Shown here: piece after piece, positions 1 to 64,000 of the stretch | Layout: each line of letters starts with the position of its first letter | How positions within the stretch are numbered: the stretch's first letter is position 1 | From: Pelagomonas calceolata | Taxonomy: Eukaryota; Sar; Pelagophyceae; Pelagomonadales; Pelagomonadaceae | Length of the DNA: 64,000 bases | Reading direction: 5' to 3' | Assembly (NCBI GenBank): GCA_918797485.1 | Contig: CAKKNE010000004.1 | Coordinates: 310,001 to 374,000 of the forward strand | Notes under the pieces: generated by a model | The model's database searches: none | What the model saw: only the letters and a program-made list of their open reading frames with translations | What the model was told of the DNA's origin: nothing | Made by a program: the position numbers and the translations under genes

Positions 1-3000
1 CCTTTACTGGAGGCCTTCGCGAACGCGACCACGGTACGGAACGGCAACTCCAGTCGTTTTGGGAAGTTCGTGCGAGTCTTCGTCGATCGGCTGTCGGGGA
101 CCGTTGCCAGCGCCACGGTCGACCACTACTTGCTGGAAAAAACGAGGTGCGTTTCACTGAATGAAGGCGAGCGGAACTTTCACGTTTTTTATCAATTAGT
201 AGCGGATTCTCATTTGAGGGCGGACGACCGGCGTTTGTTAAATCTTGGGAATCGCGTTCACCCGCCGCGCGACCAGCCGGACGATTATCAAGAGACCCTG
301 CGGTCGATGCGCGCTCTCTCGGTTCCGGAAGATGTGATCAAGGACATCTCATCGACTTTAAAAGGCATTTTAGCTGTCGGCGAGGCCCACTTCGAGAGCG
401 TAGAAATCCCGGGCCAAGATGCGGGTAGCAGGATGGCCAACGTGACGAGTGACGCGTCGAAGTGTCTGGGCGTGGCGTCCGACGACTTGGCGGAAGCTTT
501 TGTAGCGAGACGCGTCGCTGGTGTGCGCGTACCTAACAGCAGTAAGCAGGCCGAGGACGCCCGTGACGGGTTACTCAAAGCTTTGTATGCTAGGTTGTTC
601 GACAAGATCGTAGCGTTGGTGAACAGCGCTCTGGGTGATGACAGTTCAAAGCCGAACATGGGGAAGGACGAACGGTTGTTCGTGGGGTTACTTGACATCT
701 TTGGCTTTGAATCATTTGTTTCGAATAGTCTGGAGCAACTGTTAATTAACTACGCGAATGAACGGTTGCAAGCCCACTTCAACAACTTCGTCTTCGAGAC
801 GGAGGCGAAGTTGTATACGCAGGAGGACATACCGGTACCCCCGACGGCCTATGTAGATAACGCCGGGGTCGTCGCATCTCTCGAAGATGGCGTGCTGCGG
901 TTGTTGGACGAAGAATGCGCTTTACGGAGAGGTTCGGATCAACAGTTCGTGGCGAAATTGGATCGGGTCTCTGATGGGGATGTGCTAGCACCTTATAGGG
1001 GTACCGCGAGAACTGGAGGGGAACTCGTAGGGAGAGCCTTTATCATCTCTCATTTCGCGGGCAAGGTCACCTATACGACGGATGGCTTCGTGGCCAAGAA
1101 TAGAGATGCTCTCCCCGATGCGGGCGCGTCAACACTCGCCGCGTCCTCGAACCCGCTCGTAGCATCCCTCTTCGCAACATCGGTCGCTGTTGAGCGCAAA
1201 GGTGCTAGAGCGGCTAGACGAGGGAATAGACGAAGGGAGTGCGTCGCCAAGGCCTTCGGGAAATCACTAAAAGAGCTCACGCGGACGGTGGAGAGTACGA
1301 GACCGCAGTTCGTCCGCTGCGTGAAACCGAACGCCGACCAAGCGCCGGCGTCCTGGCGCGGCGCGCTGGTCTTGGAGCAATTAAGATATATGGGCCTCCT
1401 GCAAGTCGTCGAGGCTCGTAGAAGAGGCTACCCGCGACGGTACTCCTATGAAGCCTTTTTGAAAAGGTTCGGGAAACTCTGCGACATGACGCATTCTCCC
1501 AACCGGGAGGGCGCCGTGTGTTTGGTGGATGCTCTAGCGTCATCTTTATCTCTAGAGAGGGATGCCATTGTGGTCGGTCGTACGAAAGTGTTCCTAAGGG
1601 CAAGAGCGGAGGCTCTGATCGAAGGGGCACGGGACAAAGCCTTGCGCAAGTCGGCCCTCAAGGAGTTGGAAACGGCCATCGAGATGGAAAATGTGGATGC
1701 GTTGGAGGCGGCGGTCGCCATCGCTACCGAGTTGCGATTGGACGGGTCCGTGCTAGATAGAGCTAGAAGTAGAGTAGCGGTTCTGAGGTTCCGGAAGCAC
1801 ACCGCAAGCTTCAAGGAGGTCATGAAAGCTATACTGCCGGACATGCACCGCGACGTCTTGAAAGATATTTACAAGAATGCTTCTGTTTGTTTGGACGACG
1901 CCGCGCGTGTTGCGCAAGCGGAGACCACGGCGGCGTGGGCGATGGCCGCAGATATTGATACGTTTAAGCAGATCTTGCGGAGGTTGCGACGTAAATTGCG
2001 GAAGCTGGAAGAAAGGTGCAAGGCTGCTGCTTCTCTCGAGAGAGCGGGCAACGAGGTGATGGAGACGTGTCGCGATTTAGAATTAGTTGGTGAAGATGCG
2101 ATGCGCGTCCTCGAGAACGCGCGAGCGGACCTAGAAACGGCCCACAAAGCAGCCGAAGAGTCAGGTGTACCACCTACCGCGCCAGAAGCGCTGATTGCCC
2201 TGAAGGCGGCGGACGTTCTGGCCGTGGCCTTCGACCGTCATTTACAACAGGCCGAGGAAGAAAAAGCGGAAAGGGTCGCCTTCCTGGACCACATGCGCGA
2301 GGGCCAGGAGGAGGGCAAGGACGCGGACTCGCCGGCGACCATTGCAAGGAGGTCTGCCGTCGAGGTCGACCTCGACGTTCGTTTCCCGCGTCTTGTGTTT
2401 TTCGTTCGCGCGAGATGTACGCCACGCCCCGCGGACCTCCTCGCCGCGCTACGCCGTCGCCGCGTCGACGCTCTCGATGCACGCAGGCGGTGCCGCCGAC
2501 GTCGCCGCCGACGTCGCCGCCGACGTCGCGCGTCCGAGAAATGAAGCCGCCCCCCGTGCCGCCGCCGCCGGAAGTGACCGTGACGCCGCCCGATTCCTTG
2601 CCGGACGACGACGTGCAAGTGATCGTGCCGAAGCCCCCTGCTTATGCCGACGAGGCGCGACCGGCGACGTGGCTGTCGGACGCGGAGCAGCACGCCTGCC
2701 AGGCTTTATCTTCAAAGGTGTCGTCGGCGATTGTGGTCGCGGACGACCCGGAGCGACGGGCTCGCGCGTTAGCATTGGAGCGACCGGCCGTGAAGCTCCA
2801 AAAGAGCGGGTCGGAGTGGAAACGAGTTGTTGTGGAAAAGGATTCACTCGTGTGGCGCAACCAGAAGAAGTCGTCCTTTTCTCCGCGAAGTACGGGTACG
2901 GTGAAGCTCAAGGACGTGGAGCGAGTCTGCTTAGGCCCAGAAGTACCCAGAAGAGACGGCGAGGGCGGTTTGGTGGACGAGTATCATCTCCAAGTGAAAC

Positions 3001-4536
3001 CGTCGCACCGAGCCGCGTCGCGGTGGCACTACGTGACGGTGACGACGGTCCAGAGGGACTATGTGTTTGGTCTTGTCAGAACAGAGGAGGAAGACGACGA
3101 CGCGTGGAGCTTTGCGTTGCACCTCGAACGGCAGTGCGACTTCTTCGCTGGGAGGTCGAGACCCTTCGGCGCTGGTGTTCTCGCTAGAGCGCAGAAGGTG
3201 TGGCAGGAGGATGATGCCTATAGTACACAAAGGTCATTATCGAGGCTGTGTCCTGCTCTACGACCGCTGGCCCCGATCCTCGCTTCGCTGTCGGAGACGT
3301 CCTTCAAATCGTATAAGTTACCTAGAGGCGCGGCCTTCGGCGCGTCGGCGCCGGCGTCGCACGCGCCCTTGGCCTGGCTGCCCTGCGCCGTGCTCGATCA
3401 AGGGTGTCGAAGCGGCCTGGCGTTCGGGACGACGTTTGACCCCTGCGAACCTCGACCTGTTGAGGGGCCCTACCCCGTTCTCGTCTGTGTGGAAATCAAA
3501 TTTCGGACGCCCCACGCCATCGACGCAGCTCCTAGCTCACTGGTTGATTTCCACACAGGCTCTCGTGCAGTGCGAGAAATACGTCAAGGACACTTGTCCA
3601 CAACTAGTATCAACAAATATCACCTCAACGAGGAGACCGGCGCCGCAGTCACCACGAAGCCCGGCCCAGAACGCGGCCCAAGCTCTACGGAAGCGACCGT
3701 CCGCTAAAAGGCAAGTGCCGGACCGGCCGAAGCCGGTCCACTTATTCGCGGCGTGCGCTATGGGCGACCCTGATCTCGTGGAAGCGCTGGTGCTGCGGTG
3801 TCGCGTCAAGGTCGACGCTCGTTATCCGCAGGAAGATCCGCAACAGTGGGCACAGCTCTGTCCCCAGCAGGCCGACGCGGAACCGCACGAGGGGACTACT
3901 GCGTTGTGCTATGTCGTGACGTGGTGCGACGTGCTGGGCGAGGCCAATGTCGAGAAAGTAGCTAGACGGTTGATGCTACTCAGGGCGGACCCGGCTCTCG
4001 ATGACGGCCACCCCGACGTGCGGTTCCCGCCGCTATGCGCCGCGGTGGCCAATGGGTCGACGCAACTCGCCTTGTTACTGTTACACGCGGGCTCCGATCC
4101 CGATGTCCGGACGTCGGACGGTCGCCAGGCGATTCATGTCCTGAACTTGACGCGGAAGGAGGAAGATCGCGCGACTCTCTTAGAAGCTTTGGTCAACGCG
4201 GGCGCGGACGTCGACGCGACGACCAATAGTGGCGACGCTGCTTGTCATGTCGCCGCGCGCGAGGGCTTGCATGACGTGCTCTGCCGGCTTTTGGAATTTG
4301 GGGCGAACATGATGGCCGAAAACGGTCGGCACCAGCGCGGAAATCAACCAGTGAGTTAGGTTCTCGAGCAGACGCAGCTACGGAGAAAATATCGCGCCGA
4401 TGGCGTGGGGCGCCCGAAATTCGAATTCCACACAGGTGATGGATTGACTCCGGCCGAGGTCGCGTATGTCGAGCTGCAGGGCGATTCGTCGAAGGACGCG
4501 GCGGCGCTGGCGCGATGCCACGAGCTGCTTGCCTAA
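1..4536 (+). CDS. Myosin heavy chain with PH-like and ankyrin tail (5' partial)
   Basis: Actin-based motor. The frame is open from base 1, which encodes the switch I region (NSSRFGKF), so the P-loop lies upstream of the window. Switch II is DIFGFE near base 690; the SH1 helix region (LEQLRYMGLLQVVEARRRGY) is near 1375. After the converter comes a helical stretch without clear IQ motifs. The frame changes between about 2345 and 2560, where an intron whose borders I could not settle probably lies. Then come a Pro-rich linker, a PH-like domain (about 2790-3130), a linker, and ankyrin repeats (about 3730-4530). Two introner introns are placed at 3477-3558 and 4325-4435; removing the second gives an ankyrin-like join AEN/GDGLTPAEVA. 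The stop is TAA at 4534-4536. Myosins with unusual tails are common in stramenopiles. A split into two genes near 2.4 kb cannot be excluded. Confidence 0.85.
3485..3558 (+). mobile_element. Introner element IE1 (intron in myosin gene)
   Basis: Short element with terminal inverted repeats CTGTGTGGAAATCAA and TTGATTTCCACACAG. The flanking 8-mers gttctcgt (3477-3484) and gctctcgt (3559-3566) match at 7 of 8 bases, as expected of a target-site duplication. An intron from the GT at 3477 to the CAG at 3556-3558 (82 nt) moves the reading frame correctly from GPYP to ALVQCEKYV. A GT at 3489 inside the element would also keep frame. The interior carries GCCATCGACGC, found in most other copies here. 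Confidence 0.85.
4333..4435 (-). mobile_element. Introner element IE2, inserted antisense to its gene
   Basis: Reads as an introner on the minus strand: the + strand has GAAATCAACCAGTGAG at the left and CGCCCGAAATTCGAATTCC before CACAG at the right, the reverse complement of the IE1 ends. The intron GT at 4325 lies 8 bases before the element and the acceptor is CAG at 4433-4435 (111 nt). Splicing joins phase 1 codons and restores an ankyrin repeat. The flanking 8-mers (gtcggcac, gtgatgga) are no longer alike, so this looks like an older copy. Confidence 0.75.
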
Positions 4537-4626
4537 TTCAGAGTGCTGTTTATTTTTTCTCCGGAGTCGTAGTGTTGTTACGATTTTCTCTGGACTCGTC
4601 GTAGTTTCGTGCGGCGTTTTGCTTTT

Positions 4627-4652
4627 CTAGTGTCTTGCAGCTAGCTAATCAC
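4627..4652 (+). promoter_or_regulatory. CTAGTGTCTTRC quasi-palindrome, copy 1
   Basis: CTAGTGTCTTGCAGCTAGC is followed by TAATCAC. It is one of seven related motifs in the window (others near 10976, 16223, 34898, 37661, 46934, 58220), all upstream of start codons. This copy lies about 250 bases before the ATG at 4900. The role is inferred from position only. Confidence 0.45.
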
Positions 4653-4899
4653 CCAGCCAGAGCGAAGCAGAGCAGTCACAGTGCGCAGCGGTCGACCTTT
4701 CCTGGTGCAGAGAGCCGTGACGAGGTCGCGGCGCGCTCACACCCCGCGGGGCAACCTGTAGTTCAGAGAATTGGCGCTTTCCCCTGGCTGGGGCAGCCTC
4801 TGCTTGTCTGTCAAGCAAAGCATCGACGGCGTCGGCGCGAGCGTCAACAGCCTGTTCACTGGGAGAACTAGTCTGAACACGCGCGGCTTGGCATCTGCA

Positions 4900-5313
4900 A
4901 TGCCAGTTGTCCTTGACAAAAAGAATGCGGCCCCCAACCTCACGAGCGACGAGATCGTGAACACGGTCACGCAGATACTCTTGACAGATGACAAATTCGC
5001 GAACGAATTGGAACGCTGGTGCGAGCAGCACTGCGACCGGTTCTTCCTCGACGACGAGAGCGAGCACTTGATGGAGCACTGGAAGCTGCATGAGGATTTC
5101 TGCAACTTGTTCGAGAAGCGCATCGAGGCCTGCCTGACGGAGAACGGCTACTCCGTCGACGAGTTCTGGGACGCGCTCATGAAATTCGTCGACGGCCAGA
5201 AGGGCGCGACGGGCGCGGAGGGCTTCCTGCTCGAGGCCCTGCGGGCCTCGACGGATTACCGACAGTTCGCCGTGACGATGCGCCAGATGCGGCGCGACCG
5301 GTCGGGGAAGTAA
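4900..5313 (+). CDS. Small BART-like domain protein (ARL2BP/CFAP36-like)
   Basis: A 137-residue acidic, all-helical protein. The core FLDDESEHLMEHWKLHEDF followed by CNLFEKRIEACLTENGYSV and a C-terminal DYRQFAVTMRQM resembles the BART domain, which in ARL2-binding protein and CFAP36 binds small GTPases of the ARL2/ARL3 group. The family call rests on the spacing of aromatic and acidic residues and is moderate. The ATG at 4900 is the first in frame; the frame is open further upstream but without ATG. It lies 12 bases before the convergent stop of the next gene. If the call is right, a role in tubulin folding or ciliary traffic would be expected. Confidence 0.6.
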   Translation: MPVVLDKKNAAPNLTSDEIVNTVTQILLTDDKFANELERWCEQHCDRFFLDDESEHLMEHWKLHEDFCNLFEKRIEACLTENGYSVDEFWDALMKFVDGQKGATGAEGFLLEALRASTDYRQFAVTMRQMRRDRSGK

Positions 5314-5324
5314 AACTTGTATTG

Positions 5325-6326
5325 TTATGGGAGGTCGAGCGAACCCAGTGCGTCGACGGGCTTGACGCTCGCGGCGGCCGCCGTAGAGGCGGCGCCGGAT
5401 CCGTAGCGGGCCTTCCAAACGAGACGACCGACGAACAGAAGTGAAACATAATATGTGAGCATCATCGCGTAGAGAACCAGGAACGATGCCCGGGGATTCG
5501 GGCTTTTCTGACCAGCCAAGACGTAGCCGGCCAACCCTGAGAGAATATGGAGCCCGGTTGAGATGAGCGCCGCGGTCTGCAGACAGGTGAGCCGAAGTTT
5601 TGCGGCTGCACGGGATTCGACAGCGCAGACGTCAAAGATGGCCACGAGGTAGAACCAGGCGACATACAACGAGATGCTAAAAGTAACGGCGGCAAAAAAC
5701 CGGTCGGATGTCCTCCGCCCATCGACACCCATAGCAGCCGCTCCCACAGCTATCAATATCTGAAGCCCCGCGACTTTCAGAAGCCTGTTCGTGTAGTGCT
5801 CCGCCTGGCTCGCCAGACCTCCCCGCTTGCGGAGCAGCTCGACCATAAGTCGACACAGCCATGGATAACAAACCGCGTTGACGCCTTGCGCGAAGATCTG
5901 TAGAACGGCCTCCTCGTACCTCTTGACAGACCAAAACGCGAGAAATTCAGTAATAATTTGGCAGGACGCATGGACGCGGAGAACCTGAATCGCGCGTCGC
6001 CCGGCCTCGGACGAATCGAGGGTCCCAAAAATGAGCCCGAATAATGCCGTCCAGCAAACGGGCCAAGCGTAGCAAATCACCTGCATCGAATTGCTGTAAA
6101 AGCCCATTGGGCTGAACAGCGCGGAGCCCACCATGCCGACAGAGACGAACACGCATAAGAGGATGGTTAAATAAAAGTTGCGCGCGTATTCCGCGAGCGG
6201 CTGGTCGACCTCCTCTGCGTCGGCTGCCGGTGCGCCTAGATGCTGCTGCAGCGCATCGAGCTGCTTGGCCAGCAAGCTCTGCTTGCCCTCGATCTCGTCG
6301 TACCATTGGTCGCTGCGCGCTGCCAT
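5325..6326 (-). CDS. Multi-pass membrane protein, tandem family member 1
   Basis: 333 residues. I do not recognise the family. A short N-terminal heptad-like stretch (LLAKQLDALQQHLGA) precedes about eight hydrophobic segments. Two segments are shared with the next two genes: FGTLDSSEAGRRAI and AIFDVCAVESRAAAKLRL, plus the C-terminal tail SVKPVDALGSLDLP. The frame extends upstream to 6488, but the ATG at 6326 aligns with the starts of the paralogues and gives a similar length. The three genes lie head to tail on the minus strand and must derive from local duplication. Function unknown; receptor- or channel-like topology is only an impression. Confidence 0.85.
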   Translation of the reverse strand: MAARSDQWYDEIEGKQSLLAKQLDALQQHLGAPAADAEEVDQPLAEYARNFYLTILLCVFVSVGMVGSALFSPMGFYSNSMQVICYAWPVCWTALFGLIFGTLDSSEAGRRAIQVLRVHASCQIITEFLAFWSVKRYEEAVLQIFAQGVNAVCYPWLCRLMVELLRKRGGLASQAEHYTNRLLKVAGLQILIAVGAAAMGVDGRRTSDRFFAAVTFSISLYVAWFYLVAIFDVCAVESRAAAKLRLTCLQTAALISTGLHILSGLAGYVLAGQKSPNPRASFLVLYAMMLTYYVSLLFVGRLVWKARYGSGAASTAAAASVKPVDALGSLDLP

Positions 6327-6510
6327 TTGCTTCACCAGAATTATATGCCGCGGAATCGCATTCGTGCGCGCGATTCGGGCTGCCCCAGCGCCAGCGCCCC
6401 GCCCAGCGCCGCGCGCGCGATCTCTGCGCCCGTGCGGGTCGAGATCGCGCGCGGGTCGAATCTTGAGTGCCGACATGACCGCACGCATCTTAGAACATAT
6501 TACTTATAAG

Positions 6511-7497
6511 TTACGCGCCGGGCAGGTCGAGCGAACCCAATCCATCGATTGGCTTCACCGCGGCCGGGGAGTCGTCGCGCCCATGATGATACCGCGCGAC
6601 CCAGACGAGGCGACCCACGGGTACGATTGAGGAGAAACCAGTAGCCAGCATGACGTGACCAACCAATAATACCACAGCCCCTGGCGGCTCTTTCTGGCTG
6701 GATAAGACGTATCCGCAAAGGCCTGAGAGGACGAACGCACCGACAAGGATGAGCGCTGTCGCCTGGATGCATGAGAGTCGCAGCTTGGCAGCCTCGCGCC
6801 TGTTGACTGCTGCGACGTCGAAGATCGCAATCATATACTTCCACGCAAATGACATCGAGGCGCTGAAGACGAATGTGGCATAAATCCGCGGGTAGGTCTC
6901 CTTTCGGTTGATGCCTTGGCCGACGGCAGCCACCAGGAGCAATATCTGGAAGCCCGCAAGCTTGAGAGAGCGCGAGGTGTAGTACTCTGCCTGGGCCCTC
7001 CGCGACCCCCGCCTCCGGAGCAGTTCGATCATGGATCCGCATAGCCAGGGCAAATAGAAGATGTTAATTAAAAATTGGAAGATGGCGAAGAGAGCCTGCC
7101 CGCGAAGGCCCGAGGTCCAGTGGAGAAGAGGCACAACGATCAGGTGGGCGACGCAACAGAGACGGAGCAGTCTGATGGCACGCCGCCCAGCTTCCGCCGA
7201 GTCGAGTGTTCCGAAACAGAGGCCGAATATCGCGGTCCAAGGAAGGGGCCAAAGGAGGTATCCAAATTGGGATAAATTGCCTTCGATGCCGCCGGCCGCC
7301 GTAAACGATATGACCAGCCCCGACGAGCAGTTGTAGATGAGCAACGCGACAGTCGCGGCGAAGACGCGGTTATACTCGGCGGCCGGAAGATCCACGTCCT
7401 CCGCTTCCGCTGGCGTCACCCCTAACTGCTTCTCCAGCGCGTCTATGCGTGAGTGCTGCCTGCTTAGCAACGCGCGCAAATCTTCTGCTTCTGCCAT
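6511..7497 (-). CDS. Multi-pass membrane protein, tandem family member 2
   Basis: 328 residues, paralogue of its two neighbours. It starts MAEAEDLRALLSRQHSRI, has a heptad-like N-terminus ending LGVTPAEAEDVDLPAAEY, then about eight hydrophobic segments. Shared segments: FGTLDSAEAGRRAIRLLR and AIFDVAAVNRREAAKLRL; the tail is AAVKPIDGLGSLDLPGA. A GCTAGCTTACGG sequence lies about ten bases upstream of the ATG, resembling half of the dispersed promoter motif. The 184-base gap to member 1 holds nothing recognisable. The family is not recognised. Confidence 0.85.
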   Translation of the reverse strand: MAEAEDLRALLSRQHSRIDALEKQLGVTPAEAEDVDLPAAEYNRVFAATVALLIYNCSSGLVISFTAAGGIEGNLSQFGYLLWPLPWTAIFGLCFGTLDSAEAGRRAIRLLRLCCVAHLIVVPLLHWTSGLRGQALFAIFQFLINIFYLPWLCGSMIELLRRRGSRRAQAEYYTSRSLKLAGFQILLLVAAVGQGINRKETYPRIYATFVFSASMSFAWKYMIAIFDVAAVNRREAAKLRLSCIQATALILVGAFVLSGLCGYVLSSQKEPPGAVVLLVGHVMLATGFSSIVPVGRLVWVARYHHGRDDSPAAVKPIDGLGSLDLPGA

Positions 7498-7683
7498 CGT
7501 GCTGCCGAGACTGCTAGCTTACGGTCGCGCCTGCATCACGTGCAGTGCATTATTCGCATTCATGCGATTAGGCAGCCCGATTTCGTATCGAGCAGCGCCG
7601 CGGGCAGCCGCGCTGCAGATCGCGTGCGGGTCGAGCAAATCCGGCATCGACTCAATATGATTACCTAGGACATCCTACTTATG

Positions 7684-8670
7684 TTACGCCCCAGGCAGGT
7701 CGAGCGAACCCAGTGCATCGACTGGCTTGACGCTCGCGGCCGGGGGGACATCGCGCCCACGACGCGCGACATAGACGAGGCGACCGACGAACGCCATCGT
7801 GATCCAACCAGAACCCATCATCACGTAGCCCACCGCGAATGAAGCCCATCTAGATGGCCTCCGCTGACTAGCTAAAATGTATCCTGCAAGCCCAGCGAGG
7901 AGGTTCACACCCCAAAAAGCAAGCGTCGTCGCCTGCAACGGCGAGAGTCGCAGCTTGGCAACAGCGCGACTGTCTACATTGCAGACGTCAAAGATAGCCG
8001 TCAGGTAGACCCAAGAGCTGCTCAGCACGACGGAGAAGACGAAGGTGGCGTAGACCCTTGCGTACGACTCGCGTCCGATGCCCTGGGCCAAGGCGGTTAT
8101 AGCTAGCAAGATCTGAAATCCCAAGACTTTCATGGCGCGATTCGTGTACAGCTGCGCCTGTGTTGTCAGCGCACCCCTAGCCCGAAGGGTCTCAAGCATC
8201 ATCTTGCCCATCCATGGCCAGAAAATCGCGTTCACTATAAACATGACGAACAGGAACACAGCGACCTCGCGCCTCCCGCTGTTCCACCAGAGGAGCGGAA
8301 TGACCACGACTTGGATGATAGCCCAGCCACGATATATTAGAAGGGCGTGCCGTCCGGCGACCGACGAGTCCATGGTTCCCAGCACCAGAGCCATTAGTAC
8401 AGTCCAGCACATGGGCCACAAAAGCGTTTCGACTTGTCCCAAATCACCTTCCATTCCGCTGGTAAACGCGGCGATGGACATTGCTATGCTATCCCACAAG
8501 AGAAACGCGGCTGTCGCCAGGAACACGCGCCTGTATTCGGCGGCCGGTACATCCGCCTCGTCCTCCGGTGTGCTGACGCCCAACTTCTTCTGCAGAGTGA
8601 TAATCTGCGATTGCTGGCTCGCCAGCAGTTGCTGCAGCGCTTCCAGCTCGTTCCTCCATTGCGCATCCAT
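7684..8670 (-). CDS. Multi-pass membrane protein, tandem family member 3
   Basis: 328 residues, third paralogue. It starts MDAQWRNELEALQQLLASQQ, then LGVSTPEDEADVPAAEYRRV, then about eight hydrophobic segments. The conserved blocks are more diverged (LGTMDSSVAGRHAL; AIFDVCNVDSRAVAKLRL), while the tail SVKPVDALGSLDLPGA is nearly identical across all three. Conservation of the extreme C-terminus suggests a sorting signal or a partner-binding peptide; that is inference. The 205 bases upstream to the next gene show no recognisable signal. Confidence 0.85.
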   Translation of the reverse strand: MDAQWRNELEALQQLLASQQSQIITLQKKLGVSTPEDEADVPAAEYRRVFLATAAFLLWDSIAMSIAAFTSGMEGDLGQVETLLWPMCWTVLMALVLGTMDSSVAGRHALLIYRGWAIIQVVVIPLLWWNSGRREVAVFLFVMFIVNAIFWPWMGKMMLETLRARGALTTQAQLYTNRAMKVLGFQILLAITALAQGIGRESYARVYATFVFSVVLSSSWVYLTAIFDVCNVDSRAVAKLRLSPLQATTLAFWGVNLLAGLAGYILASQRRPSRWASFAVGYVMMGSGWITMAFVGRLVYVARRGRDVPPAASVKPVDALGSLDLPGA

Positions 8671-8875
8671 AGCAGCCGTCGCGTTACATCTTCGCAGGCT
8701 GCCCCATTGCGATCGGCGCGCGCGCCCGCAGCGGCTGCCACAGCGCTTGGCAGCCTCTCGCGCAGCGCGAGCAGGCGCTGCGCCAACCTACTAGCCGGAG
8801 TCACGACAGGCTTCTTCTTACAACGCATGGAAGGCGCGGCACCGGTGTGCCGCGCGAGGAGGGAAGAGGGGGGGG

Positions 8876-9205
8876 TCAGGGGTGGCGCGACCGCATGACG
8901 GCCGCGGGCGCGAAGGCGCCCTGCGTCGCGATGTCGCGTTCGACCATGGATTCGAAGAGCAGGCCGCGTTTCTTGGCGACGCCGCGCCAGGCCTCATCAT
9001 GCAAAACCTTCTCCGTCTCCGCGGTTAATGACTGCGGCTGCGTCTCGAGGCCGCCGACGGCGCGGAGTTCCGAGGAGTCGAAGTAGGTCTGCGGGTTGTC
9101 GAGGCTCGTGAGGAAGGCGGGAGGAACCGGTTCCGTCGATCGCGACCAGGTGGAGCCCCGGCGGAGCAGGGCCCTCATCGTCGTTCTGCGGAGCAGCAGG
9201 GCCAT
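8876..9205 (-). CDS. Small hypothetical protein, possibly mitochondrial
   Basis: 109 residues from the ATG at 9205 (MALLLRRTTMRALLRRGSTW). The N-terminus is rich in Arg, Leu and Thr with no acidic residue over about 20 positions, as in a mitochondrial presequence. The rest (FLTSLDNPQTYFDSSELRAV, then a charged stretch ending APAAVMRSRHP) is not recognised. The codon pattern and balanced composition favour a real protein over a chance frame, but there is no family support. Confidence 0.45.
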   Translation of the reverse strand: MALLLRRTTMRALLRRGSTWSRSTEPVPPAFLTSLDNPQTYFDSSELRAVGGLETQPQSLTAETEKVLHDEAWRGVAKKRGLLFESMVERDIATQGAFAPAAVMRSRHP

Positions 9206-9480
9206 GGGGCAGCCTTCCGCAAGTCTGTAGGAAGTAGGGATCCCCGCGGGACTTCTTCTGCGGCGCGGTGGGGGCTCGTTGCTTGAGCACGGCGCGGCTT
9301 CTCTGTTTCCTTCGCGGCGCTGGGAGATCATGTTCTGATGTCAACAGCCCCGCGCGCAGGTCTCCGGGCGGATTCGGGGGTCGCCGAGTTATGGGCAGAG
9401 TCCTCGGACCCGCCTCGCACGACCTAAGGGAGCTCGAGCGAAGTCGCGCGGCAACGTCGCGTCACCTCAATGATACCGCC
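9206..9480. other. Intergenic, no gene seen
   Basis: Upstream of the minus-strand gene at 8876-9205 and downstream of the one at 9580. Apart from the 3' element described separately (9481-9541), I see only GC-rich sequence. No RNA gene or conserved frame was recognised. Confidence 0.4.
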
Positions 9481-9541
9481 GATGAATCGGCGACGAGCGG
9501 GGTCTCCCCAGGGGTCCGGCCCACTAGTCCTAGCACCGTAC
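9481..9541 (-). repeat. Gene-3'-end element, copy 1
   Basis: On the minus strand this reads GGTGCTAGGACTAGTGGGCC then GGACCCCTGGGG and, further on, CGCCGATTCATC. It lies 39 bases after the stop of the gene at 9580-10776, in sense orientation. About 55 bases match the copy at 13733. Five such elements occur in the window. Confidence 0.6.
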
Positions 9542-9579
9542 AATAGACAGCTCAATGATAAAACTTCAAACTAAAAAAC

Positions 9580-10776
9580 TCACAACCACGCCCCCTCCCG
9601 CTCCGAATGCCGCCGGATGTGGTAGCCCGCCGCCGCGAAGTCGCAGGGCGCCTCCTCCCTTCCGGAAGCCGACGCGAAGCCGGGCACCGGCTCGGGAATG
9701 GCCACGGGGTCCGGCGGCGGCGCCTCGTAGTAGCGCAACTCGAGCCGCAGGGCCGCCACGGCCGCGTAGCCCAACAGATGTTCGGGGTGAAAGGTGCACT
9801 GCGCATCTTTGTACAGCGAGGGAATGTACTCGTAGAGGCGCGCGACGCGCCCGAACGTCGCACCCTGCGCCACGAAGAACTGGTCGTTCACGCCCCGATA
9901 GCCCGGCGGCCACGTGAGGAACGCCGCACTGTTCACGATGGCGTGGCCGCAGCGCGGCACGTAGAGCGCGAATTTTTGTAGATCTAAATATCTCTCGAGG
10001 TTGTGGTCGCGGTCGAACTCCATGTCCGTCCGGACGCGCGCGGCGACCTTGAATGTCGTCCCGGTCGCCTCCTCATACGCCTCGCGCAGCGCATTCGCGT
10101 CTCGAATGCCCTTCCACATGTATAGCAAATTCACGTGCGGCTCGGGCTCCTTCTTCCGTCGCGCCGGATAGGGGTAGTGCTCCGCGTGGTCGCGCCGCAC
10201 GGCGTCGGTGTCATTCCCCGCGAATTCCACAGCGCCGACGAAGGGCAGCGCTTCGAAGGCTTTTTTTGTGCTTTCTGGTAAAACTTGACCGCCGCTCAAC
10301 ACCGCGAAAACCATCGCTCCTGAGGGCCGAACGACACGCTCGTAGAGCGATTCGAGCGTACTCGCGAGCTTGTTCGTCGAGCCGGACAGTACGATAGCTA
10401 TATCACCGAAAGGCTCGTAGCCGGCGCTCGCCTTTGACAAGCGCTGCACGACATCAGCAAGCCGCTCGGGCCAGTCCGCATCACAGGAGGCGGTCGCCGC
10501 GGCCATGCGCTCCGCCAACGCGGCCGTGATGCAATTGACATCGTTCCCGCAGGCGTGCGTCTGGCGCAAACTGTATTTGGTGGCGAAGTCGCGGGCGTGC
10601 GTCTGGAGCTCGGTCTCATTTAATGAAGAATCCCAGGACAGCGGCACGCCCCATCTTGCAAACATGGGCGCGTCGTCGGAGTCGAATCCCGGCACGAGCA
10701 CGTACTTCATTAGTGTCTCGGCGCCGCACGACGCCAGGAGGCAGGCCGCGGCGGCGGCGCGCGGCGATGGCTTCAT
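9580..10776 (-). CDS. Secreted or Golgi-lumenal glycosyltransferase-like protein
   Basis: 398 residues from the ATG at 10776 (MKPSPRAAAAACLLASCGAE), a plausible signal peptide; an ATG six codons upstream is also possible. Mid-protein there is YMWKGIRDANALREAYEE, then VAARVRTDMEFDRDHNLERY, then GYRGVNDQFFVAQ. A KxxRxRTDM block with later NDQFF is a pattern I associate with uncharacterised eukaryotic glycosyltransferase-like families, so the call is by motif impression only. Cys pairs near the N-terminus fit a secreted protein. It ends near a 3' element (9481-9541) and has a promoter quasi-palindrome about 200 bases upstream. Confidence 0.6.
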   Translation of the reverse strand: MKPSPRAAAAACLLASCGAETLMKYVLVPGFDSDDAPMFARWGVPLSWDSSLNETELQTHARDFATKYSLRQTHACGNDVNCITAALAERMAAATASCDADWPERLADVVQRLSKASAGYEPFGDIAIVLSGSTNKLASTLESLYERVVRPSGAMVFAVLSGGQVLPESTKKAFEALPFVGAVEFAGNDTDAVRRDHAEHYPYPARRKKEPEPHVNLLYMWKGIRDANALREAYEEATGTTFKVAARVRTDMEFDRDHNLERYLDLQKFALYVPRCGHAIVNSAAFLTWPPGYRGVNDQFFVAQGATFGRVARLYEYIPSLYKDAQCTFHPEHLLGYAAVAALRLELRYYEAPPPDPVAIPEPVPGFASASGREEAPCDFAAAGYHIRRHSEREGAWL

Positions 10777-10975
10777 CGTCCTCTTCACGAGCACACCGAT
10801 GCGCTACAGCCTGGACGACGCTCGATGAGACTCTCTGAGAGAACCTTTAGGGAGCTTGCCAGTACCGCATCGATGGAAAAGCGGCGAGCTACGGCGGGGA
10901 GAGATAAATAGATTCACGTAACAGGCTGCCCACCCCCGATTGGTGTCGATTGGGCAGCGCTCGCAACGTAAAAAA

Positions 10976-11007
10976 GCTTGCTAGTGTCTTACATCTGCTA
11001 GCTCACG
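10976..11007 (+). promoter_or_regulatory. CTAGTGTCTTRC quasi-palindrome, copy 2
   Basis: GCTTGCTAGTGTCTTACATC followed by TGCTAGCTCACG. Almost identical to the copy at 16223 over 32 bases. It sits 200 bases upstream of the start of the minus-strand gene at 9580-10776. Confidence 0.5.
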
Positions 11008-11116
11008 CCCTTGAAGCAAATCAAGGGGGCGGGGTTTCGCGGCGACTGACTAGATCATTAGTCTGGGGAAGGATTCAGGGGAAGGGTCTGTAGCGCGGCG
11101 GGGCGGCCGCGTTGTA

Positions 11117-11314
11117 TCACGGCGAGGACCGCCGCGTTGTGTCGCCGGGCGCGCCCGGCGGCTGAGAATCATCAATAATGCGCGACGACGTCGTGATGAA
11201 GCCCGGCGCGGACGCGAAGAGGCCGAGGCCCCCGCCGCCGAAGGCCGAGTAGGTCGCCGAGAAGCCCGAGCCGTAGTCGCGCGGCGGAGCCGTAGTCGCA
11301 GAGCCGCGCGGCAT
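11117..11314 (-). CDS. Gly/Ala/Pro-rich hypothetical fragment
   Basis: Minus-strand frame with PPRDYGSGFSATYSAFGGGG and LFASAPGFITTSSRIIDDSQ. Composition is balanced enough to be protein, and the same frame is open upstream to about 11460 (Ala/Pro/Gly-rich, without ATG), so this may be the last exon of a gene whose start I cannot place. It resembles low-complexity tails of RNA-binding or nucleoporin-like proteins, but no domain is visible. Confidence 0.25.
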   Translation of the reverse strand: MPRGSATTAPPRDYGSGFSATYSAFGGGGLGLFASAPGFITTSSRIIDDSQPPGAPGDTTRRSSP

Positions 11315-11622
11315 TTTGGGCGGCACAGTACCACCACTAGCGAAGAGGCCACCGAGGTTCGGATGGGACGCGCCGACTTGTGGAGGAGGCGGCGCCGCGG
11401 CGGGCGGGCCGGGCGCGCCGAAGGCGCCAGGCGCCGCGGCGTAGGTCCGACACAGAGAGCTGGTTTGAACTCGATGAGTGCAGGGCGGGCCTCACAGGTT
11501 TGGTGGTTCTTTGACGGCGTCTCGCCAATACTTTACACGTCGCGCGTGGCCCCAGGGAGGCCGCTCACTGGCCGCGCGGCGGCTTTGACTCGGCTTGAAA
11601 AACCCGATTATTTTTTGCCCAG

Positions 11623-11985
11623 GAGTCTCTCATAACGCTCAAGGCAGCCAACAACTACGCGGCATCCCTTGTTGATTTACAGAGCTTCGAAGAAGCCAAG
11701 CAGCTGCTGCGCAAAATAATGGCCATAGCGCGACGCGTTCTTGGGGACAGGCATAGACTCACGCTCAAGATGAGGTGGACTTTCGCGACGGCGCTCTGCC
11801 GGGCCGACGGCGCGACGCTCGACGATGTCCGCGAGGCCGTGGCGACGCTCGTGGAGACGGAACGGACCGCGAGACGCGTGCTTGGTGGCGCGCATCCGCT
11901 CACATCGGGAATTGAGAACAATCTACTACTCGCGCGAGCCGCGCTCCGCGCCCGCGAAACGCCTTCGTCGCCGGGGAGTGCTTGA
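11623..11985 (+). pseudogene. Fragment of a TPR (kinesin-light-chain/NPHP3-like) gene
   Basis: The frame begins right after a good acceptor site (polypyrimidine run ending TTTTTTGCCCAG at 11622) with ESLITLKAANNYAASLVDL, then EEAKQLLRKIMAIARRVLGD and a second TPR unit ending LLLARAALRARE. The unit length of about 42 residues and the NNYA and RRVLG motifs are typical of the TPR family abundant in stramenopiles. No upstream exon with the preceding repeats was found in the 500 bases before it, so this looks like a 5'-truncated duplicate; a real gene with distant exons is less likely. Confidence 0.5.
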
Positions 11986-12017
11986 GCCCTAGCAAGACTA
12001 AAAAACAGTATCAAACG

Positions 12018-12446
12018 TTACGTGCCCACCGCCGTCGGCGCTTTCGACGCCATCGGCGCTGCGGCCTTCTTCTTCGCAGCTATTCGCCTCGACCGCCGCA
12101 CCGTCTTCGGCCGTCGTCGGCGCGGGCGCGCAGGCGTCTCCGGCGCCGGCGTGGCGTCGTCGGCGCACCGCCGGGACCCCGCGGACGGCGCCTCGAGCGT
12201 GTCGCACACGGCCGCCGCGGCCCGCTTCTCGCGCGGCGGCCGCAGCGGCGTGTGCGGTGCTACAACCGCCGGCGCCGTCGATCGCACGTCGTCGCGCCGC
12301 GACGCGTCATCACACCGGCGCTTGGAGCCGGCGGCACCGCAAGGCAGAGCCATGAAGCACCTCGCGCAGCGGCAGTGGTCGCAGCGGCGGCGGCCGCGAC
12401 CATCTACGACGCCGCAGAGCGGACAGGTGAAGCGCGGCGGGGCCAT
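12018..12446 (-). CDS. Small basic protein with zinc-binding Cys cluster
   Basis: 142 residues. The N-terminus MAPPRFTCPLCGVVDGRGRR is followed by CDHCRCARCF, giving CxxC plus CxxCxCxxC, a zinc-ribbon or RING-like arrangement within the first 35 residues. The rest is Arg/Ala-rich and ends in Lys/Arg clusters (RPRRRRPKTVRRSRRIAAKK) that look like a nuclear localisation signal. Probably nuclear; function unknown. The frame is open further upstream, but the ATG at 12446 immediately precedes the Cys cluster. Confidence 0.55.
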   Translation of the reverse strand: MAPPRFTCPLCGVVDGRGRRRCDHCRCARCFMALPCGAAGSKRRCDDASRRDDVRSTAPAVVAPHTPLRPPREKRAAAAVCDTLEAPSAGSRRCADDATPAPETPARPRRRRPKTVRRSRRIAAKKKAAAPMASKAPTAVGT

Positions 12447-13083
12447 GGTTTTGAAATGCGCAGCCTGACGACGGTCGCGCCGTCGAATGCGTGTTGGCGC
12501 CCAGTGCAGTGCTGCGGGCCAATTCCAGTCGTCACGCCACGAGCTGTGGTTGCGCGTGCGATTACTAAATGGTTCGAGGGGCACGCAACAGAATCCACGG
12601 CAGTAATGGTGCGATGGTGAGTGCAGATAACGCGACAGGCGCGCACCAGTTGTGAGAGCTAATTTGAGTGAGACGGCTGAATCTCGTGACGGCTTCGGAC
12701 GGCGTTGGCTTCGTCGCGAGACGGTTGACGACCGACAAGGACGTATACTGGGTTTCGGCTCTTTCCGGCGGGTTTTGGCGGCACGAGAATCGACTTTGTG
12801 CAGCTGTTTTTGAGCGCCTCCGTCGCTTGTCAGACCCGCAGGCGTTCGCAACGTCTCGCTGCCACCGCGACGACAGCGCGTGAGCAGAAAGAAGCGGTCC
12901 CAGGAGAGGCCCCAGGGGCTCCCAGGACCGCCTGCAGCCGCCGGGCAGTCGACACCGCGCGCGACCGGCGCGCAAGCTGCAAGCGCCGCCAGGCGAACCC
13001 TGGCGCGCTACGCCGCGCGGGCAGCGAGCCCGCGCCTCGTCTACGCCGACGGCGCGCGGCCCTTCCCGAGGCGGCCGCGGCGC
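12447..13083. other. Divergent intergenic region
   Basis: 637 bases between two divergent starts (12446 minus, 13084 plus). No copy of the dispersed promoter motif is visible. Several open frames overlap here, but none has a recognisable domain; the segment upstream of SYS1 from about 12880 is Arg/Ala-rich in frame with SYS1 and reads like untranslated leader. Confidence 0.4.
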
Positions 13084-13735
13084 ATGTTTGCCAGGAGGAG
13101 AGGCATGGGGCGGCATGATGTGACGCTGATCTGCCTGCAGATTTTATGTTTGCAGTGCCTCTACTATGCGATGCTGGGGGTCTGGTTCATTGGAGGGCAC
13201 ATTGTTTTTGGGATCACATTACATTTGGACCGTTTTTTCGACACGCACACGTCGTTGGATGTCCAAAGCATGTCGGCGGCCTTTGAATTGGCGGGCGTCC
13301 TCGGGGCTGGCATGGGCGCGGCCTATTTGTTGGCGGTGGTCGTGGAGAAGGCAAGAAAGTGCCTCGACTTCGCGGTCTGACTCGGCGTCTGTTTCTGACC
13401 TTTTCTGAACTTCAAGTTCGCGTCGATGGCGTCAACGCGACGCGATGCCACCGTGACGCCGTCGACGTGGCCGTCAGAGCGTCTACGCGTCTCGTGAATG
13501 TGCAGAAGTGGTTTCGTGACGACGTCGTTCAACGCAGGTGACGTTGTATGGGACCCACTTGTTACTCTCGCTGTGCTACTCTCGAAGTTTCCCGCGCTGG
13601 ACGTGGTGGCTCTGCCACGGCTGCGCGTTGGTGGTTGCCGTCGTCTGCGGCGAGTTCCTCTGCGCGCGGAACGAGTTGAAGGAGATCCCTCTGGCAGTTG
13701 TGCCCGGGGAACGGACGCCTAAGGCCGAGAGATAG
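13084..13735 (+). CDS. SYS1: SYS1 homologue, Golgi membrane trafficking protein
   Basis: Four-pass Golgi membrane protein; in yeast and animals Sys1 recruits the GTPase Arl3/ARFRP1 to the trans-Golgi. Exons 13084-13374 and 13538-13735 give 162 residues, close to the usual 155. Recognisable segments: LQCLYYAMLGVWFIGG, KCLDFAV at the exon end, WWLCHGCALVVAVVCGEFLC and ARNELKEIPL, which is the family signature near the C-terminus. The intron (13375-13537) joins KCLDFA to VTLYGTHLL; its interior has introner-like GTCGATGGCGTC, but its ends do not match. A longer in-frame start at 12880 would add an Arg/Ala-rich extension foreign to the family. Confidence 0.9.
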
Positions 13736-13790
13736 GACTAGCGGGCGGGACCCCGGGGGGGAGACACCGCGCGTCGCCGATTCATCGGCC
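13733..13790 (+). repeat. Gene-3'-end element, copy 2
   Basis: ATAGGACTAGCGGGCGGGAC then CCCGGGGGGGAGAC and CGCGTCGCCGATTCATCGGC. It overlaps the SYS1 stop codon and is in sense orientation. It is the closest relative of the copy at 9481-9541, sharing the downstream CGCCGATTCATC block as well. Confidence 0.6.
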
Positions 13791-13860
13791 GTGCCGCAAG
13801 TCTTGCCGCGTTCTAAAGGCTTAAGTCGACGGGATATGTGCAAACAATTACATACTAGTA

Positions 13861-16122
13861 CTAGCGCGCCGCGACGACGGCATCATCAACGAGCGCCTCC
13901 TCGCGCACCCCTCCTTCCACCAACGCGTCGGCGACGGCTCTAGCTTTCAGCACCACTTCATTCCACTCTTCCTCCGTGTCCGATAGGGCCGTCAGAGCGC
14001 CGCCCGCCGCCACGTCCAAGCGCGGCTTCGAGTTCAAGCCCGATAAAACGGCAGTGCGTATGACGACGTTGAGGTCGGCACTACCATCAAAGCCAAAGAA
14101 CCCCAGACACCCGGCGTAGCAGCCTCGCGCTCGCCCCTCGAGGTCGTCCAAAATCTCGCAGGTCCGCCTCTTCGGCGCGCCCGTCATGCTTCCGGGAGGG
14201 AAGGCCTGTTTGACGACGTCCACGGTACTCGTAGACGCGGTCCCCTCGACCGTCGTGACGAGCTGGTGCACCGTGGCGAAGGACTCCAAGGCACACAACT
14301 CCGTCACATTGACACTACCCAATTCACAAGAACGGCTCAGGTCGTTGCGGAGGAGGTCCGCGATCATGAGGTTTTCCGCATTTGATTTGATACAATTTTG
14401 CAGCGTCAGGGCGCTCCGGAGGTCCTGAGTAGCATCATCGTAGCGCGCCGCCGTGCCCTTGAAGGGCCGCGCCTCCACGCGTTTTGTCGCGGCGTCAATA
14501 GATAGGAAGCGTTCGGGGGACGAACACAGTACGGCCACGTCATCGAGCTTGAGATACGCAGCATGCGGCGCCGGGTTTTGTTTTCGTAGCGCCTCGTACC
14601 ACGTCAGGGGGTCGCCCACGTGATCCAACTCCGCGCCAAAGGTCGTCGTGAGACAGACTTCGTACGAATCGCCGGCGTCGATCGCGGCGCGGGCCCTTGC
14701 CACTCTTTTAGCGTAGGCGCGCTTCGACATGTGCGGTCTTAATGATATCTCGCGCCTCGCGAACTTTTTTGGTGTAGGCTTTGCTGCTCGGACGGCGGCC
14801 TCGGCCGTCCGACGCCAGGCGCCGTCGTAGTCCGTGCCACGTTGTTGTAATTCGAGGATCCACACAGTACTGTCCTGGACCACAACGGCGCGACCGCACC
14901 GGATGAACGCGGCGTCGGGCTCCGGCGCCGATTTCTCGGACGTCTCGCCGGGGTAGTCGGCCGTCTCTCGTCTTACCTCATAGCCCAGGTAGCCGACGAG
15001 GCCCAGGCGGAAGGCGAAGGGTAAGTTTACCTGGGAACCGGTCTCATCTACGACAATATCGTGCGCCATGGTTGATAACTCGCCCTGGACGTGGTCCAGC
15101 ACGTCTCCTCTCAAAACCTCACCGTCACGATGCGTGATACCGCCGCGCAACGACGTTCTATGAGTCAGCACGGCCCCAAACGGCCCGCCCGCATCACCCA
15201 ACACCGACGTGTTCCTCCCATCCAGCCAAAAGCCGTCCTCCGCGAATAAGGAACGGTGCACGGCCGCCGCGTCCACACCGTCCACGTCTAAACGCGTCGC
15301 GCGCGTCACGAAGGACGATGTTGATGTAGGTACGTGCTTTTGGATAGAAGGCACGAGTGGCCGTCTTCGAGACCGCTCCCGCACCACATCGAGAAAGTTC
15401 GCCGCGATTGATGAACCGCGCGGCGTCGCCACCGACTCCGGATGGAACTGCACACCGTACCTCGGTTTGGCGACGTGCTCGACGGCGAGCACGTCGCCCT
15501 CCCTCAGCCCTCGCGCCGTGATGCGGAGGTCGCTGTTTGTTAGAGATGACTCGTCTACTGTCAGGGAGTGGTAGCGCGTGGCTTCAAAGCCTTGCTCCAT
15601 GCCTTTGAATAGTCTGGAACCAGTGTGGGCTACTCTGCTTACCAAACCGTGCTGTGGTTCTTGTAAACGTTTCACGGCACCGCCCTCACTCAGTGCGAGG
15701 AATTGATGGCCCAGGCAGACGCCTAGGACCGGCATGTCGTCCGCGTGTCGCAGGCACTGGTGTAGTGTACGAGGCACGTGGGCCGGGTGGCCCGGCCCCG
15801 GTGATAATACCAACGCGTCGTACTTCCTTAAGAGTGCTGCGGCGTCTTTGTTGAGTTGTTCCTCGAACGCGGCGTCGTCGGCGGCGACGACCTCTGGTGT
15901 GGCGCCCGCATCGTGCAGCCAGCTCGCGACGTTGTGCGTGTAGCTGTCGTGGCAGTCGACGAGGAGGACTTTAGGTCTTTGCGAGTGGTGCAGCGCTGAC
16001 GCTGACCGTGTCAACAAGGTGAAAGCCAGCGCCAGCCGCGCCGGGCGCGAGTGCTGCAGCGCTGACGCCGTCAGTGTCAATGTGAAGCCCAGCGACGCCA
16101 GCCGCCCCGGGCGTCGCCGCAT
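13861..16122 (-). CDS. Aminodeoxychorismate synthase (PabA-PabB fusion), probably plastid-targeted
   Basis: Converts chorismate and glutamine to 4-amino-4-deoxychorismate, the first step to the p-aminobenzoate part of folate. 753 residues. After the leader comes a class I glutamine amidotransferase (VLLVDCHDSYTHN, nucleophile Cys in VLGVCLGHQF, catalytic His-Glu in GVQFHPES), then the chorismate-binding domain with PPGSMTGAPKRRTCEIL and CYAGCLGFFGFDG near the C-terminus. The fusion order matches the eukaryotic enzyme. PPGSMTGAPK favours PabB over anthranilate synthase (TrpE), though the two families are close. The hydrophobic leader contains a 22-residue tandem repeat (see 15981-16112) and suggests ER-then-plastid entry. 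The frame continues 31 codons upstream; the ATG at 16122 gives the cleaner leader. Confidence 0.9.
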   Translation of the reverse strand: MRRRPGRLASLGFTLTLTASALQHSRPARLALAFTLLTRSASALHHSQRPKVLLVDCHDSYTHNVASWLHDAGATPEVVAADDAAFEEQLNKDAAALLRKYDALVLSPGPGHPAHVPRTLHQCLRHADDMPVLGVCLGHQFLALSEGGAVKRLQEPQHGLVSRVAHTGSRLFKGMEQGFEATRYHSLTVDESSLTNSDLRITARGLREGDVLAVEHVAKPRYGVQFHPESVATPRGSSIAANFLDVVRERSRRRPLVPSIQKHVPTSTSSFVTRATRLDVDGVDAAAVHRSLFAEDGFWLDGRNTSVLGDAGGPFGAVLTHRTSLRGGITHRDGEVLRGDVLDHVQGELSTMAHDIVVDETGSQVNLPFAFRLGLVGYLGYEVRRETADYPGETSEKSAPEPDAAFIRCGRAVVVQDSTVWILELQQRGTDYDGAWRRTAEAAVRAAKPTPKKFARREISLRPHMSKRAYAKRVARARAAIDAGDSYEVCLTTTFGAELDHVGDPLTWYEALRKQNPAPHAAYLKLDDVAVLCSSPERFLSIDAATKRVEARPFKGTAARYDDATQDLRSALTLQNCIKSNAENLMIADLLRNDLSRSCELGSVNVTELCALESFATVHQLVTTVEGTASTSTVDVVKQAFPPGSMTGAPKRRTCEILDDLEGRARGCYAGCLGFFGFDGSADLNVVIRTAVLSGLNSKPRLDVAAGGALTALSDTEEEWNEVVLKARAVADALVEGGVREEALVDDAVVAAR
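15981..16112 (-). repeat. 66-bp tandem duplication in the leader of the folate gene
   Basis: Two units, 15981-16046 and 16047-16112, begin GCGAGTGSTGCAGCGCTGAC and stay similar throughout. The period of 66 keeps the frame and gives the protein two copies of a hydrophobic segment ending SALQHS and SALHHS. It affects only the targeting region. Confidence 0.75.
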
Positions 16123-16222
16123 CACGTTGCAGGGCCTGCACGTAGCCAATGCGATCTGCAGGGCTATGCCAAGGTGAGCTAGAATGCTATGTGACGAACG
16201 AGTCGTCAGGCACAAAATTGAC

Positions 16223-16254
16223 GCTTGCTAGTGTCTTACAGCCGCTAGCTCACG
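16223..16254 (+). promoter_or_regulatory. CTAGTGTCTTRC quasi-palindrome, copy 3
   Basis: GCTTGCTAGTGTCTTACAGC then CGCTAGCTCACG. It lies between the divergent starts at 16122 (minus) and 16404 (plus), about 100 and 150 bases from them. The half-sites GCTAG and CTAGC form an inverted repeat. Confidence 0.5.
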
Positions 16255-16403
16255 GCCGAGTTTTTATGCTCAAACTCGCCAGGCTTCGCGTGTTGTCCAC
16301 GAAGGACTCGTCTGGACAACCATTGGAACCGCCTTAATCGAACCTCCAAGCGCTGGCGCGAGAAATGACTATTTAGCACTCAATTTTTGCCTGACCTAAG
16401 GAC

Positions 16404-17835
16404 ATGGCGTCGCTACGCGTTGCACTGCTCCTCGCCATCGCCCAAACAGCGCGCGCAAGAAGCGCGACGCTCGCCGCGATCGCGTCAAACGCCGACTACG
16501 CGAATCGGCTCTACGGCTCATCACACGCCGTCGACCCGGCAAGACTCCGGGTCGTCTGGCCGGACCTCATGCCGCCGAAACTCCGGGCGGCGTTGCGCGT
16601 CGAGTGCGGGCAGACGCGGCAGACGCTCTTCTACGAGCGCCACTTCCTGCAGCGGCGCGCTTTGTGGGTGCACCGGCCGCCCGGCTTTGAGGAGGTCTTC
16701 GCGGACAAGTCGTGGGTCGAGGTGACACACTGCGCCTACGGCACAAATAAGACTGCCGGCCCGTTCTTCTTCGCGGCGGCGGGAAGCGGGGTCTTGATCT
16801 GTGCATAAATCAACCAGTGCGTCGGGCGCACGAACGCGTCGTGAAATTTTGATTTATGCACAGGTCTGGATCAACGTGGGCCGCTCGCTAAGGCTCGACT
16901 TCGAGGCCAAGGCAGGCCCGGCGATCCACCGCGCCATCGCCGACGGCGACTTCGCGACGGCGGCGCGGCTGCTCGGCGGCGTCGACGTCACGAAATACGA
17001 CAGCGTGCAATTCCGCCGCATGCACGGCGGCACGTGGCCGGCGGACGTCGTCCTGACCGAGATCGCGTTCCTGAAAATAGACGGGTCCGAGGCCGACGCC
17101 GTGTCGGTGTTCCACCACGTCCTCAAGTGCGGGCCCCGGCGCGCCTTGCGGCACTGCCGCGCCGGCGACGTGGCGGTCGCCCTGCAGAGCGACTGTCGTC
17201 TATCTCTTATCAACGACGTATTCACACCGCACGCAAATAAACATGGCCACACGCCCCTCACGGACGTCGTGCCATCTCGAGGCGTGCGCGACGTGCTCGA
17301 GCGCTCGCGGTGCACCGTCGAGAACTGCTCGGCGGCCGCGGCGCGGGCCGGTTGGTGGGAAGCGCAAATTTCCGAGTGGGACGCACAAATTCCCGAGGCC
17401 GAGGCCGCCGTGGAGCGGCAACGCCAGGTCGTCGCGGAGCGCCGGGCGAAGCGCGACCGCGCCGCGCAGAGGCGCGAGAACGATCCTGGCAACAAAAAGT
17501 ACGTCGCGGACCTGAAAAGTGCCGAGGCGTCCGTGGCCTACAACCTCGAGAAGCTCCGCAACGCCACGGACCACGTTGACTATGTCCGGGCCAAGACCGA
17601 GGCCGCGCGGCAGCGCGCGCGCCTGGCCGAGGCACACCGCCTCGCGTGCGTCGGGGGCGACGATGAACTTCCCGTCGTCGGAAGGCGCCCGGAAGCCGGC
17701 TGGGGCGGCCTGCTCTACCGCTTCATGATCGGCGCGGAAACGACGTTGATCGTGCTCCTGCTGTGGGTCGCCGCGGCTGGTCGTGCTCCTGCTGTGGGTT
17801 GCGCCCGCGGCGGGAATATTAAAATAAGCATCTAA
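16404..17835 (+). CDS. Hypothetical membrane-anchored protein with one introner intron
   Basis: Exons 16404-16790 and 16864-17835 give 452 residues. A signal peptide (MASLRVALLLAIAQTARARS) precedes a lumenal or extracellular region, then a charged coiled-coil stretch (AEAAVERQRQVVAERRAKRD) and a C-terminal hydrophobic anchor (TTLIVLLLWVAAAG). Splicing joins GSG to VWINVGRSL. No family recognised. A 31-bp tandem duplication at 17751-17812 shifts the frame of the last residues: without it the protein would end soon after the anchor (WVAPAAGILK). The two-exon structure is strongly supported because exon 1 runs into a stop inside the introner. Confidence 0.75.
16799..16863 (+). mobile_element. 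Introner element IE3 (variant ends)
   Basis: Ends are CTGTGCATAAATCAA and TTGATTTATGCACAG, a variant of the common GTGTGGAAATC form with the compensating change at both ends. Flanking 8-mers gtcttgat (16791-16798) and gtctggat (16864-16871) match at 7 of 8. The intron GT is the first base pair of the left 8-mer (16791); splicing to 16863 is in frame. Internal sequence is short and unlike IE1. Confidence 0.85.
17751..17812 (+). repeat. 31-bp tandem duplication
   Basis: CGTGCTCCTGCTGTGGGT begins at 17751 and again at 17782. The period of 31 is not a multiple of three, so it changes the last reading frame of the membrane protein. It could be a real allele or an assembly slip. Confidence 0.8.
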
Positions 17836-17962
17836 ATAGTATTCCATAGCCCGGCCGGTGAGCATCAAAGCCACGGATACGCCCAGTTGCGTAGGTCCTA
17901 GGGAAGGAATCCCACGCCATCGAGCAGACGAAAAAAAAACGGCAAACGCTAGTTAGGAATCC

Positions 17963-20023
17963 TCAGTACGCATTCTCGCGCGCGCGGGGCTTCTGCCAGG
18001 AGAACTTCGAGAAGGCGGGACTCTTCGGCACCGTCGGCTGGCGCTTTTTGCGGTTCGCGTGCGTCCCGCGCCGCAGCGGCGCGTAGGCCCGCGACGCCTT
18101 CGTGTAGGCCTTGGACCGCGCCGTGTCCCTCAAATAGGAGGGCCCGCCGCTGTCGTCGCTTCTACGTAGTCTCCCGTGGGTCACGCGCGGCGGCAGGTCC
18201 GGCGCGCGGCCCGCGTCCCGCGAGATCTGGTTCGCAAACGTCCGCGCGGGCGGGTCCGGTGACGGCGGCCGCGGCGGCGCGCGCTGCGGCGGCGCCGGGC
18301 GCTCGCGGTGCTCGCAGGGCAGGGGCGCGGGCGGGCGCCGCGGCAGCTCTTGTACAGGAGGCGGCGGCGTCGGCTCCTGGTAGACGTAGGCCGGCGCCGG
18401 GGCGGGCGGCGCGTACCGCTTCGATTCCGTATGTTCGCGGAATCGCTGCGACAGCGGGTCGCTCCGCCGCTTCGGGAGCTCGGCGGCGGCCTCGCGGAAG
18501 GCCCGCGAGATGGGGTCGTCGCGGCGCCGGCGAGGCGCCGCGTCGCGCGCGGCCTCGACGCGCGCCCTCGCTTCCCGCCTCTGTTGCGCTTCCCGCTCCC
18601 GCGCGTTCGCCTCTTCTCGTGCGCGGATCTCGCGCTCTCTTTCTCTTCGCTCGCGCTCCCGCTCCAGCTCGCGCTCGGCCCGTCGCGCTTCCTCCCTCGC
18701 TTTGGCTTCGGCCTCCCGCGCGCGCTGCGCCGAGGCCTCGACCTCGCGCCGCGCTTCCGCGTAGGCGTCCCGCCTACTCGACTCGCGCCGCGGCGGCTTC
18801 TCCTCGCGCCGTCGTTGCCGCTCGACCGCCCGTCGAGCCTCGTCAGAAGCGCCCTTCGAGTACAACTTCGAAGACCCGGACCGCCGCGCGTCGCCGTCGC
18901 GCTGCGACGATGTCGTAGAACTACGCTTTGGTGAGGGGTCGTAGGCCCGCACCTCGTCGATGATCGATTGCTTGAGGTCCTCCGCGGCCAGGTCCTTGTA
19001 CTCGAAACGGAAATCGGCCTCCGGCGCGTCCGGCTCCTTGATGGGTAAAGGATCAGCATAAGACAACGTGCGGAAGTAGTCATGTTCCAACAAGTCGACG
19101 GCCGCACTTCTATCGGTCGAAGAATAAGCTAATAGTTTTTCTAGCACGTCATGGGCCGCGCGATGCGCCTTCGGGAACACCTTGCTAAAAGGCACCTTGG
19201 GCTTGCCCTTGACGGTCTCGAGGAACTTGCGCGCTTGCTTATTCCTCACGGCCTTCGCTCGTTCCGGAGACGGCGCGCCGATGACGTCGAAGATGAGTTG
19301 TAGTTGATGGACAAAGTTTTTCCCCGGAAACAGGGGTCTTCTTCCCAACAATTCGGCAAGAATGCACCCGACGGACCACATGTCTACACTGTTCGTATAG
19401 CGTCCATCAGGAGCGAGCATGAGCTCCGGAGGCCGGTACCAGCGCGTGACCACATGTTGGGTCATCGGGCCCGCATCCACATCGCCGCCCTGGCCCCGCG
19501 AGCATACGGACTGCAGTCGTGCAAGTCCGAAATCCGTGATCCGCAGTTCACAGGCCCGCGTCACTAATAAATTCCCGGGCTTGAGGTCCCTGTGTATGAT
19601 ACCTCTCTCATGCATGTATTTACAACCTCGCACCAACTGGTACATGAAGAAGCGGTGGTGGGCATCCGTCAGGTCCTGCGGCGACTGGATGATGCGATGG
19701 AGGTCGCTATCCAGGAGCTCCATGGCTATATACAAAGCGTTTTCCCTCACGTCGCAGAATAAATCTCGGACACCTAATATATTCGCGTGGCCGCCTAGTA
19801 ATTTCATGCACCGTATCTCCCTCAGGGCATGTTTGGCATCGGAAGCGTGGCCGGACATGGGCTTTATTCTCTTGATGGCGACCTTTTTTTTCGTCTCGGA
19901 ATCGGTGGCGCTCACTACTACGCCATACGAGCCTCGTCCTATCACTTTAAAGCCGCCGTACCTCGGTCTTACACTAAATGACGTGCCTCCCACGGACACA
20001 CTCACTAAGCCGCGGGTGGTCAT
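17963..20023 (-). CDS. MAP kinase with atypical TQH activation loop and long basic tail
   Basis: Ser/Thr kinase of the CMGC/MAPK group, 686 residues. Kinase landmarks: glycine loop IGRGSYGVV (about 28-36), Lys51 in VAIKRIK, HRDLKPGN (144-151), DFG (164-166), then TQHVVTRWYRPPEL (188-201). Residues 188-190 are T-Q-H where classical MAPKs have T-E-Y or T-D-Y, so the phosphorylatable Tyr is absent; Nemo-like kinases have T-Q-E here. The MAPK insert and PLFPGKNFVHQLQLIFDVIG are typical. Beyond about 340 comes a 340-residue Arg/Glu-rich coiled-coil and Pro-rich tail without known domains. Signalling partner unknown. Confidence 0.9.
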   Translation of the reverse strand: MTTRGLVSVSVGGTSFSVRPRYGGFKVIGRGSYGVVVSATDSETKKKVAIKRIKPMSGHASDAKHALREIRCMKLLGGHANILGVRDLFCDVRENALYIAMELLDSDLHRIIQSPQDLTDAHHRFFMYQLVRGCKYMHERGIIHRDLKPGNLLVTRACELRITDFGLARLQSVCSRGQGGDVDAGPMTQHVVTRWYRPPELMLAPDGRYTNSVDMWSVGCILAELLGRRPLFPGKNFVHQLQLIFDVIGAPSPERAKAVRNKQARKFLETVKGKPKVPFSKVFPKAHRAAHDVLEKLLAYSSTDRSAAVDLLEHDYFRTLSYADPLPIKEPDAPEADFRFEYKDLAAEDLKQSIIDEVRAYDPSPKRSSTTSSQRDGDARRSGSSKLYSKGASDEARRAVERQRRREEKPPRRESSRRDAYAEARREVEASAQRAREAEAKAREEARRAERELERERERREREREIRAREEANAREREAQQRREARARVEAARDAAPRRRRDDPISRAFREAAAELPKRRSDPLSQRFREHTESKRYAPPAPAPAYVYQEPTPPPPVQELPRRPPAPLPCEHRERPAPPQRAPPRPPSPDPPARTFANQISRDAGRAPDLPPRVTHGRLRRSDDSGGPSYLRDTARSKAYTKASRAYAPLRRGTHANRKKRQPTVPKSPAFSKFSWQKPRARENAY

Positions 20024-20478
20024 CCTGTACTGGTGTTTGCTTGTGCGTTTACGAGTGCAGCGGTCGGCTGCCGCGGCGCGGTCTCTGGCGTCTCACGGAC
20101 GCGGCGGCGGGCGCGCGCAACCGTGCAGCTCCGTTGGCCGGTGCTGGGGCGCGCGGGGCAGCCTTCACGTCGACCGGCGGGGCAGTTTTTGTCTCACCAA
20201 CTGAATCCCACTAGTTCGGTCGTGGCGCGGCAGACGGGTCGTCCAGGCCCTCCCGCGGGACCTTTCCGCGGACGAATGCTGTAGTTTCAGATCGATTGCT
20301 TGCGTGCGGGTACACACTCAGACAGGCAGAGCATAACTTTGTTGTGTCCGTCAGCATCCACGGGGCATTGCTCGAGGTCAAACGACTGCTGTAGGCCGTC
20401 TACGAACGGTGTAGAAGCGCTTGTCAGAAGACCGCGTTCACGCAGCGCAGCAGCTCGGCCAAAACTGTGCGATCCAGC
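20024..20478. other. Divergent intergenic region
   Basis: 455 bases between the MAP kinase start (20023, minus) and the start at 20479 (plus). Overlapping short frames show no domain. No copy of the quasi-palindrome was found; nothing else recognised. Confidence 0.4.
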
Positions 20479-21293
20479 ATGCTCCGCATCAGTCTCTTGC
20501 TCGCCGGCGCGCGCGCGCTCCAGGCGCCGCCGCGCGCGCACCGCGCGACGCACTTGCGCGCTGCCGAGGCCGCTTTAGCCGTCGACGCGGCCGACGCGTT
20601 CGACCAGTTCGGCGTCGCCGCCGTCGCCGCCTCGGCCAAGCTGGCGTCGCAGGACCCGGCCGGCGAGAAACCGAGCGACGCCCAGACGCGCGGTGTTGTT
20701 TTAGCTACGGCCGCGGCGGGCGCCGTCGCCGTGCTCGCGGCCGCGCCGAAGACGGCGCGCGCGTCGATCGCCGAGCCGGTCCAGCCCGCCGTGGCGAGCG
20801 GCATCCCGAACAAGCTCGCGCGGCAGCTGCTGCAGATCGAGCGGCTGAACGTCGACTCCAACGGCTCTGGAGACAGAAGGACGCACAAGCCGCGCCTGGA
20901 CATCTCGGGCAACTCCGCGAAAGTGTGTATTGACGGCTACGAGCCCGAGGGCAGCGATCGGGTCCAGTTCATCTGGCTCAAGAACGAAGAGGCGGACGCG
21001 ATTGTGGCGGCGAAGGTTTGATGCTGTGTGGAAATCAAACCATCGACGCGACGTCGTCCCCCTGACTGTATCTGCTCGATGGCGTGGAGATTCTAAGCCA
21101 TCGACGCGACGTCGTCCCCGTGATGCATCTGCTCGATGGTATAACTCACTGGTCGATTTCCACACAGGAATTCCCCGAGAACTTCAAGGGCACGCCCATG
21201 CTGTCTTGCAGCGTGACTCCCGGTAGAACGTACGCGCCGTGCGCGTACTTCACGACGCACGGGCTGTGGCTCGGTAGGTCGGAGACGGCGTAG
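20479..21293 (+). CDS. Plastid-targeted superoxide-reductase-like (SORL fold) protein, metal ligands partly lost
   Basis: Exons 20479-21015 and 21168-21293 give 220 residues. The leader MLRISLLLAGARALQAPPRA looks like a signal peptide, followed by a second hydrophobic segment (VVLATAAAGAVAVLAA) of thylakoid-transfer type. The C-terminal half, THKPRLDISGNSAKVCIDGY then RVQFIWLKNEEA and YAPCAYFTTHGLWLG, follows the order of superoxide reductase (desulfoferrodoxin) domains: KHVPxI, GNxVKV, HYIEWI, YCNLHGLW. The first His and the last His are kept, but the HPxxxxH pair and the Cys of CNxHG are replaced, so catalysis is doubtful. The join AAK/EFPENFKG across the intron completes the domain. The family call is by motif order and is moderate. 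Confidence 0.6.
21024..21167 (+). mobile_element. Introner element IE4 with internal tandem repeat
   Basis: Ends CTGTGTGGAAATCAA and GGTCGATTTCCACACAG. The frame closes at a stop just upstream of the element, so the donor must be the GT at 21016, exactly 8 bases before the element; the acceptor is CAG at 21165-21167. The interior holds two copies of a unit beginning CCATCGACGCGACGTCGTCC and ending CTGCTCGATGG. The flanking 8-mers no longer match. Confidence 0.85.
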
Positions 21294-21452
21294 TGGAGTG
21301 CTCTCGGGAGTAACTCAACATTACGTTAGTTCTGGACACATTTGGGGGGGACTAGACTTGGAGGGGTGGGCCCGCCGGTCGGGTCCGCGGCGAAAGGGCG
21401 CCGCGGGCCGTCACAGAGGCAGGGCTGAGGGAAAGCGAGGGCTCTAGCACGG

Positions 21453-22189
21453 TCAGCCGCCCTTGTCCTCGCCGTACTTGCCGCGGAACGTGTTGATGTC
21501 CTTGCCGCCCTTCTGGACGCCCTCCGTCGTCGTCCAGTTCTCGTCGTGCTTGCGCGCCTGTGTGTAAATCAAATTTCAGGCGCCCCACATTTTATAGCTT
21601 CATCTGCTCCATGGCAAAACACAACTCACTGGTTGATTTCCACACAGGCCCACACGTGGTTGTCCTTCTTGATCTTCTCGAGCGTCTCGAGCCGCTGCCT
21701 TTTCGACTCCTCCTTCTCGCGCGCGGCCTTCTGCTCGGCGTCGCGGCGCGCCTGCTGCTTGAGCGTGAGGGGACCGTCGTTCGACTCCTTGACCACGACC
21801 TTGGGCGTGCCGTCGGCGTTGAGCTGCGGCGACGAGCGGAGAGGCGGGGGCGCAAGCGCCCGCGCGACGGCCGCGGCCGCGCCGGCGGGCGGCGCGCCGC
21901 TAGCGACGAGGCGGCTGCCCTGCGTCTCGAAGCCGACGGTCGCTAGCAAAGTCATGGCCGCCGGCTCGGAGACCAGCTTCGCGCCGGCCTTGCCCTCTAA
22001 GTTAATCGAGCGGAACTTTTCGTTCGTCGGGTCGCGCTCGAGATTTTGCACGATCTTGACCAACAGAGGCGCGGCGGCGGACGTCTTCGGGACCTGAGCC
22101 GCCACGGAGGCGACGACGGAGGAGTTGACGGTGCTGGCGGCGTCCATAGAGGCCGGGGCGCCGTTGCCGCCCAATATTAACACACTCAT
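21453..22189 (-). CDS. PUB-domain protein
   Basis: Exons 22189-21656 and 21557-21453 give 212 residues. The stretch LLVKIVQNLERDPTNEKFRS followed by INLEGKAGAKLV and MTLLATVGFE (about 43-90) matches the PUB domain, which in PNGase, UBXN6 and RNF31 binds the p97/Cdc48 C-terminus. A Glu/Lys/Arg coiled coil follows (QQARRDAEQKAAREKEESK) and the second exon adds ARKHDENWTTTEGVQKGGKD and a short basic tail. Probably a p97 cofactor in ubiquitin-dependent protein handling. The intron is an introner in antisense orientation; intron removal at 21655-21558 keeps phase 0. Confidence 0.8.
21558..21647 (+). mobile_element. Introner element IE5, antisense to its gene
   Basis: On the + strand it reads CTGTGTGTAAATCAAATTTC then GGCGCCCCAC and ends CACTGGTTGATTTCCACACAG, the same polarity as IE1, while the host gene is on the minus strand. 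The minus-strand donor is the GT at 21655, 8 bases before the element, and the acceptor is the CAG formed by the other inverted repeat (21560-21558). Confidence 0.85.
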
Positions 22190-22574
22190 TTTTGCCGACG
22201 AGCTAAAAAAGTGCTGTGCTGTGACTTGAGCCTATGAGCCCCAAAAGATGCCGCGGCGGCGCGTGGACGGTAGAACAAGTACTACTGAACGATTTCCCCA
22301 GCGCGCTGCGTCCCTGACGTGCAGGCGGCCTCGCTTGCGGCGCGTCAAGACACGTTCGTCCGAGTCGAGGTCGTTGCCTTGGGGCTAGTATGTCGACGAC
22401 GCTAGCCTGGAAGGTTCGTTCTCATGGCTCCACCCGCTCATGCCCGCGCAAGAACTCGTCGCCGACCACCACTCTAGCAACAAACCCCCTAAAAAGCTTT
22501 AAATCAGGTGGGAGTTCGCAGCCATCTCAAAAAAGGGCAGCATCGATCGACGCCGGGGCAGCCACTGCACAAAA
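22190..22574. other. Divergent intergenic region
   Basis: 385 bases between starts at 22189 (minus) and 22575 (plus). GC-rich near the left, more AT-rich (AAAAAGCTTTAAATCAGG) near the right. No recognised motif or gene. Confidence 0.4.
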
Positions 22575-24242
22575 ATGTCCCTCTTCGAGACGACGCAACG
22601 CTTAGAACAGCTGCCCGTGCCTAGGGATGACGCCCACCAGCAGGTGGTCCCTGGGCGGTCCAACCCTTACAGCAGACCGGAGTTCTCCAGAGGTTTTGAT
22701 TATTCGAAGTGGGACAACATCGACACGGACGATGATGAAGAAGAAAAGCCGCTCTCACCAGCGAAGCGCGAGGCGCCGGTGCCGACGCGCGCCGCGCCGC
22801 CCGCGCAGCGCTTCGAGACCCTCGAGGACGCCATCGTGAGGGCGCGCGCGGCCGACGGCTGGGGCCGCGACGGCGTCAAGGAGGTGGCCGACGCCCTGAA
22901 CTTGCCGGCGGATGACCCGGCCCGTTCTTCTGTCGAGGCGCTGCAGACGTCGCTAGCCCAGGCCGGTGCGCTCGAGCAGGCGGCGGCTCTGCCGTTTGTG
23001 GTCGGCTGCGAGCCGGATCCGAGGTCCGTGGAGAAGGTCAAGGAAGCTTATCAGAGAAGGAAGGCCACGCCGATGGCCGGAGAAGTCGGGGCGAGGTCCG
23101 CCGCGGAGACGGTCGCGCGCTCCGAAGCCCGCAAGATCGCGAAGATCGCCCGATGTCTCCTAAGGGAGCCCGACGGCGCATCACGGCTCCTCGCGACGGG
23201 CGCCGTGCCTTCCGGCGTGCGCGGTCTCGGGAAGCTGCGCAACGCGCCCGAGCTCCAATTAGCGACGGCCGCCGTGAACGCCATGGAGAAGAAGGCCGCC
23301 GAGCGGTTGGTGCGGGCGGCCGTCGACGGTCCCACTTCTCATAGGGAGGAGTTCCTGCGGCACACGCCGTTCCAGACGGAACTGTCGCGAACCGCGTTCA
23401 AGGCGAGCAAGGGGAAAACTGCATTAAATGAACTCCGGTCCAAGGGCTACTGCGTGTTGAATGATGCGGTCTCCCACGAGGACTGCTACGCCATCCATAA
23501 TTTTTACACGAGGCCGAAGCCCGCAACTGACTTGCCGATCGAGCTCGGCCTGCAGTCCGTGCGGGCCCTGTCTCCGTCATTGTTCAGAAACTATAAGGAG
23601 CTGCAGCCCGACCCCGAGACGCAGATGGCGTTGCGGGCCGCGATCCAAGCTTTGGTGGGATGTGCTCATGAATTGGAACAGCGAGCACCCGAATTAAGGG
23701 ACGGCCTCGCATTACCTGCTTATTGTAACATACGAAGCCAGCGCCCGGAACAGATCATGGCGAGGGAACCGCTGTGGCGCGACGACGACCCCGCGGACGA
23801 CGCGGAGTTGGTGGCGTTTGTCTTCGCGAATGCTCGGGACTGGGATGATGACCTTGACGGGGGTACACTTATTGTAAGGGACGACCACGACGTGGCCCAC
23901 TACCTGCCGGCGACGGGCGGGTCGGTGGTCCTGGTGCTGGCGCGGTGCCGCGACGTCGAGTTCAAAGCTCCCAAGAAGCGGCACAGCGTGGTCCTGCGAT
24001 GCCGCTACGACCGACGACGGGCCGACGTCGACGTCGAGGACGAAGATTCGGAGTCGGACGAGGAGGCGGGGTCCGCCGAGTCGCGCGCGGCGTCCTTGGC
24101 CGCGAAGCTCCGGGCCCGCGCGACGGCGGGCGGGGAAAGCGGAGGCACGTGGGGCCCTAATGGCTTCGAGCCCGACGGCCGGGCCGTGGATCCCTCGAGC
24201 GTGGGGTTCACCGGCGACGAGCGCGAGGTGGACCTCGTGTAA
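22575..24242 (+). CDS. Protein with CDC37-like N-terminal motif and degenerate 2OG-oxygenase-like region
   Basis: 555 residues. Near residue 38 is SRGFDYSKWDNIDTDDDEEE, reminiscent of the CDC37 N-terminus (DYSxWDxIExSDDE) that contacts kinases. A helical middle region follows (about 80-260). From about 275, LRSKGYCVLNDAVSHEDCYA and later LVAFVFANARDWDDDLDGGT with SVVLVLARCRDVEF and RHSVVLRCRY follow the strand order of prolyl-hydroxylase-type 2OG-Fe(II) oxygenases. The expected HxD and distal His ligands are not visible (YCNIRSQ replaces HxD; VEFKA replaces PHEV), so an inactive fold is likely. The acidic C-terminal tail is low complexity. Both domain calls are tentative. Confidence 0.55.
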   Translation: MSLFETTQRLEQLPVPRDDAHQQVVPGRSNPYSRPEFSRGFDYSKWDNIDTDDDEEEKPLSPAKREAPVPTRAAPPAQRFETLEDAIVRARAADGWGRDGVKEVADALNLPADDPARSSVEALQTSLAQAGALEQAAALPFVVGCEPDPRSVEKVKEAYQRRKATPMAGEVGARSAAETVARSEARKIAKIARCLLREPDGASRLLATGAVPSGVRGLGKLRNAPELQLATAAVNAMEKKAAERLVRAAVDGPTSHREEFLRHTPFQTELSRTAFKASKGKTALNELRSKGYCVLNDAVSHEDCYAIHNFYTRPKPATDLPIELGLQSVRALSPSLFRNYKELQPDPETQMALRAAIQALVGCAHELEQRAPELRDGLALPAYCNIRSQRPEQIMAREPLWRDDDPADDAELVAFVFANARDWDDDLDGGTLIVRDDHDVAHYLPATGGSVVLVLARCRDVEFKAPKKRHSVVLRCRYDRRRADVDVEDEDSESDEEAGSAESRAASLAAKLRARATAGGESGGTWGPNGFEPDGRAVDPSSVGFTGDEREVDLV

Positions 24243-24318
24243 GTACCGGTGTATCACTACGAAATTTAACTAATCCTTGGCGCCATCGGCGCACTTATCG
24301 GCGCGGCTCCGGAGGTGG

Positions 24319-27300
24319 TTACTTCTGATGCTCCTCGAGGAGCGCGACGATGGACGAGTGGCCTTTCTTCCGCGCGATGCCCAGTGGCGTTGTGCCCTTT
24401 TTGGTCACACAACTGGCATCCGCGCCTTTGTCCAGTAACAGCCGCGCCGCGTCGATGTGGCCGTTTTGGCAGGCGATGATCAGCGGCGTCCAGCCGTTCT
24501 CCGTCGCCCGGTCGACCTCCGCGCCTTTATCTAACAACAGCCGCGCCGCGTCGACGTGGCCCTTCTGGCAGGCGATATACAGCGGCGTCTCGCCGTCCTT
24601 ATTCGCCCGATCGACCTCCGCGCCGTTGTCCAGCAGCAGCCGCGCCGCGTCGACGCGGCCCCACTGACAGGCAATGTACAGCGGCGTCCGACCGTCCTCC
24701 GCCGGACGATCGACCTCCGCGCCCTTGTCCAGCAACAGCCGCACCGCGTCAACGTGGCCGTTCTGGCAAGCGACGAGCAGCGGCGTCGTACCATTCTCTG
24801 TCGCCCGATCGACCTCCGCGCCGTTGTCCAGCAGCATCCGCACCGCGTCGACGTGGCCCTGATGGCAGGCGATCAACAGCGGCGTGACACCCCCCTCATT
24901 TGCCCGATCGACCTCCGCGCCCTTGTCCAGCAACAGCCGCACCGCGTCAACGTGGCCGTTCAAGCAGGCGATGTACAGAGGCGTCGCGCCGTCCTTGTTC
25001 GCCCGGTCGACCTCCGCGCCTTTGTCCAGCAACATTTTCGCCAATTCGACGTGGCCGTTCGAGCAGGCGACGTATAGCGAAGTTGCGCCGTCATCCTTCG
25101 TCTGGTCGATCGCTGCGCCGTCGTCGAGGAGCCTCATCATTTCATCGACGTCGCCTGCCTTGGCGGTGGCGTGCAGAGGGTAAAGCTGCTCCTCGAGGAG
25201 CGCGACGATGGACGAGTGGCCTTTGCTTTTTGCGATGGACAGTGGCGTGTTCCCATTCTTCGTTGCCCGATTGACCTCCGCGCCTTTCTCCAGCAGCAGC
25301 CGCGCCGCGTCGATGTGGCCCTCCTGGCAGGCGACGAACAGCAGCGTTGTGCCGTCCCCCTCGTCCGCCCAGTCGACCTCCGCGCCGTTGTCCAGCAGCA
25401 GCCGCGCCGCGTCGATGTGGCCATAGTCGCAGGCGATGCATAGCGGCGTCCTGCCGTAATGGTCTGTCCGGTCGACCTCCGCGCCTTTATCCAGGAACAT
25501 CCGTGCCGCGTCGACGCGATCGTGCTCACACGCAATATGCAGAATCGTACGATCAATTTCGTTTGCACAATTCGGATCAGCGCCATGTTCCAGCAACAGC
25601 CGCGCCGCGTCGAAGCGCTCGTTTTCACACGCATCATACAGAATCGAACCACCCTCCCAATCTGGATCACCCTCTTCGTTCGTCCAATTTTGATCGGCGC
25701 CGTGCTCGAGACATAACTGCATCGCGTCGAGATTCCGGTTCCGATAAGCGAACAAAAACGGCGTCGTACAATCCAAGCACAAATCGACAGCTGCACCTCG
25801 CTCCACCAATAGCGTCGCGACGTCGAGGTGTCCGCGAGCACACGCAATCCCAAACGGCGACCAATCACCCTCACGCCTCTTATCGACCGCGGCACCCGCA
25901 TCGAGCAGCAAGCGCGCGGCGTCGACGTGCCCTTTCAAACTCGCTACAAACAGCGGCGTATAGTCGTCATCATCTTCCTGATCGACGTTATCACCCTGCT
26001 GAAGAAGAGCGCGCATCGCCTCAATGCCGCCTTGATAGCATGCGAGCGTGAGTGGCGTCGTGCCGCTCTCGACGCGCAATTCCCCCCACCGCTTCCCAAA
26101 AGAGACAAAGAATCCGCTCATGTCGCTCCTGACAGCCAAGGTCTTAATCTCATCATCAAAAGGAATCACCCGCAGCGCCGCACCGCCCTTGCTCGCGTCC
26201 CACACCTGCAAAGTCTTGTCCTTCGACCCGCTCACGAGCCGCATCTCGCCCGTCGCCGGATCCGCGAAGGCCGTCAGCGCGTTCACGTCATAATTCGTGT
26301 GTCCCTTGAGCACGAACAGCGGCGAGGCAACCCTGGTCTCGTCTTCGTCCGAGGCCTCCTCGTCCTCGTCCTCCTCAGCGGCATCGGACTCCTCGGCCGC
26401 GCCGCCCGCGGCTAAGTCCCAGATCCGCACGAAACCGTCCCTATCTCCGCTCGCGAGGCAAAGTCCGCCCGTCGCCGAGTCTTTGAAAACAGTCAAAGCC
26501 AGCACCCAGTCCGTATATGCGCAGTCAAGTACGGCCAATGCCCAGCCGCCCGCAACCGGGTCGTATATGCGCACCTCTCTGCTACAACCACAAGCAATTC
26601 GCAGCGCACCCGTCGCCGGGTCCGCGAAGGTCGCCAGCGCCGTCACGGAGCCAACGTCGATCACGACCAGCGCTTCCCCACCAGCGACCGGGTCAAAGAC
26701 GCCCACCTTCTCGTCATAACAATCACAAACGAGCCGCGGCGCGCCCGTCGCAGGATCCGTGAAGACTTCCAGCGCGCCAGCGCGCACGTCGATCACGACC
26801 AGCGCCTCGCCTCCCGCGACCGCGTCGAAGACAAGCACCTTTCCCGACGCGCATGCAAGCCGCGGCGCGCCAGTCGCCGGGTCCGTGAAGAACGCCAGCG
26901 CAGAAGCCCCCTCTTTAATCACGAGCAACACATCGCCAGTCTCCGTGTCCCACACGCGAATATCATTCGACCCGGTCGCGACCCGCAGCGCGCCCGTCGC
27001 CGGATCCACAAAGGTCACCAGGGCGCTCACGTCGTCAGAGTGCCCCTCGGGCTCCGCCTCGATCGCCGCGCCGCTCGCCGCCGGGTTCCAGACTTGGAGG
27101 GCAGAATACGAGTACCTGCTCACGATCCGCGGCTCGCCCGTCGCCGGGTCCGTGAAGGCTGCCAAGGAATTCACCCAGTGATATTGCCCCTCAAGCACGA
27201 CCAGCGCCTCGCCGCCCGCGACGGGGTCGAAGACGCGCACCTTTTTGTCGTCTGCACAGCTCGCGAGCCGCGGAGCGCCCGTCGCCAGGTCCTTGAATGC

Positions 27301-30300
27301 GACCAGCGCATTCACCACTTCGTCGCCTGCGTCGCACTCGAGCAGCGCATCGCCGCCAGAAACCGCGTCAAAGATAGACACCCCCCTCCAAGAACCACAC
27401 GCGAGCCTCGGCGCGCCCGTCGCTGGTTCCTTGAAAATCACCAGCGCACTCACTCTACCGCCCACGAACAGCGCAGAACTAATATCTAGCACGAACAGCG
27501 CGTCGCCGCCCACGACCGGGTCGAAGACAAACACCTTATTTCCCGACGCGCACGCAAGCCGCAGCGCTTCGTTGTCCTCGGCATGCGAGTTCTCGTCGTC
27601 GTCGTCCTCGTCGTCGCCGTTGTCTTCGTACTCCTCCTCTTCCTCTTCGCACTCCTCCTCTTCCTCTTCGCATTCCTCCTCTTCCTCTTCGCACTCCTCC
27701 TCTTCCTCTTCCTCTTCCGCGGTCGGGGCCGCGAAGACCACCAGCACGTTAGCGTCCACGTCGATCACGACCAGCGCCTCGCCACCAGCGACCGGGTCGA
27801 AGACAAGCACCTTCCCAGCAACTTCATCACCGTCCTCATCAAGCCCCCCCGTGCCGCACGCGAGCCGCGGCGCGCCCGTCGCCGGATCCTCAAATACGAC
27901 CAGCGCTTTCACCTCACCACCCACATCGATCACGAGCAGTGCCTCGCCGCCGGCGACCGGGTCGAAGACGCGCACTTTTCCGTCCTCACATCCACAAGCC
28001 AGACGCAACTCGCCCGTCGCCGGGTCTTTGAAGACCGCCAGCGCGTAGACCTCGTCGCCGGCATCAATCACGACCAACGCCGCGCCACCCGCAACCGGAT
28101 CATAGATGCACACCTCGCTTCTAGACTCACAAGCAACCCGCGGCTCGCCCGTCGCCGGATCCACGAACATCGCCAAGCTCCTAACATCAGATCCGACCTC
28201 GATCCGACACCGCTCCGCCCCACCCGCCGCGGTCAGGCCCATCGGCCACACGGTCGAGAGCGGCAGCTTGCTCGCAGCACGCTTTGCGTCCTCGGCCAGG
28301 CGTTGTGCAGCTGGAGACGACTCCGCATCGGCGCGCGGCATCAGCCGCTGCCACAACTGCTCTATGAGAGGCACTCCCCGTGATAGCAGGTTCCGCGACA
28401 ACACCAAGGAGTCGGTCAGCAGCAGTGTATCCTGGCCCTTCAGAGCACGCAAGTCCGCCACGAAGGAAACGATGTCGCCAGCGCTCCGCTTCCGCACGTA
28501 CGACAGACTGCAGGCGATCGCGACGGCCTCGCTCTCGTTATTCGACCGCTCCATGTGAAACAAACACCACCGCAACGCATAAGCATCCGACGCCACGCCA
28601 CCGTCGCCCTCCACGAACGATGCGAGCACCTCATCTGCGGCCGCGTCGCTCGAATACGACTTTGTATCCAGAACACCAGCACGAATAGCTTGAGCACAAG
28701 CCCGCGCCATTCGCCGGTGCGCCGCGTCCCGCGAGACGAAGAACGCGTCCTCAGAAGAACGCTTATCGAACGGCGCCTCGCCGGTTAGCCAATCCGTTAC
28801 GGTCTTATGTAATACACCGATCACGTCGCCCTCGCGCAGCGGGAACAGCAGCGACACTTCCGCGCAGAGACGCTCGCAGCGATCCCGATCCCAGCCGAGC
28901 GCCCCGCTCGCAGCGTCAATCGTCAACGGCTCTGCAGCAACGCAGATTAATTCAATGAGCGGCAGCGCATCGCCCCACGCGTCATCATCGACAAACACGC
29001 GTCGAAAGTTCTCCGCGTAGATCTCGTCGAGGCCCGCCGGCAGCGCGCCGACGCTCGCAAAGTCGATCTTGCCCGTCGTGGACGCGAGCTGCTCGGCAAT
29101 CAGGCGCGCGTAGAGCATCAGTCCTCCGGCCTTTCGTTCGAGCGAGGTTACAGCCGCGTCGAGCGCCGACGAGTTGAGGCGCTCGGCGATGAACGTCTCA
29201 AGCTCAGTCGCCTTGACGCTCGTGCCCTCGCACATCTTCGGTAGCGCCAGTCTAATGACTTCGTACTGCTCGTGGGCAATGTGCTTCGCGTCCAGGACGC
29301 TCTTTAAATGCAGCTGGACCTCGGCGAGATGTTTTCGGCCGTCGTCGAGGCGCACGCTGACGTTCAAATTCATGTCGCGGTAGCCGAGGGGCGTCGGGCT
29401 CGCGAACTTGTTTTTTAATTGCGCGATCTCCAGCCCGAGGCCGCCGCCGTCCAATTCAGTCAACACCTTAAGTAGGTCAGTAGCGCTCTCGAACACGACC
29501 GTCGCACGGGCTAGATCCCGGAATTTCTCGGGATGTGGCACACCATTGTCGGTGTATTTGTCCGCGAGCTTGCGCTCCGCAGATTCACGCCCTTTGACGC
29601 CTGGGTCCGCCACGTCGCCCGGCAGCGTCTTCAGCGCGTCGACCAAAATTGTCTGCGCCAGTGATGCGTCGGCATAGAGCTTGTCGAAGTCAGTCTCATC
29701 TTGTATCAAGTCGAGACGTCGCTCTTCATACTTCTCGAGCTCGCGGATCCCAGGAACGCCGCGGACCGCCTCGTCGTACGCGCCCTTTGACCGGCGCAGC
29801 GGATCCTCAAGATCCGCGAACGTGTCGAGATTCTTCAAGCCCGGGAACTTCGCCTCAACCTCGTGCCGCAGCGAGTCCATGGTTACCTCGAGCTCGACGT
29901 GCTCCTTCGCGAGCACCGTCAGGTACGCGCGAACGTCCTGCCGGTTCCGCGCCTCGTCGACGCGCAGCTCCGACGGCGTAAAGCACGAGAGCCTCGCTTT
30001 AATTTGAGCTTCGTCGCGGCTTGTCACGACAAGTTTGATCCACGGCGGCAGCGTCTTGAGCTCGTTCGCGAGCAGAGAGAGCACGGGCTGCAAAGCGTCG
30101 CGCGGTAGCTCATCGAGCGCGTCGACAATTAATACGAGAGCGTCGTCCGCGCCGCGCGGCGCCTCGACGTTTTGCAGCGGTTTTGCTACTAAAGCCTCGA
30201 AGAGCTCGTCGACCTTGTCCGTCGCGTTGTCGCTGCCGCCGCCCTCGCGCAGGGCGTCTTCGAAACCCTCGACCGTTGCGCAAAGCATGCCGGCTAGCGA

Positions 30301-30945
30301 CCGCAGCAGCGCCATTGGCGCGGACCGCGCCGGCTCGGTGTGCTTGCAGAAGTGCCACGCCGCGACGTTTTCTTTGTCGAGCAGTCGCGCCAACAACTCG
30401 GCCGCCGCGACACTCTTGCCCGTGCCACCACCGCCGACGAGCCAGAAGAGCTTCGCCGCTTCCGGGTCCGTGCGCCAGCGCATGACCGCCTCGAAGACCC
30501 ATTCGCGCGTCCCAGTTAGGTGCTGCCCGCGTTTCTCGGCAATTATGGCCGAAAGATCCAGCGCCTCCGCCACGCCGGAGCGGTCGACGCCGTGGAGCTT
30601 TTTGTAGAGCTGCTCCGAAATGCCTGCCCTTTGAGCACGCTCGACGGCCGCCGCCCGCGCCTTCGCGTGCGCGATCCAGCCCACCTTCGCGACGCCCTTC
30701 TTCCAGCGCGCTATCGCGGTGGCGGACTTCTTCTTCCTCTCGTCCGGCGGCCCCGCGCCCTTGCTCGCCGGGCCGTCCGCATTTGCCTTGGCCTCCGTCC
30801 AGCACCGCACCGCATCGTCCCTGGAGATCTTGGCCTCGGCGTCCGCGAATTTCTCCTCCCACGCGGGCTGCCACTCGGTGCCCGCCAGCTCTTTTGCCTC
30901 GGCAAGTGAGACCTCCGCCGGGAGAGATGATACACCGCCGCCCAT
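24319..30945 (-). CDS. STAND NTPase: NACHT, RelA/SpoT-like insert, propeller-like and ankyrin repeats
   Basis: 2208 residues without a visible intron. It starts MGGGVSSL, with Gly at position 2, a possible N-myristoylation site. A NACHT/AAA-type ATPase follows: Walker A GGGGTGKS (171-178), Walker B LVLIVDALDEL (270-280), sensor-like KLVVTSRDEAQ (304-313). Residues about 420-565 resemble RelA/SpoT nucleotidyltransferases (GRESAERKL, RDLARATVVFE, SPTPLGYRDMNLNV, EVQLHLK, HEQYEVIR), inserted before the winged-helix-like part. About 930-1620 holds repeats of about 42 residues with DPATGEPRLACG and VRVFDPVAGGEALVVID, probably a WD40-like propeller, interrupted by a Glu-rich expansion. About 1625-2205 is two ankyrin arrays, each ending HSSIVALLEE. 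A sensor or scaffold of innate-immunity or regulated-assembly type is inferred from architecture. Confidence 0.9.
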   Translation of the reverse strand: MGGGVSSLPAEVSLAEAKELAGTEWQPAWEEKFADAEAKISRDDAVRCWTEAKANADGPASKGAGPPDERKKKSATAIARWKKGVAKVGWIAHAKARAAAVERAQRAGISEQLYKKLHGVDRSGVAEALDLSAIIAEKRGQHLTGTREWVFEAVMRWRTDPEAAKLFWLVGGGGTGKSVAAAELLARLLDKENVAAWHFCKHTEPARSAPMALLRSLAGMLCATVEGFEDALREGGGSDNATDKVDELFEALVAKPLQNVEAPRGADDALVLIVDALDELPRDALQPVLSLLANELKTLPPWIKLVVTSRDEAQIKARLSCFTPSELRVDEARNRQDVRAYLTVLAKEHVELEVTMDSLRHEVEAKFPGLKNLDTFADLEDPLRRSKGAYDEAVRGVPGIRELEKYEERRLDLIQDETDFDKLYADASLAQTILVDALKTLPGDVADPGVKGRESAERKLADKYTDNGVPHPEKFRDLARATVVFESATDLLKVLTELDGGGLGLEIAQLKNKFASPTPLGYRDMNLNVSVRLDDGRKHLAEVQLHLKSVLDAKHIAHEQYEVIRLALPKMCEGTSVKATELETFIAERLNSSALDAAVTSLERKAGGLMLYARLIAEQLASTTGKIDFASVGALPAGLDEIYAENFRRVFVDDDAWGDALPLIELICVAAEPLTIDAASGALGWDRDRCERLCAEVSLLFPLREGDVIGVLHKTVTDWLTGEAPFDKRSSEDAFFVSRDAAHRRMARACAQAIRAGVLDTKSYSSDAAADEVLASFVEGDGGVASDAYALRWCLFHMERSNNESEAVAIACSLSYVRKRSAGDIVSFVADLRALKGQDTLLLTDSLVLSRNLLSRGVPLIEQLWQRLMPRADAESSPAAQRLAEDAKRAASKLPLSTVWPMGLTAAGGAERCRIEVGSDVRSLAMFVDPATGEPRVACESRSEVCIYDPVAGGAALVVIDAGDEVYALAVFKDPATGELRLACGCEDGKVRVFDPVAGGEALLVIDVGGEVKALVVFEDPATGAPRLACGTGGLDEDGDEVAGKVLVFDPVAGGEALVVIDVDANVLVVFAAPTAEEEEEEEECEEEEEECEEEEEECEEEEEEYEDNGDDEDDDDENSHAEDNEALRLACASGNKVFVFDPVVGGDALFVLDISSALFVGGRVSALVIFKEPATGAPRLACGSWRGVSIFDAVSGGDALLECDAGDEVVNALVAFKDLATGAPRLASCADDKKVRVFDPVAGGEALVVLEGQYHWVNSLAAFTDPATGEPRIVSRYSYSALQVWNPAASGAAIEAEPEGHSDDVSALVTFVDPATGALRVATGSNDIRVWDTETGDVLLVIKEGASALAFFTDPATGAPRLACASGKVLVFDAVAGGEALVVIDVRAGALEVFTDPATGAPRLVCDCYDEKVGVFDPVAGGEALVVIDVGSVTALATFADPATGALRIACGCSREVRIYDPVAGGWALAVLDCAYTDWVLALTVFKDSATGGLCLASGDRDGFVRIWDLAAGGAAEESDAAEEDEDEEASDEDETRVASPLFVLKGHTNYDVNALTAFADPATGEMRLVSGSKDKTLQVWDASKGGAALRVIPFDDEIKTLAVRSDMSGFFVSFGKRWGELRVESGTTPLTLACYQGGIEAMRALLQQGDNVDQEDDDDYTPLFVASLKGHVDAARLLLDAGAAVDKRREGDWSPFGIACARGHLDVATLLVERGAAVDLCLDCTTPFLFAYRNRNLDAMQLCLEHGADQNWTNEEGDPDWEGGSILYDACENERFDAARLLLEHGADPNCANEIDRTILHIACEHDRVDAARMFLDKGAEVDRTDHYGRTPLCIACDYGHIDAARLLLDNGAEVDWADEGDGTTLLFVACQEGHIDAARLLLEKGAEVNRATKNGNTPLSIAKSKGHSSIVALLEEQLYPLHATAKAGDVDEMMRLLDDGAAIDQTKDDGATSLYVACSNGHVELAKMLLDKGAEVDRANKDGATPLYIACLNGHVDAVRLLLDKGAEVDRANEGGVTPLLIACHQGHVDAVRMLLDNGAEVDRATENGTTPLLVACQNGHVDAVRLLLDKGAEVDRPAEDGRTPLYIACQWGRVDAARLLLDNGAEVDRANKDGETPLYIACQKGHVDAARLLLDKGAEVDRATENGWTPLIIACQNGHIDAARLLLDKGADASCVTKKGTTPLGIARKKGHSSIVALLEEHQK
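24322..26070 (-). repeat. Two tandem ankyrin arrays, near-identical units of about 99 bp
   Basis: About 17 units with the core GAEVDRANKDGATPLYIAC. The units between 24340 and 25120 are more alike at nucleotide level than those between 25260 and 26070. A cap ending KGHSSIVALLEE appears twice (near 25190 and at the C-terminus), so the second array looks like a copied and re-expanded version of the first. Confidence 0.85.
27626..27719. repeat. 21-bp minisatellite encoding Glu-rich stretch
   Basis: CACTCCTCCTCTTCCTCTTCG recurs about four times, encoding CEEEEEE units on the minus strand inside the propeller-like region of the STAND protein. It is in frame and purine/pyrimidine-asymmetric, as in replication-slippage expansions. 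Confidence 0.9.
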
Positions 30946-31223
30946 TTTCTTCCGCCTTCCCGGGGCTGCCCTACTGAGGCACAGAGATTGATACTCTCGT
31001 AATGTCGCGCCTCCTAGCGCCTGGACCCGCGCCTGGACCCGACCCCAGTGTCACCCCAATCTCCAATCCTAACCCGCACTGGAGGACCCAGAAGGAGATT
31101 CCTCCCGAGGGGCAGGGTTGGGCACGACGAAGCGTGCCTGGAAGAAACAGACAAAAAACCCGTTTTCGAGTTAAGAGCGCGCGGCGCGCGCGGGCCGCGA
31201 GACGCTGCCCGCACGGCTGCCCC
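30946..31223. other. Short divergent intergenic region
   Basis: 278 bases between the STAND start (30945) and the ATG at 31224. The frame of the right-hand gene is open through most of it, with a Pro-rich repeat (CCTGGACCCGCGCCTGGACC), but the composition reads as leader rather than protein. Confidence 0.35.
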
Positions 31224-32687
31224 ATGGCCTCCCTCGTCCAGCGCCGCGACAAGCGCACCGACATCAATAACCGACGGCAGTACCTCCAGCTGTTTGCCTG
31301 CCAAAGGGCCGCACCGCTGTACCGATGGTGGTACGCATTGGCCATTGATACGAAGCACGACCTCCTGAAGAGCTGGGGCATTCCCGTGCGGCCGATCAAC
31401 GCGCCGAACCCCCGATTCCCATCTCATTTCCACGTCGACGAGCTGCTGAAAGCGGACGACCAAGCACCAGTCACGCAGCCACCCCTGTATGCACCCTTGG
31501 ACGGTGTTTTAAGGACCTTCGCCATCGTCGCCGACCCGCTGACACGGTGGGCGCCGCGCGTCTCCGATGAGAGCGTCGACTGGTTGGACACTCTGACGGC
31601 GATCTGCGAAGCATTGGCAGACGAATACGTCGAGCGAACTTTGGACGATGGGGCCTCGCCGGTTATGTTGAGTGAGAAGGTGTCTGAGCGAGTGAGGGAG
31701 CACTGGCTGCCGGAGAGCTGGGACCGCGCGAAATTGCAGAAACGTTTTTTTCCGGACGAGACATTGTCGGACGTCGCCTGTCCGGCGTCGCGGTCGCTGC
31801 GAAAACACCGAGACGCGTTGTGTCTGGCCCACCGGAAGGATTCTGTAAGGGCCCTGGAGCAGGCCCTTGCTCTTGGTCTATGTGAGGACGATGAGGATCG
31901 TAGCATGGTCGCTGCCGCGCTGGCGTTGCTCGCCGATAGCGTCGCCTGGACGTCGCAGGGCTTCCTGACGGAGCGCGAGGCCAGGGCCGTGGCTGCCGCG
32001 GGCGAGAAGGTCTACGAGCGACTCGCGTCGTATTCGGCGCATTGCCGGCCGCACCAGTTGTTGTTCCTGAAGGCGCTATGTCTGCTCCAGAAACAAACCG
32101 CGAACGTCGCGGAGACCTTCGGCGACTTTTTCGTGCTGGCCGACGACGAGGCGCAGATGTTGCATCGGACGTACGCGTCGGACGACCGGCGTGCCCAGGA
32201 CCGCGGCGCAACCATATTGGTTGCGGTCGCGCGGGCGCACGTGGCATTTGGAATAGCGAAGGGCGACGAGGACGGCGGCGTCGAGCGCGCTTTAGGGATG
32301 CGGGACTGGGAAATTGATGTGGGTTGCGGGTGGCACGCGCGGCGCGGGTTGCGGCGGTTCCGGAGGGGTGACGACGAGGGGGCGTTGCGGGACCTGGACC
32401 GGGCCCTGTGCGGCCTGTCGCCCGACGACGCGGAGTTCGCGGCGTGCTGCGCCATTCTGGCAATTCTGATGAAGCGCGCGGGCGACGAGGGGCGGGGCGC
32501 GCGCTACTTGGAAGTCGCGAAAAATGGCGGTGCGTGTCCGGAGCTGGAACTGGCGCGGGAGGCCTTCGGCGAGGCTTCTGCTGCCGATGCGGAACCGGAC
32601 GGCGTGACGCGCATCGTCGGGTCGCGCGTGCCCAAGGTCCTGCGGACGCCGCGTGTGGATGATCTCGTCGACGAGGCGCGGGAGTAG
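31224..32687 (+). CDS. Hypothetical helical-repeat protein
   Basis: 487 residues from the ATG at 31224 (MASLVQRRDKRTDINNRRQY). The frame is open 74 codons further up, but that part is a Pro/Arg-rich translation of the intergenic leader. The C-terminal half is helical with TPR-like A-x-G/A patterns (ARRGLRRFRRGDDEGALRDL, then DRALCGLSPDDAEFAACCAI). I do not recognise the N-terminal half (WWYALAIDTKHDLLKSWGIP). It is probably a soluble scaffold, since no hydrophobic span is seen. Confidence 0.7.
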   Translation: MASLVQRRDKRTDINNRRQYLQLFACQRAAPLYRWWYALAIDTKHDLLKSWGIPVRPINAPNPRFPSHFHVDELLKADDQAPVTQPPLYAPLDGVLRTFAIVADPLTRWAPRVSDESVDWLDTLTAICEALADEYVERTLDDGASPVMLSEKVSERVREHWLPESWDRAKLQKRFFPDETLSDVACPASRSLRKHRDALCLAHRKDSVRALEQALALGLCEDDEDRSMVAAALALLADSVAWTSQGFLTEREARAVAAAGEKVYERLASYSAHCRPHQLLFLKALCLLQKQTANVAETFGDFFVLADDEAQMLHRTYASDDRRAQDRGATILVAVARAHVAFGIAKGDEDGGVERALGMRDWEIDVGCGWHARRGLRRFRRGDDEGALRDLDRALCGLSPDDAEFAACCAILAILMKRAGDEGRGARYLEVAKNGGACPELELAREAFGEASAADAEPDGVTRIVGSRVPKVLRTPRVDDLVDEARE

Positions 32688-32763
32688 TCCCGACGTACTA
32701 GTGTGTTAAAATTTCAATGTTTACAACAAGAGTATGGACAGGCAGGGGGAATTTTGGTTGTGG

Positions 32764-33204
32764 CTAGCCGTTGTTCCGCAGGAACCACAGGAAGGCGCAG
32801 TTCGGCGCCTTTTTTCTAGGCGGCGGCTCGGCGCGGCGGAAGGGGTCGAAGGCGCCGTCGCTGTGGAGCTTGAACGGGTTCTGTTCCGGCCGCAGCGCGC
32901 GCGCGCAGGCGACGTCGTGGCGCCGCAGCGCTCGCGCCGTGAGTCTAGGCGACGCTTCCGACGCCTTCTCCTCGGTTGCTGGAAGGTCCGGCGTCGGGTC
33001 CATTGAGGACAAACTGACGTCGACGCTCGTCTTGCAGCGCCTCAACGAGCTATTGTGGGAGCTCGAATTTTCAGAGGCCAGCAGGAGGAGCTCGTCGGCG
33101 CTCGATGCCGACGTGAGCGGGGCGTAGGTCTTGAGGACCATCAGATTGCCGTCGACGTTGACGACGTGGTGGTCGTCCGCCGCGTTTTGGCCGCCGGAGC
33201 CCAT
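32764..33204 (-). CDS. Hypothetical Ser-rich protein
   Basis: 146 residues, MGSGGQNAADDHHVVNVDGN to WFLRNNG. A Ser/Leu-rich central stretch (SSADELLLLASENSSSHNSS) and a basic C-terminal part. No domain recognised; likely partly disordered. It converges with the gene at 31224-32687 with 76 bases between stops. Confidence 0.55.
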   Translation of the reverse strand: MGSGGQNAADDHHVVNVDGNLMVLKTYAPLTSASSADELLLLASENSSSHNSSLRRCKTSVDVSLSSMDPTPDLPATEEKASEASPRLTARALRRHDVACARALRPEQNPFKLHSDGAFDPFRRAEPPPRKKAPNCAFLWFLRNNG

Positions 33205-33732
33205 GGTCGTTGTTTACGAGCGGCCTCAGCGCGTATGGGGCATGATTCGAGCACGTTGGAGCAGCCTTGGAGGCTACGGGTTTACGAGGCGCGAGACAGC
33301 GCAGCGCAGCTGCTTGGGATATTATGTTGATTTCCTCCCGCCCGTGCCTCTTAAGACTCCTGATTTTGGCGGGAGACGGCGGCTAGGGTCAAATGGATTG
33401 CGTGCCGGCGTCTGCGGCGCAATGAGTGGCTAGGCGGCCAGCACGAGGCCGAACAAAAACGCTGCCTGATTAGCCAAAATAGTACTCGCGTGCGCGGGTT
33501 CGTGCCGCAAATCCGCTACCAGCACACGCTGTCGCAGCGCCGCCCCGTCTACTGCATCCGCGCGCGCGAGAGAGTAGCACAGTAGCGGGACTCGGCGGGA
33601 GCGCGCGCGCCGAGCGGCGAGCGCCCCCGACGAAGCACGCCGACGCCCAGGGGCTCCGCCCACGAGTCCTAGCACCGCAACCAAAGAACGACTCACCGCC
33701 ACCGCTACTTACACCGAAAGAAAAAACAAGGC
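33205..33732. other. Intergenic region with a gene-3'-end element
   Basis: 528 bases upstream of the Ser-rich gene and downstream of the PP4 gene. It holds the 3' element at 33641-33685. A minus-strand frame at 33430-33702 includes that element and is therefore probably not a gene. Otherwise nothing recognised. Confidence 0.4.
33641..33685 (-). repeat. Gene-3'-end element, copy 3
   Basis: On the minus strand GGTGCTAGGACTCGTGGGCG then GAGCCCCTGGGCGTCGG, starting about 50 bases after the PP4 stop and in sense orientation. Confidence 0.6.
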
Positions 33733-34650
33733 TCAGAGGAAGTACTCCGGCGCCGGGCTTTTTTGAGGGACGCCTCTTGACTCTTGCGGCGCCGCCTCGA
33801 AGATTCTGTATGTTCGCGCCAGCTCCCCGTCCAGCTCCAATATGGCAGCAACATTCCCGCACCGATAACAATAGTTCGGCGCGCTCCAGACCGTGACGAG
33901 CGTTTCGTCAAATAAGGGCTTGTAGCCCTCCATGACCAGCTGATGCGCCCGCGCGATGAGCTTCAGCGCGTTCACCTCGTTGAACTTCTCGACCACATCT
34001 CCCCCAAACAAGTAGCCCGCGCCTCTCGGGGACAAACCCCACCCGGAGATCTCTTCCGGATCGCTCCACATCAAGTCGCACATCGCGCCGTCGTGCGGCA
34101 CCTCCTGCTTCCGGTCGATCGTTCGGACTTGATCTAAGGTGTTCACGGATGGCGACAGACCGCCATGCACGCAGAAGACCTGGTCATCTACAATAGCCGA
34201 CAGTGATAGGAAGTCAAACACTTCCGTGCAATATTTCCAGACATTTACACTTCCATATTTTCTCTGACATTCGTCGTAAAACCCATACACCTGGGTTATT
34301 TGTCTCGACTCATGATTGCCTCGGATCAACGTGATGCGGTCCGGATATCTAGCTTTGAGAGCTAGCAGTAAAAGAAAGGTCTCCACGGAATAATGCCCGC
34401 GATCCACGAAATCACCCAAAAATAAATAATTCCGTTCCGGACAGGCCCCGCCGACCCGAAATAACTCGATCAAGTCGTAAAATTGGCCGTGAATGTCGCC
34501 ACAAATAGTAACTGGCGCATCCACCCGCTGGACGTTCGACTCTTCCACCAGAATCTCCTTCGCCAGGTCACAGAGCTCCAGCACCTCGTTCTCCGTGAGC
34601 GTCTCGCACTCCTTTAACTGCGCGATGCAGCGGTCGAGGTCGAGCGGCAT
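33733..34650 (-). CDS. PPP4C: Protein phosphatase 4 catalytic subunit
   Basis: Ser/Thr phosphatase of the PP2A group, 305 residues (human PP4C has 307). Metal and catalytic motifs are intact: [41 protein letters not shown], then CVHGGLSP and [10 protein letters not shown]. The C-terminus ends in PEYFL, equivalent to the PP2A-group DYFL tail that is carboxy-methylated. [12 protein letters not shown] and [20 protein letters not shown], and the [11 protein letters not shown] block, favour PP4 over PP2A and PP6. No intron. It shares a divergent promoter with the plastid gene at 35142, which carries a copy of the quasi-palindrome. Confidence 0.93.
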
Positions 34651-34897
34651 CGTTTGTTGCTTGGTCGCGGCGGCTCACTGCTGCGCCGGCGGGCTCGCGC
34701 GCGCAGCGGCTTCAGCGCGGCCGGCGCTGGCAATTCGCCTGGCCTCTGTTTAGCCGGCAGAGTGGCAGCGCGAGCCGCACGGATTTGAACGCTTCGATCA
34801 GCCCTTGCAGCGATGCGACAGCGTGGCTTGCCAACGTCGCTGGCGCATCTACAAGCTCGTAGACAGCGGCTAACTCACTCGCGCCTCTTTTGCTTGT

Positions 34898-34924
34898 TTG
34901 CTAGTGTCTTACCGCTAGCGCGCT
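34898..34924 (+). promoter_or_regulatory. CTAGTGTCTTRC quasi-palindrome, copy 4
   Basis: TTTGCTAGTGTCTTACCGCT then AGCGCGC. It lies midway in the 491-base divergent region between the PP4 start (34650) and 35142, about 250 bases from each. The spacer between half-sites is shorter than in copies 2 and 3. Nothing else was recognised in that region. Confidence 0.45.
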
Positions 34925-35141
34925 TGGGCTTAGCCCGCAAAAAACACGAGAGCGAGCCATCAGCAAGGGGTTTATGCCGTGCAACAGATGGCTGCGGTTA
35001 GTTAAGTTTAAGGGCTCAACAAAGTCTGCTGGCGCACTGAGTGGCAAAAATCGTCTCTAGGCGCAGCCGCTGACTCACATTGGAACGTGCGAACGCGTCA
35101 GAGGTCTCCCTGGGTCGGCCGCAAGGCGTCACCCGAGCACG

Positions 35142-35510
35142 ATGGCCCGCCGCGCGCCGACCATGGTGTTCTTGGCTTGGCTAGCTGCCAGCAGTGCATT
35201 CAGCCCGAGCGGCCGCGCGCCGCACGCCGTCGGCCCGAGCCGTCCCCGCACGCAACGCGCCCCGACGCGCCAGCACCTCTTCTTCGGCTCGCCCTTCCAA
35301 TGGTTGATAGGCGGCGACGAGCCGACCCCAAAAATGGTCCGACGGAAGGCCCGGCCGAACCGGCGCCACGCCGACGGCCCGGTCGGCGAGGTCCGCCCGG
35401 TACTCGAGGCGGAGGAGCCGGACAACGAGCCGGAGGTGGTGGTCCCGGACGAACTGCGGCCCAAGACGTTGTCGAACAACGTGCTGCGCTTTCCTCGTGA
35501 CGAGGACTGA
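35142..35510 (+). CDS. Small plastid-targeted hypothetical protein
   Basis: 122 residues. MVFLAWLAASSAFSPSGRAP is a signal peptide ending in an ASAFSP-type motif, the ER-to-plastid signal of algae with red-type complex plastids. An ATG at 35163 gives the neater signal peptide, though the upstream ATG at 35142 is in frame. The mature part (LFFGSPFQWLIGGDEPTPKM then Pro/Glu-rich) has no known domain. Probably stromal. Confidence 0.7.
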   Translation: MARRAPTMVFLAWLAASSAFSPSGRAPHAVGPSRPRTQRAPTRQHLFFGSPFQWLIGGDEPTPKMVRRKARPNRRHADGPVGEVRPVLEAEEPDNEPEVVVPDELRPKTLSNNVLRFPRDED

Positions 35511-35586
35511 ACCGGCGTGTCGCGCCCTTGCTGCATCTTGTCCCGCTCCCCCCGTATTTAATGTCTTAGTGTATAAACAAACAAGA

Positions 35587-37410
35587 TTAGTCAAAAAGCG
35601 TCGTCGACGTCGACCGCACGCCCGCGCGCACGCCCCCAACCACATCTTGACCAGCGTGGGCCACGCCGCCGACGACGGAACCGACCCCACCGACCACCCC
35701 GCCCGCGAAGGCCCGGCCCGCCTCGCCGAGCTGGCCCACGTCGCCCGACGTCGCTCCTTGGACCAATGCGCGACCAGCAGCTAAAGACCCGCCGACGACG
35801 GCCGTCCCACCCCCGACCACGCCCCCGACCGTCGACCGCACGCCCCCCGTCACGCCCGTGACCACACGAGAACCGCCAAATCTCTCAGCAACGCGGTCCG
35901 CCACGTCCAGCGGCGCGAACACGAGACCCGTCACCGCCGACGCCGCCCCACTAAACGCCGCGTCCATGACGTCGAATCCAACGTTCGCCACGGCGCGCAC
36001 GGCCAGGCCCTGGATCCAGGCGAACGTTTGAATGCGGGACTTGAAGTTTTTTTCTAAATCAGCCGTCTCATCTCGTAATTGTATGGTCCCGAGGTGCCTC
36101 GCCCCAAAGGGCGACCGCGCGACGAGTCGTACCGCTAAATTCCGGAAGTGGACGCCGCGGTAGACGAGCGACCGGGGCTTCGTCGAGGGAGGCGGCTCGT
36201 CCTCGTCGAACTCTTCCTCGGCCTCGCCCCGGAACCTCTTCAAGTTCGTGTCCCTAAACCTAGCGTCGTAGGTCGCGTAGCAGAGCGTGAGGCCCGTGAC
36301 CTCGGCGGAGATCTCGGCCCGCAGCCGCCTGGATTTACCGACGCGCCGCACGATTATCGAGACCACGATCGTCTCCAGAGCCAGCAACGGGTCCTTCTGT
36401 TCCTCGTCGTCGTCCTCGTCGTCGGAGTCGTCGTCGAGCAGCGCCGGGTCTTCGTAGACGATGTCTGTCAAAGTGATCTGCAGGGCCGCGCCGCGGACGG
36501 CCAGGTCCAACGTCGGCGGCCGCCTTAAAGGCATTTTGCGCGTCGCCAGCCGCACGAGCGCGCGCCGGAAGACGTAGGCGTTGACGAGGATCAGGAGAAG
36601 GGGCAGGAGGACGTAGCGCAGGACGGCGAGCAAGATCTGCGGTCGCATGACGACGACGCACGAGACCAACACGACGACCAGCGCGCCTCCACTAGAGCCG
36701 CCCCGCACGTCGCGCGCCTCGTCGACGGGCGCCCAGATCCGCGCCACGTCCTGACGAGAAGCGCCGCGCCGCGCCGCACTTAAACAAGCGAGCCACCGCT
36801 CGGCGTCGCCCTCGGCCAAACCCTTGAAGCGCACGTCGTTGACCACGAACGTGTCGTCGTTCTCACCAGGAGCGATCGTGGCGTTTCTCACGTCGACGCG
36901 GCCGCCCGGCCGCTTCTGATTGTCGGCGTCGGACCACTCGAGGCGCCAGCGGTGGCCGCGCGCCGCCGTCCACGCGTCGCTCCGCAACTCGGCGCTCCGC
37001 CGGTTCCAGAGCCCGTGCTGCCCTTGCTTGAGCAGAATACCGTGGACGGCCGGCGCCGGGCGCGGCGGCGGCCGCGCGGCGCCGCTCGCCCGGGCCACGT
37101 CGCGCAGCCAGCGCCGCTTCTCTCGGGCCGTGTCGCAGCGGAAGACGTGGTCGTCGATGCAGAACGTGTGGCGGCCGGGCTCGTCGACGTCTTCGAGCTT
37201 TGCGTCGGTCAGATCTAATCTCTCGGCGCCTATACTGAGCCGGCCTCTCCGTAACACTGCGCGCCGCCGAACCCACCTCCACCGGTTCCGCTTCAGCAGG
37301 AGGCCGGCTAAGATTGGCTCGGAGGGCTCGTCGGGGCTCCGATCTCCTCCGCAGTCGCAGAACATGGTCGTTCGTTCGCCGCAGCAGACTGTCGTGCAGC
37401 AGTCGAGCAT
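35587..37410 (-). CDS. Membrane protein with tandem PH-like domains
   Basis: About 607 residues from the ATG at 37410; an ATG at 37365 is also possible. Two PH-like units (about 30-110: LAGLLLKRNRWRWVRRRAVL; and 125-220: VHGILLKQGQHGLWNRRSAE) precede two adjacent hydrophobic segments (GALVVVLVSCVVVMRPQIL, VLLPLLLILVNAYVFRRAL). Then comes a beta-rich region with TLDLAVRGAALQITLTDIVY and an acidic loop (DDDSDDEDDDEEQKD), which faintly recalls chorein/VPS13-type lipid-transfer proteins. The tail from about 480 is Gly/Val repeats (GGVVGGGTAVVGG) that also occur in VPS13-like C-termini. A lipid-contact-site role is inference only. Confidence 0.7.
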   Translation of the reverse strand: MLDCCTTVCCGERTTMFCDCGGDRSPDEPSEPILAGLLLKRNRWRWVRRRAVLRRGRLSIGAERLDLTDAKLEDVDEPGRHTFCIDDHVFRCDTAREKRRWLRDVARASGAARPPPRPAPAVHGILLKQGQHGLWNRRSAELRSDAWTAARGHRWRLEWSDADNQKRPGGRVDVRNATIAPGENDDTFVVNDVRFKGLAEGDAERWLACLSAARRGASRQDVARIWAPVDEARDVRGGSSGGALVVVLVSCVVVMRPQILLAVLRYVLLPLLLILVNAYVFRRALVRLATRKMPLRRPPTLDLAVRGAALQITLTDIVYEDPALLDDDSDDEDDDEEQKDPLLALETIVVSIIVRRVGKSRRLRAEISAEVTGLTLCYATYDARFRDTNLKRFRGEAEEEFDEDEPPPSTKPRSLVYRGVHFRNLAVRLVARSPFGARHLGTIQLRDETADLEKNFKSRIQTFAWIQGLAVRAVANVGFDVMDAAFSGAASAVTGLVFAPLDVADRVAERFGGSRVVTGVTGGVRSTVGGVVGGGTAVVGGSLAAGRALVQGATSGDVGQLGEAGRAFAGGVVGGVGSVVGGVAHAGQDVVGGVRAGVRSTSTTLFD

Positions 37411-37660
37411 CCAGGACCGGTTCCTGCCCTCTAACACTTGTGCCTTGCCGGTATTCCAATGTGTTAACCCCCGGGGCGACGGCGTGCTGGCCTATAGCTC
37501 TCTAAGCAAAGTAACACAAGCACGCTATTTGGGCGGCGCGAGTCGGCCCAAAAGCTTTGTTCACGCCGCCAGAGCGTGAAATGCGGACAAATGCGCGAGT
37601 GAGGGTCTTAACAATGAGTTCTGGTGCGTGTATGGTGGGAAACAAGCAGCCGGACCGCGA

Positions 37661-37686
37661 TTAGCTAGCGCCTGTAAGCCACTAGC
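37661..37686 (-). promoter_or_regulatory. CTAGTGTCTTRC quasi-palindrome, copy 5
   Basis: On the minus strand GCTAGTGGCTTACAGGCGCT then AGCTAA. It lies 58 bases upstream of the ATG at 37744 and about 250 from the divergent start at 37410. Apart from this motif the 333-base region shows nothing recognisable. Confidence 0.45.
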
Positions 37687-37743
37687 CGGCAGCCAAAAAA
37701 TCGACGTCGGCTGCCAAACCGCCGTGCACGCGCCGATGCGTCG

Positions 37744-38724
37744 ATGCGAGGTGCCGTAGGCAGCAGCATGCTTCGATGGGCAGCACTATTACCGCTCATC
37801 GATGCCCTGAACACGTCCACCCTAAACCAATGGCACCACGCCCAGCAATCACCCATCTGCAGCCGCAATACGTCCCTGAGCAAAGCGATCGGCGTCATCC
37901 CGCCCTTGATCAACACGGTCTACTACACCGGTCGAAGCGATTCCGATTTAAAACACCTCACAGCTGCACACGGCGGCGCCACGTGGCCCGCGGCCTCGAC
38001 CGACATAAGGTGGCCGTCGCACTACCGCTTTTTGTACTATGATGATGACGCTATGATGAAGAGCATGGCCCAGCTGGATCCGTTACTTGCGGAGGTCGGT
38101 GTGCGCGGCACGCTCAAAGCCTTCCGAGCTTTGAGGCCGGGCGCGTTCAAGGCCGATATTTGGCGCTATGCCATGTTGTGGGCCTGCGGCGGCATCTATG
38201 TCGACGGCAAGATGCGCCTCGCGCAGGACTGGGACGCGTTTCTGCGGAAGGAAATGACCATAGGCAAGTACACATTTGATGATGGCGGAGACCATCTCAT
38301 AAGCTGTATAGACCGGTGGGTGACGCGTTTAGACCGGAACCAGACGATCAAAGGGGTCTGGCAAGGTTTACTTGTCTCTACGCCGCGGCACCCCGATTTG
38401 CTGCGAGTGTTGCGGCATGTCGTCGACAATGTGGAGAAGAGAAGGTACTTCCCGGACGAGGGCAAGCTCGAGATGTTGTATGTGACGGGCCCCGCGGCGT
38501 TTGCGCGCGCGACGCAGACCCCGGGCTCGGGCTGGAAAGGTAGAATTCATCTGCCCTGCCACATGGGGAACCACGGTCCTCAGTTGCGGACGATCTGGGG
38601 CTCGGGATCTGTGTTGTTCGTGCAGGACGCGCAGCTGCACGAGGGGTTGCGAGGCGGTCCGGACCAGAGCTACCCGGAGCTGTACAAGAAGCACCTGACG
38701 TACGTGGACGATGTAGGTACATAA
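37744..38724 (+). CDS. GT32/OCH1-like glycosyltransferase with altered DXD
   Basis: 326 residues. A hydrophobic start (MLRWAALLPLIDAL) acts as a signal or anchor. The block KADIWRYAMLWACGGIYVDG is the sugar-binding DXD region of the OCH1-like family, but the usual DxD reads D-G-K (VDGKM), so metal and nucleotide-sugar binding may be impaired. Later segments (GVWQGLLVSTPRHPDLL, VTGPAAFARATQ, VLFVQDAQLHEG) follow the family. A second, intact member lies 4 kb away (42783). Probably Golgi-localised, in N-glycan or glycolipid assembly. No intron. Confidence 0.8.
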   Translation: MRGAVGSSMLRWAALLPLIDALNTSTLNQWHHAQQSPICSRNTSLSKAIGVIPPLINTVYYTGRSDSDLKHLTAAHGGATWPAASTDIRWPSHYRFLYYDDDAMMKSMAQLDPLLAEVGVRGTLKAFRALRPGAFKADIWRYAMLWACGGIYVDGKMRLAQDWDAFLRKEMTIGKYTFDDGGDHLISCIDRWVTRLDRNQTIKGVWQGLLVSTPRHPDLLRVLRHVVDNVEKRRYFPDEGKLEMLYVTGPAAFARATQTPGSGWKGRIHLPCHMGNHGPQLRTIWGSGSVLFVQDAQLHEGLRGGPDQSYPELYKKHLTYVDDVGT

Positions 38725-38787
38725 ATACGTCTTCCTTCCTTAGGCGGGCGCCTTGTGCGTCCCGCGGGAGAGCGCCTTGTGCGTCTC

Positions 38788-41700
38788 TCAGAGAGCGGCT
38801 TCTTGCGGCGTCGCGACGGCCGCGGTCGCCGCGGACGCGTCGCCCGGGGACGCGTCGGAGGCGCGCGGCGCCACCTTGGTCGAGCCCGTCGCCGGGGACC
38901 GCGGCGACGCGTTCGTCGCGTCGGCGAGCGGCGAGGCCGGCGGCGCGGCGTTCGTCGCGTCGGCGAGCGGCGAGGCCGGCGGCGCGGCGGGAGCCGGCGC
39001 GGCCGCGGGCTCGGCGACGGGTTCTGGGAGCGGCGGCATGGGCTCGGCGGCCACGGGCTCGGCCGGCTCCATGGCCACGGGCTCGGTCGCGGCCTCGGCC
39101 GGCGCCGTCGCCGGCTCGACCACGGGCTCGGGCAGCGCCGTTGCCGGCTCGACCACGGGCTCGGCCACCGACGGCTGCTCGACGGGCGCCGGCGCCGGCG
39201 GCTCGGGCTCCAGGGGCGCCGCCACGGGCGGCGGCGGCCCCAGCAGGACGCCGCCCTGCCGCGCGCCCGTGGGCAGCCAGGGAGCCGGAGCGGGGACGAG
39301 CTCGGCCGCGGCCTCGGCCGGCGCGGCGACCGGCGCCGGCGGATCGGCGGAGAGCGCCCGCTTCACGCGGAGCCGCTCGCCCGCCTTGAGCCCGACCTCG
39401 CGGAGCAAGTCCATCAAATCGCCCGCGCGGTGCGCCTCCAAGATCGCGTCTAAATCGATCTCCTCGTCCTCGAAGGCGCCTATTTTGTCGCCGAGCCGCG
39501 CCGCCTCGAGCAGGCTCCTCAGAGTCTCGGGATCGGCCGGCGGCTCGGCGACCGGCGGCTCAACGGGCTCGACGACGGGCTCGGTCTCCATCGCCGCTGG
39601 TTGCTCGGCCGCCTCGGCGGGCACGGGAACCGGCTCGGCCTCCTCCATGGCCGCGGGCTCGGCGATGGGCTCGGTCTCCATAGCCGCAGGCTCGGGCGCC
39701 GCCGCGGCCGGCGCGGCAGCCATCGGCTCGGTCTCCGCGGGCGCGACCTCGACCTCGACCGGCGCGGGCGCCAGCACCGGCGCCGGCGGCTCGGCGGCGA
39801 GCTCGACGGGCTTGGCCGCCGTGGGCTCGGCCATAGGATCGGCCGGCGCCGGCGCCGGCTCGGCCTCCAGCGGCTCGGCCACGGGCTCGGGGAGCGGCGG
39901 CATGGGCGCCGTGGTCTCCGCGACGGGCTGCTCCGCCTCCATCGGCGCCAGCGGCTCGGCGGGCTCGGCCGGTTCCTCGGTCTCCATGGCGACGGTCTCG
40001 ATCGTCGGCTCGGCGACCGGCGGCTCGGTGGCGACGGGCTCCGCGACGGGCTCGGCGGCCGGCTCCGTGGCAGCGGGCTCCGCGACGGGCTCGGCCGCCG
40101 TGGGCTCGGGCTCGGGCTTGGGCGCCGTGGCGACCACCGGCGCCTCGACCGGCTCCGTCGTGGGCGCGGTCGACTCGGTCTCCATCGGCTCGGCCTCCGT
40201 CGCGATCTCCGTCGGCTCGGGCGCCGGCGCAGCGACCGGCTCGGGCGCCAGCTCGACGGCGGACGTGGCCGGCTCCGCGGGCCGCGGCTCGGCGCACGTC
40301 GCGCGCGAGGCCTCGTTCTTGAACGTGCACGCCGAGCAGGGCCAGCGCTCGGGCTGGTCGTCCTCGACCTCGACCTCCGCGTCCAGGCCGCCGCTCCCGG
40401 TCTTGGGGGGCGTCGGCACGGCGTCGGCGGCCGGCGCCGCGGCGGGTTCAGTAATCGGCTCGGTCGGCTCGGCGACGGGCTCCGCCGGTTCGTCGGTCTC
40501 CATGGCGACGGGCTCGGGCGCCGGCGGCTGCTCGGCCGGCGCCGGTTCGGCCTTCGACGCGGCCGGCGCCGGCGGCTCGGCCTCCATCATCGGCGCGGGC
40601 GCGGGGACGGGCTCGACCGGCGCCGTCTCCTGCGTCTCGGCCACGGGCTCGGCAGGCTCGGCGTTCGGCTCGGGCTGGGTCTTGGCGGTCTCGGCCAGGG
40701 GCTCCGCGACGGGCTCGGCCGCCGGCGGCTGCTCGGCCGGCGCCGTCTCCTGCGTCTCGGCAGCCAACGGCGCTTCCGCGGCGGGCTTGACGGGCTCGGC
40801 CGCCGGCGTGGCCAGGGGCGCGTGGGCGGCGCCGCGGCCCGCGGCGGCGCGCCGCTCCTCCGGCGACTTCTCCGGCGGCCCTCGGGGCACGATCTGGGGC
40901 CCCTCGCGCGGGCGCGGCGTCGGCGGCGGCGGCGGCGGGGCCGACTCCGGCGACTGGAGCGTCGCCGCGAGCTCGGCCTCCATCTTCTTGAGCGCCGCGT
41001 CGGCGGCGGCGACGTCGGCTTGCGTAGGCGAGAACTCGCGGCGCGCGGGCTCGCGCGGCGGCATCACAAAGGCCTTCTTCTTCTTCTGCTTCTTCTGCTT
41101 CTTCTTCTTGCGCTTCGGCACTTTGGGCGGCGGCGGCCGGCCGCTCACCTGCAGGCCCTCGCCCTCGAGGCGCGCGATCTCGCCCTGGATCACGGGGTCT
41201 TCATCGATCTCGGCCTGGCGCTTCGCCCTTTCCTCAGGATCCATGGGCTCCATGCCCATCTTCGCGCGCTCTTCGTCGGTGGCCAGCGTGCCCACGGGCC
41301 ACGACGCCAGTAATTTATCCACCGCTCTCTCGTCGTCGGAATCCGTCGTCTGCTTCCGCGCCATCATCCCCTCGACGGCCTCGGGCGGCTGATATAAGAG
41401 AGAAGCGACGTACTCCGACGACGCGTTCGGCATCAATTTCGCGCGATTGATATCGACGGAGTGGAGGATCGGCGGGTTCCGCGAATCGTAGTTCGCCCGG
41501 TCCTGCTGGCGCTTGCGCTTCGCCGCGGCCGCCTCGGGCGGCTCCGGCGGGTCCGGCGGGCCCTCGCCCGGCGGGAAGAGCTGGCCGGAGTTGATGATGC
41601 GCACGGGTTCGGTGGGCGCGCCGCCCTCCTCGGAGCCGTTCATCGGCGTGCCGTATCTTTCGACAACTCTCAGAACGGGCAGGCCCTCGTACAACACGCC

Positions 41701-42183
41701 AAAGACCGTGTGCAGGTGGTCGAAGAAGGGGTGCGCCCTGAGCTCGATCATGAACTGGCTCCCGTTCGTGTTCGGGCCCTGGTTCGCCATCGAGATGACG
41801 CCCGGGCCCGCGTGTCTGAGCGAGTTGTACTCGCAATCAAAAAACCCGTCGGGGTTCTCTTCGGACTGGTAGATGGACGTCTGGCCCGCGCCGTTCATCG
41901 GGTCGAGCGCGTCCGGGTGCACCACATCCCCGCCCTGGAGCAAAAAGTCGGGCACGACCCTATGGAACGACGAGCCCTTGAAGTGGAGCTTCCGTCCCTT
42001 CGAGTCGACGCCCTTCTCGCCCGTGCACAGACACCGAAAGTTCTCGCAGGTCTTCGGCGCCTTGTCGGCCTTGAGGATGATGACGACGCGGCCGACGGGC
42101 GTCGGGCCGACGGCGAGGTCGAGGAAGACGCGCGGGTTCGGGTCGTCGGGCAGGTGCGGGAAGAGCTCGTTCTTCCAGCCCAT
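38788..42183 (-). CDS. Cyclophilin-type peptidyl-prolyl isomerase with very long Ala/Pro/Glu tail
   Basis: 1131 residues from the ATG at 42183 (MGWKNELFPHLPDD). Residues about 15-185 are a cyclophilin domain: VFLDLAVGPTPVGRVVIIL, GSSFHRVVPDFLLQGGDV (with the catalytic Arg), NGSQFMIELRAHPFFDHLHT. The Trp of classical CypA (cyclosporin contact) reads His. Then a Lys-rich stretch (KRKKKKQKKQKKKK, about 370) and some 700 residues of AEPVAEPMETE-type low complexity. Inside this lies WPCSACTFKNEASRATC, a RanBP2-type zinc finger whose last Cys is missing. Likely nuclear. The frame extends upstream into GC-rich promoter sequence and is not taken as coding. Confidence 0.85.
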   Translation of the reverse strand: MGWKNELFPHLPDDPNPRVFLDLAVGPTPVGRVVIILKADKAPKTCENFRCLCTGEKGVDSKGRKLHFKGSSFHRVVPDFLLQGGDVVHPDALDPMNGAGQTSIYQSEENPDGFFDCEYNSLRHAGPGVISMANQGPNTNGSQFMIELRAHPFFDHLHTVFGVLYEGLPVLRVVERYGTPMNGSEEGGAPTEPVRIINSGQLFPPGEGPPDPPEPPEAAAAKRKRQQDRANYDSRNPPILHSVDINRAKLMPNASSEYVASLLYQPPEAVEGMMARKQTTDSDDERAVDKLLASWPVGTLATDEERAKMGMEPMDPEERAKRQAEIDEDPVIQGEIARLEGEGLQVSGRPPPPKVPKRKKKKQKKQKKKKAFVMPPREPARREFSPTQADVAAADAALKKMEAELAATLQSPESAPPPPPPTPRPREGPQIVPRGPPEKSPEERRAAAGRGAAHAPLATPAAEPVKPAAEAPLAAETQETAPAEQPPAAEPVAEPLAETAKTQPEPNAEPAEPVAETQETAPVEPVPAPAPMMEAEPPAPAASKAEPAPAEQPPAPEPVAMETDEPAEPVAEPTEPITEPAAAPAADAVPTPPKTGSGGLDAEVEVEDDQPERWPCSACTFKNEASRATCAEPRPAEPATSAVELAPEPVAAPAPEPTEIATEAEPMETESTAPTTEPVEAPVVATAPKPEPEPTAAEPVAEPAATEPAAEPVAEPVATEPPVAEPTIETVAMETEEPAEPAEPLAPMEAEQPVAETTAPMPPLPEPVAEPLEAEPAPAPADPMAEPTAAKPVELAAEPPAPVLAPAPVEVEVAPAETEPMAAAPAAAAPEPAAMETEPIAEPAAMEEAEPVPVPAEAAEQPAAMETEPVVEPVEPPVAEPPADPETLRSLLEAARLGDKIGAFEDEEIDLDAILEAHRAGDLMDLLREVGLKAGERLRVKRALSADPPAPVAAPAEAAAELVPAPAPWLPTGARQGGVLLGPPPPVAAPLEPEPPAPAPVEQPSVAEPVVEPATALPEPVVEPATAPAEAATEPVAMEPAEPVAAEPMPPLPEPVAEPAAAPAPAAPPASPLADATNAAPPASPLADATNASPRSPATGSTKVAPRASDASPGDASAATAAVATPQEAAL

Positions 42184-42782
42184 GGTTGCGTTAGTCCTTG
42201 CGGGCCTGCGGCGGCGGCTTACGGTGAGGCGCGTCCTGGGCGCGCGGCGGGCGGGCCGCGGCGGCGCGGCGGCGGGCGGGGCGGCGGCGGGCGGGTGGCG
42301 GCTGTGCGCGCGGCGGCGGCGGCGCTGTGGCGCTGGGGCCGGGGCCACGGCGCCGCGCGGCGCCGCGCGCGGCGGCGCGATTTCAAAGCTGACAATCGGA
42401 AGCCGTTGTTTGACGCCTTCCCGCGAACCGCGCGGTCTGAGACTGCTCTGCCGCAGCAAGTCTGTTATGAAGATTGTTGACGCGGCTGTTCACGTTCAGC
42501 GCGGCGCTCTATGGGCTGCGCTGCGGTCGAGAGCGCGGCCTTTGCGAGATGAAAGCGGCCAAGGAGATCAGCCTCCGCCGCGGTCAAATTACACCAAAGA
42601 ATGGCCTCCCACGCCGAACTAACTATAGGCGGGCCCGGCCGGACGTCTGGACGAGCTCCACCAAAACCCGACCTGAGCCAAAAAGTGAAGCATTGCTGCT
42701 CATTGCATGATGTCAAACGCTGTCAAACGCAGCCTGCACGCCATGAAAACGATGCAACGTGTGCCGTAAAAAAGGGCTACCC
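42184..42782. other. Divergent intergenic region, very GC-rich on the left
   Basis: 599 bases between starts at 42183 (minus) and 42783 (plus). The part 42230-42380 is almost pure GGC/GCG repeats. No copy of the quasi-palindrome is visible and no gene was recognised. Confidence 0.4.
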
Positions 42783-43835
42783 ATGGAGGGCAGCCTCCCA
42801 CGCCCCGCGCGAAGCAGGCCCTTGGAGCAGCCCACAGCACCACCAGCAAGGCGCCGCGACGACGCGAGGCGCCTCCCGCTCGTGCTCTCCCTTCTAGCCG
42901 CTCTGGCTATTACCTTCGTGCTCACAGAAAACAGAAGAATAGAAAGGAGCCACTTCGAAGAGAGGACGCGCCGCGGCACTGACGACCTCCGGGAAAGGCG
43001 CATCCCGCCCGTCATCTGGCAGACCTGGCGCAGTCGGCCCGACCCGGCGACGCCGCTGGGACGCCAGGTGCGATTACTGAAAGCAAGGAACCCGTCTCAT
43101 CAGTACCATTTCGTCGACGACCAAGCGCAAGCCGCCTTCATGCGCACGAATTTCACTGGAGAAGTGGCGGAGGCCTACTTCTCGATAGATCCGGAGAACG
43201 GGGCCGCGCGCGCGGATTTATGGAGGTACTGTGTCTTGTGGAAGTTCGGGGGATGGTACGTGGATTTGGACGTTGGCTGTAGGACACCTCTCCAGGACTT
43301 ACATTCGGCAAAGGACGAGCTGGCCTTCGCCTACGAGCGTTCCGCACTGCCGAAGGCCGTGCCTCGGTCACTGGGATGTGTGGCACCACACGCGTTCGAC
43401 GCGAACGTGTCGCGACTACTTATGTCAAAAAGCTTCTTCCGCCGGCGTTGTATAGCGCAGAACATTTTGGGGGCGGCGCCGGGGTCTTTACCTTTGAAAG
43501 CGGCCATCGACCGCGTCGTATCGTCGTTGCGAGAAATGAAAAGTGCCCGAGAGGCCTCCTGTCTGCAAGAATATACGCCCTCGAAGCGTGACCTCGCCAA
43601 GAATCATAGTTGGACGTGGTTACGGACCATCTGGCTGACCGGTCCTTTCGCTTTGACGGTCGCGCTGCGCGACTACGTCGCGCGGCACCCCTCCTCATCT
43701 TTGATGATGGGCACCTTCGACGCCCACGGGACGGGCTGCCTCTCGTCCAAGCGAGTGAACGCGGCGATGGCGTCGGAGCGGCCGAAATACGGCAGCCTGG
43801 GGCGCGACCGGCCCTTCGTCGTTTCGTCGTCCTAG
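42783..43835 (+). CDS. OCH1-like (GT32) glycosyltransferase, type II membrane protein
   Basis: 350 residues from the ATG at 42783 (MEGSLPRPARSRPLEQPTAP). A short basic cytosolic tail, one membrane span (LPLVLSLLAALAITFVL) and a lumenal catalytic domain. IPPVIWQTWRSRPDP opens the domain; ARADLWRYCVLWKFGGWYVD followed by LDVG contains an intact DXD. Family members transfer mannose or similar sugars in the Golgi. The DXD is complete here, unlike in the related gene at 37744. No intron. Donor and acceptor cannot be told from sequence. Confidence 0.85.
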   Translation: MEGSLPRPARSRPLEQPTAPPARRRDDARRLPLVLSLLAALAITFVLTENRRIERSHFEERTRRGTDDLRERRIPPVIWQTWRSRPDPATPLGRQVRLLKARNPSHQYHFVDDQAQAAFMRTNFTGEVAEAYFSIDPENGAARADLWRYCVLWKFGGWYVDLDVGCRTPLQDLHSAKDELAFAYERSALPKAVPRSLGCVAPHAFDANVSRLLMSKSFFRRRCIAQNILGAAPGSLPLKAAIDRVVSSLREMKSAREASCLQEYTPSKRDLAKNHSWTWLRTIWLTGPFALTVALRDYVARHPSSSLMMGTFDAHGTGCLSSKRVNAAMASERPKYGSLGRDRPFVVSSS

Positions 43836-44157
43836 TTGTGTGGTAAGACCTGTGTCGTGTTTCCGAGTTCTCCTGGCGGCGCGTCCCCCGGCGGGAGGCC
43901 TCGGGGACATCGACTGGTTATGAAACCCGAAGAAGGGATCCCCCAGGCTCAGGGAAGGCTCAGGGGAGTCGACGGCGGCGCGCGCGCGAGTGCGGATGTG
44001 CAGCTTGGGAGCCTGAGGGAAGCCCAACGGTCCCGGCGGAGAGATCCCTCCGCGCGCTCCCGGGAAGCGCTCCACGACGCGCGGAGCCCCCCCGATCCGA
44101 GCACTAGTGAAGAGCTTGCACTGTTGCTCTGCGTGTGATCTGCAGCAAATCAGCACC
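43836..44157. other. Intergenic, no gene seen
   Basis: 322 bases between a stop (43835) and the next start (44158), both on the plus strand, so it holds both a 3' end and a promoter. A minus-strand frame crosses it but has no domain. No dispersed motif recognised. Confidence 0.4.
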
Positions 44158-45398
44158 ATGAAGGCCGCCGTTCTCCTCGCCACCGCCGCTCATGCCGCCA
44201 AGCAGGCCGTAGAGGAGCCTGCCGAGTCGCCGGTCGCGTGCGTGCCCGCGTCCAAAATTAACATTCGGCTGCCGGCGCGCCTCGGCGGTCGCGCGCGCCG
44301 CGCGCTGGGGGGGCAGCCGCGGAGCGCTTCCATCAAGCCCCCGCGGCCGCCCGGGCCCCGCCGCGTCGATCGGCGGCGCGGCGCCCGCCCTTGGTTGCGC
44401 CGCGCGCGTGTGGCGCCGCAACCGCGACCGCCGCGCGCCGCGACCGCGCCCGCCGCCCGCCCCGGCCACGCCCCGGCGCGCCCGCCGCGACCGCAACCCC
44501 AAACACGCAGGTTCCTCATCGACCCCGTCAAGGAGATGGTGAACAAGGGCATCGAGACCGCCACCACGGGCGCGGGCTGGCTCAAGGGCGGCCCGCAGAT
44601 GGTCTCCGACGTCGTCTGCGGCATCATCGACACCTGGGTCTCGGTCATCGACCCGAACGAGGGCACGATCCGCAAGGCGATGTCGGGCGACGCCGCGACG
44701 CTCGACGAGCTCGCCTCGCTCGCCTCCACCATCGGCTCCATCGTCTTCGTCGTCTACGTCTGCATGACGGCCGTCAACCTCTTCCTGGCCACGGCCGAGT
44801 CCGTGCCTGCGTGGGAATCAATTGTCGCGGCGCGTCTCCACGCCATCGACGCGTCGCCACGCCATCGAGATGTGGTCTCTCATTGGTTGATTTGCGCACA
44901 GGTCGGTTCGCGACTACTTCAAGAACTACCTCACGATTCCCAAGCTCTCGAAAGCCGTTCCGATCGTCGGCCAGTACCTCGCGCCGGCGGACGGTCCGTG
45001 GGCCACCGCCACGGGCCCGATCCAGAAGTACGTCTTGGACCCCGTCAAGAACTGGAAACACCGCACGATCCTGCCCTTCGAGGGCTCGCACGGCTCCACG
45101 CTCTCGGGCACGATTGCGACCATCACGGCCGCGACGTCAGTCCTGTGTGGAAATCAAATTTCGCGGCGCTTCTGAGGTGTGGATCGTAACCCCCTCGATT
45201 CAGTCATCACAACCGCCTTGTCGCCGAGAAACGACACTCACTGGTTGATTTCCACTCAGGTCCGCCTGCTTGCTCCTCTCGACGACGCCCGACGTCCTTG
45301 CTTTGGCTCGCGGTGGTGCCGACAAGGCCGCCGCCGAGGCGCTCGCCTGGACGGTCGGCACGGCCCTGGGCCTCAAGTACGTCGCCGCGCGCGCGTAG
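44158..45398 (+). CDS. Hypothetical membrane protein interrupted by two introners
   Basis: Exons 44158-44798, 44902-45135 and 45260-45398 give 337 residues. It starts MKAAVLLATAAHAAKQAVEE, a signal-like leader. Three later hydrophobic parts include SIVFVVYVCMTAVNLFLAT and TLSGTIATITAAT. Both splices are phase 2 and restore continuous sequence (TAE/SVRDYFKNYL and AAT/SACLLLS). The segment 44238-44510 encodes 91 residues of Arg/Pro/Ala-rich sequence unlike the rest; it starts with GT, ends with CACGCAG and is a multiple of three without stops, so it may be a further intron (protein then 246 residues). No known family recognised. Confidence 0.7.
44807..44901 (+). mobile_element. Introner element IE6
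   Basis: Ends CTGCGTGGGAATCAA and TTGGTTGATTTGCGCACAG, with matching variant bases at both ends. Flanking 8-mers gtccgtgc (44799-44806) and gtcggttc (44902-44909) match at 6 of 8. Intron GT at 44799 to CAG at 44901 (103 nt). Interior has CCACGCCATCGACGCG. Confidence 0.85.
45143..45259 (+). mobile_element. Introner element IE7
   Basis: Ends CTGTGTGGAAATCAAATTTC and CACTGGTTGATTTCCACTCAG. Donor GT at 45136 (7 bases before the element) and acceptor CAG at 45257-45259 (124 nt) keep phase 2. Flanks gtcagtcc and gtccgcct match at 5 of 8. It keeps the IE1 polarity and a different interior. Confidence 0.8.
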
Positions 45399-45586
45399 AG
45401 CACTTGGCACCCCGCCTCGCCGGAGACAGAAAAACCCCCGGCCGCGCGGCGCTTCCCCCACCATCTCGAGCCGGCCTGTTCCCCGCCGGCATAAGTTATC
45501 CCGAGAATATCCCATAGACACGGTGGCAGACCCCGGTACGCCAGCGGCGCGCGCTATAGGCACTTTCAAGTTAGGCACAGGAGGCG

Positions 45587-46729
45587 TCAGGGCACACGCG
45601 CGTAAAGCCGGCACGGCGCCTCCGGCGCGCCCGCCACGAGCAGAGGCGCGACGGTCATGCGCGCGCCGCGCGCGGGCAGCTCCTCCTTGAGGTTCGCGTT
45701 CGCCACGACGTAGGCGTCCCTCTGGAGCAGTTCCCGCAAAGCCCCAGACACACCAGGGCCGTCGAGCGCCATCGTATCGATAACCACACCAACAACGCCC
45801 CGGTCCCTCAGGAGTCTAGCCGCGCCCTCGGCGACGCCCGGGAAGTGCAGACGAGCGAGACCCGTGCTCTCATCAATATCTGTCCAATCAGTCACGTTGT
45901 AGTACGCGTCTCGGTTCGCGTAGTGCCTGGCGGCCCAGCCCGTCCTTATTGCAACCAAACTGCCTCTAGGTATGGGGGCGTGGCGCCGCTCGTCCTGTTC
46001 AATATCTTCCGGTGTCAGTACGAAATCAGCATCGACGTACGGCGCGCCACAGTCGATGACAACTAGTGGTACGTCCACTAGTTCCTCAATCGAGAACCTA
46101 TCTATGCTTCTACCGCCGACCACGTAGTGACTGGGTGCTTGGAGATGCGTGCCACTTCCACCATCTAAGGCAAATGATTTCCTTTCCACGGCTCCGGGAT
46201 ATCCTGAAGTTTCGACCGCGTCTATGAATAAGGGAGCGACGTCGGGCCGCTGCGTCGCTTCCGAACTCAGGGAGAAGCCGCAGTCCACAATCGAACCGCC
46301 CGTGGTGACGGCCTTGCCGCCGCCACATCTCGTTTTTTCAGTAGGCCTGGACGGCGCTTGCGGTGCCCCGCGGGCGAAGCACTTCGTCCGCTCCGGTCTT
46401 CGTGAAGGCGGCGGCGGCGGCGGCCGCGCGCGCCCGCCGCAGCGCGTCCGCTCCGTCTCCCTAAAAGGATTCGACTCGGCCGTGCGTCGCGCGAGCCACC
46501 CTCGGTTCGCGCAGCGCGTCCGCTCCTGCTCTCTTAAGAATGGATTCTGGTCGCTCCTCCCATTATTGCGGCAGTTCACGCGTTCGGTCGCGCGGCTCGC
46601 GAGCCTTGACGGCGTTAACGAGCCGTTCGCGCACGCGACCGGCAGCAAATTGCTCCGCGTCTTGGCGCGCGGGTCTTCCGTTTGTGTCCTAGCGCGGTCG
46701 AGGGGCGAGTCGACGTTGAGGCGCTCCAT
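45587..46729 (-). CDS. Cyclase-family protein (kynurenine-formamidase fold), active-site Asp changed
   Basis: 380 residues. From about 145 it follows the cyclase family (PF04199-type metal hydrolases): SFALDGGSGTHLQAPSHYVV, RFSIEELVDVPLVVIDCGAP, VAIRTGWAARHY, HFPGVAEGAARLLRDRGVVG. The family motif GTHxDAPxH reads GTHLQAPSH, so the metal-binding Asp is Gln and activity is uncertain. The first 140 residues are a Cys/Arg-rich region with a recurring ETERTRCGG-type unit (REQERTRCANRG, RRPERTKCFARG, PTEKTRCGGG) that I do not recognise. It shares a divergent promoter with the lumen protein at 47022. Confidence 0.75.
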   Translation of the reverse strand: MERLNVDSPLDRARTQTEDPRAKTRSNLLPVACANGSLTPSRLASRATERVNCRNNGRSDQNPFLREQERTRCANRGWLARRTAESNPFRETERTRCGGRARPPPPPPSRRPERTKCFARGAPQAPSRPTEKTRCGGGKAVTTGGSIVDCGFSLSSEATQRPDVAPLFIDAVETSGYPGAVERKSFALDGGSGTHLQAPSHYVVGGRSIDRFSIEELVDVPLVVIDCGAPYVDADFVLTPEDIEQDERRHAPIPRGSLVAIRTGWAARHYANRDAYYNVTDWTDIDESTGLARLHFPGVAEGAARLLRDRGVVGVVIDTMALDGPGVSGALRELLQRDAYVVANANLKEELPARGARMTVAPLLVAGAPEAPCRLYARVP

Positions 46730-46933
46730 TGTTCTAGGTTTGTCTCGGCACGCCTGTGGCGTTCTTCTGCGTTATTGGCACCTGTGGTCTCCCGAGCTCT
46801 GTGCGGGGTGCGGCCGCGTCGGGCCGGGCTGGACCGACGGCGCAGCTTCAGAATATGTGCTGCGCCCTGTTCTTACGGTACGCCGTGTGTTTTTTAGCGC
46901 GCTTGCGGTGCTTTACCTTGCTCTTGTGATTAT

Positions 46934-46960
46934 CTAGCGGTCTGTAAGGCACTAGCGAGC
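46934..46960 (-). promoter_or_regulatory. CTAGTGTCTTRC quasi-palindrome, copy 6
   Basis: On the minus strand GCTAGTGCCTTACAGACCGC then TAG. It lies 62 bases upstream of the ATG at 47022 and about 205 from the divergent start at 46729. Confidence 0.45.
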
Positions 46961-47021
46961 TCCAGCAATCGCATCGCAGCAGTCGACTGTGAGCCATTCA
47001 GAGCATCCGGGCCGCTAGAAT

Positions 47022-47801
47022 ATGATGCCGCGACCCCTGTTGCTGATTGCAGCCGCCTGCGGCAGCGCACATGCCCTCGCGCCACTGCAACAAAGCCGGA
47101 GAGCGCTGCTGACTACCCCTGCAACCGGCCCCGCGGCGCACGTAAGCCGGCGAGCGCTGCTGACGACCACCGCGACCGGTTCCGCGGCGCTCGTCCTCAG
47201 CCCGGCGACGGCATCGGCCGGCAGCAAACTGGAGGACGGCCTCGCGCTGCCCGACGGCGCGCGGCAGTTCAACGAGTTCCAGGGCCTGAAGGGTGAGTGG
47301 ACGCGCTTCGGAGAACGGCTGAAGAAGACGGACATCGACGACAAGGAGTGGGAGGGCGTGCCCCTGTTGTTGCGACGTGTGTATGATGCCGGAGATGATA
47401 TGTTATACATGGCCAAGGGTGCGTTCCAGCGTAGTTACTTCCAGACATATCTCCCAAGGACGACATCCACTACTGGCAACCGAGTGCGAGGGCGTGACAC
47501 CCCGACCACGTGAAGCTGACGAGAACCCAAACTTTGAATCAACCATCCGAGGGGCGTTTATATGTATCGCGGGTCGTTCGTCGTCGCTGGCGCGCGGTCG
47601 ACCGCATCTCACACAGGCCTCGCCAAGGACAAGCAGGACGCCGCGAAGAAGCTCGCGAAGGACTTCCAGAAAGGTGTGAAAGACGCCGACCGGCCCGCCC
47701 AGGCCAAGGACCGGGCGACGGTCATCAAAGCCTACGAGGCGACCGCACCTTTATTGTCGGACTTCCTCGACCTCACGAGCGACGTGCCGGCCGAATTGTA
47801 G
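47022..47801 (+). CDS. PsbQ-like thylakoid lumen protein
   Basis: Exons 47022-47418 and 47617-47801 give 193 residues. The leader is bipartite or tripartite: a signal peptide ending in AHALAPLQQS (ASAFAP-like), then two RRALLTT motifs of twin-arginine type, and a signal-cleavage-like TASAGS before the mature part. The mature protein is a roughly 130-residue helical bundle (EWTRFGERLKKTDIDDKEWE, LRRVYDAGDDMLYMAKG, then AKKLAKDFQKGVKDADRPAQ). This fits extrinsic photosystem II proteins of the PsbQ/PsbQ' type, which stabilise the oxygen-evolving complex. The family call rests on leader and helical layout. The intron (198 nt) ends CACACAG but is not an obvious introner. Confidence 0.65.
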
Positions 47802-47857
47802 GATGTTTAATGTTTAACACGAGAGTACGCTATCGACGCGATGTCAATCACACAACT

Positions 47858-49360
47858 TTACGCCGGCCTAGCTGATCCGAACGTCGCGTTCCAGGCCTCG
47901 TACTGCTCCAAGTCGGACTGGGCCACGGTGGCAGCTGTCACGGCCAAAGCGGCGTCGAAGTGTTTGAGGGAAATGGGCGGGATCTGCGACTCGTCTATAC
48001 TACCACCGGCCGCGAACAACTTGCTACCAACATCGCGCATGGGCCCCATGGCCGCCTCCTGGCACAGATTCCGCATGTCCGCCCCGGAAAACCCGTCGGT
48101 CTTCGGGACGAGGTACCCTTCAATATCCGCTTCCGTCAAACAGTGGCGGTTCTTCGCGAGTAACGTTTTGAGTAGCGTCGTCCTCGCGTCGTCGTCCGGT
48201 AATGGTACGTAGAACCTTTTGACGAAGCGGCGCCTCGCGGCCTCATCGAGCTCCTGCGGGCGGTTGGTGGCGCCGACGACTAATACCCTTTCCTTGTTCG
48301 ACGCATCTCCCGACCCGACGCCTTCCAGCTGCACCAGGAACTCCGTCTTCAGTCTACGGGAAGCCTCGTTCTCGTTCGAATTGCGCTGACTGAGTAATGA
48401 ATCGACCTCGTCGATGAAGACCACGGAGGGCTCCTTGTAGCCGGCGACCGCGAACATCGTCCGCACCAACTTCTCGGACTCGCCGATCCACTTCGACATC
48501 AATGACGAGGCACTGATCGAGAAGAACGTGGCGCCCGACGACGACGCGATGGCTCTCCCAATTAAAGTTTTTCCAGTCCCGGGCGGTCCAAATAAAAGCA
48601 TGCCCTTGGGCACGGCTCGGAGCCCCGTAAACAATTCCGGCCGCTGCATCGGCCAAATCACCATCTCCTGGATCGATCTTTTGGCATCTGCCAAACCGGC
48701 GACGTCTTCGAAGGTCACGGGCGAGCCGCTGTCGATGACCTCCTGTTCGATGCGCTTGACGAGCTCCTTGTCGCAGCCTTTTAATCTTTCTGGCAATTCG
48801 TCCTCTTCTTCTTTTTTTTCCTCCTGCTTCTTCTGCTTCTTTTGTTGCTGTTGACCGCCGGGCTGGGGCGAGGCGGATCTCGCTCTAGGCACGCGGAAGC
48901 CGCGTCTTTGTCCGCCACCGGCCGCGCGGAACCCGCCTCGCGACGGCGGCGGCGGCTCGTCTTCTTCGTCACTGTATTGGGGCGGGCCGTACCTCGGCGC
49001 GCGCGGTCTAGCCCGTTGCGGCGGTTGTCTTCTCCGATCGGGCACGTCTCCAAAACTCCGGCGTTTCGGTGGTTCCTCCTCTTTCGTAGTCCCCATAAGA
49101 GCAGCCAGCGATGAGCCTCCCGGCAGCGGCGCCGGCGCCGGCTTCTTGGGCGCCTTCGCCGCGATTTCACTTACTGATGGTAAGTTACGGACGTCGCTTA
49201 GTCGCAGGGGTTCGGCGACGGCCGTGGCCCGCGCGAAGGCCGCGGCCGCGACGCCGAAGCGCTGGCCGCGGGCCCTTTTTGCTGCTTCTTGTAAAGATGG
49301 CGGTAGACCACAGGGCTGGCTGAGGGCGGCCCAGGCGGCGTCGAGTTCTGTCGTGTCCAT
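47858..49360 (-). CDS. FIGNL1: Fidgetin-like AAA ATPase (FIGNL1 type)
   Basis: 500 residues from the ATG at 49360 (MDTTELDAAWAALSQPCGLP). A disordered Arg/Pro-rich middle and a Gln/Lys stretch precede the meiotic-clade AAA domain: VTFEDVAGLADAKRSIQEMV, Walker A GPPGTGKT, pore-loop region SLMSKWIGESEKLVRTMF, Walker B VVFIDEVDSLLSQR, RRLKTEFLVQLEG, and the C-terminal Vps4-type helix. The clade includes katanin, spastin and fidgetin; the insertion pattern and short N-terminus favour fidgetin-like 1, which works in recombination and microtubule handling. No intron. The frame is open upstream of the chosen ATG but without family resemblance. Confidence 0.85.
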   Translation of the reverse strand: MDTTELDAAWAALSQPCGLPPSLQEAAKRARGQRFGVAAAAFARATAVAEPLRLSDVRNLPSVSEIAAKAPKKPAPAPLPGGSSLAALMGTTKEEEPPKRRSFGDVPDRRRQPPQRARPRAPRYGPPQYSDEEDEPPPPSRGGFRAAGGGQRRGFRVPRARSASPQPGGQQQQKKQKKQEEKKEEEDELPERLKGCDKELVKRIEQEVIDSGSPVTFEDVAGLADAKRSIQEMVIWPMQRPELFTGLRAVPKGMLLFGPPGTGKTLIGRAIASSSGATFFSISASSLMSKWIGESEKLVRTMFAVAGYKEPSVVFIDEVDSLLSQRNSNENEASRRLKTEFLVQLEGVGSGDASNKERVLVVGATNRPQELDEAARRRFVKRFYVPLPDDDARTTLLKTLLAKNRHCLTEADIEGYLVPKTDGFSGADMRNLCQEAAMGPMRDVGSKLFAAGGSIDESQIPPISLKHFDAALAVTAATVAQSDLEQYEAWNATFGSARPA

Positions 49361-49678
49361 GGCTCGTGCTTTGGTCGCGTCGATCGCTGCGCTCAAATTG
49401 GGTGTGCTTTGGCTAATGCTGTGAGCGCGCTTGCTGGGCGCGGTCACAGCGCAGGAGTGAAAGCAATGGTCAGTAGCACTGTGAGAGTTGCTCAAACAAC
49501 CGCTACGTTGATTTGTGCGCGATAGTACGCTGGACGACGAGCGCACGCGCTCGATCGATTCCTGGTCACGGGTTTTACTCGATCACCGTCGCAGCCCATG
49601 GAGACCGCGATAGATCAATACAGGGTACTTAGTAAGCGGCTCAAATGCACTCGGCGCCTTCGCGGCGGCACGCCTCCG
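49361..49678. other. Intergenic, no gene seen
   Basis: 318 bases from the FIGNL1 start (49360) to the end of the minus-strand aminotransferase (49679). No dispersed motif or gene recognised; it must contain the FIGNL1 promoter and the 3' end of the aminotransferase gene. Confidence 0.4.
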
Positions 49679-51147
49679 TTACGCGCCGTCGAAGCTCGAG
49701 CCGGTCGTGAGGCCGCGGAGCACCGCGGGCCGGCCCGTCGTGTGCGGCTTCGGGTCGCCGCTGCCGGCCACGCCGTGCCGGTCCGCAATTGTTTTGACGG
49801 CGTCGGCGAAGATAGCAAGGCCTTCATCCAGATCCTCATCATTCACGATCAACGGCGGGATCAATCGACAGGCCTCGTGCACACCGGCCGTCAGCGCGAG
49901 GAGCCCGTTCGCCTCGCACTCGCGCGACACCTCGCCGGCGAAGCCCGTGAGCGACTTGTCGAACTCGACTCCTAACATCAAGCCCGGGCCGCGGACGTCT
50001 ACCACCGCGGGACACTCTGCCTTGAGCGTGTTTAGAGTGGAAGTGGCGCGCGCGCCCTGCTTCCGGACCTGTGTGGAGAGACCTCCGTGAGCCGCCACGC
50101 CATCGAGCAGACGCGTGCACGCCGGTTCCGCACGTTATCGAGGACGCCCTCTTCTTCAAATACGTCGAGCGTCGCGATGGCCGCGGCGCACGCGACGGCG
50201 TTGCCTCCATACGTCCCGCCCATGCAGCCCGGCGGCTGCTTGTCCGCAATTTCGGCCTTCGAGATCACCGCACTCAGAGGATAACCGGACGCGAGGCCCT
50301 TCGCCGTCGTCAGAATGTCCGGCTGCACGCCCGCCGCTTCACAAGCGTAGAACGCGCCCGTGCGCCCGGCGCCGCTCTGGACCTCGTCGGCGATCAGCAA
50401 AGCGCCGTGCGCGTCGCACCACTCGCGCAGATGTTTTAGGAAGCTATGCGGCGCCGGGACGAAGCCGCCCTCGCCGAGGACGGGCTCGAGGATCACGGCG
50501 GCCAACTCCGACGGGGCGACCTGCTGCTTCACGAGGAGGTCGAGCTGCTCGCGGCAGTAGGCCTTGTCGCCGCCGAGACCGGGATACGGGGCAAAAAACG
50601 CGCCGTACGGCAGCGGTCCGGCGTTGCCTCCCCTGTACCCGATTCCAGAAGTAGTGATCGCGAGCGTGCCGGCGGTGCGGCCGTGATAGCCACCGCGAAA
50701 CGCTACGACACCGGCGCGGCCCGTCGCCTGGCGCGCCAACCGGAGCGCCCCTTCGACGGCCTCCGCTCCTGATGTGGCGAAGAAAAACCGGTCCAGACCG
50801 AGCGCGTAGGGCTCCAACCGCTCGATCAACTGCAGCGCTCGATCATGGTGCGTCACGCTCATTTGTAAATGCGACGCGAGGCCGGCCTGCTCTCGGACGG
50901 CCTCGACGACTTTGGGGTGGCAGTGGCCCGTGCTCGTCACGCCTATCCCGGACGCAAAGTCGATGAGTTCGTTGCCGTCCGCATCCCAGACGCGGCTTCC
51001 CAAACCCTGGACGAGGACGCGCTCCGAAAGGCGTTTTATGCCGGGAAAGAGTTTCGCGGCCGCCGTCACGCGCGCTTCTTCGGACGCCTGTAAGGTCCTG
51101 GCGACGGAGCACTTGAGAGCTTGCGGTCTCAGCGCGGCCTGGAACAT
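49679..51147 (-). CDS. Class III PLP aminotransferase (GABA/ornithine type)
   Basis: Exons 51147-50134 and 50068-49679 give 467 residues. PLP-enzyme landmarks: DADGNELIDFASGIGVTSTG, ATSGAEAVEGALRLARQATG, FRGGYHGRTAGTL, LIADEVQSGAGRTGAFYACE, then TTAKGLASGYPLSAV with the Schiff-base Lys. The pattern fits 4-aminobutyrate or acetylornithine/ornithine aminotransferase; GGTYGGNAVACAAAIATLD leans to GABA transaminase. The leader (MFQAALRPQALKCSVARTLQ) looks mitochondrial. The single intron is an introner with a well-kept target duplication; splicing joins EEEGVLDN to VRKQGARATS. Last 30 residues are an unusual Gly/Thr/Arg extension. Confidence 0.88.
50069..50125 (-). mobile_element. Introner element IE8, left end decayed
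   Basis: On the minus strand it ends CTCTCCACACAG and contains CTGCTCGATGGCGTGGCGGC; the left inverted repeat is degraded (CCGGCGTGCACG). Flanking 8-mers gtgcggaa (50133-50126) and gtccggaa (50068-50061) match at 7 of 8. Intron 50133-50069 is only 65 nt and starts with the GT of the first 8-mer. Confidence 0.8.
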
Positions 51148-51450
51148 TGCCTATTGGGGCGTGCGTGCCCGCTCAACTACTCTCTTACAGTGTGTGGTCT
51201 GAACTAAAGCTCCTTGGCAACACTGCTCAGGACTTCTTCACAGTTAGAAATTGCGGATCTGAAATGAGGACAAGCCAAGTGCCGGCTTTATTGTTTCGAC
51301 ACCACTGATGTGCGTGTATCGCCCGTCTCAGAGACTTCCAAATAGAAGCTCTGTAAAACCCGTTTTTATTTACCCAGAGTTGTTTCCGGATCCTTCAACG
51401 GAAAAGACTTGTCGGAAGGCACACGAACACGAATTACACAACATCGCCAC
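51148..51450. other. Intergenic, AT-richer than average
   Basis: 303 bases between the aminotransferase start and the next minus-strand stop. It holds short AT-rich stretches (AAAACCCGTTTTTATTTACCC). No gene or dispersed motif recognised. Confidence 0.4.
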
Positions 51451-51921
51451 TCACCGCGGCGGCGCCCCGTCGGCGTCGAGCAAAGCCTTGTCGTCTTCCT
51501 CATACGCCTCGCCGCGCCGGTCGTAGTCGTCGGCGTCGGCCGAGAACGCGCCGATAACGGGCCGGAAGAGCCGCGCCCTGCCCGCGCGGTCGCGCGCCGT
51601 GACGCCGCGGACGAGGCGCGGCCGGCCGGAAGTTCCGTCCAGCCCGTGGTTCCGGTGTAGCAGGCAGTGGTAGTGCCTCGTCACGTTCTGGGCGCATTCC
51701 GTCGTGAACGACACGGCGTCGCCCCTCACTTCCCAGGTGCCCTCTTCGTTCTGGTCGTCGTCGAACCAGCAACATCCATTCTCCTCGAAGACGAGGCGCC
51801 GCGTCGCCCTCGAGAGCGTCCACCGTCGTCTTGTCGACAGCGTCCAGGGGCTCGCCGCCGGTAAGAGCGGGTCGAGCGCGGCGCGGGCGACGGCGACGAG
51901 CGCGGCGAGCGCTTTGCGCAT
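51451..51921 (-). CDS. Small hypothetical protein
   Basis: 156 residues, starting MRKALAALVAVARAALDPLL, a plausible signal or mitochondrial leader. Then RRLVFEENGCCWFDDDQNEE and GTWEVRGDAVSFTTECAQNV, a beta-hairpin-like run that recalls calycin or other small beta-barrel proteins, with no firm match. Acidic Asp/Glu-rich C-terminus (SADADDYDRRGEAYEEDDKA). I do not recognise the family. Confidence 0.6.
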   Translation of the reverse strand: MRKALAALVAVARAALDPLLPAASPWTLSTRRRWTLSRATRRLVFEENGCCWFDDDQNEEGTWEVRGDAVSFTTECAQNVTRHYHCLLHRNHGLDGTSGRPRLVRGVTARDRAGRARLFRPVIGAFSADADDYDRRGEAYEEDDKALLDADGAPPR

Positions 51922-52328
51922 GGCTCGGATACGTCGGTGGTGCGTACTGGATTTTGCTGCGCGTGTCGTTAGCGCCGTAGCGACGGCGTGCGAGCACGCC
52001 GGACACCGCTGCCGTGCACTGGCTGGGTCTGCTGCTCACTGGCAGGTTGTGGACGCGCGGTCGCCGACGCTTGCAGCGTTGCTTCTACGCGTTTCTGCCG
52101 ATCGTGTCACGCCTGGCGTCGCTTTTTTGTGATCACTTTTGTCCTAGACGCAGCGATTAGACTCGGAGAGCGCCTGCCTGCAGCGACACGCAGAGCAGTT
52201 TGAAGGTGCTGGCACTGCCGCAACGCGGCACCGCTGACCACGCGGGACTCGTCTCCGGCGTCACGCACGCCACCGCTGCAAGTACAAGACAGCAGGACTC
52301 GTTGCGTCGCACGCATACCGAGACAGCA
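51922..52328. other. Divergent intergenic region
   Basis: 407 bases between starts at 51921 (minus) and 52329 (plus). The frame of HSP33 is open upstream of its ATG for 43 codons, with Thr/Ala-rich content that reads as leader. No dispersed motif recognised. Confidence 0.4.
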
Positions 52329-53387
52329 ATGCGAGCACTACTGCTGCTTCTCGCCGCGGGCAGCGCCGCAGGCTGGCAGCGCAGCAACAACGCCGCCGGC
52401 ATGCCGCAGCAGCAACACGCAAGGTCATCAAGACGCCTCGCGCCGCGACGTGCCCTGAAGGACACCTTCGAGGCGCGCATGATGTCGCTGCCCGGCAAGG
52501 ACGAGCTACGACGAGCGCTGTCGGCGGACGGCTTCGTGAGCGCGAAGGCCGTCGACGTCACGAGAGCGGTGCGCGAGATCTGTCAGCTGCAGGACTGCCT
52601 GCCGTTGGCAGCTACTGCCTTGGGGCGGGCCGTCGCGTCGACGACGCTGGTGGCTGACGGCTTGGAGGCCGAGGAGACGTTTCAAGTGCGTTTTGCCGGC
52701 GACGGACCCTTGCGGGGCGTGTTCAGCGTCTCGAACGGCGCCTTGGAGTCGAGGGCGTACGTGGGCAATCCTAGAGTTGATCTCTCCCCACAAGGCGTCG
52801 CTGCGGGCGTGGGTCGAGGCGAATTGCAGGTCGTCCGACTAAAAAACTTGCCCGGCGAGACGCAAGCGACGACCTACTCGTCTGTCGTAGAAATAAAAAC
52901 GGGCGAAATCGCCGAGGACATCAACCACTACGTGGCGACGTCCGAACAGCGGGAAGGTGCCCTCTCGGCCGGTGTGTCTCTCGACGAGAACGGTGCCGTC
53001 GACGCGTGTGCGGGCTGGCGCGTGGAGCTGCTGCCGGGCGCGCCGCAGGACGTCGCCGACCATTTGATCGAGAACATCAAGAAGGCTGCCACGACGTCGT
53101 CTACGTCGCTGTTGAAGGAGGGCAACACGTGCGAGGCGATCTTGAGGGTTTTGTTAGATGGCATGGACGCTGATTATGCGTTCGACGTGCGGAGACCGCA
53201 GTTCAAGTGCACGTGCGACATTTCTCGCGTGTATCGCACATTAGCCTTGTTGCCGCGGCACGAGGTCGACGAGATTCTAGACTCGAACGAGAAAATAGAA
53301 GCGAAGTGCGAGTTCTGCGCTAGGACCTACTCGCTCGGGCCGGAGGAGATCCGGGCGAAGCTCGACGCGGGCGTGGCGACGGACTAA
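52329..53387 (+). CDS. HSP33 redox-regulated chaperonin, plastid-targeted
   Basis: 352 residues from the ATG at 52329. The leader MRALLLLLAAGSAAGWQRSN is a signal peptide, followed by a basic transit-like stretch. The body is bacterial HslO/Hsp33: FVSAKAVDVTRAVREICQLQ, PLAATALGRAVASTTLVADG, FAGDGPLRGVFSVSNGALES, YVGNPRVDL. The zinc-bound redox switch is intact: FKCTCDISRV (CxC) and KCEFCARTYSL (CxxC), spaced as in the family. In bacteria oxidation of these Cys activates holdase activity; a plastid role under oxidative stress is inferred from the leader and from retention of the gene in algae. Confidence 0.92.
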   Translation: MRALLLLLAAGSAAGWQRSNNAAGMPQQQHARSSRRLAPRRALKDTFEARMMSLPGKDELRRALSADGFVSAKAVDVTRAVREICQLQDCLPLAATALGRAVASTTLVADGLEAEETFQVRFAGDGPLRGVFSVSNGALESRAYVGNPRVDLSPQGVAAGVGRGELQVVRLKNLPGETQATTYSSVVEIKTGEIAEDINHYVATSEQREGALSAGVSLDENGAVDACAGWRVELLPGAPQDVADHLIENIKKAATTSSTSLLKEGNTCEAILRVLLDGMDADYAFDVRRPQFKCTCDISRVYRTLALLPRHEVDEILDSNEKIEAKCEFCARTYSLGPEEIRAKLDAGVATD

Positions 53388-53551
53388 GTATGTGATTAAA
53401 TACCCCGGGCCGGCCGCGTAGCCCACGCCATCGTCTCGAACTCGAAAGCACCGTGACGTGCACCGGTCGAGGGAAATACCGGTCGCGCAAGATGTCGCGC
53501 AGAACCCGCGGCCTACTAGCTCTAGCAAAGAAAAGCACAACACACACTAAG

Positions 53552-54484
53552 TTACTCCTTCAGCAGGAACGCCAAAGCAGCGTCGGCGTCCTCGGCGCTC
53601 GCCTCGCTCCGCCCGTACGCCCGCGCGAGCGCCGCGCCCAGCGCCGAACTGCGGGAAGAGAGGTCGTCCCGCGCGACGACGCGCAGCGTCCCGAGCTCGG
53701 CAGCCCCGCGCCTCCCAAGCGGCGCGGCCACGACGCCGCGCCAGGCCGACGTCGCCGGGTCCGCCAGCAAAAACCCGCCGCCCGACACATATCCTGCCAC
53801 CCTAAGTAATCTAACGAGCTGCCGCGACTCCTGCGGCGAGACTCCATTTAAAGTCCTGGAGAAGTACGTATCGTCCAACGCCAAAGGTGCTGCTCTTTGT
53901 TCCAGTACTTCAGCACCCGCGCGTCGCCACGTCCGGATCGCACCTTCGACGCGCCGCTGCGTCGGCGCGTCGCGCGGCATGGACAAGACAGCGACGCGTT
54001 TCGCCGCCGGTCTTCGAGTGGCGGGCACATCCCCTAAAAGCTGGACGTGCACGCCCTTGAGCGGTAGCGACGGAGGCAGCGCCCGCGGGAGACTCGTGGC
54101 GACGAACGACGCGCCTTCACCGATACCGATGGCGTACAACGGCACCTTCCAGCCTTCTCTCGTAGAAAGCGCCACGAGGGCGTGGGCAGCGCGCGGGCCG
54201 TCGTCTTGACTCCATGTTGTTGAGTGTGCGGTGAGCGAGGCCGCAGCTAGTCCATGCTTAAGGCAGGCCCGGGCTAGACTCGCTTCGGCGGGCAGCGCTT
54301 TACAAGATGGACATTTTGTGGATGCGGGCCACCAGTGGTGCGCGCGGCGGCCCGTCGCGTGAAACAATGCGACTAAACCCTTTGGGGTGGTGGCTGGCGC
54401 AGCCCAGACGAGTTCCACGCCCTCCAATACTTCATACCGCTGGGCGGCGGCCGTCGCCGCGAGGAGCGTGGCCAGCCCGCGCAT
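53552..54484 (-). CDS. Secreted alpha/beta-hydrolase-like protein lacking the nucleophile Ser
   Basis: 310 residues. MRGLATLLAATAAAQRYEVL is a signal peptide. The fold-defining parts are GLVALFHATGRRAHHWWPAS with KCPSCKALPAEASLARACL, then AAASLTAHSTTWSQDDGPRA and PLYAIGIGEGASFVATSLP. This is the layout of a plant and algal alpha/beta-hydrolase family (LFHGCxHxAxDWWxxSxxCPxCxxLPEE). The nucleophile elbow GxSxG reads GIGEGAS, so the Ser is Glu and esterase chemistry is unlikely. CPSC suggests a disulphide. The exact enzyme family is uncertain, and a non-enzymatic lumenal role is possible. Confidence 0.65.
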   Translation of the reverse strand: MRGLATLLAATAAAQRYEVLEGVELVWAAPATTPKGLVALFHATGRRAHHWWPASTKCPSCKALPAEASLARACLKHGLAAASLTAHSTTWSQDDGPRAAHALVALSTREGWKVPLYAIGIGEGASFVATSLPRALPPSLPLKGVHVQLLGDVPATRRPAAKRVAVLSMPRDAPTQRRVEGAIRTWRRAGAEVLEQRAAPLALDDTYFSRTLNGVSPQESRQLVRLLRVAGYVSGGGFLLADPATSAWRGVVAAPLGRRGAAELGTLRVVARDDLSSRSSALGAALARAYGRSEASAEDADAALAFLLKE

Positions 54485-54825
54485 GGTGCGTGGCTGCCCG
54501 GCGGCCGTCGCGCCAATTATTGTGGGGCTGCTCTCCGCTTGTTGTCATCACATGGCGGCACCTGTCTCGACGCCTCGCCGAGGGCTCCCCGCGCGCGGCG
54601 AGGACTCGGTCCGAGCACAACGAAAGCGCGGCGCCGTCGGTGCGGGTTGTCCTACTAGCAGATACTAGGAATAACGCTGCTCTCCTCGCGAGACGCGAAA
54701 GCCTGCGACGCGCATCAAAGGAGCCAGCAGGAGGCACCCGTGTCGCTTTAGACGTAGCGCCGCGACCGCGAGCACAGCCGGGGCGAGCCAGGGGCTGCCC
54801 GAGCCCCGGAGCACACAGCGCCACC
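54485..54825. other. Divergent intergenic region
   Basis: 341 bases between the hydrolase-like start (54484) and the ATG at 54826. The plus-strand frame is open across it, but its translation is the reverse of the neighbouring signal peptide and promoter and shows no domain. No dispersed motif. Confidence 0.4.
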
Positions 54826-56535
54826 ATGGCCTCAGCGCAAATCGACTGGGCCGAGGATTTGGTGACGGAGGTCGTGGGCGAGCGCCTGAAGGCCGCCACA
54901 AGGAAACGGGGCGCCGAGCCTTTGAGTCATGCCATCGAAGCAAAAAAACTAAGAGAATCGTGGGAGGCGCTGCGCGTCTGGCTGCGGGCCAAGCTCCTGG
55001 CCAAGAGAGGCGCGTCCATCCCGGGCTTCGGGCGGTTCACGTGGCAAGTTCTGGGGGATTATAAACCGTCGGACTTGCAAGATCGACCCGATGAGTTGAT
55101 CCCGCTGCGACCGGTCTTCCAATTTTCTGAAGACTTCTGCAAGGCCCACCTACTGCCCTGGCGGCCCATCGCCGAGGATAAATTGGTCGAATGTGCGGAT
55201 TTGAACTACTCCATACTCGCGCTGAGACACACGTCGCGACTCACAAAAGATATGGTCTGGAGCGCGTTGCGGGATTTACAAAGGAAGATCGGCGACCGCA
55301 TCGCGTCCGGTTATTCCTTAACTCTAGATTTTGGCGTCGGCCAACTGGTGAGTGATCGGGGGAAGCCGCGCTTCCTTTTTGACGCTAGTAAGCTGAGACG
55401 CGAGGAAGAACAAGTTGTGCCACAATCAGCACCCGTTTCCGAAGAGGAGGAGGAACCCCAACCGGTCGTCGAAGCGACTCAAACACCTGTCGTTGATGAG
55501 ACGGAGCCGACCGCTTCCGAATTAGCGACGACCAATGCATTGTTAGCGAGGGATGGTACCGAAGCGTTCCTGGCCATGATGCCGCCCAAAGTTTTAACGA
55601 AGGACCCCAGAGTTAAGGTTGACCGGGATAGAACTCCTGCGAGGCCGGAAGCCTCCAAACTGTCTCAGGCTGCTACTAGATTGCTACGATGCGATAGCAG
55701 TGTAGAGCAAGATCAATATGCAAGACATCTAGCGACCATCGAAAAGGACGCCGACAAATTACAAAAGGAACAAGTGAAATTCCAGAAATTGTTGGCCGAG
55801 GGCTTCAAGGCCGACGCGGTGAAAAAAGTGCACTGGAGAGAAGCCAATTTAACGATGCAACGACACCTGAAGGAGCAGATCGCGGCCCAGAAAGCTGCCT
55901 TAGAGGCCGAGGCTCAACAAGAAGCCATTGATTGTGAGGTCATCGATCAGCTGGTCGAGAGGACGAAGCGCGGCGAGAACGTCGATCGGAGTGCGGCCGA
56001 GGCCTTGGGCATGGAGTTCCGACCTGCTTTGACCTGTCCTCTCAAGCAGCACTCCATCACGGGCTTCCCGACGCGAGGCCGGGAGACGACGTGCACCCAG
56101 AAGGAATTGCTCACGTATCAACTCGACCACGTGAATTTGCGGGCTGATTTGGCCAAGGAAGAGAGGGAGAAGTCTCTGGAAGAGGAAAGAAGGTTCCTGG
56201 ACCACGTTGCGAGGGAGCAGCAGTTGGCTGCGATAGAACGGCAGCAACGGAAGGCGGCGACGACCGAGGAATTGTTACGTTCCTGGGAAACGGCTGAACA
56301 CGTGAACAACATAACGCGCCTGAAGGAGATGGGGTCCGATGCGATGCTGTCGTACGCTCGCGACGCCATTCCCTCCGACGATGTGTTGCGGCGGGCGCCG
56401 GCCTTGCCCCCAACTAGGCAGCTCGCCGCCACCATAAACGCGGCGCGGACGGCGGGCCTCGAGGACATGAAGCTTGGGTTTTCGCCGACCTCTAGAGGCG
56501 ACCCGCGGGGGGCGACGCCGGCGGTGGACGTCTAA
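54826..56535 (+). CDS. CCDC81-like protein (HU-like N-terminal domains, coiled coil)
   Basis: 569 residues from an ATG in good context (CCACCATGG). The first 190 residues hold two HU-like units: LRAKLLAKRGASIPGFGRFT then FQFSEDFCKAHLLPW, and VECADLNYSILALRHTSRLT then SGYSLTLDFGVGQLV. This is the arrangement in CCDC81, a eukaryotic centrosomal or ciliary protein with bacterial-HU-fold domains. From about 300 it is coiled coil (DADKLQKEQVKFQKLLAEGF, LAKEEREKSLEEERRFLDHV). Pelagophytes include flagellate forms, so a basal-body role is reasonable. No intron. Confidence 0.8.
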   Translation: MASAQIDWAEDLVTEVVGERLKAATRKRGAEPLSHAIEAKKLRESWEALRVWLRAKLLAKRGASIPGFGRFTWQVLGDYKPSDLQDRPDELIPLRPVFQFSEDFCKAHLLPWRPIAEDKLVECADLNYSILALRHTSRLTKDMVWSALRDLQRKIGDRIASGYSLTLDFGVGQLVSDRGKPRFLFDASKLRREEEQVVPQSAPVSEEEEEPQPVVEATQTPVVDETEPTASELATTNALLARDGTEAFLAMMPPKVLTKDPRVKVDRDRTPARPEASKLSQAATRLLRCDSSVEQDQYARHLATIEKDADKLQKEQVKFQKLLAEGFKADAVKKVHWREANLTMQRHLKEQIAAQKAALEAEAQQEAIDCEVIDQLVERTKRGENVDRSAAEALGMEFRPALTCPLKQHSITGFPTRGRETTCTQKELLTYQLDHVNLRADLAKEEREKSLEEERRFLDHVAREQQLAAIERQQRKAATTEELLRSWETAEHVNNITRLKEMGSDAMLSYARDAIPSDDVLRRAPALPPTRQLAATINAARTAGLEDMKLGFSPTSRGDPRGATPAVDV

Positions 56536-56574
56536 GTATCGTCGATGGCGCATTTTTGTTACCGTGACGGCCCG

Positions 56575-56611
56575 GGTGCTAGGACTAGTGGGCGGAGCTC
56601 CTGGGGGGGAT
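56575..56611 (+). repeat. Gene-3'-end element, copy 4
   Basis: GGTGCTAGGACTAGTGGGCG then GAGCTCCTGGGGGGG, 40 bases after the CCDC81-like stop, sense orientation. About 45 bases further on, GTACGCCATCACCGCGACGC recalls the interior of the introners. Confidence 0.6.
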
Positions 56612-56705
56612 GGCGTGTAAGACTAGACCCCTCTTCCGTCGATGATTCCGAGCACCACCGTACGCCATCACCGCGACGCGACCAAGACAAAAAGTAGATA
56701 AAACA

Positions 56706-58109
56706 CTATGTTAGTCCGTCCTTGCGGTAGCTCCAGGACTCGTCCTCGGCGACGCCCGCGAGCCGCGCTTTGCTAGATACGGGAGCAGCTGCTTTCCGCC
56801 GCTCGCGCACGACGCGGCCGTCCCGAATCGCGAAGTTGACGGGTAGCGCCTCGGCCACGCCCTTCCGCTCCGACAGGTACGAATCGAGCAGCCGCTGCTC
56901 GGCGCTTCGTTTCGACTCGTCGGCGAGGCCCTCGTCGAGCGCGAAGCGGAATCGCGACGACCCCGTCCGCCGCTGCGCGTCCGGTTCGATCTCGATAAAT
57001 AACGCGTCGGGGTGCCTCGCTCGTATCGCTCGCTCGATGTCGCGGACTTCTCTCTCAATAACCCTTACGACGTCTTCCGCAAAGTACGACAGCAAAGTGG
57101 GTACCTCGGTTTGCTGGATCGCCTCGGCCTCGCGCCGTTTCTTGGACGGCAATTTAAAGCGCGGCGCGTACTTGTCGTACAATTGCGCCGCGACCCAGGT
57201 CCCATCAAAGTCGACCTCGCACTTGTACGCGAAGGCGTCGGGCGCCAGCCGCTGCGACCGCACCGCGTGGACATCATCCACACTCGGTCTTCTTCGCAAC
57301 AATTGTTCGACGTCATCTAACACATTCTGCTCGACGGCGGCGCCGATCAAATATCTCCCATTCAGCATGGCCAGGACGCCGCCGACGCCGCCCAGCAACC
57401 CGCCAACCGCGATGCCCGCCACGCAGTCGTACACCGGCGTCGCGTACAATAACGACGCGCCCATGCCGCCGGCGACGACGACGACGCCCGCGCACGCCGC
57501 CGCGTCCTCACATAAAACAGCGAGCAGCGTCGGGTCCCGGACGCGCTTCAAATGCGCCAAAAAGGACACGTTGCCGGGCTTGTCTTCCAGCACGTGCTGG
57601 ACGGACTTGCGCAGGACCGTCCCATCAATAGCTAAGGACACCGCGAGCACGCCCCACGCCTCCGGCCGCGTCAACGCCTCCAAGTCCATGGACGGGCCCA
57701 TCAACTCCGTCACCGACGCGTGGAGCGCCACGCCGGCCCCCAACCAGAACGTGCCGAGCGCCGAGACCAGCGACCACAGGTAGACGCTCTTCCCGTAGCC
57801 ATAGGGGTGCGACGCCGACGGCGCCAAGGCCGCCGCGTGGAGCCCGATCAACAACAACGCCTGGTTGCCCGCGTCGGCGCAGCTGTGAACGGTCTCGGCC
57901 AGCATAGCGGCCGATCCCGTCGTCAACGCGACGGCGCCCTTCGCGCCGGCAATGGCCAGATTGCCCGCCAGGGCGTAGCGCACCAAGTCTTCGGACCGCT
58001 TCGAGGGCGTCGTGTTCTTGACGCCGTCGTCGTCGCTGCGGCTCGCGACGAAGCGGAGCCGGCAGGGCTGCTGGAGGCGGCCCAGCGCGCGTGCGGTGCG
58101 GAGGTACAT
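56706..58109 (-). CDS. Cation diffusion facilitator, SLC30A9/ZnT9-like
   Basis: 467 residues. The leader MYLRTARALGRLQQPCRLRF looks mitochondrial. CDF hallmarks: NLAIAGAKGAVALTTGSAAM, then LAETVHSCADAGNQALLLIG (HSxAD with NQ, as in ZnT9), ASHPYGYGKSVYLWSLVSAL, and DPTLLAVLCEDAAACAGVVV. Six membrane spans are expected from the hydrophobic runs. ZnT9 exports zinc from mitochondria in animals. The cytosolic C-terminal part (about 290-467) is longer than in bacterial CDFs and charged. No intron. A quasi-palindrome copy lies about 110 bases upstream. Confidence 0.88.
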   Translation of the reverse strand: MYLRTARALGRLQQPCRLRFVASRSDDDGVKNTTPSKRSEDLVRYALAGNLAIAGAKGAVALTTGSAAMLAETVHSCADAGNQALLLIGLHAAALAPSASHPYGYGKSVYLWSLVSALGTFWLGAGVALHASVTELMGPSMDLEALTRPEAWGVLAVSLAIDGTVLRKSVQHVLEDKPGNVSFLAHLKRVRDPTLLAVLCEDAAACAGVVVVAGGMGASLLYATPVYDCVAGIAVGGLLGGVGGVLAMLNGRYLIGAAVEQNVLDDVEQLLRRRPSVDDVHAVRSQRLAPDAFAYKCEVDFDGTWVAAQLYDKYAPRFKLPSKKRREAEAIQQTEVPTLLSYFAEDVVRVIEREVRDIERAIRARHPDALFIEIEPDAQRRTGSSRFRFALDEGLADESKRSAEQRLLDSYLSERKGVAEALPVNFAIRDGRVVRERRKAAAPVSSKARLAGVAEDESWSYRKDGLT

Positions 58110-58219
58110 GACGAATCGGTTACTGCGTCATCGTTGGGTTTTTAGTGAGAGAGATGCGCTACTGTGAGCTTCCAAAAAGCACCCAGGTCCCCACCTTTTT
58201 TTTTGTTGGGCAAAAAAAA

Positions 58220-58242
58220 GTGAGCTAGCTAAGATGTACTAG
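58220..58242 (-). promoter_or_regulatory. CTAGTGTCTTRC quasi-palindrome, copy 7 (diverged)
   Basis: On the minus strand CTAGTACATCTTAGCTAGCT then CAC. It lies in the 330-base divergent region between starts at 58109 and 58440. It keeps CTAGT, CTTA and GCTAGCTCAC. A T-run (58191-58204) and an A-run (58213-58219) flank it. Nothing else recognised in this region. Confidence 0.35.
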
Positions 58243-58439
58243 GCATGGGCTCCTTTTGCAATTTACGAGACCTTTTACGCCGCGAGTGTTTCGCTGACGC
58301 CGTACGCGTGGTCGTCAGCCCTCTCTGATCACCTCTTTTCGCGCCGGTCTCGTTCTTGCGCGCCCGGAAGCCCCTGCTGCGCCAGCACAGCTCCGCAGCT
58401 CTTTCGGAGCCGCTTATTCGTGAGGCCGTGCGAGCGCAA

Positions 58440-59378
58440 ATGGCCGAAATCTCGGAGGACCCGACGAGCACCGTCGCCTCGCTCGCGCGCGCCGCGGCCG
58501 ACGCCGCCGCCGAGGCCGCGGCCGCGCGCGACCCGGCGGACGCGATCCCGCTCCACGAGCGCGCGGCGCGAGCGTACGTGCGCGCCGCGAAGCGTGTTGA
58601 GGGCCCGCCGCGGACGGCGCTGCTGGCGATTGGCGAGGGCCACGCGGCGCGGGCCGCCGAGCTGCGGCGGCCGGCGGCGCCGGAACCCGTCGACGCGCCG
58701 CGGGAGCGCGCGACGTCCAAGGCCGAGCCGCCGCCGGGCACGTTGTGTGTGGGCGACCTGCTGGCTCTAGAAAGGCGCTTGCACGCGCTGGGCGCGCGCG
58801 AGACGACGGTGCCGGGGGTGGCGGAGGCGCCGCGGGCCGTCGACGCGTCGCCGGCGGTGGCCGCGGCGGCGGACCGGCGCGTCGCCGAGCTGCTCGGCGA
58901 GGCCTGGGCGGCGGCGAGCGACGGCGAGGACGACGAGGCTCCGCCGCCGGCCGCCGACGACGGCCGGCTCGCGCGGACCGTGGCGCGCCTCGCCGCGGCG
59001 AACGCGGAGCTCGTCGAGGAGCGCGACGCCCTCCGGCGGGACGCGCGCCGCGTGGCGGAGACCAAAAGGGCGACGGAGGCGCTGGCGAAGAAGTACGACG
59101 CGAAGTTCGAGAAACTCCGCGAGTCGCTGGACGCGTTCCGGCGCGCCTACCCGGCGCCGTCGAACCCGGCGAACGTGCTCGAGCCGGGCGCGCCGGCGCC
59201 CTCGCTCGACGACCTGGAGCGCGACGCGCGGGAGCTGCGGGCGCAGCTGGCCGCCGAGCGGGACCTAGGGCGGAAGCGGGACGCCATCATCGCGCGCTAC
59301 GAGCACTGGTACTCCGCGCTCAAGGCGTCGGCGGCGGCGCGGCGGCGGCCGTCGCACGAGGGGAGCTTCGAGGCGTGA
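58440..59378 (+). CDS. Hypothetical Ala-rich coiled-coil protein with MIT-like N-terminus
   Basis: 312 residues from the ATG at 58440 (MAEISEDPTSTVASLARAAA). Residues 15-75 (DPADAIPLHERAARAYVRAA) look like a helical hairpin of MIT or NRBF2 type. An Ala/Pro-rich linker follows, then coiled coil (DGRLARTVARLAAANAELVE, then KKYDAKFEKLRESLDAFRRA). NRBF2, an autophagy PI3-kinase subunit, has a similar MIT-plus-coiled-coil layout, but the resemblance is weak. The frame is open 28 codons upstream, without ATG support. Confidence 0.6.
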   Translation: MAEISEDPTSTVASLARAAADAAAEAAAARDPADAIPLHERAARAYVRAAKRVEGPPRTALLAIGEGHAARAAELRRPAAPEPVDAPRERATSKAEPPPGTLCVGDLLALERRLHALGARETTVPGVAEAPRAVDASPAVAAAADRRVAELLGEAWAAASDGEDDEAPPPAADDGRLARTVARLAAANAELVEERDALRRDARRVAETKRATEALAKKYDAKFEKLRESLDAFRRAYPAPSNPANVLEPGAPAPSLDDLERDARELRAQLAAERDLGRKRDAIIARYEHWYSALKASAAARRRPSHEGSFEA

Positions 59379-59443
59379 TTGTTTTTATAGTAGTGTAATA
59401 AGGTGTTTGGGATTTAATTCAGACGGGTTCAAACTAATTGCTA

Positions 59444-59466
59444 CGGTGCTAGGACTAGTGGGCGGG
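59444..59466 (+). repeat. Gene-3'-end element, copy 5 (short)
   Basis: CGGTGCTAGGACTAGTGGGC then GGG, 66 bases after the stop at 59378, sense orientation. The GACCCC/GAGCCCC part seen in other copies is missing. Confidence 0.55.
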
Positions 59467-59679
59467 TTCAAAACTGGAGCGAGCTAGACTCAGGCTCAGG
59501 CTAGTTACGTCGCAGGGTCCCCGTACCCCTCCCGCTCCCCAGACTCAGCCTAGATGCGAGTCGCAATTGCCGACGTCGTCCTCCTGCTGTCTGCCCCCGC
59601 CGGGCCCCGGACACTCTTCCCTAGGTTGTTCTACTTTACACGGGGGGAGAGAAAGGACGTCTTCCGCGCGCGCCGCGGC

Positions 59680-59802
59680 CTACTTGCCGTCGCGGCGCGC
59701 CGAATCGCCGCTCAGGACGAACAGCTCGTCGTCATCATCTTCCGTGACGGCCGCGGGCGTCGTGACCGCCGCGGCCTTCGTCAGGAGCGCGAGGCCGTCC
59801 AT
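59680..59802 (-). CDS. Possible 40-residue ORF
   Basis: ATG at 59802, stop at 59680. It starts MDGLALLTKAAAVTTPAAVT and continues with an acidic patch (EDDDDELFVLSGDS). The composition is protein-like while the opposite strand is Arg-rich, but there is no further support. It could be a last exon or chance. Confidence 0.2.
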   Translation of the reverse strand: MDGLALLTKAAAVTTPAAVTEDDDDELFVLSGDSARRDGK

Positions 59803-59836
59803 CGTACAGGTGGGCCGGGTTTAGGGAGCGAGAGGC

Positions 59837-60045
59837 GAGCTCCGGGGGGTTTTGCCGTGTTTTGGGAGCGAGAGGCCTGCGGTGGACGCCATCGCGCAGG
59901 CGCGTCGCGTCGATGGCGTGATCCGGCGCGCAGGCGCGTCGCGTCGATGGCGTGATCCAGCGCGACGGCGACGCGAAAACTGGTGATCTCCGCGCGGCGA
60001 CGGACGAGCTCCGGGGTTGCCGTGTTTAGGGAGCGAGAGGCGAGC
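59837..60045. repeat. Direct repeat enclosing introner-like minisatellite
   Basis: GAGCTCCGGGG...TTGCCGTGTTT...GGGAGCGAGAGGC occurs at about 59837-59874 and again at 60008-60045. Between them lie two copies of GCGCAGGCGCGTCGCGTCGA followed by TGGCGTGATCC, a motif otherwise found inside introners. It may be a remnant of an intergenic insertion. Confidence 0.5.
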
Positions 60046-60751
60046 TCGTGGCGTTTTCTGAGTTGGTCCTCGGTTTAGGGCCTGCGCGGGGCGGGAAGGG
60101 TGAGATGTGCACTCGGCTTGCGGTTCTGGCGTTCCGCGGGTTCCGGCCGTCGCGGCGCGCGGCGTTAATTTTTTTGGTCCAGCCCGTCTGGCCGCCCCCG
60201 TGAATGTCGATCCGCGCTTTGGGCCAACTCAAGCGCGTCCGCGCCTCCGCCGGAGCGACCGGCAAAAAGGCCGATTTTTTAGCATTGGACGCGAAGGCTC
60301 CGGCCGCGCGTTTCACGGGCAGTTCACAGCGCGAGACAGGACTCATCGGTGAGGCAGGGAGGGGATTTCGAGGCAAAGGCACGGCACAAACCTGGTTATC
60401 CCGAGCTCAAGACCACCTGGCAAAACAGGTTTGTCTGCGGTCCTCGCGCCATTCAGCCTTCAGGCGCTGTTTGGGCGGCCGAAGTGCAAAAGAGAGACCA
60501 GAAGACGTATCGGATTTGCGCGAAACCCGTGCGCTCCGGATGCTCGAGCGCTCGCGAGCTCGACTGATTGCCACAGGCACTCGTGCACTGCTACACGGCG
60601 GCTCAAGCGCTCCTGCATCGCTGCGCGAATCGCGCTACGCATCGCTTCTAGCCGTGCTGCAGCGTGCGACACGCAAGCCGCCATCGCAGTCTCTAAGCCA
60701 TATTTTGCAATCGCTGCAGCGGTGCGACACGCCATCGGGCAGAGCACCACC

Positions 60752-62123
60752 ATGGCAGCAATGACCACCTCGAGATTTGACACTTTACAAGCGCCGCCCA
60801 AGGACCCCATCCTCGGCGTCAAGGAAGAATTCCTCGCCGACGCCGCGACGGACAAGATCAATTTGTCCGTCGGCGCCTATCGCACCGACGAGGGCCAGCC
60901 CTGGGTCCTCCCCCCAGTGGCCGAAGCGAGGAAAAGACTCATCGAAGGCAAGCTGGAACACGAGTACCTGCCGTCGACGGGCTTGAAAAGCTACTGCGAC
61001 CGCGTCGACCTGTTATTGAGGGGTAAGACCTCGGAAACCTCTGCCACGGTGCAAGGTTTAAGTGGCACGGGCGGCCTGCGCCTCTGCTTCGAATTTTTGA
61101 GGAGGCACCACTCTCCTACAGTCTACGTGCCGGCGGTGACGTGGAGCAACCACTGGAACGTTTTGAGAGATGCAGGTTGTGATGCCCGGCCCTACACTTA
61201 CTTAGATGGTATAAAATTAGACTGGCCAAAACTAGTGGCGGATCTCGAGCAAGCGGAGGAGGGCGCCATCATCTTATTACATCTGTGCGCGCACAATCCG
61301 AGCGGAGTCGATCCTTCTTCTGAACAATGGCGGGAGCTCTGCGCGTTGTGCCAGAGGAAGCGTTTCCTGCCGGTCTTCGATTCCGCGTACCTCGGCTTCG
61401 CGTCGGGCGACGTCGACAAGGACGCCGCTCCATTTAGACTATTCTGCGAAAACGGATTGCAGCCGTGGGCCTGCATTTCGTTCAGCAAGAACTTTGGCTT
61501 GTATTCGGAACGAGCTGGAGCCGTCGTGGCGTCCTGCGCGTCGGCACGGGAGGCTTCAGCTGTCAGAGGCCACCTGGGCAAATTGGCGCGTGCATTATAT
61601 TCAAATCCGCCGGCGTTTGGCGCGCGCGTCGTCGACGCCGTGCTCGCCGATGCCGCGTTGGAGGCCCGGTGGCGCGAGTGTTTGGTGGTCATGTCGGGGC
61701 GCATCGCGGACATGCGGGCGAAGCTGCGGAGCGCGCTCGAGGCGAGGACGGCGCGGGACTGGTTTGTGCACTGCGTGGGAATCAAAGTTCGAGCGTCTGC
61801 TCGAGCCATCGACGCGACGGTGTCTGCTCGATGGCGTAGAGGTGCCACGCCATCGACGCGACGGCGTCTGCGCGACGGCGTGGAGGTGCCACGCCATCGA
61901 CGCGACGGTGTCTGCTCGATGGCGTGATGGTCGGTGTCCGCGCAGGTCCCACATCACGTCGCAGGTCGGCATGTTCTCCTACACGGGACTAAACAAGCAG
62001 CAGGTGCTCCGGCTGCGCGCCGAGCACCACGTCTACATGCTCGAGTCGGGCCGCCTCTCCATGGCCGGCGTCACTTCCAGTAATGTGGAGCCGCTCGCCG
62101 CGGCGATCGCGGCCGTGCTCTAA
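60752..62123 (+). CDS. Aspartate aminotransferase
   Basis: Exons 60752-61761 and 61946-62123 give 395 residues. PLP enzyme interconverting aspartate and 2-oxoglutarate with oxaloacetate and glutamate. Landmarks: KINLSVGAYRTDEGQPWVLP, LHLCAHNPSGVDPSSEQW, VFDSAYLGFASG, ISFSKNFGLYSERAGAVV (Schiff-base Lys in SFSKN), and QVGMFSYTGLNKQQVLRL near the end. The intron splice joins RDW to SHITSQVGMFSYTGL, restoring the conserved W-x-HI. A cytosolic or mitochondrial site is not evident: the ATG at 60752 (CCACCATGG context) gives no leader, though the upstream frame is open. Confidence 0.93.
61770..61945 (+). mobile_element. Introner element IE9 with threefold internal repeat
   Basis: Left end CTGCGTGGGAATCAA, right end TGTCCGCGCAG, more diverged than others. 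The interior has three copies of GCCATCGACGCGACGGYGTC, each ending near GATGGCGT. Donor GT at 61762 and acceptor CAG at 61943-61945 (184 nt) restore the enzyme frame. The flanking 8-mers are no longer alike. Confidence 0.8.
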
Positions 62124-62161
62124 CAACTAGTGTGATATAGTTATACGCCAACCAACTACAC

Positions 62162-62758
62162 CTACATGTGCATGTCCATGAGCGGCTTGTCGAAGAGCAG
62201 CGTCTGGATCACCATGCCGACGAAGGCCATCATCGCCAAGCGCCCGTTCGTCAGCTCCCCGAGCATCAAGCGGTCCATCTCCGCCTTGGACTTGCCCTCC
62301 TGGAAGCACAGGGGGTCAAATCCTAAATCCCACGGCGTCTCGCCGTACGTCTTGTCCGCCGTCGCGAGCTCGATCGCGCCCGCCAACATTAAGATTTGGA
62401 GGTTCGCGGCCCACGGCACCGTCCAGGGCGCCGTGAGCGGCTTGAAGTTCTGGTAGTCGGCGCCCGGAATGTGCCAGTACTCCTGGATGATGAAGCCCAC
62501 GCAGGCGAGCATCGCGATGCGGCCGTGCTTCACTTCCGCGCCGCGCGCGTACGTGAGGTCGACCTGGACCTCGGCTAACCGGAGGGGATCAAACCCGACG
62601 TCGCCGACCATGGTCCCATCCAGCTTCTCGGGCCGTTTGAGGAAGGGGAAGGCCTCCGAGTTCTCGGCCCTCACAACAACAGGGGTCGACACGGGCGCCG
62701 GCGCCAGGAAGGCGCCGGCCGTCGCGGCGAGCGTCGCCGCGGCGAGGAGGCGGGCCAT
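62162..62758 (-). CDS. Light-harvesting chlorophyll a/c-binding protein (LHC superfamily)
   Basis: 198 residues from the ATG at 62758 (MARLLAAATLAATAGAFLAP), a signal peptide with an ASAFAP-like end (AGAFLAP). Three membrane helices: helix 1 with AEVKHGRIAMLACVG, a middle helix (LQILMLAGAIELATA), helix 3 with GELTNGRLAMMAFVG. These ExxHxR and ExxNxR pairs are the chlorophyll ligands and salt bridges of the family. GDVGFDPLRLAE precedes helix 1. Whether it is LHCF, LHCR or LHCX cannot be settled by eye. No intron. A GC-rich hairpin lies 90-140 bases upstream. Confidence 0.93.
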   Translation of the reverse strand: MARLLAAATLAATAGAFLAPAPVSTPVVVRAENSEAFPFLKRPEKLDGTMVGDVGFDPLRLAEVQVDLTYARGAEVKHGRIAMLACVGFIIQEYWHIPGADYQNFKPLTAPWTVPWAANLQILMLAGAIELATADKTYGETPWDLGFDPLCFQEGKSKAEMDRLMLGELTNGRLAMMAFVGMVIQTLLFDKPLMDMHM

Positions 62759-63529
62759 GCTCTGCCTCTGACCTGCGTGGGTGCCGTTCATGCCTCTCGT
62801 GGCGTTTTGCGCGAAGTGTGTTTCTCTCGCCAAGGAGCGAGCGCCGACCGTCCGCGGCCGCTGGCTGCCGCGGTTGACCGCGGCGGCAGCGTCGGACGGC
62901 CCCCGAGCCAGCGCACGCATGTGTCTCGCCGGAGTGAGATGTGGCTCGGCGGCAGCTGTTCGCCGCCCGCCGCGCCCGCGAGCCCCTAAGCGGCTGCGGC
63001 TGCACTGTTCCGCGCTCCGCCGCGCGGCGGCACTGGAATGAGCCAACGGCGCACGGTAACGCGTCGATCGGAATAGACTTGACGTCAAATCCGCCGTGCG
63101 AACCCAGCTCGATCCAGTGCTCGCCGTGCGCGCGTCGTGGAGCAGCGCCGTCGCGCCAGGCTCAAGAGGTGGTCACGTAGGGCACGCATGTGTATCAACT
63201 CGGCCATTTAACGCGTTCTACGCCGGTTGTGGACCGAAAAAAGGCTAAGCTGCAGTCGATCCAAAACCCGTCTCGACTCCATTTGCCCAAAAAAAAGCTG
63301 CGTGCTGACGCTCTTCCGGCGACGCTCGACGCCTGCTACGCGTCCGCAGGCCCGCGCGGCGTAGACGCTGAAAACCCGCGGCTTGGCTGCGAGCTTGCTG
63401 CGGAGCGGCCTGTGTTCTCGCCACTGCCACGATATCTGCATCGATTACGCTGCGTAAGATACGTCCGCTATCCCCTTACTGCAGCCCTTGCAGCGCTGCA
63501 GCTCGCTGCACCGCACAGCTTCAAAAACA
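62759..63529. other. Divergent intergenic region between two plastid genes
   Basis: 771 bases between starts at 62758 (minus) and 63530 (plus). It holds the hairpin at 62848-62899, two ACGCATGTGT sequences (near 62916 and 63184), and no further gene. The plus-strand frame before 63530 is open but Leu/Ala-rich and probably untranslated. Confidence 0.4.
62848..62899. other. GC-rich imperfect hairpin
   Basis: CCGTCCG...GCTGCCGCGGT, a two-base loop, ACCGCGGCGGCAGC, gt, CGGACGG. Stem of about 18 pairs with one three-base bulge and a nine-base one-sided bulge. It lies 90-140 bases upstream of the light-harvesting ATG, in the promoter or 5' leader. Confidence 0.5.
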
Positions 63530-63956
63530 ATGAGGCGCTCTCCCTTGCTGGCTCTCGCGGCGCTGAGCACCGCTTTCGTTCTGCCACAACAACCACGCCT
63601 TGCCGTCCGCGTCCGCGCGGACGAGATCGAAGCGGCAGAAGACGCCGCCGACGCGGAGCCGCGCACCGCGCCGGAGGTGAACAGCGGCGCCGAGGCCGTC
63701 GCGCTCCGTGCAGGAATCAAAGCGTCGCGGCGCGTCTCCCACGCCATCGCCGCGACCGGTTGATGGCGCGCAGGTCGAGCTCCTCTTCAAGGACCCCGAG
63801 GGCTACAAGCTCGCGCGGGACGAGTACAACAAGAAGATGAAGGAGGAGATCATGGAGGAGGGCGCCCCCGACAGGGCCTTCCTGCTCCAGGCGGCCGCCG
63901 TCGGGCTCGGGAGCTTCCTCTTCGGCTTGTACGGCCCGAAGCGAAAGGATGACTAA
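63530..63956 (+). CDS. Small plastid-targeted membrane protein
   Basis: Exons 63530-63697 and 63774-63956 give 116 residues. The leader MRRSPLLALAALSTAFVLPQ is a signal peptide with a STAFVLP plastid motif. The mature part is acidic (DEIEAAEDAADAEPRTAPEV), then VELLFKDPEGYKLARDEYNK and a C-terminal membrane span (LLQAAAVGLGSFLFGLYGPK). I do not recognise the family; topology resembles small thylakoid or envelope subunits. The splice GAEA/VELLF is supported by a target duplication. Confidence 0.75.
63706..63773 (+). mobile_element. Introner element IE10
   Basis: Left end CCGTGCAGGAATCAAAGCG, right end GATGGCGCGCAG: diverged ends with the CCCACGCCATCGCCGCGAC interior of the family. Flanking 8-mers gtcgcgct (63698-63705) and gtcgagct (63774-63781) match at 7 of 8. 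Intron 63698-63773 (76 nt) begins with the GT of the first 8-mer. Confidence 0.8.
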
Positions 63957-63960
63957 GAAA

Positions 63961-64000
63961 TTAGGAGAGCGCCTCGAAGGCCCGCTTGAGGCGCTCGAGG
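63961..64000 (-). CDS. 3' end of a gene cut by the window
   Basis: Minus-strand frame ending at TAA (63961-63963), encoding ...LERLKRAFEALS. Only 12 residues are visible. The helical, Leu/Arg-rich sequence and a convergent position 4 bases after the previous stop support a real end, but nothing can be said of function. Confidence 0.4.
   Translation of the reverse strand, partial: LERLKRAFEALS

What the first reader, a model, noticed from the sequence alone, without database searches (positions are those of the whole stretch)
24319..30945. NACHT STAND protein with an inserted RelA/SpoT-like domain
Residues about 420-565 carry the sequence order of (p)ppGpp synthetase/hydrolase-type nucleotidyltransferases (RDLARATVVFE, PLGYRDMNLNV, EVQLHLK, H..YE..R) between a NACHT ATPase and its helical part, followed by propeller-like and ankyrin repeats and preceded by a possible myristoylation site. 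In bacteria STAND sensors and RelA/SpoT-like toxic nucleotidyltransferases both act in anti-phage defence. A eukaryotic protein joining them could be an immune receptor with a nucleotide-signalling effector. This is the best candidate here for an undescribed system.
Basis: partly seen in the sequence, partly recalled or inferred. Interest (0 to 1): 0.85.

Follow-up and report, generated by a model that had tools for sequence, protein, structure and literature searches.

The report
Algal receptor with built-in alarmone enzyme
A large receptor-like protein of an ocean microalga carries, inserted into the middle of its molecular switch, an enzyme domain of the family that makes bacterial alarm nucleotides and some bacterial toxins, which suggests that the switch may directly turn on a growth-stopping enzyme.

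Summary
Window 24319-30945 (-) is one 2208-aa frame: MGGGVSS start, NPHP3_N/NACHT ATPase, an inserted domain, further helical part, 13 WD40-like blades, 16 detected ankyrin repeats. The insert (core residues 445-570) is a RelA/SpoT-type synthetase: a profile finds Tas1 (E 1.6e-7) and YwaC (7.6e-7) in the PDB; all 36 Foldseek hits with E<=0.001 to its model (pLDDT 86) are RelA/SpoT enzymes. Main catalytic residues are invariant; some motifs follow Tas1 rather than ppGpp synthetases. The own genome has 14 such genes, which are also its 14 strong NPHP3_N places, and 39 weaker matches to the domain, of which 12 were read (TPR, LRR, kinase and other partners). Prymnesium and Triparma proteins have the same insertion.
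The joining itself is not new: fungal NLRs with an N-terminal RelA_SpoT domain were described in 2014. New, as far as searched, are the position inside the NACHT module, the partly Tas1-like site and the algal expansion. Substrate, activation and immune role are inferred.

The parts
24319..30945 (-). 2208-aa single open frame (gene of interest)
   Evidence: open frame of 2243 aa at this place
30925..30945 (-). N-terminal MGGGVSS, myristoylation-like (G2, S6), residues 1-7
   Evidence: sequence; MG-x3-S start in 13 of 14 paralogs; the motif is recalled, no predictor was run
30016..30513 (-). NPHP3_N/NACHT nucleotide-binding domain, residues 145-310 (Walker A GGGGTGKS 171-178, DALDE 275-279, TSR 308-310)
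29167..29895 (-). inserted region, residues about 351-593, within the first helical domain of the NACHT module
   Evidence: secondary structure of the model; same place in relatives
29236..29613 (-). RelA/SpoT-type nucleotidyltransferase core, residues 445-570
   Evidence: profile match 445-570; PDB profile search; Foldseek and VIA-align
28666..29166 (-). rest of helical domain and probable winged-helix part, residues 594-760
   Evidence: model elements from 594 on (pLDDT under 50 over most of the last 60 residues); weak AAA_lid_TANC1 match E 0.23
26101..28197 (-). 13 WD40-like blades (residues about 917-1615), with an acidic low-complexity stretch inside
   Evidence: HMM repeat scan; PF00400 6.2e-17
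24322..26073 (-). ankyrin array, residues about 1625-2208, 16 repeats detected
   Evidence: PF12796 2.9e-130; repeat count

Best explanation
It is a STAND (NLR-like) receptor whose effector enzyme is built into the switch. Shown: a NACHT ATPase; a RelA/SpoT-type synthetase fold, with its main catalytic residues, inserted into the first helical domain of the NACHT module; a near-constant set of WD40-like blades; a variable ankyrin array. Inferred: the protein is held at a membrane by N-myristoylation; ankyrin repeats and/or blades recognise a ligand (viral, bacterial or self); ATP binding re-orients the helical domain and frees or assembles the synthetase; the synthetase moves pyrophosphate from ATP onto an adenine nucleotide, Tas1-like (or onto the tRNA CCA end), stopping growth or killing the infected cell.
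For: Fold. Sequence. K451, K459, D477, R480, Y522, E542, Q544 are invariant in 18 of 18, 23 of 23 and 16 of 16 rows. By motif spacing (my mapping, no superposition) they correspond to K66, K74, D90, Y128, E145, Q147 of FaRel2 (PMC11782079, passages), R480 having no counterpart among those. As in the Tas1 alignment, D-x-x-R replaces D-x-x-G-x-R (all rows) and P-[L/M]-G-Y-x-x-x-N replaces NGYRSLH of YwaC (16 of 16 NACHT rows). Purifying selection: dN/dS 0.09 in the synthetase, 0.12 in the NACHT (28 pairs of 8 near copies). The 14 places matching the NACHT region are the 14 near places of the insert. 13-14 blades in each of 12 paralogs against 0-32 ankyrin repeats. Ankyrin column 2: nonsynonymous excess 57:4, p 7.5e-5. 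The domain recurs in other receptor-like proteins. A transcript-derived relative, 89% identical in the searched region, exists (P0004, MMETSP).
Against: No activity, ligand, localisation or infection data. Counterparts of the FaRel2 donor arginines R64 (G449), R95 (T482) and R77 (D462) are missing. The third Tas1-like motif, K-x-R, holds in 18 of 18 genome copies but in only 9 of 16 NACHT rows: the 7 haptophyte, Triparma and unnamed relatives have K, M or E there, and P0018 has A. YwaC and SAS1 are as close as Tas1 by score or Z; one search also listed 4 unrelated proteins at E 0.2 or worse. Foldseek query TM-scores are 0.30-0.43. The 631-residue model has pTM 0.46, so domain orientation is unknown. 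Between the more divergent copies the synthetase is less constrained than the NACHT (dN/dS 0.20 against 0.13, 5 proteins). Only 1 of 33 ankyrin columns and 0 of 46 blade columns show a significant nonsynonymous excess after correction. Two of the 14 copies are broken (L027, L032).
Confidence: 0.52

Rival explanations
1. Same receptor, but the synthetase pyrophosphorylates the 3' CCA end of tRNA (like FaRel2 and CapRel) and shuts translation down.
Confidence: 0.21
2. The synthetase makes (p)ppGpp as a regulated second messenger in the algal cytosol, perhaps for nutrient sensing rather than defence.
For: SAS1 and SAS2 are the closest folds by Z and YwaC scores nearly as well as Tas1; the genome also has 5 strong PF04607 places at 79-119 bits, so an alarmone pathway is likely.
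Against: The asparagine before GY and the histidine of NGYRSLH in YwaC are L/M and N in 16 of 16 NACHT rows; 14 copies with variable ankyrin arrays would be unusual for nutrient control.
Confidence: 0.14
3. The inserted domain is a catalytically dead scaffold or nucleotide sensor that tunes the NACHT ATPase.
For: Three donor-site arginines of FaRel2 have no counterpart; insertion into a helical domain could serve as an allosteric lever.
Against: The D, E, Y and K positions are invariant in 18 of 18, 23 of 23 and 16 of 16 rows, and dN/dS is 0.09 among near copies.
Confidence: 0.11

Closest known systems
Fungal NLRs with N-terminal RelA_SpoT effector (Dyrka et al. 2014, PMC4986451; PMC12258605; passages read)
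   Same: RelA_SpoT-family domain, NACHT and WD40 (or other) repeats in one eukaryotic protein
   Different: There the domain is N-terminal to the NACHT; here it is inside the NACHT helical part, in pelagophyte, bolidophyte and haptophyte proteins. The fungal domains were not compared by sequence.
Tas1 (type VI effector (p)ppApp synthetase, PDB 6ox6)
   Same: Fold, D-x-x-R-x-T and PLGY..xN motifs (and K-x-R in the genome's own copies), best profile match and highest identity
   Different: Tas1 is a secreted antibacterial effector with an immunity protein (PMC11782079, passages); no receptor module. K-x-R is not kept in the haptophyte and Triparma relatives
CapRel / FaRel2 (tRNA-pyrophosphorylating toxSAS)
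   Same: Fold; in CapRel a sensor fused to a toxic synthetase (PMC11782079, passages)
   Different: Lower identity; FaRel2's R64, R95 and R77 have no counterpart; CapRel's sensor is not a STAND module
Bacterial STAND defence proteins (Avs3, Avs4) and fungal WD40 NLRs
   Same: STAND switch; Avs3 and Avs4 are among the matches of the ATPase part
   Different: Their effectors are other domains at the ends of the chain (recalled), not an inserted synthetase
Phage and mobile-element-like multidomain proteins carrying the same domain (P0018; Bordetella phage vB_BbrM_PHB04)
   Same: 17 invariant columns between P0018 and eight algal cores; 49% identity between P0018 piece and the phage
   Different: No NACHT; P0018 has strawberry-notch-type helicase domains

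Membership tests
RelA/SpoT synthetase fold (RSH/SAS superfamily) | pol-beta-type RelA/SpoT synthetase fold | tested here: met
RelA/SpoT synthetase fold (RSH/SAS superfamily) | Mg-binding D, E of E-x-Q, acceptor Y of GY, donor lysines | tested here: met
   D477, E542, Y522, K451, K459 invariant; roles from PMC11782079 passages, mapped by motif spacing
RelA/SpoT synthetase fold (RSH/SAS superfamily) | donor arginines as in FaRel2 (R64, R77, R95) | tested here: not met
   G449, D462, T482 at those spacings; the first and last are also absent from Tas1 in the alignment
RelA/SpoT synthetase fold (RSH/SAS superfamily) | Pfam RelA_SpoT (PF04607) over its cut-off | tested here: not met
   window protein: not among the 25 families shown of 35, none in the piece; relatives: 16.5 bits in L034, 25.4 in L045, 34.7 and 31.2 at two genome places
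canonical (p)ppGpp synthetase | D-x-x-G-x-R and NGYRSxH motifs as in YwaC | tested here: not met
   DLARAT and PLGYRDMN instead
Tas1-type (p)ppApp synthetase | D-x-x-R-x-[T/S] and P-[L/M]-GY-x3-N as in Tas1 | tested here: met
   16 of 16 NACHT rows; Tas1 letters
Tas1-type (p)ppApp synthetase | K-x-R as in Tas1 | tested here: inconclusive
   18 of 18 genome copies, 9 of 16 NACHT rows
Tas1-type (p)ppApp synthetase | makes (p)ppApp from ATP | not testable with these tools
   needs an enzyme assay
STAND/NLR | NACHT-type ATPase with Walker A and B | tested here: met
STAND/NLR | winged helix after the first helical domain | tested here: inconclusive
   helices and two strands after residue 640 in a low-confidence part of the model
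STAND/NLR | C-terminal superstructure-forming repeats | tested here: met
   blades and ankyrins
STAND/NLR | ligand-triggered oligomerisation and immune output | not testable with these tools
   no experiments
Fungal RelA_SpoT NLR | RelA_SpoT N-terminal to the NACHT | tested here: not met
   synthetase motif follows the TSR motif in 34 of 35 proteins examined, window included; the other, P0008, lacks the NACHT start

The most novel reading that the evidence does not exclude
Pelagophyte, bolidophyte and haptophyte algae share an immune-receptor class in which a Tas1-type alarmone (or tRNA) pyrophosphokinase was inserted once into the NACHT lever itself, so that the STAND conformational change is the enzyme's on-switch; in Pelagomonas the same toxin-like domain has been dealt out to membrane LRR, kinase-ankyrin and TPR-ankyrin proteins, making alarmone synthesis a general effector output of algal innate immunity.
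Probability: 0.3. Interest if true: 0.88.

Novelty: new variant of a known kind. Interest (0 to 1): 0.68.

Why it matters
By my knowledge little is known of how dominant ocean picoalgae sense viruses and bacteria. [quoted passage not shown] A receptor family with a recognisable enzymatic output gives a direct biochemical test: does the purified domain, or the alga, make (p)ppApp, (p)ppGpp or pyrophosphorylated tRNA? The insertion inside the switch is also a clean case for testing how a STAND module can control an enzyme mechanically.

Tried and rejected
Chance motifs were rejected by fold and profile searches. ORF artefact: the frame is conserved in paralogs under purifying selection and a transcript-derived relative exists (P0004). 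PHROGs gave nothing for the window domain. In BFVD 11 viral matches have E<=0.001; of these, 3 are named RelA/SpoT and 1 Tas1, not followed up. Diversifying selection on the blades: 0 of 46 columns pass; a first blade alignment failed (0 usable rows). Fungal RelA_SpoT domains were not compared by sequence. The paper searches (terms around NACHT, NLR, STAND, RelA SpoT, toxSAS, Pelagomonas, algae, haptophyte, alarmone synthetase) showed in their listed 10-20 rows no paper on an algal NACHT-RelA protein; thousands of unlisted papers held some of the terms, and only an open-licence library is held.

Rows dropped: the alignment A1 used 11 of the 14 near copies (L023, L027, L032 left out) and 7 of the distant ones. 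L027 and L032 (broken) were left out of repeat and dN/dS counts (12 of 14 used; the near set has 8 of those 12). 12 of the 39 distant places were read (L034-L040, L044-L048); several of the 39 have E above 1e-4 and may not be real. The tree used 51 chosen sequences.

Full report
What is there. Window 24319-30945 on the minus strand is one uninterrupted 2208-residue frame. The window lies in a 32.4-Mb genome of 8 contigs. Relatives named Pelagomonas calceolata come from contigs of 6,140,473 and 3,909,377 bases, the lengths of contigs C2 and C6 here, so the genome is very probably that species. Pfam finds NPHP3_N at 145-310, NACHT at 167-319, WD40-like blades and a long ankyrin array. Residues 336-586 alone have no Pfam hit.

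Active site. Invariant in 18 of 18 copies are, among others, K451, R453, K459, D477, R480, K511, G521, Y522, E542, Q544, H558 and Y561. All of these except R453 stay invariant in a 23-row set with haptophyte and bolidophyte proteins. In FaRel2 the donor site uses R64, K66, S70, K74, R77, Mg is held by D90, the base by R95, E145 and Q147, and the acceptor base by Y128 (PMC11782079, passages). By motif spacing K66, K74, D90, E145, Q147 and Y128 have counterparts; R64, R77 and R95 do not. The printed Tas1 alignment shows D-L-A-R-x-T instead of YwaC's D-I-A-G-V-R and PLGY..xN instead of NGYRSLH; the NACHT-borne domains follow Tas1 in both (16 of 16 rows), while the TPR-borne ones keep N before GY in most rows and have L or M at the last position. 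K-x-R, also like Tas1, holds in the genome's own copies but not in the seven haptophyte, Triparma and unnamed rows. So the site is partly Tas1-type; the product is not known.

Family in the genome. The insert matches 53 places at E<=1: 14 near (63-100% identity) and 39 distant. The NACHT region matches 14 places, the same 14 loci. PF24883 gives the same 14 at 86-95 bits, 3 weak places over the cut-off and one below it. Of the 39 distant places 12 were read. Of seven (L034-L040), all have TPR-like repeats after the domain and four (L035, L036, L037, L040) also ankyrins; L034 and L035 were checked by Pfam, the rest by eye; L038's frame is short. L045, L046 and L047 have hydrophobic segments (by eye) and LRR (L045, L046 by Pfam, L047 by eye), L048 a kinase and ankyrins, L044 no partner that I recognised, and KW instead of GY. 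The MG-x3-S start occurs in 13 of 14 NACHT loci and 7 of 7 TPR-type loci read; the exception is L028.

Evolution. Among 8 near copies dN/dS is 0.09 in the synthetase, 0.12 in the NACHT and 0.15 in the following helical part; among 5 more divergent proteins it is 0.20, 0.13 and 0.16. Each of 12 paralogs has 13-14 blades (12-13 with a first, cruder model), near the number for two seven-bladed propellers, while ankyrin repeats number 0 to 32. In ankyrin repeats the columns with most nonsynonymous changes are 10, 2, 11 and 31, which by my recollection of designed ankyrin proteins lie at or next to binding-surface positions. Only column 2 shows a significant excess on a parsimony count (57:4, p 7.5e-5, 33 columns tested). 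This fits a recognition array but is modest.

Mechanism. I propose a membrane-tethered STAND switch whose lever contains the synthetase. Shown: domains, fold, residues, position, selection. Inferred: myristoylation, ligand recognition by repeats, ATP-driven release, product (best guess (p)ppApp), growth arrest, defence.

Known or new. Dyrka et al. 2014 (PMC4986451; [quoted passage not shown] The Sordariales survey of 2025 (PMC12258605; passages) reports 14 (82%) RelA_SpoT NLRs of T-NACHT type. The polymorphic-toxin survey (PMC3482391; passages) describes RelA/SpoT toxin domains in bacterial and phage-derived systems. In the Pelagomonas genome paper (PMC9481584; term search of the main text) NACHT, ankyrin, WD40 and immune do not occur. 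So the kind (RelA_SpoT-armed NLR) is known; the internal position, partly Tas1-type site, algal distribution and use in several receptor-like proteins are the parts for which these searches found no precedent.

Noticed in passing
G000:C4:1223800-1228600 (L045), G000:C6:1632500-1639500 (L046), G000:C4:4610500-4619500 (L047): Large proteins with a RelA/SpoT-like domain near the N-terminus, hydrophobic (transmembrane-looking) segments and LRR (also C-type lectin in L046): a second receptor-like use of the domain.
   Followed up: partly
G000:C3:2008000-2014000 (L048): MGGGAST start, protein kinase, RelA/SpoT-like domain (GW instead of GY) and ankyrin repeats in one frame.
   Followed up: partly
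L027 and L032: Two of the 14 NACHT-synthetase copies look broken: an in-frame TAA in the domain, and a domain match that stops after 151 of 251 residues.
   Followed up: no
L028 / L049 (G000:C1:3380500-3382400): One paralog has a long charged, coiled-coil-looking N-terminus in place of the MGGGVSS start.
   Followed up: partly
window 27589-27717 (residues about 1077-1119): Acidic low-complexity run (E-rich with C about every seventh residue, then D-rich) inside the blade region.
   Followed up: no
P0018 (3181 aa) and Bordetella phage vB_BbrM_PHB04 (L041:5089-6570): Phage or mobile-element-like multidomain proteins with the same domain; the phage also has an annotated (p)ppGpp synthetase two genes downstream.
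   Followed up: partly
window 13861-16215 (-): Glutamine amidotransferase and chorismate-binding domains (anthranilate or aminodeoxychorismate synthase type) in one frame.
   Followed up: no
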